A stretch of 44,031 nt of DNA from assembly GCA_028696455.1 (NCBI GenBank), contig JAQVGZ010000013.1:1-44031 (forward strand), read 5' to 3'. This DNA is from Desulfotomaculaceae bacterium. Its GTDB lineage: Bacteria > Bacillota > Desulfotomaculia > Desulfotomaculales > Pelotomaculaceae. This document shows positions 1 through 44,031 of this stretch, piece after piece; the stretch's first letter is position 1, and every line of letters begins with the position of its first letter. Both the position numbers and the translations under genes were made by a program. The notes under the pieces are model-generated. The model was not told the origin of the DNA. It saw only the letters and a list, made by a program, of their open reading frames with translations, and did no database searches.

Positions 1-55
1 ATATTTTTAAAGTAACTAAGTCTTAGCCAACATTACTCACTTTTTATTAATGCGC

Positions 56-98
56 AAAAAGCTCGTAACCCCTTGTTTTAGGGACTTGCGAGCTTTTT
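56..98. terminator. Bidirectional hairpin terminator
   Basis: Arms AAAAAGCTCG (56-65) and CGAGCTTTTT (89-98) are perfectly complementary and end in a T-run on both strands. It would stop plus-strand transcripts entering from the left and back up the minus-strand terminator at 190-220. No convincing gene lies in 1-262; the short open frame there is made of these hairpins. Confidence 0.6.
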
Positions 99-189
99 TC
101 TTGTGTCTAAGTGTCAAAGACGGGATTATATCATCTTTCACTACTTGCCAAGCTATATTTTTCGCACTCCGTCGTAGCTTAATGGTCGT

Positions 190-220
190 AAAAAAGCCAC
201 CTCGGATAAATAAGGTGGCT
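190..220 (-). terminator. Terminator of the D-2-hydroxyacid dehydrogenase gene
   Basis: On the minus strand AGCCACCT pairs with AGGTGGCT around a 10-base loop, followed by six T. It lies about 40 bases past the stop codon of the dehydrogenase gene, so it marks the end of this minus-strand unit. Confidence 0.8.
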
Positions 221-262
221 CTCTCATGCCTTTCATTGAAACACTAGATTGTCAGTTCTAGC

Positions 263-1264
263 CTATTTAAGACCTTTATATTGAGTGGCAAACCCTGGAG
301 CTACACTAATTAATGGCTCTCCTTTTATAAACCGGTCAATATTTTCTACAAATATTGAGCCGAAACGCTCTGCGTACATATCTGTCCAACTGGAAATATG
401 AGGTGAGATAAAAATGTTTTTAGCTTCCCACAACTCGTCGTCCGAAGGTAAAAAAGATGGAAGTGGTTTTTTAATCCAGTGTGTATCATTGGCAGCGCCT
501 GCAATCCAACCTTCACTCAGTGCCTTAATCAGATCTTCTTTAATTACCAGCGAACCCCGAGCACAGTTAATAAAATAAGCAGTAGGCTTCATTAATTTAA
601 ACCGCTCCTCGTTCATCATGCCCAGAGTCTCCTTGGTTTCGGGACAAGACAGCACTACAAAATCACTTATTTTCAATACCTCTTCAAACTGACTGCTTAA
701 ATACATTTTATCAACAAAAGGAATATCCATTATCATTATATCGGTTCCGACAACATTCATACCAAAGGCTTTTGCCCTCTTCGCTATTTCCCGACCTATA
801 CCGCCAAGACCAATAATCCCCAGGGTTTTTCCGTATAATTCCTGGCCTTGAATACGCTCAAATTTTTTTTCTTTTTGATTATCCCACATTTGAGTGTACT
901 TTTTAGTAGCATTCAACATCAAACCCAGGGTGAATTCGGCTATAGGTATACCCGAACCACCCGGCAAATGGACCAGGGGAACATCTGCGGGAAGCAAACC
1001 CGCTTTCTCCCAATGATCTACCCCTGAACTGTATGTCATCAACCATTGCAGGTTTTTCATTTGCGGAATCTCTACTATTAGTGGCCATGTTCCAATAATA
1101 TGGGCATCCATTGCGCCATCCGGCAATGAAACTTCATTATAGGCTAATAACAAACGGATCTCACCACTGGCAACTTTCTCTGGAAACCTATTTTTAATCT
1201 GATCTGCATACTTATGGGCCTCTTCCTGTACTATAAGAATATTTAACGGATTAAATCCCGACAT
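263..1264 (-). CDS. D-2-hydroxyacid dehydrogenase family protein
   Basis: NAD(P)-dependent oxidoreductase of the D-isomer 2-hydroxyacid dehydrogenase family, expected to interconvert a 2-oxo acid and its D-2-hydroxy acid in the cytoplasm. Counting from an upstream TTG at 1279, the Rossmann motif GLGGIG is near residues 157-162, with Asp180 ending the second strand (NAD preference). The catalytic Arg is in CARGS (about 241) and the catalytic His in SPHIS (about 294). The glutamate that normally precedes the Pro of the DVFxxEP motif appears to be Lys here (DTHWIKKP), which is unusual. I chose the ATG at 1264 because GGGAGG sits 7-8 bases upstream; the TTG at 1279 overlaps that site. It is the last gene of the minus-strand ligase/IOR region, so an aryl- or alkyl-pyruvate substrate is plausible. 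Substrate is not determined. Confidence 0.85.
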   Translation of the reverse strand: MSGFNPLNILIVQEEAHKYADQIKNRFPEKVASGEIRLLLAYNEVSLPDGAMDAHIIGTWPLIVEIPQMKNLQWLMTYSSGVDHWEKAGLLPADVPLVHLPGGSGIPIAEFTLGLMLNATKKYTQMWDNQKEKKFERIQGQELYGKTLGIIGLGGIGREIAKRAKAFGMNVVGTDIMIMDIPFVDKMYLSSQFEEVLKISDFVVLSCPETKETLGMMNEERFKLMKPTAYFINCARGSLVIKEDLIKALSEGWIAGAANDTHWIKKPLPSFLPSDDELWEAKNIFISPHISSWTDMYAERFGSIFVENIDRFIKGEPLISVAPGFATQYKGLK

Positions 1265-1388
1265 CACGACACCTCCCAAATAGATTTAGATAGCTTTTTA
1301 TAAAGGTAACGTCATTCTAACTGCCTATGGTCTATCACAAACACTTTAGCTCACCGATATAATAAAACTTGCTTGATACCAATTCATT

Positions 1389-1422
1389 TAGACCAAACAT
1401 TCTGATAGACCAAACATTCTGA
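1389..1422. repeat. Perfect 17-bp tandem duplication
   Basis: TAGACCAAACATTCTGA occurs twice head to tail (1389-1405 and 1406-1422). It lies in the 321-bp gap (1265-1585) between the hydroxyacid dehydrogenase and the upstream ligase gene. Apart from this I see nothing recognisable in the gap. It may be a duplicated protein site or a slippage product. Confidence 0.8.
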
Positions 1423-1585
1423 ATATTTTTATGGCAAAATACCCTTTTACCTGAGGACACCCATTATTTTAAGCAACCTTAAACATATCTGAACCGATAA
1501 TCTGTCTTTTGGCTTAAAAGTATTATTGCCAAGTAATTTATCAGTCTTATCGGCGTTTAATTACAAATTAATCTGAAAGTCCCCA

Positions 1586-3163
1586 CTACCCAATAGTTAC
1601 TTCCTTTTTACCGATATACTTTTCACGTATTACTTGTTTTTGAATCTTCCCGGTCGGGTTACGCGGCACTTCATCAAAAACGACTTTTTCCGGCCATTTA
1701 TATTTGGCTAAGCCTGCGTTCTTGCATTGCTCGACCACTTCTTCCGCAGTCATTGTTTCTCCTTCCTTAAGTGTCACAATGGCCATAGCTATCTCTACCA
1801 ACCGCTCGTGTGGATAGCCTATGATAGCAACATCCTGGATTTTGGGATGTTTAAACAATACTGCCTCAATTTCTACGGGGAAGATATTTTCGCCGCCCCT
1901 GATGATCAGGTCTTTTTTCCTGTCGGCTATATAGATAAAGCCATCTTCGTCTGCTCTTACCAGGTCACCGGTATAGAGCCAACCATCTTTCACTGTCTTA
2001 GCGGTCATTTCAGGGTTAGAGAAGTACTCCTTCATCAACCGTGGCCCTTTAAGAAGCAATTCCCCTACTTCTCCTACAGGGACGTCAACTCCATTTTCGT
2101 CGACTACACGAGTCTCAAGGTTAAAGGTACCTTTTCCAATTGAACCCGGCCGGTCAAGAACATCATCATGGTATAAGTTTAGTGAGCCTCCGCCGCCGCC
2201 CTCTGTAATACCATAAATATTACCGGTCTTAAATGGGAAATATTTCTTGATATCCTGATATAAAACAGGGGGTACAGGCTGCGCGCCAATTAATAAAGAA
2301 CCAGTAAATTGGGAGAAATCGTACTGCGTTATATCGATATCTCCTTTTTTAATAGCATTAATTATATCGGACATGGTTGGCACTGTAATCCAGCCGTTAT
2401 TCACTTTTTCCTCTACAATACAATCCAGCATCCACTTTGGTTGGAGTCCATTCAGGATAGCAATTTTACCACCAGCAAGGTAACTGGGGAAAGAAAGGAA
2501 GAAACTACCGCTATGATAAAACGGGTGAGGTGCTAAATATACAGTTCCTTTGCCTTCATCATAAGTCAGAGCGTTGGCAATACCTATCTCGTATAGGGTT
2601 TTATGGGCCTGAAATACGGGCTTAGGCGCCCCCGTGGTGCCGGATGTAAACATAAGCTCCGCGCAATGGTCATCATCCACGTCTATCAGAATGTCCTCTG
2701 AACTAGAGCTTTGAAGCACACTGTCATAGGATATCATATCACTGGGAGTTTGTTTACCAATACAAATATAGTGTTTAATGGTCTCCATATCGCCCTGGAT
2801 AGGCTGGACCTTTGGTAAAAAGCCTTCTTCCAAAATAAATGCCGTTGGGTTACAAGCCTTAGATGCATACAGTATATCCTGGCTAGCAAAACGGAAGTTT
2901 AGGGGAACAGGTGTAGCTCCTAACCTTAAGATACCATGAAAAGTAACATACCATTCCAAACTATTCATTTGCAGGTGAAGGACAAAATCACCTTTTTTGA
3001 CCCCGCAATTGTTTTGAAGATAGTTTGCTACTTTATTTGTTTCTTCATTAAACTCTTTCCATGTAAGAGACCTTCTTTTGTTATCGGTAAAGGTACGTTC
3101 AATTAAGAACTCTTGTGTAGGATATTTTTTGGCATTAATAAGACCATATCTTGAAAAATTCAT
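1586..3163 (-). CDS. AMP-forming acyl-CoA synthetase (ligase A)
   Basis: ANL-superfamily adenylate-forming enzyme that would activate a carboxylic acid to its CoA thioester via an acyl-AMP. The 525 residues are normal for the family. Visible motifs are the phosphate-binding loop FTSGTTGAPK (172-181), YGITEG (317-322), YTGD (397-400), the hinge region DRKKDLIIRGGENIFP (414-429) and the catalytic lysine in PTGKIQK (Lys506). The loop continues KPV where most relatives have KGV. The ATG at 3163 has a run of six G about 8 bases upstream. A sigma-54 promoter with paired dyads lies 350-500 bp upstream, matching that of ligase B at 6202-7788. The neighbouring IOR genes suggest an aromatic or branched acid, but the substrate cannot be read from the sequence. 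Confidence 0.88.
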   Translation of the reverse strand: MNFSRYGLINAKKYPTQEFLIERTFTDNKRRSLTWKEFNEETNKVANYLQNNCGVKKGDFVLHLQMNSLEWYVTFHGILRLGATPVPLNFRFASQDILYASKACNPTAFILEEGFLPKVQPIQGDMETIKHYICIGKQTPSDMISYDSVLQSSSSEDILIDVDDDHCAELMFTSGTTGAPKPVFQAHKTLYEIGIANALTYDEGKGTVYLAPHPFYHSGSFFLSFPSYLAGGKIAILNGLQPKWMLDCIVEEKVNNGWITVPTMSDIINAIKKGDIDITQYDFSQFTGSLLIGAQPVPPVLYQDIKKYFPFKTGNIYGITEGGGGGSLNLYHDDVLDRPGSIGKGTFNLETRVVDENGVDVPVGEVGELLLKGPRLMKEYFSNPEMTAKTVKDGWLYTGDLVRADEDGFIYIADRKKDLIIRGGENIFPVEIEAVLFKHPKIQDVAIIGYPHERLVEIAMAIVTLKEGETMTAEEVVEQCKNAGLAKYKWPEKVVFDEVPRNPTGKIQKQVIREKYIGKKEVTIG

Positions 3164-3516
3164 ATATTATCCCCCCAACAGTTTTTTAAAATGCCCTAAA
3201 GCAATTAACGTGAGTCATATAGTAAAGTAAATTTCACCTACCCAAAATTTACCACAAGGTATACTACTGTATCTATTCCAATAACCGTCTACCTATTTTT
3301 ACATTTTTGAACCTCAATCTTTGTATTCCTTAAACCTATACACCTCCCACTACTTTTTTGAATATGATTATTATTAGCTAGTTAAAAAATAATTTAAACA
3401 TAATTAATGTTATGAATTTTCAAGCAAATATAGATACTCCTTGCATAACTAATTCCTTATAATGAGTCCCCATCCAATTTATACAAATACATCTCACTTA
3501 TTCAAAATGATGTAAG

Positions 3517-3532
3517 TGCAAATAGCATACCA
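3517..3532 (-). promoter_or_regulatory. Sigma-54 (-24/-12) promoter for ligase A
   Basis: The minus strand reads TGGTATGCTATTTGCA. It has the GG and GC dinucleotides exactly 10 bases apart and matches the sigma-54 consensus TGGCACG-N4-TTGCW at most positions. It lies downstream of two dyads (3586-3599 and 3652-3665), as expected for enhancer-driven sigma-54 transcription. The start would be near 3505, leaving a leader of about 340 bases before the ligase ATG. The rest of the 3164-3516 interval is AT-rich and shows no gene. Confidence 0.65.
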
Positions 3533-3585
3533 ACCCTCTAACGTCTTATTACCGCTTCAATCTTCTGAATCTTTAGATAATTGAG

Positions 3586-3678
3586 GGTCAATTTTGACCA
3601 TAGAAACAAACCGCTTAACTGTTTATTGGCATTAATTCAGGACTTTTTAAGGGTCAAAATTGACCTTTATTCTTGACC
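3586..3678 (-). promoter_or_regulatory. Paired GGTCAA-N2-TTGACC dyads (upstream activator sites)
   Basis: GGTCAATTTTGACC (3586-3599) and GGTCAAAATTGACC (3652-3665) are the same dyad, GGTCAA-N2-TTGACC, with centres 66 bp apart. An extra half site TTGACC lies at 3673-3678. The proximal dyad is about 61 bp upstream of the -24 GG. The same pair with nearly the same spacing stands before ligase B (8100-8181). Probable binding sites for a sigma-54 enhancer-binding protein; no such regulator gene is in the window. Confidence 0.6.
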
Positions 3679-3682
3679 TTTT

Positions 3683-3728
3683 TATCGCTTCGATGGGGAT
3701 CATACCCCCCACCGAAGTTCGAGCGATA
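3683..3728. other. Long imperfect hairpin at the iorB 3' end
   Basis: TATCGCTTCG-A-TGGGG (3683-3698) pairs with a C-run, CCGAAG and AGCGATA (3705-3728). It begins immediately after the iorB stop codon. On the minus strand it is followed by A-rich rather than T-rich sequence, so it is not a standard intrinsic terminator. It may protect the iorA-iorB transcript 3' end. Confidence 0.5.
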
Positions 3729-3729
3729 C

Positions 3730-4326
3730 CTAATTATTAGGAACGGTCATTTCCCGCCCGGCCTGAAAAGCCTTTACATTCAAATCCTTGAACTTCGCCG
3801 GTACGAGATCCCCTACGGCCTGCACCCAGACTTCTACCGGCTCATCCAGGCGGGCGGACAGCGCACCCAGCAGCACCACCCCGGCCAGAGCTAGGTTGCC
3901 CAGTTCAAGCGCTTTGGCTGCGCCCTCGACCCAGCTTACTTGGCCGCCGGCCCCGGTCAGGATCGCCTCGATTTCCTTCTCTTCCGGATACTTCTCCTTA
4001 CCCAGGTTAACGGATGGCGGCATCACCCGGTGGCGGTTGATGATCGCGATTGCCCCCGGAGCTAGGTAATGAGGCCAGCGGGCTGCCTCCAGCATTTCAA
4101 AGGCTAAAAGGAAATCAGCGCCGCCCTCCTCAACCACTGGGGCATAGACCTTCTCTCCCCAGCGGACGTGACTCTCCACGGCGCCCCCACGCTGGGACAT
4201 GCCGTGTACCTCCGATTTCTTGACATCGTATCCGCAACGCCTTCCTACTTCCGCCAGGATGTTACTGACCAAAATAGTACCCTGGCCACCAACTCCAGCA
4301 AACAGGAAATCTATTTTCTTTTTCAT
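3730..4326 (-). CDS. iorB: Indolepyruvate:ferredoxin oxidoreductase, beta subunit
   Basis: Small (gamma-type 2-oxoacid oxidoreductase) subunit of IOR, which oxidatively decarboxylates aryl pyruvates to aryl-acetyl-CoA and reduces ferredoxin. The 198-residue protein starts KKKIDFLFAGVGGQG, the typical GxGGQG opening of this domain. SEVHGMSQRGG, characteristic of the family, follows near residue 40. The ATG at 4326 overlaps the iorA stop codon (ATGA) and has a GGGGGG ribosome site, so the two subunits are translationally coupled. Longer readings of this frame upstream lie inside iorA and are not used. Both subunits are visibly more GC-rich than the ligase and Rnf genes around them. Confidence 0.92.
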   Translation of the reverse strand: MKKKIDFLFAGVGGQGTILVSNILAEVGRRCGYDVKKSEVHGMSQRGGAVESHVRWGEKVYAPVVEEGGADFLLAFEMLEAARWPHYLAPGAIAIINRHRVMPPSVNLGKEKYPEEKEIEAILTGAGGQVSWVEGAAKALELGNLALAGVVLLGALSARLDEPVEVWVQAVGDLVPAKFKDLNVKAFQAGREMTVPNN

Positions 4327-6095
4327 TGGTCGGTCCCCCCTTCCTTGTTCTGCGGGCCAATTGCGCCTTGGCTGCAAATGGTGGCACAGAATCCGCAACC
4401 GATGCAAAGTTCGGCGTTGATGCTTACGCCTCCCTCAACCTTGGTGATGGGAGAGCAGCCAATACGGATACAATTACCGCACTCGTTGCATTTTTCCACG
4501 TCGACCACCAAGGCCGGCTTCCGCTCCCGTATATTCAGCACGCAGGGATACTGGGCCAAGATTAACGAGGGCTCTTTAGACTGCACATGATCCTTGATGG
4601 TATCCACAACAGTTCTGAATTCATACGGGTTCACCACATCTACCTTCTTAAAGCCGATACCGCGAGCCAATTCGTCGATTTTAATCACCGGAGTATCCGC
4701 GCCCTGCAAGGTCTTGCCCGTGCCGGGGTTATCCTGGTGACCGGTCATGGCCGTCACCCGGTTATCCACAACGATCACTGTGCTGGTACTGTTGTTATAC
4801 TTGAGGCTGATCAGAGGAGCCACACCGGCATGGAAGAAGGTAGAGTCGCCGATCACGGCCACCGTCCGGTCCTTCACGCCCACCCGGTCAACTCCTTGCA
4901 CAACTCCAATGCTGGCGCCCATGCAGCCGCAGGTGTGCATGGCATTCAGAGGCGGCGCCGCGCCTAGTGTATAACAGCCAATATCGCCGAAAGCCGCTAC
5001 ATTCAGCCGCTGCAAGGCATAAAATAATCCTCGGTGGCCGCATCCCGGACAAAGCATTGGCGGCCGGCCGGGCAATTGGGGCATAGTAACGGCAGCAGTC
5101 GGTTGGTCCGGTCCGGGAATCAACCCGGCTTCCTGCGCACACCGGCGAATGCGTCCGGGGCTAAATTCTCCGATGTTGGGGAAAACGTCTTTGCCGCGGG
5201 TCTGGATACCCAGAAGCCGTACATGTTCCTCAATAAATGGGTCGAGTTCCTCGATTACCACTACTTGCTTCACCCTTCCGGCTAATTCCCGGATTAGCCC
5301 GTTAGGGAGCGGGTACACCATTCCAAGTTTTAAGAAGGTAGCGTTAGGGAACACTTCCCTGGCGTACTGGTATACGACACCGGAAGTAATTACCCCGATT
5401 TGGTCGTCACCCGGCTCGATACGATTCAGCGGAGTCGTTTCGGCAAACTCAGCCAGCTTTTTCAACCGCTCTTCTATTACCGGATGCCGCGGACGGGCAT
5501 AAGCCGGCACCATCACATATTTGGATGCATTGCGCTCATAAGCAACCGGCTCGGCCGGGGCTTCGTCAGCCACTGGATCCTCCATCTCGACGAGGCTCAG
5601 TGAATGGGAGAGCCTGGTTGTGGTCCGCACGACCACAGGTGTATCAAAAGTTTCACTGATTTCCAGGGCCACTTTTACCGATTCCTTGGCCTCTTCGGAG
5701 TCAGAAGGCTCTAGCATGGGTACCTTGGCGAACCGGGCGTAATGCCGATTGTCCTGCTCGTTCTGAGAGCTGTGCATACCGGGGTCATCAGCATTAATGA
5801 CCACCAGGCCGCCCTTCATGCCGGTGTAAGAAGTGTAAAACAGAGCCTCGGCTGCCACGTTCATGCCCACGTGCTTCATGGCAACCAGGGCACGCCCGCC
5901 GGCGTAGGCAGCGCCGGCCCCCACATCAAAGGCAACCTTTTCGTTGGTCGACCACTCGGCGTAAACGCCGGGATATTTGCTGAAATTATCGATTATCTCC
6001 GTGCTGGGAGTTCCCGGATAAGCGGCCCCAATCTTGATTCCGGCTAAATAGGCTCCGTAAGCAAAAGCCTCGTTGCCGGACATAATCTTTTTCAT
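4323..6095 (-). CDS. iorA: Indolepyruvate:ferredoxin oxidoreductase, alpha subunit
   Basis: Large catalytic subunit of IOR (590 residues from the ATG at 6095). The N-terminal pyrimidine-binding domain opens KKIMSGNEAFAYGAYLAG and holds AAYPGTPSTEI. The TPP-binding domain begins at CPGCGHRG near residue 355 and includes GDSTFFHAG and DNRVTAMTGHQDNPG. The C-terminus carries two [4Fe-4S] sets, CNECGNCIRIGC and CIGCGFCATIC. A ribosome site GGTGG lies 8 bases before the ATG; the in-frame TTG at 6113 would precede it and is rejected. The gene follows ligase B by about 100 bp and is probably in the same sigma-54-driven operon. Substrates of characterised homologues are indolepyruvate, phenylpyruvate and hydroxyphenylpyruvate. 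The exact substrate here is inferred only from the family. Confidence 0.95.
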   Translation of the reverse strand: MKKIMSGNEAFAYGAYLAGIKIGAAYPGTPSTEIIDNFSKYPGVYAEWSTNEKVAFDVGAGAAYAGGRALVAMKHVGMNVAAEALFYTSYTGMKGGLVVINADDPGMHSSQNEQDNRHYARFAKVPMLEPSDSEEAKESVKVALEISETFDTPVVVRTTTRLSHSLSLVEMEDPVADEAPAEPVAYERNASKYVMVPAYARPRHPVIEERLKKLAEFAETTPLNRIEPGDDQIGVITSGVVYQYAREVFPNATFLKLGMVYPLPNGLIRELAGRVKQVVVIEELDPFIEEHVRLLGIQTRGKDVFPNIGEFSPGRIRRCAQEAGLIPGPDQPTAAVTMPQLPGRPPMLCPGCGHRGLFYALQRLNVAAFGDIGCYTLGAAPPLNAMHTCGCMGASIGVVQGVDRVGVKDRTVAVIGDSTFFHAGVAPLISLKYNNSTSTVIVVDNRVTAMTGHQDNPGTGKTLQGADTPVIKIDELARGIGFKKVDVVNPYEFRTVVDTIKDHVQSKEPSLILAQYPCVLNIRERKPALVVDVEKCNECGNCIRIGCSPITKVEGGVSINAELCIGCGFCATICSQGAIGPQNKEGGTDQ

Positions 6096-6201
6096 ACCAC
6101 ACCCACCTTTCAAATTTATTTATTAATCGAAACAACTTAGGCCCCTAAAGTATCATAAATCACTCCTTCCTTGAATGTAAATAACTAATCCTTCACTATT
6201 T

Positions 6202-7788
6202 TTACATTGAGTCGCTCCATTTACCGTATTTTTCTCTCAAGACACGATGCAGGATTTTTCCTGTGCCGGTCCGGGGCATCTCTTCTTCGGTAATGAAGTA
6301 AATCTTTCTGGGCCGCTTGTATCCGGCAATCTTGTCTTTAGTGAAAGCGATAAGCTCCTGAGCAAGTTCATCTCCTGCCTGGTATCCTTCATGCAGAATA
6401 ACAATACCTATCACGAGCTCGCCCCATTTCTGATCGGGGACACCTATTACCGCCACATCTTTGACTGCCTGGTGGGCACCCAGGGCATTTTCCACTTCTG
6501 TCGGATAGATATTTTCACCGCCGGAAATAATCATATTCGCTTTCCGGTCGACCAGGTAGTAATAGCCCTCTTCGTCCCGCCTGGCCATATCCCCTGCGGT
6601 GCACCACTCTCCGTGAAAAACCTCCCTGGTCTTGTCAGGATCTTTCCAATACTCCTTAAATATTCCTGGCGAACGGCTGTATAGTTCGCCAACCTCCCCG
6701 TCCCTCACTTCGTTGCCGTCTTCATCCAGTAACTTGATTTGGTCAGTACCGTAAATCTCCTTACCGATGGAACCCAGCTTTTTGAACTGATCTTCCGGCC
6801 GGAGATAAGTGACCAGGGACGCTTCCGTCGAGCCGTATGCTTCCCACAGTTCAGCCGACTTAAAATAATCCATAATGGCCACCTTCAAATCCCGCCGTGC
6901 AGGAGCCGAAGAAATGAGGAGTTGCCGGACACTGCTGATATCATACTTTTGCTTTACTTCATCAGGCAAGGCCAAGATCATAATATAGTGGGTGGGCACC
7001 AGGGAAGTAAAGGTAACTTTATATTCAGCAATGGTCTTTAAAAGGTCTTCCGCATCGAAGCTGATCATGTTGTAAATCATTACCGGCGCGCTGACATAAG
7101 TGTAACAAAAAGAGTAATATATGGAGTTAACATGGCACGTTGGCATAACCAGCATGGGTTTGTCGGTAGGCCGCACCCCCATGCTAATGTTGCTGAGCAG
7201 ATACTGGCCAATGTAATTTTCGTGGGTCCTAACGACCCCCTTAGGCTTACCGGTAGTTCCAGATGTGTACATGATGGTCCAGGGATCGGCGGTATCCACT
7301 ACAGTATCCGGCTCGGCCGGGTCCCCCTGCGCCATAACTTCCTCGTAATTGATATATCCTTCCGGTGTCTCTCCGTCCCCCAGGTAAATAAAATTCCCCC
7401 CGGGAATGGTTGTTAGGCCTTCGCGGACACTGTTAACCCCTTCCACAAAAGGCTCCTCGACGATAAAGGCCTTACATTCCGCATGGTTAACGATGTACTC
7501 ATAATCCATCGGCGCCAAGCGGAACATAATCGGAACAGCAATCTGGCCCCCCTTGGCGCAAGCAGCGTAAATCTCCATCCATTCCACCCGGTTATAGGCA
7601 AGCACAGCCACCCGGTCGCCGTAGCCAACACCCATACTTTTTAATGCGTTGGCAAGACGACACGACCGCTCGTTCCACTCCCGAAAGGTCAACTGTTTAA
7701 ACTTGTCCTGACAACCCAGTTTATCAGGGTAATTGCGTGCGTTCACCTTAAGCACCACCCCGACGTGCATCCATTTGCTAACCGTCAT
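6202..7788 (-). CDS. AMP-forming acyl-CoA synthetase (ligase B)
   Basis: ANL-superfamily CoA ligase of 528 residues. Motifs are MYTSGTTGKPKG (around 168-179), AYGSTEAS, the hinge region DRKANMIISGGENIYPTEVE, and the C-terminal catalytic lysine in TGTGKILHR. The ATG at 7788 has AGGAG about 8 bases upstream. It overlaps the stop of a short upstream frame (ATGA), suggesting translational coupling. It is the first substantial gene of the unit that continues into iorA and iorB, and the sigma-54 promoter at 8032-8047 lies about 245 bp upstream. The product is a free acid activator; arylacetate would fit its IOR partners, but medium-chain or branched acids are equally possible from sequence. Confidence 0.88.
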   Translation of the reverse strand: MTVSKWMHVGVVLKVNARNYPDKLGCQDKFKQLTFREWNERSCRLANALKSMGVGYGDRVAVLAYNRVEWMEIYAACAKGGQIAVPIMFRLAPMDYEYIVNHAECKAFIVEEPFVEGVNSVREGLTTIPGGNFIYLGDGETPEGYINYEEVMAQGDPAEPDTVVDTADPWTIMYTSGTTGKPKGVVRTHENYIGQYLLSNISMGVRPTDKPMLVMPTCHVNSIYYSFCYTYVSAPVMIYNMISFDAEDLLKTIAEYKVTFTSLVPTHYIMILALPDEVKQKYDISSVRQLLISSAPARRDLKVAIMDYFKSAELWEAYGSTEASLVTYLRPEDQFKKLGSIGKEIYGTDQIKLLDEDGNEVRDGEVGELYSRSPGIFKEYWKDPDKTREVFHGEWCTAGDMARRDEEGYYYLVDRKANMIISGGENIYPTEVENALGAHQAVKDVAVIGVPDQKWGELVIGIVILHEGYQAGDELAQELIAFTKDKIAGYKRPRKIYFITEEEMPRTGTGKILHRVLREKYGKWSDSM

Positions 7789-8006
7789 TTCTTATCTCCT
7801 CCTGGATTTGGTAAACAAAAATTAGGTAAAATTCCGTTCACCCGATATTGTAAAAAAAGGTTTACCTGGTCAGGCATTTCTGTGTGCCAGGGCATAACTA
7901 CGAACTCTTCTTTTTTCTGATGCCTCCTTGCTGATATCCAGGGCATGAACCGTTTGTTCTTTAGAAGCACACACTCCTCCTTGAGTAAAATTTTATCAAG
8001 TATCAT
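7785..8006 (-). CDS. Small upstream ORF coupled to ligase B (uncertain)
   Basis: An open frame of about 73 codons from ATG at 8006, or shorter from a later ATG. It lies just downstream of the predicted sigma-54 start site and ends in TGA overlapping the ligase B ATG. AAGGAGGAG inside it could serve a later GTG start. The predicted peptide (ILDKILLKEECVLL at its start) is not one I recognise and has no clear domain. It could be a leader peptide that couples translation, or simply an open leader. Confidence 0.3.
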   Translation of the reverse strand: MILDKILLKEECVLLKNKRFMPWISARRHQKKEEFVVMPWHTEMPDQVNLFLQYRVNGILPNFCLPNPGGDKK

Positions 8007-8031
8007 TCCAAACCCTTGTTTAAAAATATAA

Positions 8032-8047
8032 AGCAAAATTCATGCCA
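8032..8047 (-). promoter_or_regulatory. Sigma-54 (-24/-12) promoter for ligase B-iorAB
   Basis: The minus strand reads TGGCATGAATTTTGCT. It has TGGCA at -24, TTGCT at -12 and GG/GC exactly 10 bases apart, an almost full consensus match. Predicted start is near 8020. Together with the two dyads upstream it forms the same module as at 3517-3665. Confidence 0.7.
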
Positions 8048-8099
8048 CGTCTGGAATATGCTTCCACGTTGAAATCTTCTGAATCGTTAGAATATTTAG

Positions 8100-8181
8100 C
8101 GTCAATTTTGACCATAAAAAAACAGTCTACATAAGCATTAATGGCTTTATTTCGGGGTTTTTTAGCAGGTCAAAAATGACC
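8100..8181 (-). promoter_or_regulatory. Paired upstream activator dyads before ligase B
   Basis: CGTCAATTTTGACC (8100-8113) and GGTCAAAAATGACC (8168-8181) are one-mismatch versions of the dyads at 3586-3665. Centres are 68 bp apart (66 in the other copy), and the proximal one is about 60 bp upstream of the -24 GG (61 in the other copy). Flanking sequence such as ATCTTCTGAATC is also shared with the other copy. Confidence 0.6.
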
Positions 8182-8273
8182 TTCATTTAAGACTTATTTC
8201 AGTCTTTTATCCTCATAGTCGACTAAGGAACCAGTACTACCCCTGACCAACGATAAATAAGTCAGACAAATAA

Positions 8274-8295
8274 CGCCAGCAGGGTTTCACTGGCG
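8274..8295 (-). terminator. Possible terminator after apbE
   Basis: CGCCAG (8274-8279) pairs with CTGGCG (8290-8295). On the minus strand the stem is followed by TTATTTG, a weak T-tract. It lies a few bases past the apbE stop codon. Confidence 0.5.
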
Positions 8296-8306
8296 AAATT
8301 TAACCG

Positions 8307-9371
8307 CTATTTATGGTTAATAATCTGGTAATCGTTATTATTAGTGAATTCCAATTGGTTCATTAAATTATCCGTGAATGTTACTTGCTTATCTGCACTG
8401 ACAAATATGGCTCCGACACCTTGAAGTCCGCTGGCAAAACTCATTCCGCGCTGAGGTCCAAGTATATATAACGGTTTATTTAATATATCAGCGTCAGTAG
8501 ATGATTCTGCAACTACTGTTGTCTGTATTAATTCTCTGGCCTGCTTTCCAGTGGATGGATCTATAAGGTGAGAGTAACGCACGCCCCCCTCTTCGAAATA
8601 TCGCTCATAATCACCTGATGTTACTACCGATGTGTCTTGCACGGTTAAAACAGCAATAAGTTCGTTCTCACCGCGGGGATCTCGCACACCGACACGCCAG
8701 GGTGATCCGTCCGGCTTGGTACCCAGTGCATACACATTACCCCCGGCATTGATTAGGGCATGTTTTATGCCTAATTCTCTGAGAATCTTACCAACTTCCT
8801 CTGTTGCATAGCCCTTCGCCACACCACCAAGATCTAAACTCATACCGGGCTCTTGCAAATAAATCGTTCCGCCACTCGGATCAACTATAATCTTCCGGTA
8901 GTCCACCAGACTTAGCGCCTTATTAATTTGCTCATCAGATGGGACCCACTGCTCCTCTTTTCCAAAACCCCACAAATCCATAACCGGTCCGATCGTAATG
9001 TCAAAAGCACCACCGGACAACTCCGCATAATAAAGTGAGCGCTGAACAATGTTGAGTGTATCAGTGCTAACCTGAACTGGCTTGATTCCAGCATTTTCGT
9101 TGATCCTGATCACATCACTATGCACAGCATTATTATTCCTGTTTTTGGGAAAGCGATCGGTTAAATCATTAATCCGGGCAAATTCGTGAAAGGCTTTGCC
9201 TAGAGCTTCTCGTCCTGTCTTTTCATTGTCACTAAATACTGTTACCTGGATTAAGGTATCCATTTGGAATCTTTCGTCAGTATACTCCTTCAATTGTGCA
9301 GGCATTAGACCACAACCCGAACAAGCAAAAATAATAATCAGTATAATTATCAGTAGCTGGCAACACTTCAA
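8307..9371 (-). CDS. apbE: FAD:protein FMN transferase, lipoprotein (ApbE)
   Basis: ApbE moves FMN from FAD onto a Thr/Ser of target proteins outside the membrane. RnfG and RnfD are classic targets, which explains its place right after the rnf operon. The 354-residue protein starts with a lipoprotein signal (KCCQLLIIILIIIFACSGC, lipid Cys at 20). The family motif SLDLGGVAKGYA and the following NAGGNVYALG, with a later TSGDYERYF, are all present. The start is TTG at 9371 with GAGGTG 8 bases upstream. It is separated from rnfB by a 334-bp gap containing a dyad element, so it may have its own promoter. Full length, no defect seen. Confidence 0.93.
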   Translation of the reverse strand: MKCCQLLIIILIIIFACSGCGLMPAQLKEYTDERFQMDTLIQVTVFSDNEKTGREALGKAFHEFARINDLTDRFPKNRNNNAVHSDVIRINENAGIKPVQVSTDTLNIVQRSLYYAELSGGAFDITIGPVMDLWGFGKEEQWVPSDEQINKALSLVDYRKIIVDPSGGTIYLQEPGMSLDLGGVAKGYATEEVGKILRELGIKHALINAGGNVYALGTKPDGSPWRVGVRDPRGENELIAVLTVQDTSVVTSGDYERYFEEGGVRYSHLIDPSTGKQARELIQTTVVAESSTDADILNKPLYILGPQRGMSFASGLQGVGAIFVSADKQVTFTDNLMNQLEFTNNNDYQIINHK

Positions 9372-9489
9372 AACTTAGACACCTCACAACAATAAACCTC
9401 TGCGATACATTAACGACACCCATTATCAAGTCAAGTGAAAGCTCGAGCTATTTTTCCCGGCGCAACTCGTTAATATGCCTACCAATACC

Positions 9490-9544
9490 AATGGTGCAGT
9501 CTGCACTTTTTTAATCTAGTCGTAATAGTGCAAACTACACCATT
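9490..9544. promoter_or_regulatory. Inverted pair of operator-like sites upstream of apbE
   Basis: AATGGTGCAGTCTGCAC (9490-9506) and GTGCAAACTACACCATT (9528-9544) are inverted copies with 2 mismatches in 17. The first also contains its own dyad GTGCAG-T-CTGCAC. This sits about 120 bp upstream of apbE in the otherwise AT-rich 9372-9705 gap. It could be two binding sites for a regulator or a hairpin in the apbE leader. No T-run follows directly on the minus strand, so it is not an obvious terminator. Confidence 0.45.
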
Positions 9545-9705
9545 AATAAATAGTTGTCCAGTACGCTTTTGCCGAACTAAATCTCTCTTTGGCAATCAGA
9601 AAAGCAGATATACTGTACTGTTAATTGAGTTTAATATAATGCATGATTTTTTTTTGGGTAAGTGAAAAACAAAGGTATAAAGTATATAATTTGTTCATGT
9701 TTCAG

Positions 9706-10563
9706 TTAAACTGCAACATTCCCTGCAACATTCACCGCATTGCCAATATACTTATCCCTTACTGCCAGTCCAATTGCTCCTGTTGGGCACTTGGCAAAAC
9801 ATGTAGGATTGTCACATTTGTCCATGCATATTTTATAATCAACCACAGCCAGGTTATTGACTAATGTAATTGCACCATACTGGCAGTTCTTTTTACACAG
9901 GCCGCAACCTATGCAGGCAACGGAGCAGTTTTTCTTGGCAACAGCCCCTCTATCCTTAGAGTTGCAATTAACGCTAACCTTAGCGCCAATGGGCTGCATG
10001 GTAATAACACCCTTGGGACAGACAGTTTCACACTTGCCACAACCTGTACACTTATCAGGATCAACATGGGGAAGACCATTAGGACCCATTGTCAATGCGC
10101 CAAAAGGACAGTTCTTTACACAGGTCCCAAACCCTAGACAGCCGTACTGGCAACTTTTCTGACCGCCCTGCAGCAAATTGGCAGCCACACAATCCTGTAC
10201 TCCGGCATACTGATATTTAGTAACAGCATTCTCGACAGAACCGGAACACCTAACATGAGCGATTCTGGGTTCTACTGCGGCAGCAGTTTTACCGGTGAGT
10301 TCTCCCACCATTTTGGCAACAGCCTCTTTACCGGGAATACACAGGTTAGGCGGCACATCCGGATTCAATACCACGGCTTCCGCATAGGCCATACATCCGG
10401 CATAACCGCAGGAGCCACACTGGCCCTTGGGCAATACGTCCTCAACTAAGTGAATTAACGGGTTTACTTCAACTGCAAACTTCTTATTCGCAAATGCGAG
10501 AACAAGACCAAAAATAAGTCCCGTTAGCACCATGACTAATAAAGCCATTATAGCAATTTGCAT
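9706..10563 (-). CDS. rnfB: Rnf complex subunit B (ferredoxin-entry iron-sulfur protein)
   Basis: Membrane-anchored Fe-S subunit that accepts electrons from ferredoxin for the Rnf ion pump. An N-terminal membrane helix (about 3-25) is followed by the 4Fe-4S domain CGSCGYAGC near residues 49-57. Ferredoxin clusters CxxGxCxxxCP follow, including CTGCGKCETVCP and CIGCGLCKKNC, and a last group near CDNPTCFAKCP. The 285-residue length is typical. It is the last gene of rnfCDGEAB, 29 bp after rnfA. The only in-frame ATG follows AAGGAG at an unusually long spacing of about 15 bases. Confidence 0.95.
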   Translation of the reverse strand: MQIAIMALLVMVLTGLIFGLVLAFANKKFAVEVNPLIHLVEDVLPKGQCGSCGYAGCMAYAEAVVLNPDVPPNLCIPGKEAVAKMVGELTGKTAAAVEPRIAHVRCSGSVENAVTKYQYAGVQDCVAANLLQGGQKSCQYGCLGFGTCVKNCPFGALTMGPNGLPHVDPDKCTGCGKCETVCPKGVITMQPIGAKVSVNCNSKDRGAVAKKNCSVACIGCGLCKKNCQYGAITLVNNLAVVDYKICMDKCDNPTCFAKCPTGAIGLAVRDKYIGNAVNVAGNVAV

Positions 10564-10592
10564 TTTATTTACTCACATCTCCTTTCCTGCTG

Positions 10593-11171
10593 TTATATCG
10601 AGATCATGCCTGAAAAACCAAGGAAGGACAGCGCTAGCATACCCGCCAGGATAAAAGCGATCCCTAACCCATCCAAAGATTTCGGCACATCAGCCAGTCT
10701 CAGCTTTTCTCTTAAACTTGCCATAAGGACGATTGCAACACCAAAACCTACTCCAGACCCAATAGCGTGAACGATGCTCTTAGAAAATGTATAGTTAGAC
10801 TCAACATTGATCAGGGGTACACCAAGCACCACACAGTTAACCGCGATTAACATAAGATAAATCCCCCACATGTTATATAGGGTGGGAACATGTTTCTTAA
10901 TTACCATTTCCAATAACTGCACAGTGGAGGCGATCAGCAGCACAAATACAATTGTAGTCAGGAATGTTAAATTTAACCGTAGTAAAACAAAGTTGTAAAC
11001 AAGCCAGGCCAATAACGAACTGATAGTCATAACAGCCGTAACAGCCATACCCATACCAAAAGATGCATTTACGTTTTTAGAAACACCAAAGAATATACAC
11101 AGCCCCAAAAATCTTGTCAAAACAAAGTTGTTTACAATTACCGCACTAATAAACAGGGTTAAGTATTCCAA
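10593..11171 (-). CDS. rnfA: Rnf complex subunit A (membrane)
   Basis: Integral membrane subunit homologous to NqrE; with RnfE it forms the inverted-repeat core holding an intramembrane Fe-S site. The 192 residues contain six hydrophobic helices. NNFVLTRFLGLCIFFG near the N-terminus holds one conserved Cys, and NCVVLGVPL near residue 111 holds the other. The start is TTG at 11171 with GGGAGGG 6 bases upstream. It follows rnfE by 12 bp in the same operon. Confidence 0.95.
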   Translation of the reverse strand: MEYLTLFISAVIVNNFVLTRFLGLCIFFGVSKNVNASFGMGMAVTAVMTISSLLAWLVYNFVLLRLNLTFLTTIVFVLLIASTVQLLEMVIKKHVPTLYNMWGIYLMLIAVNCVVLGVPLINVESNYTFSKSIVHAIGSGVGFGVAIVLMASLREKLRLADVPKSLDGLGIAFILAGMLALSFLGFSGMISI

Positions 11172-11183
11172 TGCTTTCCCTCC

Positions 11184-11792
11184 CTAAGCTTTGGCCTTTT
11201 CAATACGTTGGACTATTATCTTGACTCCACCAATTAGATAACCGATTAGGATAAAAGCACCTGCCGGCAGGATCAGGATTAGAGGAGCATCGTATGAAGC
11301 AGGCATAATATTAATACCTAAAAATGTTCCACTTCCAAAGATTTCACGGATACCCCCTATTATTACCATAGCAATGGCGAAACCGGCACCCATTCCCAAC
11401 CCGTCACAAAACGAACGGACGACATTGTTCTTGGAGGCAAAAACCTCAGCTCTGGCCAGAATAATTGCAAAAACCACCACTAGCGCCAGGTATATACCTA
11501 AAGCTTTATAGAGGAGCGGAAAATAGGCCTGTAATACCAACTGGGACACGGTAACAATAGTGGCAATAGAGACAATATAAACCGGTAGACGCACTTTGGG
11601 GTTAACAAAGTTTTTGACTATAGAAATGGACACGTTGTTGGCAGTAATCACAAAAAGAACAGTCAAGCCCATGGTTAAGGAAGTCATCACAGAACTAGTA
11701 ACCGCCAGTGCAGGGCAGAGACTTAGCGCTAGAACAAAAATCGGGTTTTCCAGTAATATCCCTTTGCTAAATATACTCCATAGTTCTCTCAT
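11184..11792 (-). CDS. rnfE: Rnf complex subunit E (membrane)
   Basis: Integral membrane subunit homologous to NqrD and RnfA, about 202 residues with six helices. The opening RELWSIFSKGILLENPIFVLALSLCPALAVT is typical. I use ATG at 11792 because GGGGGG stands about 7 bases upstream, and it falls right after the rnfG stop (11794). An upstream in-frame start at 11840 would overlap rnfG and is rejected. Conserved Cys at LSLCPAL and in the second half. Confidence 0.95.
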   Translation of the reverse strand: MRELWSIFSKGILLENPIFVLALSLCPALAVTSSVMTSLTMGLTVLFVITANNVSISIVKNFVNPKVRLPVYIVSIATIVTVSQLVLQAYFPLLYKALGIYLALVVVFAIILARAEVFASKNNVVRSFCDGLGMGAGFAIAMVIIGGIREIFGSGTFLGINIMPASYDAPLILILPAGAFILIGYLIGGVKIIVQRIEKAKA

Positions 11793-11793
11793 A

Positions 11794-12360
11794 TTATTTC
11801 CCCCCTGTAAAATGCACAACTTCCTCGACCGCTTTTGCAACAGCAGTGGTTGCAGCTCTTGAAGAAATCGTAGCGCCTGTCATAGCCTGAACGTGCTCTT
11901 TGTCGGAAGGATCTTTCACAACCTCCAGACCATCAGCCTTCTTTCCTATAATCTGGCTCTTAAAAGGCTCCTCGTTTGCCTTATCTCCAAGACCAGGAGT
12001 TTCTTTATGAGAAATAATATCATAATTGAGCACTGTTCCATCACTTGTTACAGCTACAAGCAATTGCATGTGTCCTTCAAAACCTTTGCTTGACGATGGT
12101 ACTATATAGGCGATGGTTTTTCCATCTTTAACAGCCTTGTACCAATCCTCCTTGCCTTCTACCGGCTCAAACTTTTCAACATCCTGCACCAGAGCTTTCA
12201 TTGAATCCATTTTCAATTCCTCAGCCTTCTGCGCTGCCGCATCAGCTGTTACAAAGTGTACACCGGCTATTATTAATCCTGAAACAAAGCAAGCCATGGC
12301 CAGGTTTAATGCGATTTTGAGGATGCTGTTGCTGCTTTCATCATGTTGCCCGGCTGACAT
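11794..12360 (-). CDS. rnfG: Rnf complex subunit G (FMN-carrying)
   Basis: Single-pass subunit with a covalently bound FMN, the target of ApbE. A membrane helix spans about 14-37, followed by an extracytoplasmic FMN-binding domain. HKETPGLGDK (118-127) and the flavinylation motif TGATIS (161-166) are both present. The 188-residue length is typical. It sits between rnfD and rnfE with almost no spacing, in the canonical CDGEAB order. Confidence 0.95.
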   Translation of the reverse strand: MSAGQHDESSNSILKIALNLAMACFVSGLIIAGVHFVTADAAAQKAEELKMDSMKALVQDVEKFEPVEGKEDWYKAVKDGKTIAYIVPSSSKGFEGHMQLLVAVTSDGTVLNYDIISHKETPGLGDKANEEPFKSQIIGKKADGLEVVKDPSDKEHVQAMTGATISSRAATTAVAKAVEEVVHFTGGK

Positions 12361-12364
12361 TTAA

Positions 12365-13360
12365 CTACCTCCCTGCTCCAAATTTTTTCGGCACTACGAA
12401 GCGGTCAATCAAAGGCGTAACACAGTTCATTAACAGAATGGAATAACATACGCCTTCGGGATAGCCGCCCTTTAAGCGAATCAGAACTGTAAGTATACCG
12501 GCGCCTACGGCAAAAATAATTTTCCCCTTGCGGGTAATAGGAATAGTAACCATGTCAGTAGCCATAAAGAAAGCGCCTATAATCAGTCCTCCGGCTAACA
12601 TGTGGAACAGTGGATCCCCTGTAAATAATCCTGCTGGCCCGAATATCCAGGTTAAGATTCCTACCGTACCGATCATTAAAACTGGCATCTCCCACTTGAT
12701 ATAACCTTTATAGATGAGGAAGATACCGCCAAGGATCAGCAATACTGCTGAAGTTTCTCCAATACTGCCATTACGTGTGCCTAACAACATTGCTTGATAC
12801 ATACTGGACGTGTCACCAAAGGTTTCGACTAATTGGGTATAACCCTGCTGCTTTAAAATATTTAACGGGGTAGCGGTAGTAACCACATCAGCCTTAGTTG
12901 TCATTGCCGTCCACGTTGTCATGGCCACAGGCCATGACACCATAAGCGCGGCGCGGGCAATGTGCGCCGGGTTAAAGATATTGTACCCCAGGCCACCCAT
13001 GGAGTGCTTGGCCACAGCAATAGCTAAAAAGGACCCAAACGCGGTCATATACCAGGGAAGATTAGGAGGAAGGCACATAGCCATTAAAAGTCCGGTTAAA
13101 ACTGCGCTGCCGTCATTTATCGTTATATCTTTTTTTCTAATTAATTGTATTACATATTCAGTTGCAACTGCTACAACAACTCCCACCAACATCGTGGTAA
13201 TGGCTGGCATTCCAAAGTACCAGGCTGCAAAAATCACCGCCGGCACCAGTGCCGCGTTCACCGACCACATTATTTTGGGTATGGATTCAGGTGAGGTAAT
13301 GTGTGGTGACGTCGATACAGTGAGCAGATTCATTTTTAAAGTTTCTTCATTAACTGCCAT
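12365..13360 (-). CDS. rnfD: Rnf complex subunit D (membrane, FMN-binding)
   Basis: Multi-pass subunit homologous to NqrB, about 331 residues with roughly nine helices. TTATPLN (around residue 170) is the covalent FMN attachment region; many relatives have SGATPL, so Thr replaces Gly here. I chose ATG at 13360, which has AAAGGTGG 9 bases upstream and falls just after the rnfC stop. The in-frame start at 13405 lies within rnfC and is rejected. ApbE encoded downstream is the likely flavinylating enzyme. Confidence 0.95.
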   Translation of the reverse strand: MAVNEETLKMNLLTVSTSPHITSPESIPKIMWSVNAALVPAVIFAAWYFGMPAITTMLVGVVVAVATEYVIQLIRKKDITINDGSAVLTGLLMAMCLPPNLPWYMTAFGSFLAIAVAKHSMGGLGYNIFNPAHIARAALMVSWPVAMTTWTAMTTKADVVTTATPLNILKQQGYTQLVETFGDTSSMYQAMLLGTRNGSIGETSAVLLILGGIFLIYKGYIKWEMPVLMIGTVGILTWIFGPAGLFTGDPLFHMLAGGLIIGAFFMATDMVTIPITRKGKIIFAVGAGILTVLIRLKGGYPEGVCYSILLMNCVTPLIDRFVVPKKFGAGR

Positions 13361-13361
13361 T

Positions 13362-14696
13362 CTATACAGCCACCTTTGCTTGTTCTTTTTGTGCCTGAAG
13401 CGCATTCTGTGTTTTGGAATACCTAATGTACTGGACTATTTTACGTTTTGCCGGGCATACATAAACACAGCTGCCACATTCCATGCAGTCCATCAGGTTA
13501 TACTCTTCTTTTGCCTCTACATATAACTGACGTTCGCCCAGAATACTCAGCATGCTTGGATTAAGCCCCATCGGGCAAGCCTCCACACAGCGGCCACAGT
13601 GGATACAGGCGTATTCTTTGTCGTCATTGATATCTTTTCTGGACAGGAATAAAATACCGGAAGTTCCCTTAATTATTGGAATGTCCATAGTGGACTGGGC
13701 AAAACCCATCATGGGACCGCCAGAAATTATTTTTGCCAGTTCGCCATTAAGGCCTCCACAGTGACTCAGCGCATCTGCAAAGGTAGATCCAATTCTCATC
13801 AGCAGGTTTTTCGGTTCTTTAACAGCACTGCCACTAACTGTAAGCACTCTTTGAATCAAAGGTATCCCTCTAGTCACTGCATCACTTATGGCAATTATCG
13901 TACCAACATTTTGCACTACCACACCAACATCCATTGGCAGCCCACCTGAAGGAACCTCGCGGTTGGTCAACATAAAAATAAGCATCTTTTCCGCACCCTG
14001 CGGGTATTTTGTCGGCAGGGCCACCACCTTAACCTGGGTGCCACCAAAAGCACTCTGCAGAGCCTTTACCGCATCCGGCTTATTATCTTCAATGCCAACA
14101 TAGCCGGTGTTTACCCCAAGCACTTTCATGGTAATCAATACACCACTTTTAATTCTATCCGTGTACTCAAGCATAGACCTGTAATCAGCTGTTAAAAACG
14201 GTTCGCATTCTGATCCATTTAATATAAAAGTGTCAATCTTTTTGTCCGGTGGAGGCGCTAATTTTACATGAGTGGGAAAAGTAGCTCCACCCATTCCGAC
14301 AATTCCAGCCTCCCGAATAATCCCAGACAGTTCTTTTGCATCGAGTTTTTCCCATTGCCTTTGCACTGGAATTCCTTCAGCCCATGCATCCTGTCCATCA
14401 CTTTCGATGACAATAGACAGGCAGGTTCCGAAAACAGAGTGCGGATAATCTGCTATGTCGATTACTTTGCCTGAAATAGAAGCATGGACATTTCCAGATA
14501 CAAAGGCGTTGCTTTGGGCGATTAACTGACCCTTTTTTACATCATCGCCTTTTTTCACAATCGCCGAGACCGGCGCCCCAATGTGCTGTCGCAAAGGTAT
14601 GATTACCTTTTTCGGCAAAGGCGCTGTTTCAATCGGCTTGGCAGCGGTATACTTTTTGCTGTCATTAGGGTGCACTCCTCCATGAAAACTTTTCAT
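13362..14696 (-). CDS. rnfC: Rnf complex subunit C (NADH-binding)
   Basis: Peripheral subunit where NAD+/NADH reacts. The 444 residues contain an N-terminal RnfC domain (MKSFHGGVHP), the NADH/FMN-binding part with GMGGATFPTHVK, and a soluble-ligand-binding beta-grasp part. Two 4Fe-4S clusters follow, CIHCGRCVEACP (364-375) and CMECGSCVYVCP (404-415). It is the first gene of rnfCDGEAB, with GGGGGGG 6 bases before the ATG. A leader of several hundred bases with a hairpin directly before the ribosome site precedes it. Confidence 0.95.
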   Translation of the reverse strand: MKSFHGGVHPNDSKKYTAAKPIETAPLPKKVIIPLRQHIGAPVSAIVKKGDDVKKGQLIAQSNAFVSGNVHASISGKVIDIADYPHSVFGTCLSIVIESDGQDAWAEGIPVQRQWEKLDAKELSGIIREAGIVGMGGATFPTHVKLAPPPDKKIDTFILNGSECEPFLTADYRSMLEYTDRIKSGVLITMKVLGVNTGYVGIEDNKPDAVKALQSAFGGTQVKVVALPTKYPQGAEKMLIFMLTNREVPSGGLPMDVGVVVQNVGTIIAISDAVTRGIPLIQRVLTVSGSAVKEPKNLLMRIGSTFADALSHCGGLNGELAKIISGGPMMGFAQSTMDIPIIKGTSGILFLSRKDINDDKEYACIHCGRCVEACPMGLNPSMLSILGERQLYVEAKEEYNLMDCMECGSCVYVCPAKRKIVQYIRYSKTQNALQAQKEQAKVAV

Positions 14697-14723
14697 CTTT
14701 TACCCCCCCGTTTAGTTTTGGTA

Positions 14724-14754
14724 AGGCTTATTGTAGAGACTCTGGCATAAGCCT
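14724..14754 (-). other. Hairpin in front of the rnfC ribosome site
   Basis: AGGCTTAT and ATAAGCCT (14724-14731, 14747-14754) form a perfect 8-bp stem, with AGAG-A-CTCT inside its loop. It ends about 15 bases before the G-run ribosome site of rnfC. No T-run follows, so it is more likely an mRNA structure (translation or stability) than a terminator. Confidence 0.5.
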
Positions 14755-15009
14755 CTGGTCAGCAATCTTCTTCTCCGTTTTCCTGACAGGAGTATCTGCC
14801 GGCCAAACCATGTTCATATGCCAGTAGTTCCCATCTAACTGTACATGAGTTTTACCCCATACAACTATCAGACAATTAGCGTAAGTCTTTGCATGTACGC
14901 CATTGTTAAAACAGTTAGAGGCTGTAAAAGTTGAATATTGCTTCCTGTTTAAGCCCTGACGTCTAACCTGCGCTGAAAGTTTCGGACTTTTTAGAAAACG
15001 GTAAAACAA
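14728..15009 (-). CDS. Hypothetical ORF in the rnf leader (uncertain)
   Basis: A 93-codon open frame whose stop lies inside the hairpin before rnfC. I recognise no domain, and the composition (MFYRFLKSPKLSAQ...) is not convincing. A leader RNA that happens to be open is equally possible. The remaining noncoding stretch up to 15260 is AT-rich and holds an inverted repeat at 15125-15184. Confidence 0.25.
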   Translation of the reverse strand: MFYRFLKSPKLSAQVRRQGLNRKQYSTFTASNCFNNGVHAKTYANCLIVVWGKTHVQLDGNYWHMNMVWPADTPVRKTEKKIADQRLMPESLQ

Positions 15010-15013
15010 GACA

Positions 15014-15043
15014 TATAAAAGCAGAAGGACATGGCATGTTCAA
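15014..15043 (-). promoter_or_regulatory. Possible sigma-A promoter for the rnf operon
   Basis: On the minus strand TTGAAC (15038-15043) and TTTATA (15014-15019) are 18 bases apart. A start near 15006 would give a leader of about 310 bases before rnfC. The match is moderate. Confidence 0.35.
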
Positions 15044-15124
15044 TTAATGCCTAAAGGGACAACTTCAGCTTTATCCTGCGAAATCTTAAGCTATATTTGT
15101 GAATACAAACTATAAAAGTTTTGT

Positions 15125-15184
15125 ATCACCAGATATTATTCCTACTAGTCACAGAAAACAATATCTGCTATAATCTATGGTGAT
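15125..15184. repeat. Imperfect inverted repeat upstream of rnf
   Basis: ATCACCAGATATTAT (15125-15139) and ATAATCTATGGTGAT (15170-15184) are inverted with 3 mismatches, and AGATATT/AATATCT form a second nested inverted pair. It lies upstream of the possible rnf promoter and may be a regulator site. Confidence 0.4.
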
Positions 15185-15260
15185 TATTTTGCTATTTAAT
15201 TGTTATTTATTATATACTGCAAGCTCAAATATTTAAAGTGTCAAAAGTGAACAAAATAAA

Positions 15261-15283
15261 ATGAGAGCGCTGGGTGCTTTCAT
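15261..15283 (-). terminator. Terminator of the GHKL ATPase gene
   Basis: On the minus strand ATGAAAGC pairs with GCTCTCAT (one G-T pair) and is followed by TTTTATTTTG. It overlaps the stop codon of the 15283-15831 gene and separates it from the rnf leader. Confidence 0.65.
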
Positions 15284-15831
15284 TACTTATCAGAGTACAA
15301 TTTTTTAATACCATCCTGACAATATTTTTTAATCCAGATTAAAACCCTGACGTCATTAAAAGGGATATCCTTAAAGTTATTTATTAGCACCTTCGTATTA
15401 AAAGTAAACTCCCGCCCATTTACCACATGCACATAAAACAAATTTAAGTCAGGTTTAGCAGCTATTACGGCCATGATCGTAGCAGTTATATCGCCTAAGG
15501 GCATCCGGTCAATATGAGAGTGTTGGAAGGTAGCCCTAACCTTTGTCCCAACCCCTTCCTTGGATTTAATTTCCAGGCCACCCATACAACATTGCGCCGC
15601 CTGCTGAAGCAGGGGAATACCCAAACCGACTTTTCTAAAGCGGCGACTGGTCATAAACGGATCACAAAGTTGATTAATCTCATCCTTACTCAACCCATGG
15701 CCATCATCGGTGACTTCGAGGCTTAAAATATCCGAAGCTGTATTCTCAATCACTATCAGCTTGATCGTAGACGCACCGGCAGCCAGTGAGTTTTCAATGA
15801 GATCTAAAAGATGATGAGACAGTTCAAGCAT
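15283..15831 (-). CDS. Small GHKL (HATPase_c) ATP-binding protein
   Basis: 182-residue protein with a histidine-kinase-like ATPase fold but no dimerisation/phospho-acceptor domain. The N box is DLIENSLAAGAS (about 10-21), the G1 box DDGHGLS (42-48) and the G2-like GLGIPLL (about 69-75). The C-terminal 80 residues are not a domain I recognise. Stand-alone GHKL proteins of this kind occur near hydrogenase and NADH-linked Fe-S genes in Clostridia. Here it precedes rnf, so a redox-responsive switch role is a guess. It ends at its own terminator, so it need not be co-transcribed with rnf. Confidence 0.75.
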   Translation of the reverse strand: MLELSHHLLDLIENSLAAGASTIKLIVIENTASDILSLEVTDDGHGLSKDEINQLCDPFMTSRRFRKVGLGIPLLQQAAQCCMGGLEIKSKEGVGTKVRATFQHSHIDRMPLGDITATIMAVIAAKPDLNLFYVHVVNGREFTFNTKVLINNFKDIPFNDVRVLIWIKKYCQDGIKKLYSDK

Positions 15832-15903
15832 ATATTACCTTTCATGCAAAATTGTTTAGACGTACTAAAAGTTCACCTTACTTTAGCTTTTAAGCTACAT
15901 CTA

Positions 15904-17997
15904 TTAATTATTTTTCCGTTGCTTAGTATCACTACTCTTCTTTAACGCTACTTTGAATAATTCTCCCAAGTTCTGCCCGAGCGATCCCTGATCACTGTAC
16001 CGGGCAATCAGTTTCTGATTAACTCTACTGGCATGTTTTGAACTTTTAAAGACGTCAAAGTCGTCTTGTTTTTCAGGTTGCCGGTGCCCGCAAATTCGAT
16101 CCTGACAGACCAGCATTCTTCCCCTTTTTCCCTTGACCAGCAACATCAACTTGCCACAAAGAGGGCATTTGGTCCTGGAGATATTATCAGCTTTATAAAC
16201 AGCATTATCGGCAATAACACTTTGCACCAACTCCAGGGCATTTTGCCGGATGCCGGCGAGAAATTCAGCCTTGCTATCCTTGCCCTTCGCAATATTAGCC
16301 AGTCTCTGTTCCCACTGGGCTGTTAATTCAGGTGTCTTTAAGGCAGGAGCAACCAGATTAATTAATTGCACACCCTTGGAAGTAGGTATAATATATTTAC
16401 CCTGCCGTTCAACATAATTATTATAAAGTAATTTTTCTATTATGTCGGCGCGGGTAGCCGGAGTTCCCAGACCGCTGCCCTTAACGGCTTCACGCAATTC
16501 CTCATCTTCAATAAATTTGCCGGGGCTTTCCATGGCCGTTAGCAGGGTGGCCTCCGTATAACGGGCCGGTGGTTTGGTTTTCGACTTTTTATTTTTGCAG
16601 CTTTTGACCCTCTTTTGATCACCTTTTTTTTGCATTGTCAGCGACTGGTCCGGCAACGTATCGTCAGTTGCGTCATCTTTATCGAAGGTTTCCCGGGCTG
16701 TTATAGCCCGCCAACCCAATTCTTTGACCACCTTGCCGCGGGAGTAAAAATACTCGCTGTTTACTACAGTAATCAGTGTCGTCTGGTCATAGCGGTAAGG
16801 AGGGTACAAAACAGCGATAAATCGCCTGACAATCAGGTCGAAGAGATTTTTTTCGTCTGTGGACAGCGTTGCCAGCTGCAGAGGCTGCCCGGTAGGGATG
16901 ACGGCATGGTGGTCGGTCACTTTGCTGTCGTCCACAAACCGTTTAGTCGGCATCAGTTTTTTTTGCAGCAACGGTTGTACCAGCCCGGCATAAGGCCCGA
17001 CAGCAATACTTTTCAGTCGTGCCGGCAAGGTGGGTACCATATCCCTGGTTATATAACGGGAATCAGTACGCGGGTAAGTGGCCAGCTTATGCTGCTCATA
17101 TAAATTTTGTAATACAGACAGGGTTTTTTGCGCAGAAAATCCGTACCGTTTATTGGCATTCCGCTGCAATTCCGTCAAATCGTAGGCCAGGGGCGCGGGC
17201 TCGCTTTTGCCTTCCGTATGAATGTCTTTAATCACACCTGGATGCCCTTTTATTTTAGCCATAATTTCCTCGGCCTGCGCCAGGTTAAATATTCGGTTTT
17301 TACCGCTTCGATCCCGCCAATCACCAAAATAATCCCCAAAATCCACCCTAATGGTCCAATAGTCCACTGGAACGAACTTTTTGATTTCCACCTCACGATT
17401 TACAATCATAGCCAGAGTGGGAGTTTGTACCCGACCGGCAGTCAGCTGGGCATTAAATTTGCAACTTAAAGCCCTGGTCACATTTAGCCCAATCAGCCAG
17501 TCTGCTTCAGCCCGGCAGACAGCCGCATCATAGAGACTGTTATAGACAAACCCGGCCTTTAAGTTCGCAAAGCCCTCACGAATAGCCTCGTCTGTCTGAG
17601 AGGAGATCCATAAACGCTTAAAAGGCTTCTTCCATTTAGCCTGGGCCATAATCCACCGGGCTACCAATTCACCTTCCCGGCCTGCGTCGGTAGCGATGAC
17701 TAGTTCGCGAATATCAGCCCGCCTCATCAGGTTCCTGATTACTTGAAACTGGTGTGCGGTTTGCCTAATTACCTTCAATTTCATACTGGCCGGCAGCATT
17801 GGCAGGTCATCCAGCTTCCACTGCTTATACATTTGATCATAATCTTCCGGCTCGGCAAGGGTGACCAAATGACCCAGCGCCCAGGTCACCACATATTGCG
17901 GGCCTTCGATAAATCCTTTATTTTTACTTGAGCATTTTAAGACCCTGGCAATTTCTTTGGCAACGCTAGGTTTTTCTGCCAGTACAAGTGATTTCAT
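15904..17997 (-). CDS. topB: DNA topoisomerase III
   Basis: Type IA topoisomerase that relaxes and decatenates DNA. From ATG at 17997 the protein has 697 residues. It opens KSLVLAEKPSVAKEIA (TOPRIM domain), with the acidic metal site ATDAGREGE near 102-110. The active-site tyrosine is in ATYPRTDSRYI (Tyr308). A C-terminal zinc ribbon (CPLC ... CQDRICG) follows at about 635-665. The ribosome site AGAGGCG precedes this ATG by 6 bases; the in-frame start at 18090 adds 31 residues without homology and is rejected. Length and motifs are normal. Confidence 0.95.
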   Translation of the reverse strand: MKSLVLAEKPSVAKEIARVLKCSSKNKGFIEGPQYVVTWALGHLVTLAEPEDYDQMYKQWKLDDLPMLPASMKLKVIRQTAHQFQVIRNLMRRADIRELVIATDAGREGELVARWIMAQAKWKKPFKRLWISSQTDEAIREGFANLKAGFVYNSLYDAAVCRAEADWLIGLNVTRALSCKFNAQLTAGRVQTPTLAMIVNREVEIKKFVPVDYWTIRVDFGDYFGDWRDRSGKNRIFNLAQAEEIMAKIKGHPGVIKDIHTEGKSEPAPLAYDLTELQRNANKRYGFSAQKTLSVLQNLYEQHKLATYPRTDSRYITRDMVPTLPARLKSIAVGPYAGLVQPLLQKKLMPTKRFVDDSKVTDHHAVIPTGQPLQLATLSTDEKNLFDLIVRRFIAVLYPPYRYDQTTLITVVNSEYFYSRGKVVKELGWRAITARETFDKDDATDDTLPDQSLTMQKKGDQKRVKSCKNKKSKTKPPARYTEATLLTAMESPGKFIEDEELREAVKGSGLGTPATRADIIEKLLYNNYVERQGKYIIPTSKGVQLINLVAPALKTPELTAQWEQRLANIAKGKDSKAEFLAGIRQNALELVQSVIADNAVYKADNISRTKCPLCGKLMLLVKGKRGRMLVCQDRICGHRQPEKQDDFDVFKSSKHASRVNQKLIARYSDQGSLGQNLGELFKVALKKSSDTKQRKNN

Positions 17998-18301
17998 TTT
18001 ATCGCCTCTGTCCGCTATTAAAATAATTATACCTGGCTTAAAACTCAATGCGGTAAAATGACCCGATCTAATATTCCTGCCTGCGATCAATGATGTTTAT
18101 AGTATAACTGATATTTATTAAAAAGTGTATGAAAAACTTACAACTCATAGTATTGTCCAATCCTTAACACGCAGAAAATCGGCGGTCGATAAGGCCACCA
18201 CTTTTTTCGTATTAAAACAAAATTTTTCGGTTAATTAGTCATACCTCAAGCACAGACAGAGGTCAGCGCCTATGGCTGGTCTACGAGACTAACTGACAAT
18301 T

Positions 18302-19117
18302 CTATTCCATAAATTCAATTATAAAAAGCTGGTGGTCATCAGCATAAAAAAATTCATCATATGTTACAGGCAGCTTGGCTGTAATCTTTAGACTGCCCCC
18401 ATTCTTTTCCCAAATACTTTGTCGCATTTCATTGTTCTCGTTATATCTAAACCGGGGGGGATTGGCCAGTCGTGCGTTGCTTAAACCCTGCAGCACATCA
18501 GCCAGGCATGGCGGGCCGTTAACCGTTAGTTTCAACTCTTCAGAATTTAGCTGACCAAAATGATCATCGGCTAGAAGGGCCATACGCACGCCTAACAATA
18601 ATTCATTACATTTCTCCTGATGGTGGAGCAGGGCCTGTTTCATAAAAATCTTTTGGCGCATTTCTCTTTTTAACGGGCGAATGTATGGGGTAACCGGGGA
18701 AAAAACAATTTCCTGTTCATAATAGGGTTTAATGTCCAGCACAGGGGTCCCATCTACAGCATCCAATCCGCTGACCCAAAGAAGGTTGTCTTTCACCCGC
18801 TTCAAACGGACCAGTGACAAAGCAATCGGGTTGGGCCGACTAAAAGCACGCAGGCTAAACACTCCATACTCAGGCAGGTTGGAGTTAACTTTCCCTGGCA
18901 CTGTTTTTAAAATATCACGCTTTGCTTTGTGAAACCACGATTGAATCCATAAATGAGAGTTTTCTTCAATACGTAATAATCCGTCCTTGTATTCAGGAAA
19001 AATTTCAATTAGGCAATTTCCTCCCGTAACCGGCACCCGGTCCACATCCTTATAATCAGACATAACAATTCCTACCGGTTTCAAGGTAATCATGTAGTTT
19101 TCGTTACATGCGATCAT
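18302..19117 (-). CDS. TrmO (TsaA) domain fused to a degenerate FmdE-like domain
   Basis: 271 residues in two parts. Residues about 8-150 are a TsaA/TrmO fold (SAM-dependent methylation of t6A37 in tRNA in characterised members) with GVFSLRAFSRPNPIALS (85-101) and GLDAVDGTPVLDIKPY (117-132). Residues about 160-255 resemble the FmdE-type domain of formylmethanofuran dehydrogenase subunit E. The usual HxCPG is altered (HHQEKCNELLLGVR) and PPCLADVLQGL retains the second Cys region. The gene lies behind a Moco-type riboswitch and terminator (19291-19445), next to modABC. This points to molybdenum/tungsten cofactor metabolism rather than, or besides, tRNA modification. Start at 19117, with AGAGG 10 bases upstream. 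Confidence 0.8.
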   Translation of the reverse strand: MIACNENYMITLKPVGIVMSDYKDVDRVPVTGGNCLIEIFPEYKDGLLRIEENSHLWIQSWFHKAKRDILKTVPGKVNSNLPEYGVFSLRAFSRPNPIALSLVRLKRVKDNLLWVSGLDAVDGTPVLDIKPYYEQEIVFSPVTPYIRPLKREMRQKIFMKQALLHHQEKCNELLLGVRMALLADDHFGQLNSEELKLTVNGPPCLADVLQGLSNARLANPPRFRYNENNEMRQSIWEKNGGSLKITAKLPVTYDEFFYADDHQLFIIEFME

Positions 19118-19290
19118 TTATGCACATCCTCTCTCAATCGTTTACCAACCTACTCACTCATCCATTCACAATAACCGTCACCGCCTCATGGCTATAGTTT
19201 TCTCCCCCTAATTAATATCTTTGGATTACAGGCTATATAAAAGCCGAAAACTCCCCAATGTTAACGGTGATAAGGTTTTTGTTAGAAAAA

Positions 19291-19330
19291 TAAAAAAAGC
19301 CGCACATTGCGAAAAGAGCAATACACGGCT
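19291..19330 (-). terminator. Riboswitch expression-platform terminator
   Basis: On the minus strand AGCCG...ATTGC and GCAAT...CGGCT form a strong stem followed by seven T, then ATTTTT. It starts about 15 bases after the aptamer and 170 bases before the TrmO-FmdE start codon, so it is placed for attenuation of that gene. Confidence 0.8.
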
Positions 19331-19345
19331 AACGAAATACCGTAA

Positions 19346-19445
19346 GTTACTCCTTTCCAACAGGAGGCTTGCCCGTTTCCAGATAAACCCTAACGACTTA
19401 CGACCATGTTTCAATAACTTTAGGCCCGTAAGCTCGGAGTAAAAC
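19346..19445 (-). promoter_or_regulatory. Molybdenum/tungsten cofactor (Moco/Tuco-type) riboswitch
   Basis: The closing stem TTACTCC...GGAGTAA is perfect (7 bp). Inside are CTTACG/CGTAAG pairing, the segment ATGGTCGTAAG, and the 3' core GCCTCC...GGAAAGGAG. This strongly resembles the Moco RNA upstream of E. coli moaA (GCCTCC then GGAAAGG; TCGTAAAG). It is followed by an intrinsic terminator, giving a complete aptamer plus switch in front of the TrmO-FmdE gene. Assigned by recalled consensus; a covariance-model search would settle it. A short open frame crossing this RNA is a by-product. Confidence 0.75.
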
Positions 19446-19724
19446 ATAACTTCTGCAGAAAATAAAAAAATCCTCTATTCTAGAAAAAATTTTTATATCA
19501 TGCCCAAGTTTGACAGAATGTGTCGCAAGGCAGCGGAAAGACATTCCGGTAAGCCGTTATCTCAAAATAACCTTGATAAAAACCCGGTCAGGGTGGTCTC
19601 GCCGCAGCAGACTGACTACTTATTTACGAAAACCCGGATCAACCAGAAGTGTTTCCGTTCGGCCAAGTTTTTAATTTCACCCTTTACTTATGTTCTTGTC
19701 GGGTTTGACGGTTTGCCGGACTTT

Positions 19725-20486
19725 TCAATTACCGCAAGTGGCTTCAGGACAAAACCGGGTTATGCCAAGCAGCGCGGCGGCACCGGCGCCGGTTGTCCCG
19801 AAAAGCACGAGCGGTACACCGGCATTATATATTGTATCTATAGTGGCATTGCAGATAGTGCTGCCAGTGGAAAAAATGACATCACTATTCGCAATATAAT
19901 TGCTTAAGTCTTCAAAGCCACTCTTGATCAGTACCCCATTTTTGGTCTGGCCGATATTGGCCGGGTCAAGGTCAAGTACGGTAACGGAAGGAAAGGCGTT
20001 GTGCAGTGCTTCTGCCAGTGCAGGTTGATAACCGATCATTAGAATCCGTGGACAGCCATAGTTATTTTGAAAATATTCAACTGCCTGATGCGCACATAAC
20101 TCCGGTCCCTCATTACGACAGTGTATGGTATTACCCACCTTTCCGGTATAGCAGGCCACTGCATTAAGAGTGGCAATATACACAGCCCGCTGAAAATCAT
20201 TGATCAGCGGCAGTGCCAGCACATTTTCCAGCGTCCCCGCAAAATCACCCTGCGCGCCGGTAAAAGCCTGTCCTTTCGTACCCATAACGGTAGCCTGCAG
20301 CAGTCGTTCTTTTCCTTTCAGCAACACGTAGTCCTGGCGCCTGGTAGCCCCGATGGCATGTTCCGGGCTTAACAGTGCTGCCTTGACTTTGACTTCCGCC
20401 TGCCTGAGCTGAGATTCATCAACCAGCAAGGCAAATTCCTTTTGCAAGCTGCTGAAAAACGTGCTGATATTAGCACCTTTCATCAT
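19725..20486 (-). CDS. DUF364 (putative heavy-metal chelation) protein
   Basis: About 253 residues with a Rossmann-like second half (RILMIGYQPALAEAL, then LDLDPANIG) and the GSTICNATID and GTTGAGAAALLG segments typical of DUF364 proteins. Its function is not established; relatives are often encoded beside molybdate or other metal uptake genes. It lies 50 bp after modC in the same direction, so it is likely the last gene of modABC-duf364. The start is ATG at 20486 or the next codon at 20483, both after GGAGG; the upstream in-frame start lacks a site. A 280-bp stretch separates it from the riboswitch and holds no gene I can support. Confidence 0.75.
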   Translation of the reverse strand: MMKGANISTFFSSLQKEFALLVDESQLRQAEVKVKAALLSPEHAIGATRRQDYVLLKGKERLLQATVMGTKGQAFTGAQGDFAGTLENVLALPLINDFQRAVYIATLNAVACYTGKVGNTIHCRNEGPELCAHQAVEYFQNNYGCPRILMIGYQPALAEALHNAFPSVTVLDLDPANIGQTKNGVLIKSGFEDLSNYIANSDVIFSTGSTICNATIDTIYNAGVPLVLFGTTGAGAAALLGITRFCPEATCGN

Positions 20487-20535
20487 CAAAACCTCCATCT
20501 TTAGCCCTTTTTTATACACAAAATGATGATTACCC

Positions 20536-21207
20536 TTACGATGCTACTACAACCTTCAGTGAATTCCCCACGCACTGCCCGTTTTCCAGGGAGATAGTAA
20601 TATCTCCTAAAATTTGCGCATCTTCCTCGTCATGGGTTACCAGGATAAATGGTATCTGCCAGTGCTTGTGCAGTTTTTTAACTTCCTGCCTGAGGCTTAT
20701 CTTAGTATTTTTATCCAGAGCACTAAACGGCTCGTCCAGTAAAAGCAGCTCCGGTTCAACGACCAACGCTCTGGCCAGGGCCACCCGCTGCTTTTCCCCG
20801 CCAGAAAGCTGGCCGGGGTACCGGTCAATCAGATGCCCAATACCAAAGGAATCCAGTATTTTTACAGGGTCTACTGTAGATTCACCTTGCTTTTTATTTT
20901 GGCATTTCAGTCCATAAGAAACATTTTGCCGCACGGTCATATGCGGAAAAAGGGCATAGTTTTGGAACAGGTAACCGATATTCCTAGCTTGCGGAGAGCT
21001 GTTAATTTTTTTGCTGGAGGAGTATATAATGCGATCATTCAATTTGATGAACCCTTCATCCGGGTTAAGCAAACCCGCCAAAATTTGCAAGATAGTGGTT
21101 TTGCCTGAGCCGGAGGGTCCCAGAAGAATTAGAATTTGATTGGCCACTCTCAACTGGACATCCAGGGTGAAATGCCATAATCTTTTGGTCAGGCTTACTT
21201 CTAACAT
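20536..21207 (-). CDS. modC: Molybdate ABC transporter ATP-binding protein
   Basis: ATPase of the ModABC molybdate (or tungstate) importer. Walker A GPSGSGKTT (about 30-38), Q-loop NIGYLFQNYALFPHM, signature LSGGEKQRVALARAL (around 135-149) and Walker B LLLLDEPFSALD follow in order. At 223 residues it lacks the C-terminal Mop/TOBE domain of E. coli ModC (about 350 residues), a common short form. It follows modB by 19 bp and is followed by the DUF364 gene. Confidence 0.92.
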   Translation of the reverse strand: MLEVSLTKRLWHFTLDVQLRVANQILILLGPSGSGKTTILQILAGLLNPDEGFIKLNDRIIYSSSKKINSSPQARNIGYLFQNYALFPHMTVRQNVSYGLKCQNKKQGESTVDPVKILDSFGIGHLIDRYPGQLSGGEKQRVALARALVVEPELLLLDEPFSALDKNTKISLRQEVKKLHKHWQIPFILVTHDEEDAQILGDITISLENGQCVGNSLKVVVAS

Positions 21208-21226
21208 ATAATCCCACCATTACCCT

Positions 21227-21898
21227 TTAATATTTTTGCTTTTTTGCCCAACGGTTTATCCAGAATATTACACAGAAACTAAATACTGTAATGACGGCAA
21301 CTAGAGTTTTAGCCATTACGTTTTTTCCTGATTCTACAGCAAAATATATGGCTGTAGGAATCGTTTGGGTCTGGCCCGGGATGTTGCCGGCTACCATCAA
21401 AGTGGCCCCGAATTCACCCAGGGCACGGGCAAAGGTCAGCACCAGACCCGCCAGAATACCCGGCCAGGCCAAGGGTAGGGTTACCGTAAAAAATATTCTC
21501 ATTTCACTCGCCCCCAGCGTCCTGGCTGCTTTTTCCAAGTTAACGTCCACGCTTTTAAAGGCCGCCTTGGCGCTCTGATACATCAGCGGGAAAGCCACCA
21601 CGGTGGAGGCAATAACAGCCGCATACCAGGTAAACACTAAAGTCAAGCCTAATTCAGCCAGAGTTTTGCCTAACAAGCCGTTTTTGCCAATCAGCATCAG
21701 CAAGCCGTAGCCGACAACCGACGGGGGCAACACCATCGGTAGGGTAATTGCAGCCTCCAAAAAATCCTTGCCCCAAAATTCTCTACGGGCCATTAGCCTG
21801 GTCAGAGGTACACCCAGACAAGTAACGACAACCGTAGCAATTATGGCTACCCGGATAGAAAGGATTAATGGGCGCCAGTCCATTTCCTGCATAAACAT
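21227..21898 (-). CDS. modB: Molybdate ABC transporter permease
   Basis: 223-residue membrane permease with about five helices and the EAA loop EKAARTLGASEMRIFFTVTLPLAWPGIL that contacts ModC. ARALGEFGATLMVAGN is the usual ModB signature. It lies 9 bp after modA. The start region has several Met codons (21898, 21892, 21883), and the ribosome site is weak, so translational coupling to modA is likely. Confidence 0.92.
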   Translation of the reverse strand: MFMQEMDWRPLILSIRVAIIATVVVTCLGVPLTRLMARREFWGKDFLEAAITLPMVLPPSVVGYGLLMLIGKNGLLGKTLAELGLTLVFTWYAAVIASTVVAFPLMYQSAKAAFKSVDVNLEKAARTLGASEMRIFFTVTLPLAWPGILAGLVLTFARALGEFGATLMVAGNIPGQTQTIPTAIYFAVESGKNVMAKTLVAVITVFSFCVIFWINRWAKKQKY

Positions 21899-21907
21899 AA
21901 TTAAACT

Positions 21908-22687
21908 CTACTCATTTACTTTGAATCCATATTTTTCGAAAACTTTAACGGCTTCGTCACTCGTCAGAAATGCTGCAAACGCTTCCGCCTCTTTCTGTTG
22001 TGCGGCGCCATTGACCACAGCCATCGGATAAACTATAGGCTCAGAGGACCCGGCAGGGGCGGCTGCAATGATCTTAATATTGCTGCTGGTTATGGCATCG
22101 GTGCGGTAAACCAGGCCCGCATCCACATTACCGGTTTCCACATACGTAAGCACCTGGCGCACATCTTTAGCAGGGACCATCCTGGATTGAAGCTGCTCCC
22201 ATAACCTTAGATTAGTCAAAACTTCTTTGGCGTACTTACCCGCAGGTACCGTTTCAGGCGTGCCAATGCTAATCTTTTTTACACTCGCATCAGTTAAACC
22301 ATCAAAACCGGTGAGATTACTATCTTTCCCGGCAATCAACACCAGTTCGTTCCCCAGCAAATCTTTGCGTGAAGCATCAATAATCAAGCCTTTTTGGGAG
22401 AGAGCATCCATCTGTGACTTGCCGGCAGATATAAATAGATCTGACGGGGCCCCCTCTTCGATCTGCTTTTGCAGGACTCCCGAGGCGGCTAGATTATAGG
22501 TCAGTGTTACATCCTGATGTTGTATTTCATAGATTGGCTTTAATTCTGCCATGGCATCCTGCAGACTAGCTGCTGCTGAAATAGTTAGGTTTACAGGTTC
22601 GGTTGCTAATTGTTCTTTTTTCTCTCCGCATCCGGCGAAAGATAAAACAAATATCATAAGTACAAAAAACACCAGTATTTTTTTCAT
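21908..22687 (-). CDS. modA: Molybdate ABC transporter substrate-binding lipoprotein
   Basis: 259-residue oxyanion-binding protein with a lipoprotein signal (lipobox FAGC, lipid Cys20). The ModA start is VNLTISAAASLQDAM, in which the Ser of AAASL binds oxyanion. PSDLFISAGKSQMD and TYVETGNVDAGLVYRTDA are conserved. The ATG at 22687 has AGGAGGAG 7 bases upstream. It is the first gene of modABC-duf364, with a good sigma-A promoter and phased repeats over the start site. Molybdate versus tungstate preference cannot be read from the sequence. Confidence 0.93.
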   Translation of the reverse strand: MKKILVFFVLMIFVLSFAGCGEKKEQLATEPVNLTISAAASLQDAMAELKPIYEIQHQDVTLTYNLAASGVLQKQIEEGAPSDLFISAGKSQMDALSQKGLIIDASRKDLLGNELVLIAGKDSNLTGFDGLTDASVKKISIGTPETVPAGKYAKEVLTNLRLWEQLQSRMVPAKDVRQVLTYVETGNVDAGLVYRTDAITSSNIKIIAAAPAGSSEPIVYPMAVVNGAAQQKEAEAFAAFLTSDEAVKVFEKYGFKVNE

Positions 22688-22825
22688 TATTTCTCCTCCT
22701 AAATTTTACTGGTACTTTTAATCCTGACTAGTTTACCACCCCCATAAGAAAGATTCATTAATATACTTGAATAGAGTAATTGGTCAACTAAATTAATATC
22801 ACAAGAATAAACATAACATAAAATA

Positions 22826-22853
22826 ACCAAACACAACTAAACACTACTAAACA
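22826..22853. promoter_or_regulatory. Three 10-bp phased direct repeats at the modABC start site
   Basis: ACCAAACA (22826), ACTAAACA (22836) and ACTAAACA (22846) repeat every 10 bp, one helical turn. They cover about +1 to +24 of the predicted modABC transcript, directly downstream of its -10 box. This is a natural repressor position. The HTH-PBP protein encoded divergently (22949) is the obvious candidate to bind. Confidence 0.6.
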
Positions 22854-22855
22854 TC

Positions 22856-22884
22856 ATAATAACTAACAATACGGTTTATGTCAA
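22856..22884 (-). promoter_or_regulatory. Sigma-A promoter of modABC
   Basis: TTGACA (complement of 22879-22884) and TATTAT (complement of 22856-22861) with exactly 17 bases between. The start would be near 22849, about 160 bp before modA. Confidence 0.75.
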
Positions 22885-22890
22885 TAAAAA

Positions 22891-22919
22891 ATGACAACCT
22901 CTCCATGAATTGATATAAT
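22891..22919 (+). promoter_or_regulatory. Sigma-A promoter of the HTH-PBP regulator
   Basis: ATGACA (22891-22896) and TATAAT (22914-22919) with 17 bases between. Its -35 box is back to back with that of modABC, so the two divergent promoters share a compact control region. Confidence 0.75.
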
Positions 22920-22948
22920 AGAAACAGAATAACCAGGGAGGAGTATAC

Positions 22949-23911
22949 ATGAAGAAAGAATCTTCTTTAACTCCCGAAGAGGTTGCAGGTATTCTTAAAA
23001 TTACCAAAAATACCGTTTATGAATTAGTAAAAAGGGGAGAGCTAAAGGCTTACCGGGTGGGACGTAAAATCCGGGTCGACATTAAGGACGTCGATGCTTA
23101 CAAGATGAAGGGCAAAAATATTGATTTAATAACACCAAACAGCCCAGCGGTGGTTAAGATTTCGTCTCCCCAATTATCGCTCGAAAAGAAACCCGCTCAG
23201 CCCGCTCAGAGACTGGTAATCTGCGGCCAGGATATCCTCCTTGACATTTTAGTCCGCCATCTGGAGCGACATCCAAGCGGGGTCAGTGCTCTTCGCCACC
23301 ATGTAGGAAGCTTTAACGGCCTTTTGGCCCTTTACCAGGGTAAAGTTCATATGACTGCAGTCCATCTTTGGGCCGGGGAAAGAGATCTTTATAATATTCC
23401 CTATGTTCGCCGCCTGCTTCCCGGCATTCCTACTTTAATATTACATTTGGCATGCCGGATGCAGGGCTTTTACGTGGCTAAAGGTAACCCTAAAGGAATA
23501 AAGGACTGGACCGATCTACACCGTCCGGACATACGTTTCGTAAACAGGGAAAAAGGTTGTGGCACCCGCGTCCTTCTTAATGAACAGTTTCGGCTTCTGG
23601 GATTGGACAGCAGTCAAATAAACGGTTATGATAGAGAGGAATTATCCCATCTTGCTGTAGCAAGTGCTGTTGCCCGAGGTGAAGCCGATGTAGGTCTGGG
23701 CATCGAAAAGGTGTCGATGCAGGTTCGTGGAATTGATTTTATTCCACTTCAAAAAGAACGCTATGAACTGGTTATGAAAAAAGAAGACCTGGACAAGCCT
23801 CAGTTCCAGGCAGTTTTTGAAACGCTCCAGTCCAGGGAGTTTATAGCTGAGCTTCAGGGACTGGGCGATTATGACTTGACTGAAACAGGCAGGATCATAG
23901 CTGAAGTGTAA
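22949..23911 (+). CDS. Regulator: excisionase-type HTH plus substrate-binding (PBP-like) domain
   Basis: 320 residues. An N-terminal helix-turn-helix of the excisionase/MerR-like type (LTPEEVAGILKITKNTVYELVKRGELKAYRVGRKIRV, about 7-43) is joined by a linker to a periplasmic-binding-protein-like domain (about 70-300). That domain contains RFVNREKGCGTRVLLNEQF and ARGEADVGLGIE, as in one-component regulators that sense small anions. Divergent from modABC over shared promoters, so a molybdate/tungstate-responsive regulator is the best inference. Ribosome site GGGAGGAG lies before ATG 22949. The ligand and the sign of regulation are not shown by the sequence. Confidence 0.88.
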   Translation: MKKESSLTPEEVAGILKITKNTVYELVKRGELKAYRVGRKIRVDIKDVDAYKMKGKNIDLITPNSPAVVKISSPQLSLEKKPAQPAQRLVICGQDILLDILVRHLERHPSGVSALRHHVGSFNGLLALYQGKVHMTAVHLWAGERDLYNIPYVRRLLPGIPTLILHLACRMQGFYVAKGNPKGIKDWTDLHRPDIRFVNREKGCGTRVLLNEQFRLLGLDSSQINGYDREELSHLAVASAVARGEADVGLGIEKVSMQVRGIDFIPLQKERYELVMKKEDLDKPQFQAVFETLQSREFIAELQGLGDYDLTETGRIIAEV

Positions 23912-23925
23912 AAGGATAGAGCGAA

Positions 23926-23954
23926 TTGACAAAAAGCTCATTTTTACTTAAAAT
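23926..23954 (+). promoter_or_regulatory. Sigma-A promoter of the hisS-aspS T-box transcript
   Basis: TTGACA (23926-23931) and TAAAAT (23949-23954) with a 17-base spacer, just after the regulator's stop codon. Start near 23961. Confidence 0.8.
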
Positions 23955-23960
23955 GATGCT

Positions 23961-24221
23961 CAGAAAAACAAAGTGATGACCGGGACGAGTAAGTACTCAT
24001 GTTTTTGTCAGGGAGGGAAGGCCGACGACTGAAAGCCTTCCTCATGAACAGATATTGAAGAACCCCCGGGAGCGGCCGCCGAAAGTGCAAAAACAGCGCC
24101 AGTAGGCCGGCACGGAGGCCTCCGTTAAAGGCCTAGAGGGATAATAAATTATCCAATCAGGGTGGCACCACGGTTTAAACCCGTCCCTGGCAGTGCTGAC
24201 GCATAGCCGGGGGCGGTTTTT
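23961..24221 (+). promoter_or_regulatory. T-box riboswitch upstream of hisS
   Basis: The conserved T-box AGGGTGGCACCACGG is at 24159-24173. Upstream is a long stem I region with the GACGAGTA motif (about 23983-23990) and an apical GGAAGGC/GCCTTCC pair. The terminator CCGTCCCTGGC...GCCGGGGGCGG-TTTTT (24181-24221) follows. Uncharged tRNA binding would favour antitermination and raise hisS-aspS expression. I could not fix the specifier codon with confidence; GAT at 24051-24053 (Asp) is one candidate. Confidence 0.9.
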
Positions 24222-24241
24222 GTTTAGAAGGAGGGGTTTTC

Positions 24242-25543
24242 ATGCTGACAACACGGCCGCGCGGCACCAGTGATATTATCCCGGGTGAAGTAGAGGCGTG
24301 GCAGTACCTGGAAAAGGAGATACGGCGCATTTGCCGTGAATATGGCTACAGTGAAATCAGAACGCCAATTTTTGAACACACGGAGTTATTCTTACGAGGT
24401 GTGGGCGATACCACCGACATTGTCGAAAAAGAGATGTATACGTTTATCGACCGGGGAGAACGCAGTATCACTCTCAGGCCGGAAGGCACCGCCTCCGCTG
24501 TGCGGGCATACTTGGAAGACAAGCTTCATGCCGGTCCGCAGCCGGTAAAATTATATTACAACGGCCCAATGTTCCGCTATGACCGCCCACAGGCCGGCCG
24601 TTTCCGCCAGTTTCACCAGTTTGGCGTCGAGGTCTTCGGCTCGCATGACCCCGCTCTTGACGCGGAGGTTATGGCTATGGCTATGGACTTTTACGGCCGC
24701 TTGGGCTTAACGGGTTTGGAGCTGCACATTAACAGCGTAGGCTGTCCGGCCTGTCGTCCGGCTCTGCGTCAAAAGCTGCAGGATTTCTTCCGTCCGCACC
24801 TATCTGACCTTTGCCCCAATTGCCAGGAAAGGCTTGAAAAGAACCCGCTCCGGATCATCGACTGCAAGGAAGGCCGCTGCCGTGAGGCCGGGGCAGGCGC
24901 ACCCACCACTTTCGACTGTCTTTGTGAGGAATGCAGCAGCCATTTTGAAGCAGTTAAAAAACACCTGGATTTATTAAGCCTACCCTACCAGGTTGATTAC
25001 TGTCTGGTGCGCGGCCTGGACTACTATACCCACACCGCCTTTGAAATCATGGCCAAAGATATCGGTGCTCAAAGTTCCATAGGTGGAGGCGGCCGCTACA
25101 ATAAGCTGGTGGAAACCTGCGGCGGGCCTCCCACACCGGGCATTGGCTATGCCCTTGGTCTGGAACGCATCCTCTTGGCCATGAAGAGCCAGAATTGCCT
25201 CATCCCCGGCACTTCCAGCCTGGATGTTTTTGTCGTTACCGCGGGCAAAGCGGCAGCAAGTGAAGCTTTTCGACAGCTCTTCAAGATCAGGGGCGCCGGT
25301 ATATCTGCCGATAAGGACTACCAGGACCGGAGCTTAAAGGCGCAAATGAAATATGCGGGTAAAACCGGGGCGAAATTTGTAGTGATCATTGGGGAGGAAG
25401 AATTAGCCCGGGGCACAGCCTTGATCCGGGATATGAACGCTAAGGAGCAGGTTAGCATCGTCTCAGAAAAAGTTGTCGAATATTTACTCAACAATTTGTC
25501 TAATGTCTTATCTAATTATCAAGGAGGATATAAGTATGATTGA
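24242..25543 (+). CDS. hisS: Histidyl-tRNA synthetase
   Basis: Class II synthetase of 433 residues that charges tRNA-His. Motif 2 region [12 protein letters not shown] (about 80-91) with [18 protein letters not shown], and the histidine-binding [14 protein letters not shown] (around 258-271) are present. A class-typical motif 3 ([12 protein letters not shown]) and a C-terminal anticodon-binding domain follow. The ribosome site GGAGGGG lies 6-7 bases before ATG 24242. Expression is controlled by the T-box; the 3' end overlaps aspS by 8 bases. Codons are more GC-rich than those of the AT-rich neighbours. Confidence 0.97.
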
Positions 25544-27347
25544 TTCCATGGGTGAATTAAAACGGAGCCGCTATTGTGGTTCTTTACGATCTGAACATGC
25601 CGGGCAGCAGGTAGTTTTGATGGGCTGGGCCCAGCGTAGGCGTGATCACGGGGGCTTGATTTTCGTAGATCTCAGGGACCGGTCGGGACTGGTGCAGGTG
25701 GTTTTCAGCCCGGAATTGCATGAAACTGCCTTTCATCGAGCGGAAGCGGTGCGTAATGAGTATGTTCTGGCTGTGACCGGAACTGTACGGGAACGCCCCG
25801 AGGGCACGGCCAACCCGAACCTGGCAACCGGCCAGGTGGAAGTGCTTGCCCGCGAGTTGCGCATTTTAAACCGGGCTAAAACACCGCCGTTTTACATTGA
25901 AGATGGTATTGACGTGGATGAAAATGTGCGGCTGCGCTACCGATATCTCGACCTGCGCCGCCCGGAGATGCAGGAGGCGATGATCCTGCGCCACCGGGCC
26001 GCCAAGTCTGCCCGTGACTTCCTCGACGAACAAGGCTTTCTGGAAATAGAGACACCAATGCTGCAAAAGAGCACGCCGGAAGGGGCCAGGGACTACCTGG
26101 TGCCCAGCCGGGTCAACCCGGGCAAGTTTTATGCACTGCCCCAGTCACCACAACTATATAAGCAGATCCTTATGGTGTCCGGTCTTGATAGATATTTTCA
26201 AATAGTTCGCTGTTTTCGGGATGAGGACCTCCGGGCTGACCGCCAGCCGGAATTTACCCAAATTGACCTTGAGATGTCCTTTATTGATGTCGACGATATC
26301 CTGAGCTTAATGGAAGAATTGGTGGCGAGGCTATGCCGGGACACAATTGGCCTGGAAGTAAACCACCCTTTCCCAAGACTTTCTTACAGTGAGGCCATTA
26401 ACCGCTTCGGGTCAGACAAGCCGGATACCCGCTTTGGCCTTGAACTAAAAGATATATCAGATATTGCCGCCGGATGCGGCTTCAAGGTTTTCTCATCCGT
26501 AGTAGCCTCAGGCGGGCAGGTCAAAGGGATAAACGCCACCGGGTGTGGCTCCTTCAGCCGCAAGGAAATTGACGACCTAACCGCTTACGCCGCCATTTAC
26601 AAGGCGAAGGGGCTAGCCTACTTTGTCGTTACCGCAGAAGGAGTTAAATCAGTAATAGCCAAGTTTTTTAATGACCAGGAGCTAGGCGCCATCATGGAGA
26701 GGCTGGAAGCCAAGCCAGGGGACCTATTGCTTTTTGTAGCGGACAAGCCACAGGTTGTAGCGGATTCCCTGGGAGCGCTGAGGTTATATATAGGCGAACG
26801 ACTGGGTTTGATCCCCGCCGATAAGTTTAACTTTTTATGGGTAGTGGACTTCCCGCTCCTGGACTACGACCAGAAGGAGGGGCGTTATGTCGCCATGCAC
26901 CATCCCTTTACCTCACCGCGAGAGGAAGATATCCCCCTGCTGGATACAGAGCCGGGTAGGGCACGGGCCAAAGCCTACGACATAGTCCTTAACGGAGTTG
27001 AAATAGGTGGCGGCAGTATCCGGATCCACCGCCGGGATGTTCAGGAGAAAATGTTTACCACCATTGGCATCACCGAAAGCGAGGCGGCAGAAAAGTTCGG
27101 TTTTATGTTGGAAGCTTTTGAATTCGGCACCCCGCCTCACGGAGGGATTGCCTTCGGTTTTGACCGTCTGATCATGCTCCTGGCCAATAAGAAAACAATC
27201 AGGGATGTTATTGCTTTCCCCAAGACCCAAAGCGCCATGGACATGATGACTCAGGCACCAGGTATAGTAGCGCCTGCCCAGCTTAAAGAATTACACATCA
27301 AGTTAGATTTGAAAATTAGTAACAAACCAGGAAATAGTGGCTTATAA
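25536..27347 (+). CDS. aspS: Aspartyl-tRNA synthetase
   Basis: Class II synthetase of the bacterial type, 603 residues including the GAD insertion. An N-terminal OB-fold ([19 protein letters not shown]), motif 2 [18 protein letters not shown] and motif 3 [13 protein letters not shown] are present. The ATG at 25536 has AAGGAGG 8 bases upstream and overlaps the hisS end. The in-frame start at 25473 lies within hisS and is rejected. Same T-box-controlled operon as hisS. Confidence 0.97.
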
Positions 27348-27473
27348 GCTTAGCTATCTGCGGGTTAGGGAACTGATATCCACCGCATTACACCCGGGTG
27401 TTATCAGTACCAGGCAGGAATGTAAATATTCAAAAATGGTATAATCTTGCATAGGACCACATATAGCTAACTC

Positions 27474-27502
27474 TTGTAAACCAGTTATTAATATGCTAAC
27501 AT
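27474..27502 (+). promoter_or_regulatory. Promoter of the 6S RNA gene
   Basis: TTGTAA (27474-27479) and TAACAT (27497-27502) with 17 bases between, placing the start about 10-15 bases before the RNA's 5' stem. Confidence 0.55.
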
Positions 27503-27511
27503 AAATATGAA

Positions 27512-27697
27512 ATAAAAATACCCTGCTGTGTACGTGACCAACCTTGAAGTTTTGAGCCAACACCATATAAAAGGGAGTCCGGCTCTGGATGTGGCTTGCA
27601 TGCCTCCCAGTCGAGGAAACAAAAATCATTCAGGAGGACACCCACCTGTGAGAACAGGTTCGAGCTTTGGGGGGTTAACGGCATAAGTGGGGTTTCT
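27512..27697 (+). ncRNA. ssrS: 6S RNA
   Basis: An approximately 185-nt element directly downstream of aspS, the position of bsrA (6S-1) in Bacillus. Its 5' end (ACCCTGCTGTGTACGTGACC) pairs roughly with its 3' end (GGGGTTAACGGCATAAGTGGGG) as a closing stem. The central segments CTTGAAGTTTTGAGCC, GTGGCTTGCATGCCTCC, CACCTGTGAGAACAGGTTCGAG match my memory of clostridial 6S RNAs. 6S RNA binds sigma-A RNA polymerase and moderates transcription. Short open frames on either strand here are by-products. The preceding 27348-27470 stretch holds only a weak hairpin. Confidence 0.72.
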
Positions 27698-27911
27698 GTT
27701 CTATTAGCTCAATAAGTTTTCAGTTAGATGTATTTACCTTTGGCTGGAAACTTTTTAATTTATAGTAATTAATAGATTAAATATTACATATACCTGACGA
27801 TTAATAATAGTTAGAAATTTGACAAAGGATTTTCTTGTGTAAACTAATAAGTAATAAATTATAAATTAGTTTATTATTAAATAGTTGCATAATAGGAGAG
27901 GGGAGAGTTTA

Positions 27912-28241
27912 TTGGCCGACGAAACAATCCTGATTTTGGGAGATACTGATTTCAGCAAAGTAATAAGCGAGTCCAACGTCCCTGTACTGGTTGATTTCTG
28001 GGCTTCTTGGTGCGGCCCCTGTAAAATGATCGCCCCAGTCTTGGAAGAAATAGCAAGAGAATTTGATGGGAAGATTAAGGCAGGTAAACTTAACGTTGAT
28101 GATAACCAGAATGTCCCGGTCAAATATCAAGTAAACAGTATTCCGACTTTAGTTGTTTTTAAAGATGGCAAAGAAGTTGGCCGCTCAGTTGGAAACAAAA
28201 CTAAGGATGAGATCCGCAGCTGGTTGACTAAACATATATAA
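27912..28241 (+). CDS. trxA: Thioredoxin
   Basis: 109-residue thioredoxin with the active site WASWCGPCKM (Cys pair about 33 and 36) and the cis-proline segment SIPTLVVFKDG. The start is TTG at 27912 with AGGAGAGGGGAG 7-8 bases upstream. A TTG at 27885 would precede the ribosome site and is rejected. TTGACA at 27819-27824 may be its -35 box, although the -10 is not clear. Cytoplasmic disulfide reductant. Confidence 0.94.
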   Translation: MADETILILGDTDFSKVISESNVPVLVDFWASWCGPCKMIAPVLEEIAREFDGKIKAGKLNVDDNQNVPVKYQVNSIPTLVVFKDGKEVGRSVGNKTKDEIRSWLTKHI

Positions 28242-28297
28242 AACAAAAACACGTACTTTTATTATTTTCCTGACAATTAAATCTCTTAATTAGTAGT

Positions 28298-28342
28298 GGG
28301 CGGATCCGCTTGAATGATTTTTTAAGCAGGTTCGCCCTTTCT
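28298..28342 (+). terminator. Terminator after trxA
   Basis: GGGCGGATCCGCTT (28298-28311) pairs with AAGCAGGTTCGCCC (28324-28337) with one mismatch and two G-T pairs, followed by TTTCTTT. It falls before the rarA ribosome site, so it may also act as an attenuator for that gene. Confidence 0.65.
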
Positions 28343-28357
28343 TTGAGGAGGCTGCCG

Positions 28358-29668
28358 ATGAATCTTTTTGAACAAACAATGGATAAAAACATAGTTCAGT
28401 CTGCACCACTTGCCTTACGGATGAGACCCAGAACACTGGATGAGTTTGAAGAACAGACCTCTATTGTAGGCTCAGGAACTCTATTAAGGCGATTGATTGA
28501 ATCCGACAGGTTAATGTCAGCAATATTTTATGGCCCGCCAGGTACCGGCAAGACCAGCCTGGCTATGATCATTGCAGGTATCACAAAAGCTCATTTTGAA
28601 ACGATAAACGCTGTAATGGCTGGAATTGCAGATATCAGGCGGGTAGTCGACGGGGCTAAAGAAAGACGCTCATTGTATAATAAGAAAACCATACTGTTCC
28701 TTGATGAAATTCACCGTTTTAACAAAACCCAGCAAGATGCCCTACTCCCGTCTGTAGAAAACGGCCTGATTATATTAATTGGCTCAACTACTGAAAATCC
28801 CATGTTTGCTATAAACCGGCCGCTCCTTTCCCGCTCTCAACTCTACCGTTTTGCTCTCCTTTCCAGGTCTGCACTGCGCCGGCTCTTAGTCCGAGCATTA
28901 CAGGATGTAGAAAGAGGTCTTGGCTTATATCAGGTAATAGTCGATCCGGAAGCACTGGACCATCTAGCAGATACAGCTAATGGCGATGCCCGATCCGGCT
29001 TAAATGCGTTAGAATTGGCTGTTCTTACCACGCCGCCCGACTCCGATGGGGTACGGCGGATTAACCTTGCAGCGGCAGAAGAGGCGATTCAACAACGGGT
29101 TCTTGGATACAGCCGGACTGAGGAGCACTATGATGTCACCTCCGCCTTTATAAAAAGTATGAGGGGTTCCGACCCCCAGGCTACCCTCTACTGGCTGGCC
29201 AGGATGTTGTATGCTGGTGAAGATCCGGAATTTATCTGCCGCAGGATCATGATTCATGCTGCCGAGGACGTTGGTCTGGCTGATCCCCAGGCTTTGGTCC
29301 TGGCAACTTCCGCAGCGCTTGCCGTTGAGCGTATCGGTATGCCCGAAGCCAGAATAGTGTTGGCCGAAGCTGCTCTTTACATTGCTACTGCTCCTAAAAG
29401 CAATTCTGTCGTGGCAGGAATTAACGCTGCCCTTTTCGAAGTAGAAAACAATAGGGCAGAACCCGTTCCGCCGCATTTAAGGGGAACCGGCTATAGAGGA
29501 GCAGCTGCGTTAGGCCACGGCAAGGGATACCTGTACCCACATAATTATCCAGGGCATTATGTTGAGCAAAGTTATTTACCAGACAATATTGCCGGAAAAA
29601 TATTTTATGAGTCATCAGATAACGGACATGAATCAGAAATTAAGAGAAGGTTGAAGCGCAGAAAATAA
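28358..29668 (+). CDS. rarA: RarA/MgsA-type AAA ATPase (replication-associated)
   Basis: AAA+ ATPase acting at stalled replication forks, 436 residues from ATG 28358 (GAGGAGG 6 bases upstream). Walker [11 protein letters not shown] (about 58-67), Walker [23 protein letters not shown], sensor STTENP and the RarA tail [19 protein letters not shown] are typical. In-frame sequence upstream to 28310 overlaps the trxA terminator and is not used. It is followed by its own neighbour gene with a separate promoter. Confidence 0.93.
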
Positions 29669-29709
29669 AATGTTATTTTTTAGTTCATACCATAACCTTA
29701 CAGTTCCCC

Positions 29710-29738
29710 TTGACTTATGCAATCTAGGCGCATATGCT
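29710..29738 (+). promoter_or_regulatory. Sigma-A promoter of the P-loop/Asp23 gene
   Basis: TTGACT (29710-29715) and TATGCT (29733-29738), 17-base spacer. It is followed by about 35 bases to the TTG start. Confidence 0.65.
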
Positions 29739-29774
29739 AAAAGATAACTATATTATTAAAAGTAGGTGTGATGT

Positions 29775-30617
29775 TTGGAGATTTATGCCTTAGTTGGCCC
29801 CAGCGGCACTGGTAAAAGTCACCGGGCTGCGGTTGTGGCCAACCAGTTTGAGGCACAAGCTATTATAGACGACGGTCTGTTAATCCAGGGAAACCGTATT
29901 ATTGCCGGCTCGTCAGCTAAACGCCAGCCTACCAGGATCGGGGCAATCAAAGCAGCCCTTTTTATGGAGGAAACCCGGGCGCAGGAAATGAGAGATGCCC
30001 TTGACAAATTTGCGCCGGCAAGAGTGCTAATCCTTGGCACATCAACTGGCATGGTGGAGCGTATTGCTAGCCGTCTTGGGTTACCACCACCACAACAGAT
30101 AATGAATATTGAGGAGTTTGCCTCTGAAAAAGAGATTAGGAAAGCCAAATTTCACCGGAGTCACTTCAGCAAGCATGTTATTCCTGCACCCACTCTGGAA
30201 GTAAGAAAAAGTTTCCCGGGCATTCTGGTAGACCCACTACATATATTTTTAAAGAAAAAAGAAACACCGGGGAAAAAAGATTGGCTAGAACAATCCATTA
30301 TCCGCCCAACTTTTACATCTAACGGTAAATTAACTATTGCGGATAGCGCCATTAGCGCTATAGCTGGTCATGCAGCGCGATCTGTCGCAGGTGTAACCAG
30401 TACTGGAAGAATTGTGGTAAATGCAGAGCAGGAAGGAATAATTACGATTGACATATCACCCACGATCAAATATGGTTTCCCATTACATGAGGTTGCAACC
30501 GAAGTCCAGCGTAAGATCGATCAGTCGGTAGAGACAATGACCGGACTACAGGTAAGAAAAGTAAATGTATTGGTTAAGAGAATAAGCTTTCCAAGGGCAA
30601 AAGAGGCAACCAGTTAA
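29775..30617 (+). CDS. P-loop NTPase fused to an Asp23/Gls24 domain
   Basis: 280 residues. The N-terminal part (about 1-165) has Walker A GPSGTGKS (8-15) and a nucleoside-kinase-like look (EEFASEKEIRKAKFHRSHFSKHVIPAPTLEV); I do not recognise a named family. The C-terminal part (about 175-275) is an Asp23/Gls24 (DUF322) domain: TIADSAISAIAGHAARSVAGVTS, then ITIDISPTIKYGFPLHEVATEVQRKI. Asp23 proteins are usually stand-alone and linked to envelope or stress functions, so the fusion is unusual. The start is TTG at 29775, with AGGTG upstream; no ATG is available. Function is not assigned. Confidence 0.75.
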   Translation: MEIYALVGPSGTGKSHRAAVVANQFEAQAIIDDGLLIQGNRIIAGSSAKRQPTRIGAIKAALFMEETRAQEMRDALDKFAPARVLILGTSTGMVERIASRLGLPPPQQIMNIEEFASEKEIRKAKFHRSHFSKHVIPAPTLEVRKSFPGILVDPLHIFLKKKETPGKKDWLEQSIIRPTFTSNGKLTIADSAISAIAGHAARSVAGVTSTGRIVVNAEQEGIITIDISPTIKYGFPLHEVATEVQRKIDQSVETMTGLQVRKVNVLVKRISFPRAKEATS

Positions 30618-30627
30618 TGGTTGCCTC
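30603..30627. terminator. Hairpin between convergent genes
   Basis: GAGGCAACC (30603-30611) pairs perfectly with GGTTGCCTC (30619-30627). It includes the stop of the P-loop/Asp23 gene. On the minus strand it is followed by TTTT, serving the SleB-type gene; on the plus strand the T-tract is poor. Confidence 0.6.
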
Positions 30628-30653
30628 CTTGAATTCGCTTGCCATTATTTTAA

Positions 30654-31349
30654 TTAAATTGAACTGGTTGCAAATACATGGTTGCCAATCTTAGTTATCA
30701 CCGGTAGGGTTCGGATCCATTTGTCACTGCTGATATCCGGGTTGTAAAAGAACAATGCCCCTCCTGTGGGATCTTTCCCATGCAGCGCCTGTACAGCCGC
30801 CTGCACAGCCTTTTCGTTGGGCTCAAGTTTTATGGAACCATCACCTACTGGTGAAAACTGGTATACGCGGTCATTTTTCTGGTAAATTACTTCCCGTATT
30901 GTTTTTGGAAAATGAGGGTTTGCCAGCCTGTTTAAAATTACCGCGCCAACAGCAACCTGTCCCTCAAAGCTTTCCCCTCTTGCTTCCGCATGAATCAGCC
31001 GGGCCATAAGCATTATATCTTCCCTTGAAAAATCCCCCCGGGATAAAGGATTATCTCCTGCATTCTTCTCAGGTAAAACCAATACTTGCCCTGGTATAAT
31101 TAAGCTACCGGCCAGGTTATTTGTCCTCATCAATTCACGAACCGGCACATTATAGTCCATAGCTATGTCATAGAGGGTATCACCTTTCTGAACAACGCGA
31201 CTGATCGCTGTGGAATCGGACTGGTTTGCAAATTGAGCATTTAAGTCCTCGCTGCACTCACCACCTGGTATATTAACACTAAAAAACAGGTATGTCATTA
31301 GCGTTAATACAACAAGCTTCCTGGCGAGTTTTGGAACAGATTTACTCAT
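30654..31349 (-). CDS. LysM plus SleB-type cell wall hydrolase
   Basis: 231-residue exported protein with an N-terminal signal helix (LVVLTLMTYLFFSVNIPGG) and one LysM domain (VVQKGDTLYDIAMDYNVPVRELMRTNNL, about 53-95). A SleB/hydrolase_2 domain at the C-terminus has LMARLIHAEARGESFEGQVAVGAVILNR, whose Glu is the catalytic residue in SleB, and GGALFFYNP. It degrades spore cortex or peptidoglycan during germination or sporulation, indicating a spore former. The start at ATG 31349 has GGAGGAG 5-6 bases upstream; the upstream in-frame start at 31409 lacks a site. Confidence 0.88.
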   Translation of the reverse strand: MSKSVPKLARKLVVLTLMTYLFFSVNIPGGECSEDLNAQFANQSDSTAISRVVQKGDTLYDIAMDYNVPVRELMRTNNLAGSLIIPGQVLVLPEKNAGDNPLSRGDFSREDIMLMARLIHAEARGESFEGQVAVGAVILNRLANPHFPKTIREVIYQKNDRVYQFSPVGDGSIKLEPNEKAVQAAVQALHGKDPTGGALFFYNPDISSDKWIRTLPVITKIGNHVFATSSI

Positions 31350-31507
31350 TTTCTCCTCCTTCCCCGAATCCAAATTGTAATATGCACATTTAAAAAACTT
31401 TTTATACATTTTTTTATACCAGAATGCTTAATTATTACCACCTTTAAATTATTGCCATTTAGACAAAAATTAATACCCTATAATTTATAGGGTATTCTAG
31501 AATAAAA

Positions 31508-32260
31508 TTATTGATCTTTTTCTTTGCGTTGTATGGCGCGGATATCCATATCAACCAGCAAGCGATATGGTCTGCACATTTCCAGAAGACGGGAAGTGGT
31601 CCTTTCACCGAGATATTCATCAAGGTCTTCGGGGGTGATGTTGGTAGTTACTATTATTGGCAGACAGTGGTTCAGACGGTAGTTAATAATAGAAAAAATT
31701 TTATTCCGCGACCACTCCGTATAATTATGTGCCCCAAGGTCATCCAGAATAAGTAAAGGAACCTTGCGGGCAGTGTCTACCAGGTCATACTCAGTGTAAT
31801 CACTATTATTGCGCGCAGTATCATAAGTTGATCGGATCTGATCCAGCAGGTCTGGAACTACAATAAAAAGCACCACTTTCCCCTTTTTTAACAAAGCATT
31901 GGCGATGCCGCAGGCCAGAAAGGTTTTACCACTACCTACCGGACCAGAAAGCAGGAGCCCGTCCGCATTTGGATCCTGCATAAACTTTGAGACAAAGTTC
32001 CTGGCAGCCTGAAAAGACAATTTTGCAATCTCATAATACGAAACGCCTTTTTCAATATCTAGACAATTTCTAGCGTAATATTTAAAATCAAAACTAGACA
32101 GGGTACAGTCAAGTAGTTTCCTTGGTAAGCCAGAAGCCTTAAATAGCTTGGTCATTGCTTTTTGCCTGATACAACCGCAGGGCACTGCCACTTCTCCCTT
32201 AAGAATTAGCCCGCTATCCCCACAGAATTCACAGACTGGCTTCAATATTTCCCACCTCAT
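31508..32260 (-). CDS. DnaC/DnaI-type replicative helicase loader
   Basis: 250-residue AAA+ protein that loads the replicative helicase. A zinc ribbon near the N-terminus (CEFC at 10-13, CGC at 28-30) is followed by Walker A SGPVGSGKTF (about 107-116) and Walker B LLILDDLGAH. NKIFSIINYRLNHCLPIIVTTN and the ERTTSRLLEMCRPYRL tail are typical. It lies 14 bp after the DnaD gene in the same direction, forming a primosome pair. Full length. Confidence 0.88.
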   Translation of the reverse strand: MRWEILKPVCEFCGDSGLILKGEVAVPCGCIRQKAMTKLFKASGLPRKLLDCTLSSFDFKYYARNCLDIEKGVSYYEIAKLSFQAARNFVSKFMQDPNADGLLLSGPVGSGKTFLACGIANALLKKGKVVLFIVVPDLLDQIRSTYDTARNNSDYTEYDLVDTARKVPLLILDDLGAHNYTEWSRNKIFSIINYRLNHCLPIIVTTNITPEDLDEYLGERTTSRLLEMCRPYRLLVDMDIRAIQRKEKDQ

Positions 32261-32274
32261 GATTTATTGATTAT

Positions 32275-33126
32275 CTATATATAAAGAGTTTTAATAAATG
32301 CTTTCTTGCGAGCATCAGTTTTTTTATCAGTTACGGTAGCCTCCGTATGTGAGGAACCTTTTCCTAGACCACCACTTCGGGCAATACGGGCGGCACGGCG
32401 TTTTTGAAAATCCCGTTCATACTCTGCAATAGCTTCCAATGTCTGCAGATTGTTCTTCTTCCACTCCATCAGGATGCTGTTAATATATTTAAAGTTGTGC
32501 TTTCCTCTTAAAACAGCCTGCTTTAAAGCTTCAATAATCAGCTTTGACTCATGTTCGTCAGCCCATTGTTCTATTTGCTCAATTTCTAATGGTGATAAAG
32601 CCCGGCCAAATTCATTTTCAAATGTGGAAATTAAACTAACTGTTTGATGATGAAATTTTTTATTAGTAAAATCACTACTGTTTATCATTATTCTTAACAT
32701 TCTTTCAGAATCTTCAATTTCTCTTGCCCTTATTCCCGCCCATATATCTGATACCTTTAAAAATAGCGGCTCAAAGTCGTAACCCTGAAAAATTACCTTT
32801 TTATCACTGTTAAAATAATCACTGACAGCTATAATTTCTTTCTCTAGTAAAACGTCTAATTCTTTTTTAATTTTGGAGGGTCCGGCTTCCATATATTCTG
32901 CCAACCTTTCGGGGTCAGGGTAAAACTCATTTTCCTCCACATTTAGCCTGATCATTTGAATCAGCAACATCATCTGAAAGTCAGAAATACCAATTTTATT
33001 ATAAACTTTTATAAGTATATTAGGTATTGACGTCGATCCTTCCAGCACCAGGTCTGAACCAAAGGTGGCTGTAATATTGACCTTTTGATCACATTTGATG
33101 ATTCCATCTTTACGCTGCCCGGCCAC
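32275..33126 (-). CDS. DnaD domain primosome protein
   Basis: 283 residues. An N-terminal winged-helix part (about 30-110: NILIKVYNKIGISDFQMMLLIQMIRLN) and the C-terminal DnaD domain (about 155-235) with the signature NFKYINSILMEWKKN are present. It initiates primosome assembly in Firmicutes. The start is GTG at 33126 with GGGGAGG 9 bases upstream. Transcribed away from gap across a 192-bp shared upstream region. Confidence 0.87.
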   Translation of the reverse strand: MAGQRKDGIIKCDQKVNITATFGSDLVLEGSTSIPNILIKVYNKIGISDFQMMLLIQMIRLNVEENEFYPDPERLAEYMEAGPSKIKKELDVLLEKEIIAVSDYFNSDKKVIFQGYDFEPLFLKVSDIWAGIRAREIEDSERMLRIMINSSDFTNKKFHHQTVSLISTFENEFGRALSPLEIEQIEQWADEHESKLIIEALKQAVLRGKHNFKYINSILMEWKKNNLQTLEAIAEYERDFQKRRAARIARSGGLGKGSSHTEATVTDKKTDARKKAFIKTLYI

Positions 33127-33282
33127 AATAAAAAACCTCCCCTGGTTGTCCTTCTCTTATTTTATGGTAACGCTGGTTTTTTGTCCACCCTTTTCCCTTT
33201 GCCTAACAGCCAACACAAAACCAATGATTAGATTTGATTTAGCCCGGGAAATAATATAACATTGTCTGCTGTTAAGTTTTAG

Positions 33283-34329
<1,047 letters not shown>

Positions 34330-34343
34330 TGATAACAATTAGG

Positions 34344-34394
34344 AAAAGGGCTTCTTAGAACTCCCGAAGCAATGGGTTTCTGAAAGCCCTTTTT
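34344..34394 (+). terminator. Terminator after gap
   Basis: AAAAGGGCTT (34344-34353) pairs with AAGCCCTTTT (34384-34393) and ends in T-rich sequence. It lies 15 bases past the gap stop codon, between convergent gap and metF. Confidence 0.8.
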
Positions 34395-34427
34395 CATGAT
34401 AAATATTATTATGCAAGCATCAAAAAA

Positions 34428-35353
34428 TCAGCTATCACGAAGTCTGGCACGCCGGACTATAACAGGAACGGCCTCCGGCCAGGAGATCGCTACAATGTGA
34501 AAGCCGGACACACCTTTTATATGCTCCTGAATATACTTGATTTGCTCAATGCATATAACAAGGCCCTCTTCTAGCGGACTTTCCGCCTCTTTCAAGCGCT
34601 GCACAATATCATTCGGAACAATCATACCGGGTACACCGGTTTGCAGGTATCTGGCAGCCCGCCAACTCCTTAAGGGGGTAACCCCGGCAAGAATAAAAGC
34701 TCTTTCATGCAAGCCGCGTTCTACACATAATTCCATAAACCGGGCAAATCGCTCCATATCAAAAATTGATTGAGTCTGAATAAATTCTGCCCCGGCATCG
34801 ATCTTCTTCTCTAACCGGTCAACCCTGTATTCGAAAGGGTCGGCGAAAGGGTTTGCCACTGCACCTACAAAAAACTCTGGCGCGTGGTTTTTGATTGGCT
34901 CCCCGGAAAAAAATAATTTTTTATCTTTCATCCGCCTGATCAGGTTAACTAACTGAATTGAATCAACGTCAAAAACATTCCTGGATGTGGGGTGGTTGCC
35001 AAAAATCTGGTGATCGCCGGTAAGGCACAGTATATTGCGCATTCCCAGACCATAAGCACCCAGCAGATCACTCTGAATGGCAATCCGGTTGCGGTCCCGG
35101 CAGGTCATTTGGATCACCGGCTCCACACCTTCACGAATTATATGCACACCGGTGCTTATGCTCGACATACGCACCACGGCAGTCTGGCAGTCAGTGATGT
35201 TAGCCGCGTCAATATAATTCTTTAATAAATTAGCATGCTTAACAACCTCTTCGGCGGAAGCATGCTTTGGTGGACTAATTTCAGCAGTTACCGCAAACTG
35301 GCCACTTTTTAAGACTTGCTCTAGTCTGCTGCATTCAGTTTCGATTCGGCCAT
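34428..35353 (-). CDS. metF: Methylenetetrahydrofolate reductase (frame problem at the start)
   Basis: Flavoenzyme converting methylene-THF to methyl-THF. TCRDRNRIAIQSDLLGAYGLGMRNILCLTGDHQIFGNHP and FVGAVANPFADPFEYRVDRL are diagnostic, and it resembles the acetogen-type enzyme working with MetV. The family frame is open from 34428 back to about 35372. It encodes the expected N-terminus (LEQVLKSGQFAVTAEISPPK, then NITDCQTAVVRMSSIS), but it holds no ATG, GTG or TTG before the GTG at 35177, already inside conserved sequence. An ATG with GGGAGG (35353) lies in the metV frame and gives AESKLNAAD before TAG. A -1 shift there would join the two frames. Either recoding, a mutation or a sequence error is possible. 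Confidence 0.85.
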
Positions 35354-36013
35354 CACATCCTCCCTGCTCATTTTACGCGGCCCGCCGTCACGAGACTGGG
35401 ACCAGTCTTTGGGCGGCAAAACATTTTTGAGCGTGTCCAGACGCCCCAATGCCGCTAATCGATCATGAATTAGCTGCCAGGCACAATGAACATCCCTGCT
35501 AATCTCACATTTACCGTCCTGAGAACCACCACAGGGCCCGTTCAGGATGCTCTTGGCGCAACGGATAATCGGACAGATACCGCCGGTCAGGCTTAAGACG
35601 CAGTCCCCGCATAAGCCGCAGTATTCTTCCCAAAAGCCATGCACATTAAAACCACCGGCGAACCTAGTGTTCATCGCAGTCACAATGTGTTTATCCGGGT
35701 ATCGCCCAGCCAGGTACTGAGAACCTACACCGCAGGCCAGTGATATAACAGCATCAGCATCTTTAACCTTGTCCACGAGGGATTCAATGTATTCCGGTTC
35801 GCACTGGCGGGTGACCGTGCAGGTAGCTGTTTTCAGAGGCCTGCCTTCCAAGCGGCGCTTGATCCTAAGCGCCGCAGCCAGGATACCGGTTTCTTTTTCT
35901 CCCCCGGTCAGGCATATAGAAACACAGCCGGCACAGCCGACCAGTAATACTCTATCACAGTTTTCAATAAACCCGGCGATTTCGGCTATTGGTTTTTGCT
36001 CAGCGATTATCAT
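35321..36013 (-). CDS. metV: MetV: methylenetetrahydrofolate reductase C-terminal-type partner protein
   Basis: 230-residue zinc/iron-sulfur partner of MetF in acetogen-type reductases. Cys clusters are GCAGCVSIC (about 27-34), CGLCGDC (about 131-137) and CPIIRC then LNGPCGGSQDGKCE (about 146-170). The start at ATG 36013 has AGAGG 9 bases upstream; the in-frame start at 36115 lies at the promoter and is rejected. The C-terminal KDWSQSRDGGPRKMSRED is typical. The protein seems extended by about 10 residues (AESKLNAAD) beyond where relatives end, because its frame continues through the presumed metF start. It precedes metF in one unit. Confidence 0.88.
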   Translation of the reverse strand: MIIAEQKPIAEIAGFIENCDRVLLVGCAGCVSICLTGGEKETGILAAALRIKRRLEGRPLKTATCTVTRQCEPEYIESLVDKVKDADAVISLACGVGSQYLAGRYPDKHIVTAMNTRFAGGFNVHGFWEEYCGLCGDCVLSLTGGICPIIRCAKSILNGPCGGSQDGKCEISRDVHCAWQLIHDRLAALGRLDTLKNVLPPKDWSQSRDGGPRKMSREDVMAESKLNAAD

Positions 36014-36086
36014 TATGCAAGCCTCTTTAAGCCGGCAAGTGTTGCCGTTATGTTTACTTCTTATACACTGGTTTACACTAGTTAAT

Positions 36087-36115
36087 AGTATAATGTTCAA
36101 ACAAAGCAGTGTCAA
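36087..36115 (-). promoter_or_regulatory. Sigma-A promoter of metV-metF
   Basis: TTGACA (complement of 36110-36115) and TATACT (complement of 36087-36092) with a 17-base spacer. Just downstream, AGTGTA occurs twice 10 bp apart near the start site. The 36130-36358 interval on the other side holds no gene. Confidence 0.75.
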
Positions 36116-36310
36116 TAAGCCTGGATAACAGCACTGAACACGATGGCATTTACCAGCACAAAATCCATTTACTTTGTTTAATTTGGTATGTTAAATAGAA
36201 TTAGGTTTTTTCTGCTAAATAAATTAATAAGAAAGTATAATTGTTTATCACAATGTACATAATATTAATACTCCTCTTTGGTCAAGCTTTGGTGAGTTTT
36301 ATCTCTCCCC

Positions 36311-36337
36311 GTCCAGCATTAGGCTGGACATTTTTTT
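36311..36337 (+). terminator. Orphan plus-strand terminator
   Basis: GTCCAGC (36311-36317) pairs with GCTGGAC (36323-36329) and is followed by seven T on the plus strand. No plus-strand gene lies between gap (already terminated) and here. It may end a short RNA starting near 36271: TTGTTT at 36241 and TATTAA at 36263, 16 bases apart. Confidence 0.7.
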
Positions 36338-36358
36338 ATCATTTTTCAAGGTACATGC

Positions 36359-36387
36359 TTGACGCTAACTCCTAATTTAGTTATAAT
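36359..36387 (+). promoter_or_regulatory. Promoter of the tRNA cluster
   Basis: TTGACG (36359-36364) and TATAAT (36382-36387) with a 17-base spacer, about 18 bases before the first tRNA. Confidence 0.85.
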
Positions 36388-36404
36388 AACTATTGTTATT
36401 GTTG

Positions 36405-36482
36405 CGGGATGTAGCGCAGTTTGGCTAGCGCGCTTGCCTTGGGAGCAAGAGGCCGGGGGTTCAAATCCCTCCATCCCGACCA
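36405..36482 (+). tRNA. tRNA-Pro (TGG)
   Basis: Acceptor CGGGATG pairs with CATCCCG, the anticodon stem CTTGC/GCAAG carries the loop CTTGGGA (anticodon TGG), and the T loop is TTCAAAT. CCA is encoded. Confidence 0.97.
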
Positions 36483-36495
36483 GGCATATGAATAT

Positions 36496-36580
36496 GGAGG
36501 GGTTCCCGAGTGGCTAAAGGGAGCAGACTGTAAATCTGCCGTCGACGACTTCGCTGGTTCGAATCCAGCCCCCTCCACCA
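36496..36580 (+). tRNA. tRNA-Tyr (GTA)
   Basis: Acceptor GGAGGGG pairs with CCCCTCC. Anticodon GTA sits in the GACTGTAAATC region, a long class II variable arm follows, and CCA is encoded. Confidence 0.97.
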
Positions 36581-36597
36581 TCTTAAGCAGTAACATT

Positions 36598-36673
36598 GGA
36601 CCATTAGCTCAATTGGTAGAGCAGGCGACTCTTAATCGTCAGGTTGTAGGTTCGATTCCTACATGGTCCACCA
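36598..36673 (+). tRNA. tRNA-Lys (CTT)
   Basis: Acceptor GGACCAT pairs with ATGGTCC, anticodon stem GGCGA/TCGTC with one G-T pair, loop CTCTTAA (anticodon CTT), and CCA encoded. Confidence 0.96.
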
Positions 36674-36682
36674 GATTTAAAG

Positions 36683-36722
36683 AATGGCAAGGCTTTTGGA
36701 TTGAGAGTCTTGCCATTTTTAT
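36683..36722 (+). terminator. Terminator of the tRNA cluster
   Basis: AATGGCAAG (36683-36691) pairs with CTTGCCATT (36709-36717), followed by a T-rich tract. It abuts the stop codon of the convergent acyl-CoA synthetase beta gene. Confidence 0.8.
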
Positions 36723-36724
36723 TT

Positions 36725-37414
36725 TTATTTCAAAAAACACCTAATGCGCGCATCCGCGACCAATGCTCCATGCGGATAAGTAATGACCGGGTTTAAGTCT
36801 ATTTCCCTGATCCGGGGATGATGCTCTGCCAACCTCGAAATGTTTAAAATAATTTCGGTTAAAGCATTTGTATCCACCGGCTTGCCGCCACGGTAACCCT
36901 TAAAGATGGCGCTGCCCTTAATCGACTCAAGCATATCTGCTGCGTCTTTTTCCTGTAATGGTACCTGCCGGAAAGTAATATCATCGAGCACCTCCACGAA
37001 GATCCCACCTAGGCCAAAAGCAACTACCTGACCAAATTGCGCATCGGTAGTCATGCCAATCAATACCTCTAAACCAGGGCCAGCCATTGGTTGAATTATT
37101 ACCTGTGCCCTTTGATCAACCATCCTGGCCGTGCCCATCATCTCCCGGTAGGCGCTGCGCACCGAGCACTCATCTGTCAAGGCCAGGCGGACGCCACCAA
37201 CATCGCTCTTGTGCACTATCTCCGATGAGCGCACCTTGAGTACAACTGGATACCCTATTTCTGCGGAAGCCTGTACGGTATCCTCCTCGTCTAGCGCCAC
37301 GCGGCAGGGAATGACAGGAATACCAGCCGCCTTTAATAGTGCCCCGGCCTCGTCTGCGAACAACAAATGCCGGCCTGATGCTGCGGCAAGTTCAATGACT
37401 TCATTAACAGTCAC
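36725..37414 (-). CDS. Acyl-CoA synthetase (ADP-forming), beta (ATP-grasp) subunit
   Basis: 229-residue ATP-grasp subunit of an ADP-forming acyl-CoA synthetase, which converts acyl-CoA, ADP and phosphate to the free acid, ATP and CoA. Visible parts are GYPVVLKVRSSEIVHKSDVGGVRL, the GPGLEVLIGMTTDAQFGQVVAFGLGGIFVEVL segment and EIDLNPVITYP. The start is GTG at 37414, with AAGGTGG 8 bases upstream, overlapping the alpha subunit end by 11 bases. An in-frame start at 37558 is inside the alpha gene and is rejected. It could serve acids made from IOR products. Confidence 0.9.
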   Translation of the reverse strand: MTVNEVIELAAASGRHLLFADEAGALLKAAGIPVIPCRVALDEEDTVQASAEIGYPVVLKVRSSEIVHKSDVGGVRLALTDECSVRSAYREMMGTARMVDQRAQVIIQPMAGPGLEVLIGMTTDAQFGQVVAFGLGGIFVEVLDDITFRQVPLQEKDAADMLESIKGSAIFKGYRGGKPVDTNALTEIILNISRLAEHHPRIREIDLNPVITYPHGALVADARIRCFLK

Positions 37415-38810
37415 AGCAAACACCACCTTTTTGCCTCGTACCGTAATGCACCAGTGCACTAGCCGCCACGGCGGCTTTCTCCGGCTCGGTAAAAAGTGGT
37501 ACGCCGGCTTTTTGTAAAAACTCTTGGTCCTGGCGACAGCCCAGCCAGTTACCCACAAAATTTACTATCAAAGGCTTTTGAATTCTCTTATGGGCAGCCA
37601 ACAGCTCAACTGCTGGCAGTTCCCAATTTTTATGCAGGCAATAAACCGCGAGAAGTAGATCAACGTTTTTGTCTTGCAGCATTGCCTCAGCCAGGCTGCC
37701 ATATATTGGCCCTCTGAACCCCAGGCCTGCTGCATCCAACGGGTTCTTGAGAACGACTGGCGGGTCGTCGCTGCCAATGATCCGCTTAACCCGGCTGATT
37801 GTCTCATCAAATAAGGCCGTAATAATGCAGCCAGCGGGCTTCAGGTGATCAATCATAACCACACTCGGCCCGGCCGTATGAGTTAGAATTCCCACCCTGT
37901 TGCCTTCCGGCAGGGGCTGAAGCGCCAGCGCTTTACAGGCAGCAACTAATTCTGAAACACTGCTCACGGTAAACACACCATGCTGCCGCAAGATATCCCG
38001 GTACAGTCGAAAAGACCCAGCCGAACTGCCCGTATGAGTCTGGGTAAACCTGTCTGCATCCATCACCCGCCCGGCTTTATATACCACTACTGGCTTTTTC
38101 CGGGCTACCCTGCCGGCAGTGCGGGCAAACCTGCCAGCGTCGCTTGTACCTTCAATATACACCCCTATAACACTGGTGGAATCGTCATTTTCCAGGTAAT
38201 CCAGGCAATCTGCAAAGCCAATATTAGAACAATTCCCTACCCCGATAAATTTATTAATTCCTAACCCTTCATCTATGGCCATATGAATTACATTAAGACC
38301 AATACCGCCGCTCTGGGAAATTATCGACACCTTTCCAGGGGGTAATCTAAGTGGATAAAATGTGCTGTAGAAATTTCCGTCATTATTGATTATACCCAGG
38401 GTGTTTGGCCCAATAACAGGCAACCCGTATTTTTCCGCAGTATCAACTAAGCGCCTTTCCAATGTCTGTCCGGCTTCTCCAGTCTCACGATAGCCACCAG
38501 CATTACAGATCACCCCTTTTACCCCGGCACGGCCACAGCTCTCCAGGGCCTCTATCGTGGCAAACTGGTTTAGACAGATTATCGCCATATCAACTGGCTC
38601 CGGGACATCAGCCAGGCTTTTATAAACCTTGCACCCCAGCACCTGTTGGTGACGGGGATGGATCGGATAAACCTTCCCAGTAAATCCACCAAACAAAACA
38701 CTTTGCAGAATATTATAGCCTACCCGGTCAGGTGTATCAGTAACACCAAATATGGCTATACTCTCTGGATAAAAAATAGGTTGCAGGTCAACAGGCCTTG
38801 CTGTAATCAT
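37404..38810 (-). CDS. Acyl-CoA synthetase (ADP-forming), alpha subunit
   Basis: 468-residue subunit with an N-terminal CoA-binding domain (FGVTDTPDRVGYNIL, about 21-36) and ligase-CoA domains. The catalytic phospho-histidine is in THTGSSAG (His259, close to the family position). IGPNTLGI and SQSGGIG are conserved. The ATG at 38810 has GGGGAGGTG just upstream; the in-frame start at 38846 is rejected. In peptide- and aromatic-fermenting anaerobes this enzyme makes ATP from acetyl-, phenylacetyl- or similar CoA esters. Substrate not determined here. Confidence 0.9.
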   Translation of the reverse strand: MITARPVDLQPIFYPESIAIFGVTDTPDRVGYNILQSVLFGGFTGKVYPIHPRHQQVLGCKVYKSLADVPEPVDMAIICLNQFATIEALESCGRAGVKGVICNAGGYRETGEAGQTLERRLVDTAEKYGLPVIGPNTLGIINNDGNFYSTFYPLRLPPGKVSIISQSGGIGLNVIHMAIDEGLGINKFIGVGNCSNIGFADCLDYLENDDSTSVIGVYIEGTSDAGRFARTAGRVARKKPVVVYKAGRVMDADRFTQTHTGSSAGSFRLYRDILRQHGVFTVSSVSELVAACKALALQPLPEGNRVGILTHTAGPSVVMIDHLKPAGCIITALFDETISRVKRIIGSDDPPVVLKNPLDAAGLGFRGPIYGSLAEAMLQDKNVDLLLAVYCLHKNWELPAVELLAAHKRIQKPLIVNFVGNWLGCRQDQEFLQKAGVPLFTEPEKAAVAASALVHYGTRQKGGVCCDC

Positions 38811-38839
38811 AACATCACCTCCCCAAAACATTATACTGG

Positions 38840-39028
38840 TTACCACACGTACTTGTAAATATAGCCCTGATATAGAATAATATAGTCATTATACTGGTAA
38901 ATAATTCCCTCTTCACCACCCCAAAACAACGCCATGGACGACACAACAAAACTGATAAATAAATATAGAAAAAACCCCAGTATTAGTATTAGGAAGGTTA
39001 ACCCACTCACTAAATACCAAGGTTTCAA
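38840..39028 (-). CDS. Small single-pass membrane ORF (uncertain)
   Basis: 62 codons from TTG at 39028. The first half is a strongly hydrophobic helix (VSGLTFLILILGFFLYLFISFVV), and the second half is rich in Tyr and Ile. I recognise no family and the ribosome site is weak. It lies between the benzoate-CoA-ligase-like gene and the acyl-CoA synthetase pair, in the same direction. It may be a real small membrane protein or a chance frame. Confidence 0.35.
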   Translation of the reverse strand: MKPWYLVSGLTFLILILGFFLYLFISFVVSSMALFWGGEEGIIYQYNDYIILYQGYIYKYVW

Positions 39029-39098
39029 AACAACTTCATTTATTCGTTAATAATCAACTACTTAACATGTATTGTCTAAGCAAAAAATTATACTACTC

Positions 39099-40676
39099 TC
39101 AAAGTTTCCTTCTCTGCTCATCCATCTGTCTCAATATAAAGCGTTGAATTTTTCCGGTTGCTGTCTTTGGCAGTTCATCAACCTGCTCAATCCACCGCGG
39201 AAACTTGTACGGGGCAATTGTCTTCTTGACAAATAATTTAACCTCATTTATAAGCTCATCATTCACTGTAACACCTTCTTTAAATACAACAAACGCCTTT
39301 GGCTTAATCAGTCCGTCATCATCCGCGCTGCCAATAACACCACATTCCAGCACTGCCGGGTGCTGCATCAGGGTAGCTTCAACTTCCACTGGCGAGACCC
39401 AGATACCGCCGGCTTTGATCATGTCATCGCCGCGGCCGGCGTAAATGAAGTAACCTTCTTCGTCCTGGTAATACCGATCACCTGTATTAAACCACTCACC
39501 TTGAAAAGCATTTTTTGTCTTTTCATGTTTATTCCAGTAACACGCTGCAGTACTTTCACCTTTAATCATCAAAATACCAGCTTCGCCAGTTGGCACCAGA
39601 TTGCCATCTCCATCTACAATCTTCGCCTCATAGCCCGGCACCAACTTACCACTACAGTCGGGCCTCGACTTACCAGCCCTATTGCTGATATAGATATGTG
39701 AGATTTCTGTCGATCCAATACCGTCCAGAATCTCCAGTCCCCACATTTCCCGCCACTGCTTCCAGACAGATCCGGGCAACGCCTCACCTGCGGAAGCGCA
39801 CAGCCTGATCGAACTCAAATCATATTTCTCCTTAGCCCCTTCAACCTGTAACATGGCATTATATGACGTCGGCACTCCGAAGAAAAGGGTCGGTTTATAC
39901 CTGGTGCATACACTTAATACATGATCAGGCTGTGGACGACCCGGGTGTAAAATAATCGACCCGCCGGCGTAAAATCCAAAATACAAACCATTGCCAAGCC
40001 CATAAGCAAAAAACAGTCTCGCTACGGAATAAGTCCGGTCATTTTCGTTAATCCCTAGAATACCTTTAGCATACAGCTCGGAACTGTAACTCATATCGTG
40101 ATGCAGGTGAACAGTGCCTTTAGGGAAACCTGTGGTCCCGGAACTATAGAGCCAGAATGCCGGATCATCCGGCGTAGTAGGAGCAGCCACGCACTCAGTG
40201 GAAAAACCATTGATCAATTCGTAAAAATCAATAGTACCTTCAACCTGCCCGCCGACTACGATAATATTTTTCAAAAACATAAGCTTATCTTTCACCTGTA
40301 GAATGTTGGGCAGCAATTCCTTGCTGACCACAACCGCCTTGGCCCGGCTGTCATTTAATAGATAACAATAATCTTCCGGCATTAACATGGTGTTGGTCGG
40401 AATTGGCACTGCACCTATCTTCATGGCGCCAAAAAAGGTATAGACAAATTCCGGGCAGTCAAAAGCCACCAGCAGTATCCTGTTTTCCATCTCTATTCCC
40501 AGAGACTTAAGCGCATTACCGGTACGGTTAACATTGTTCAAGACTTCTTGATAGGTAATTTCATCGTCTTTATGATAAATGGCTGTTTTATTGCCGCGCC
40601 CTTGCTCCACATTCCAATCGACAAAACGCTCTGTAGCGTTAAATTTTTCCGGAAAACTGAGTTCAATAAAACTCAT
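39099..40676 (-). CDS. Benzoate-CoA ligase family protein
   Basis: 525-residue AMP-forming aryl-CoA ligase. Order of motifs: LYSSGTTGFPKGTVHLH (about 176-192), DGIGSTEISHIYISN (about 313-327), the benzoate-ligase-like WFNTGDRYYQDEEGYFIYAGRGDDMIKAGGIWVSPVEVE, and Lys in PKTATGKIQRF (about 512). The GSTEISHIYISN core and AGRGDDMIKAGGIWVSP are characteristic of benzoate/4-hydroxybenzoate-CoA ligases. It initiates anaerobic aromatic acid use by forming benzoyl-CoA. The ATG has GGGGGG about 8 bases upstream. I saw no sigma-54 module like that of ligases A and B in front of it. Other aryl substrates are possible. Confidence 0.88.
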   Translation of the reverse strand: MSFIELSFPEKFNATERFVDWNVEQGRGNKTAIYHKDDEITYQEVLNNVNRTGNALKSLGIEMENRILLVAFDCPEFVYTFFGAMKIGAVPIPTNTMLMPEDYCYLLNDSRAKAVVVSKELLPNILQVKDKLMFLKNIIVVGGQVEGTIDFYELINGFSTECVAAPTTPDDPAFWLYSSGTTGFPKGTVHLHHDMSYSSELYAKGILGINENDRTYSVARLFFAYGLGNGLYFGFYAGGSIILHPGRPQPDHVLSVCTRYKPTLFFGVPTSYNAMLQVEGAKEKYDLSSIRLCASAGEALPGSVWKQWREMWGLEILDGIGSTEISHIYISNRAGKSRPDCSGKLVPGYEAKIVDGDGNLVPTGEAGILMIKGESTAACYWNKHEKTKNAFQGEWFNTGDRYYQDEEGYFIYAGRGDDMIKAGGIWVSPVEVEATLMQHPAVLECGVIGSADDDGLIKPKAFVVFKEGVTVNDELINEVKLFVKKTIAPYKFPRWIEQVDELPKTATGKIQRFILRQMDEQRRKL

Positions 40677-41526
40677 ATAAGTACCCCCCGATTAAATTAA
40701 GCAATCAACTATCTAGTAAGCAAAAATAATAAAAGAAATCTGTAGATGCGGCTAAGGTATTAACAACAAAAAATAAAACATTTTCGGCACAGTTTCATAA
40801 TAACTTGTCTACATGCCATGTGCATCTTACAGGAGTAACGGTTTTAACAGTAAACTGTGGGTAGCTAACGTGATAACCTCAATCTTTATATGTTTTTTCC
40901 TGACGTACCCCCTTTTCTTATATATCTGGGCAATACTATCACCTTTAAAGCTAATAGCCAATTCCCTGAATAGAATACAAATAAGCCTTTAAGTATTGTG
41001 TCTTTGCTTCGGATCAAAGGTACGAATTCTTGAATAATTTGCTAGTTGTTTATTATTTTCTTAATAGATTAATTTTCTTTCACAATTGACTTATTAAGTT
41101 CTGCTTCCCTTTAGGATATCTAAACAATTAAAGATTGTCAATTATCATTAACCTCTCATTGGGTAATTATTATTAAAATTTATAAACATGTATTTTACTA
41201 CCAATAAATACAGTTAAGTTAATATTTATAATTAACTGAAGATTTTATCGATTCTTATTATATTCTAGCAGACTAATTATTAATTAGCTCCACTAGTATA
41301 CATTTAACACGAGAAAATACTTTTAGTTATTATTAAGTTGTATTAATTAATGATTACTATACTTTAGTGATTAGTCTAATCCTATTTAATGACTTTCACC
41401 TCATTACATTTAAAAAAAGTTAATAACCATATATCTTGACAACTGATGTAGGCCCCACATGATGTTTTCCTGGCAATACACCTGGACGCACCGGATCAGT
41501 ATAACATCAGAAAAATGAATCCCGTC
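40677..41526. other. AT-rich region without genes
   Basis: About 850 bp between the benzoate-CoA ligase start and the tRNA-Pro terminator. I find no convincing ORF, tRNA or riboswitch. The sequence is strongly AT-rich and holds many short runs of A or T, so it may carry a distant promoter for the ligase. It is the longest gene-free stretch in the window. Confidence 0.6.
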
Positions 41527-41569
41527 AAAAAAAGGGACTCACCTAAAGCGAATTAGATGAGTCCCTTTT
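41527..41569 (-). terminator. Terminator of tRNA-Pro(GGG)
   Basis: On the minus strand AAAAGGGACTCA pairs with TGAGTCCCTTTT, followed by a T-run. It lies about 10 bases past the tRNA CCA end. Confidence 0.85.
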
Positions 41570-41579
41570 ACCCCTTAAT

Positions 41580-41657
41580 TGGTCGGAGCGACACGACTTG
41601 AACGTGCGGCCTCTACCACCCCAAGGTAGCGCTCTAGCCAAACTGAGCTACGCCCCG
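41580..41657 (-). tRNA. tRNA-Pro (GGG)
   Basis: Acceptor CGGGGCG pairs with CGCTCCG (one G-T pair). The anticodon stem CTACC/GGTAG encloses TTGGGGT (anticodon GGG), the T loop is TTCAAGT, and CCA is encoded. Confidence 0.94.
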
Positions 41658-41675
41658 AAATTAATTACTATATTT

Positions 41676-41704
41676 ATTCTATAGGCTCTTTAACGAAAAG
41701 TCAA
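41676..41704 (-). promoter_or_regulatory. Promoter of tRNA-Pro(GGG)
   Basis: TTGACT (complement of 41699-41704) and TAGAAT (complement of 41676-41681) with a 17-base spacer. Confidence 0.8.
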
Positions 41705-41900
41705 GAACAGCGCGGTCTTGATTTTGATTATCTCCTAACCTCCTCAACGGCTTCGATAATTATACAAACACGTGTCGCATCCAGACCAACGTAAACCCAG
41801 CCTGAATATCGCACATTGGCACTGGTGGATACAAGCACCAATCCCCGTCCAGGAGCATATATCAATCTCAAATATATTTAATTGCATTGGGGTGGAGACC

Positions 41901-42584
41901 TTGGAGCTACTCTTAATATCCTTGCTGATTTTTTCTATTAGTCTGGACAGCTTCGGCATAGGAATTGTGTATGGATTAAGAAACATTAAGCTCCCTCTCT
42001 TTTCAAATTTACTGATCGCGTTAATGACCGGCTTATGTACACTTTTAGCCATGAAAACCGGGATATATTTTATTGGCCTGCTACCCCCGTCCTGGTCTAA
42101 TTATATTAGTCCGGCCGTGTTAATCGCCGTTGGAATATGGACCATGACCCAGTCCTGGGCAAAACCAGGCAATAATACCAGTACCGGTATGCGCAACAGG
42201 GCAATAAACAAACCGCCAAATAACGGGAACAAAACTCCCAAAACCTATCTAACCTTAAGAATAAAAAGCTTGGGCCTTCTCGTTCAGATTTTAAGGGAAC
42301 CATCCTCAATTGACTGGGACTACTCAGGTACCATTGACTTGAGGGAGGCCTGCTTGCTTGGCGCCGCCCTATCATTAAACAACCTGGCCGGGGGCGTGGC
42401 TGGAGGTATGGCCGGCCTAAAACCGGAATTAACAGCTATTTTTACCACATTAATTAGCATCTTATTCTTTCTGGGAGGAAACTGGCTGGGGCGCAATTAC
42501 CTTTCCCGGTGGACTGGTGAAAAGGCTGCGTATATAGCCGGGTCAATGTTAATTATCATTGGCATTATTGAAACTTGTCTATAA
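41901..42584 (+). CDS. ytaF: YtaF/MntP-like sporulation membrane protein
   Basis: About 227 residues with roughly six membrane helices in two halves. SLDSFGIGIVYGLRNI near the start and SLNNLAGGVAGGMAG in the second half are the paired motifs of the YtaF branch of the MntP-like family. The hydrophilic loop (about 86-135) is longer than usual. The start is likely TTG at 41901 after GGGGTGGAG (or GTG at 41892). The in-frame sequence from 41772 has no homology and is excluded. In Bacillus ytaF is a sporulation gene, but its transport role is unclear. Confidence 0.78.
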   Translation: MELLLISLLIFSISLDSFGIGIVYGLRNIKLPLFSNLLIALMTGLCTLLAMKTGIYFIGLLPPSWSNYISPAVLIAVGIWTMTQSWAKPGNNTSTGMRNRAINKPPNNGNKTPKTYLTLRIKSLGLLVQILREPSSIDWDYSGTIDLREACLLGAALSLNNLAGGVAGGMAGLKPELTAIFTTLISILFFLGGNWLGRNYLSRWTGEKAAYIAGSMLIIIGIIETCL

Positions 42585-42585
42585 A

Positions 42586-42616
42586 AAAACAAAGGGCTGT
42601 AACAGCCCTTTGTTTT
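42586..42616. terminator. Bidirectional terminator
   Basis: AAAACAAAGGGCTGT pairs with AGCCCTTTGTTTT on either side of a short loop, with T-tracts on both strands. It separates convergent ytaF and the ArsB/NhaD-family transporter. Confidence 0.85.
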
Positions 42617-42645
42617 CCAGACTAAAATAACTGTTATTTAAGACA

Positions 42646-44031
42646 TTAATAAACTTTGTTTATTTTTTGATAATTTGTTTTATTAAAAAATCTACTTGAT
42701 ACTGGTTTAAGAATTAAAGCAAGACCTATTCCGATACCCAGGGTAACCAACATGGCAGTTTGCGTATGGAAGATATAATAGAAAAGTAGGTAGGCCGTAG
42801 AAATAACAATAGACATAATCATCAATGGAAAAGCAATCTTCATATAACCAATAAAGCTAATTTGGCACCCTCTTTTTTCGGCCATACCGATAACTACCAC
42901 ATTAGCAGAGGCGCCGATGATTGTTCCGTTACCACCCAAACAGGCGCCCAATGACAATGACCACCAGATAAAGTTCAAATCAGATATTCCACCCAGGCGA
43001 CCCATATCCTGAATTAAAGGAATCATCGTGGCAACAAATGGTATATTATCCACAAAAGCAGAAGCAATTGCGGAGATCCAAAGAATCAGCATACCGGTAT
43101 TCAAAATGTTGCCGCCGGTAACATCTAAGGCCCATTTAGCTACGGCCTCAATGACCCCTACCTCTTCCAAAGCACCTACGATTATAAAAAGACCGACAAA
43201 GAAGAAGATCACCGGCCACTCCACCGCCTGCAAGGCATGCTCCGGATCATCTCTGGTGATTAGCAGCAGCAGGCTGGCGCCCGACAGGGCTATGATGGAC
43301 GACTCCAAGTGGACATATTGGTGCAGCATAAAACCAAGGATGGTCAGCCCAATAACCAACAAACACTTACGTAAGAGAGCCGCGTCTTTAATCTCCTCCC
43401 GCTCGTTTAACTCCATGATCTTGGCCTGTAATTCCGGCTGCGCATGCAGCTTTTTATGGTAAATCAACTGTATACAGAAAATAGTTAAAACATAGATTAC
43501 CACTATGACCGGCGTCAGGTTAATAACAAAATCCATGAAGCCAAGTGCAGTTGCTCCGCCAATCATGATATTAGGCGGATCACCAATTAAAGTGGCTGTG
43601 CCGCCGATATTGGAGGCTATGATCTCAGGGATCAAGAACGGCACCGGGCTGAGTTTAAGCTGCTGGGCAATAGCAAAGGTAACCGGTACAATTAAGAGCA
43701 CAGTGGTTACGTTATCCAGAAATGCAGACAAGACGGCCGTGACCAGGCTGAGGGCGACAATTATTTTCAGTGGCTCCCCTTTGGAACCCTTGGCTGCTTT
43801 CACTGCAAGGTACTCAAATACACCGGTCTGTCTGGTGATGCCCACGATTATCATCATCCCGGTCAGCAGTCCTATGGTGTTAAAGTCAACGGCATGAACG
43901 GCGTCTTCCATATGGATGATACCCAAAACCACTACAAGGCAGGCTCCCACCAAGGCAATAATGGTCCGGTGTATTTTTTCAGAGACAATGATAGCATATG
44001 TGATTAAAAAAATTGCAATGGCAGTAGTTAC
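42646..44031 (-). CDS. ArsB/NhaD-family ion transporter (5' end outside the window)
   Basis: Integral membrane transporter of the ion transporter superfamily, related to arsenite permease ArsB and Na+/H+ antiporter NhaD. It has two repeats, each with a re-entrant core: SAFLDNVTTVLLIVP with NIGGTATLIGDPPNIMIG, and SAFVDNIPFVATMIP with GGNGTIIGASANVVVIG. About ten or eleven helices are visible. The open frame continues to the last base of the window (TTAIAIFLITYAIIVSEKIHRTIIAL), so the start lies beyond it. The in-frame TTG at 43953 would cut off a conserved helix and is not the true start. Substrate not certain; 4Fe-4S and arsenic genes are absent nearby. Confidence 0.85.
   Translation of the reverse strand, partial: VTTAIAIFLITYAIIVSEKIHRTIIALVGACLVVVLGIIHMEDAVHAVDFNTIGLLTGMMIIVGITRQTGVFEYLAVKAAKGSKGEPLKIIVALSLVTAVLSAFLDNVTTVLLIVPVTFAIAQQLKLSPVPFLIPEIIASNIGGTATLIGDPPNIMIGGATALGFMDFVINLTPVIVVIYVLTIFCIQLIYHKKLHAQPELQAKIMELNEREEIKDAALLRKCLLVIGLTILGFMLHQYVHLESSIIALSGASLLLLITRDDPEHALQAVEWPVIFFFVGLFIIVGALEEVGVIEAVAKWALDVTGGNILNTGMLILWISAIASAFVDNIPFVATMIPLIQDMGRLGGISDLNFIWWSLSLGACLGGNGTIIGASANVVVIGMAEKRGCQISFIGYMKIAFPLMIMSIVISTAYLLFYYIFHTQTAMLVTLGIGIGLALILKPVSSRFFNKTNYQKINKVY

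Follow-up and report, generated by a model that had tools for sequence, protein, structure and literature searches.

A riboswitch of the Moco family, probably one that senses the tungsten cofactor, appears to attenuate a gene for a TrmO–FmdE fusion in a Desulfotomaculaceae bacterium, and we think it probable that this fusion acts in the cytoplasm on the supply side of molybdenum/tungsten (Mo/W) cofactor metabolism, being made when the cofactor is scarce. The window (the whole stretch of 44,031 nucleotides that was analyzed) carries the riboswitch and its gene on the minus strand, behind genes for molybdate uptake:

22949..23911, plus strand: regulator with HTH and PBP_like domains (PF12728 and PF12727), divergent from modA
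21908..22687, minus strand: modA, molybdate-binding protein (TIGR01256, 216 bits; cutoff 62.5)
21227..21898, minus strand: modB, permease (TIGR02141, 257 bits; cutoff 183)
20536..21207, minus strand: modC-like ATPase (TIGR02142, 223 bits, under the equivalog cutoff of 285)
19725..20519, minus strand: DUF364 protein, putative heavy-metal chelation (PF04016, 31.8 bits), the last gene before the riboswitch
19477..19506, minus strand: candidate promoter TGGGCA-18-TAGAAT just 5' of the aptamer, 9 of 12 consensus matches, seen only in a consensus scan that gave no more promoter-like matches than shuffles did
19334..19451, minus strand: Moco/Tuco riboswitch aptamer of the P3-less type (Rfam RF01055, cmscan)
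19311..19358, minus strand: predicted antiterminator (progressive and constrained folding)
19298..19330, minus strand: intrinsic terminator, 13-bp stem and 7-nt loop followed by TTTTTTT
18302..19117, minus strand: TrmO_N–FmdE fusion gene, 271 aa (Pfam PF01980 and PF02663)

Two other RNA elements were noted in the window, namely, a T-box leader before a hisS-like gene (23967-24191) and a 6S RNA (27517-27697).

The leader RNA and its expression platform

The preliminary description of this DNA had placed a Moco-type riboswitch with an intrinsic terminator ahead of a TsaA/TrmO domain fused to an altered FmdE-like domain, and all of these elements were recovered within or around its span of 18302-19445, which covers the gene, the leader, and nearly the whole aptamer. 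The covariance model RF01055 matches the minus strand from 19451 to 19334 over its full length (model positions 1-135; E 3.7e-15), scoring 70.6 bits where the gathering threshold is 36 bits. In this alignment, the positions of the P3 stem are deletions, and of the 23 Moco RNAs encoded by the window's own genome, 22 likewise lack P3. P3-less Moco RNAs have been proposed as tungsten-cofactor sensors (Regulski et al. 2008; PMC2408646), which as a rule for ligand choice is a published hypothesis rather than a proven one. The same genome encodes three AFOR-family genes, as well as several TGA-containing formate dehydrogenase-like genes downstream of Moco RNAs, which agrees with an aptamer of the tungsten-cofactor type, and the ligand in the window is probably the tungsten form of the cofactor. 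With its full-length match, its P3-less subtype, its attenuation-type expression platform, and a host rich in tungsten-type enzymes, the element resembles the Moco/Tuco riboswitches of the main text of Regulski et al.; it differs in the gene under control, as FmdE, TsaA, and COG1720 are all absent from that main text. In terms of copy number, the 23 Moco RNAs of this genome compare with "at least 15" in S. wolfei, the highest figure in the same text. Over the genomes counted, totals were 23 in the window's 2.69-Mb genome (G000), 30 in G002, and 26 in G049.

Downstream of the aptamer, the terminator coexists with P1 in the minimum free energy fold of the leader. The 3' strand of P1, GGAAAGGAGUAA (19358..19347), can however pair instead with UUGCUCUUUUC (19321..19311), which comprises the end of the terminator 5' arm plus the terminator loop. 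When the folding of the growing leader was followed computationally, a strand exchange was found in which GGAAAGGAGUAA joins either the P1 5' strand or UUGCUCUUUUC, the two pairings being mutually exclusive, and constrained folding gave near-equal energies for the state with P1 and terminator (-50.5 kcal/mol) and for the antiterminator state (-49.1 kcal/mol). Because the P1 3' strand has two competing partners, a ligand that stabilizes the aptamer should turn the gene off. Folding predicts that, with the cofactor bound, P1 would keep GGAAAGGAGUAA, the terminator would form, and the fusion gene would be off, whereas in the absence of the cofactor GGAAAGGAGUAA would pair with the terminator 5' arm and the gene would be on. 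The fusion gene (19117..18302) is the next minus-strand gene after the terminator and is preceded by GAGAGAGGATG. The aptamer is thus joined to a gene-control structure made of terminator and predicted antiterminator, and its target is a gene that recurs with Mo/W genes.

A TrmO-like barrel joined to an altered FmdE domain

The product of this gene matches TrmO_N with 102.6 bits (residues 34-134) and, weakly albeit above the cutoff, FmdE (25.3 vs. 22.9 bits; residues 166-248). Among 35 aligned members of the fusion family, TrmO_N was found in all 35 and FmdE in 31 (E up to 1). An AlphaFold2 model of the fusion has a mean pLDDT of 78 and a pTM of 0.54, values at which the placement of the two domains relative to each other should be taken as unreliable; taken separately, the modeled N-terminal domain matches the TrmO structure 2nv4 (Z 15.7) and the C-terminal domain the FmdE structure 2glz (Z 12.7 over 113 residues). 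Matches of the N-terminal barrel to ribosomal proteins were middling at the fold level (Z about 7-8) and were set aside as not meaningful.

The relationship with FmdE is a distant one: a simple BLASTP comparison between the fusion and stand-alone FmdE gave no match, while hhalign of the fusion profile against the neighboring stand-alone FmdE returned a probability of 96.6, with the metal motif aligned. As in the FmdE family (PF02663; PMC2954224), the domain score lies above gathering, the fold matches 2glz, 3d00, and 2gvi, and the genes lie near metal transporters, a neighborhood already described for FmdE genes in 2010 together with the naming of the UPF0066-FmdE architecture (PMC2954224). 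Unlike in that family, the motif FHGHxC reads HHQExC in the window's fusion, and the zinc finger is missing; the riboswitch link is also a feature that PMC2954224 does not report. The metal ligands of FmdE are His, His, Cys, and Cys (PMC2954224), and the corresponding positions of the fusion are His166, Glu168, Cys170, and Cys204. Replacement of the second His by Glu is seen in 32 of the 35 fusions, and four of the 35 have both ligand Cys replaced (by Ser and Glu).

Since regulatory or metal-sensing roles have been suggested for some FmdE members (PMC2954224), and since a beta-barrel could bind RNA, the fusion might be a regulator or sensor, in which a metal or cofactor bound by the FmdE domain would give rise to a signal that the TrmO-like barrel relays to RNA or protein. 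We find this quite improbable, as the zinc-finger extension of FmdE thought to serve such a role is the very part that is missing, no DNA-binding domain is seen in the fusion, and the window already encodes a separate HTH-PBP regulator.

The N-terminal domain raises another question, for the fusion scores 125 bits against TIGR00104, the TrmO equivalog, whose cutoff is 93, and genome pipelines are therefore likely to name it TrmO. Could it simply be an ordinary TrmO, that is, an m6t6A tRNA methyltransferase, whose Moco RNA was brought in by rearrangement of the locus or ties translation to the state of the cofactor? Besides the equivalog score, the barrel fold shared with TrmO/YaeB (2nv4, 7btu, 1xqb) and three of the four residues with which TrmO contacts AdoMet (Gln, Arg, Asp, and Lys; PMC4132733) speak for this, Arg90, Asp119, and Lys130 being retained in the window. 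The fourth position, the AdoMet-recognizing Gln, is Thr31 here; this Gln is missing from 31 of the 35 fusions and present in 4, whereas stand-alone TrmO rows retain it, so that methyl transfer by the fusions is unsure. The C-terminal DPRxxY domain that E. coli TrmO requires (PMC4132733) is also missing, with the FmdE domain in its place, but short clostridial stand-alone TrmO proteins are likewise too short to hold DPRxxY, which makes its absence weak evidence. Phylogenetically, the fusions form a single clade (99/98) separate from stand-alone TrmO, and both kinds of protein are encoded together in at least eight genomes. The window's own genome has no second TrmO_N protein, and a residual tRNA role of the fusion is thus possible there. 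On these grounds, as well as on the distribution of the riboswitch described below, we regard an ordinary TrmO as improbable.

A second TrmO-containing family, whose C-terminal part is reminiscent of FmdE, was also encountered (L090-L098); its clusters often include a class V aminotransferase/desulfurase-like gene and ECF transporter genes, with no Moco RNA nearby.

Recurrence of the riboswitch and the Mo/W partners of the fusion

The fusion occurs in a wide range of genomes from the class and the phylum to which the window belongs. Four other genomes have an RF01055 match (61 to 82 bits, Rfam) directly 5' of the fusion and in the same orientation, and in seven further loci the fusion is part of an operon that starts with a Moco RNA on the same strand:

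Direct pairs outside the window: L077 (genome G002), L073 (G003), L079 (G013), and L078 (G017)
L059, operon after Moco RNA: TupA-TupB-TupC-DUF364-WtpA-fusion-FmdE
L174, operon after Moco RNA: NMT1-type ABC transporter-fusion-FmdE-ModD
L166, operon after Moco RNA: NMT1-type ABC transporter-fusion
L165, operon after Moco RNA: molybdopterin oxidoreductase-XdhC-fusion-DUF364
L051, L052, and L053, operons after Moco RNA: S-layer-domain protein, then fusion

With the window included, five direct pairs were thus seen for about 59 fusion genes, where about 0.03 would be expected by chance, G013 and G017 on the one hand and L051-L053 on the other being close relatives and hence non-independent. About 47 of these 59 genes have no Moco RNA heading their own operon. 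No Moco RNA was found within 1.5 kb of stand-alone TrmO in any of 10 loci, nor near the paralogous TrmO family in any of nine. Direct pairing occurs at two distinct places within the fusion clade, in an earlier tree with two mis-extracted rows (T_L041 and T_L050) with which a later tree is compatible, and this suggests that the pairing was gained, or retained, on more than one occasion. In the three loci examined for their platform (L073, L077, and L079), the aptamer is followed by tandem terminators, the second of which has a 5' arm (CCUUUCC) that could again pair with the P1 3' strand, so that, as judged from base complementarity, the switching logic would be that of the window with a different sequence.

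The preliminary description had tied the fusion to Mo/W cofactor status and had called for the same pairing to be sought in other genomes; with the strong covariance match and the pairs found elsewhere, this link is now well supported, and neither of the two results that it had named as contrary, a missing covariance-model match or a pairing confined to this DNA, was obtained. Our search of openly accessible literature, including the main text of the 2008 riboswitch paper, found no published report of riboswitch control of the fusion gene.

The recurrence of the pairing in unrelated contexts also argues against an ordinary TrmO that came under a Moco RNA by rearrangement. What can be said for such an event is that the RNA could have switched target in the window, as L076 and L080 have tupA at the same place. 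The order modABC-DUF364-Moco RNA-X is conserved between the window (19334-22687), L076, L080, and L083; where the window has the fusion as X, L076 and L080 have tupA, and L083 has a different gene. That the Moco RNA might be a trailing element of modABC-DUF364 was considered and discounted, since the RNA precedes tupA at the same position in L076 and L080 and hence points every time toward the gene behind it.

Fusions devoid of their own riboswitch have comparable neighbors. FecCD-type or MolABC-like metal importers adjoin them in L063, L072, L074, L084, and L088, some of which also carry DUF364, stand-alone FmdE, and radical-SAM genes; elsewhere, the fusion adjoins the molybdate transporter MOT1 (L067 and L069), formate dehydrogenase and MoeA genes with a divergent FdhD (L081, L085, and L087), or ModD (L177). 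Among the first 39 fusion loci, about one in three lacks all of the listed Mo/W genes over a distance of 6 kb, although some of these are riboswitch-controlled or carry MOT1. ModD, MOT1, FdhD, XdhC, and the other Mo/W accessory genes show no sequence relation to the fusion and are to be seen as its operon or neighborhood partners in the same presumed pathway, not as its relatives.

Some of these partners could hint at a different function, in which the fusion, much like FdhD or XdhC, would modify or insert the cofactor and so mature particular molybdo- or tungsto-enzymes instead of supplying metal. In L165, the XdhC-family gene stands between the riboswitch-controlled molybdopterin oxidoreductase and the fusion, and the divergent FdhD of L081, L085, and L087 points the same way. 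Linkages to transporters are nevertheless more numerous, and the enzyme partners vary between genomes, which in our judgment leaves enzyme maturation a slim chance.

Riboswitch control by itself is no proof of a supply role either, given that Moco RNAs of the window's genome also stand before cofactor-using enzymes. Several other arrangements were observed in this genome. At L009 (6125-6760; G000:C56:7124-7759), three consecutive Moco RNAs, two of them followed by near-identical terminators, precede a formate dehydrogenase-like gene with an in-frame TGA (DHCARL-U-HAPTV). At L013 (6096-6370; G000:C80), the gene after tandem Moco RNAs encodes a membrane protein of the ECF substrate-binding type (PF09819); ECF genes related to it are found beside fusions in L055, L057, L058, and L066, and a link of this type of transporter to the cofactor or a metal is possible. 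Single Moco RNAs were also found directly 5' of a HypA-like (nickel insertion) gene (L017, 4699-4813; G000:C60:37698-37812) and before a class V aminotransferase (desulfurase-like) gene (L019, 3824-3960; G000:C87).

Proposed role in Mo/W cofactor supply

The preliminary description had offered cofactor sensing, insertion, or metal handling as possible roles for the fusion; among such roles, the genomic context favors one on the supply side. Given partners with functions in transport, cofactor assembly, and maturation, and a switch predicted to turn off upon ligand binding, we infer that a supply-side role is the most likely. The FmdE domain would probably bind a metal or oxyanion at its H/E/C/C site, the TrmO-like barrel may bind AdoMet, and the protein would process newly imported molybdate or tungstate, or pass it toward cofactor assembly or enzyme maturation.

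To a related scenario we grant a small though appreciable chance, namely, that the fusion is a new enzyme of the Mo/W cofactor pathway, whose AdoMet barrel and H/E/C/C site would together methylate or otherwise modify a cofactor intermediate or an Mo/W chelate, and whose production the finished (tungsten) cofactor would repress. If true, this would amount to a step absent from current Moco/Tuco pathways.

With regard to the supply-side role that we favor, the present evidence points to a place in Mo/W cofactor supply for proteins that nonetheless score as TrmO, and it thereby provides a concrete candidate gene for the little-understood stages that lead from the import of the metal to the assembly of the cofactor in syntrophic anaerobes, which depend on tungsten and molybdenum formate dehydrogenases. 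The leader itself offers a well-defined attenuator in which the unproven idea of tungsten-cofactor sensing by P3-less Moco RNAs could be tested.
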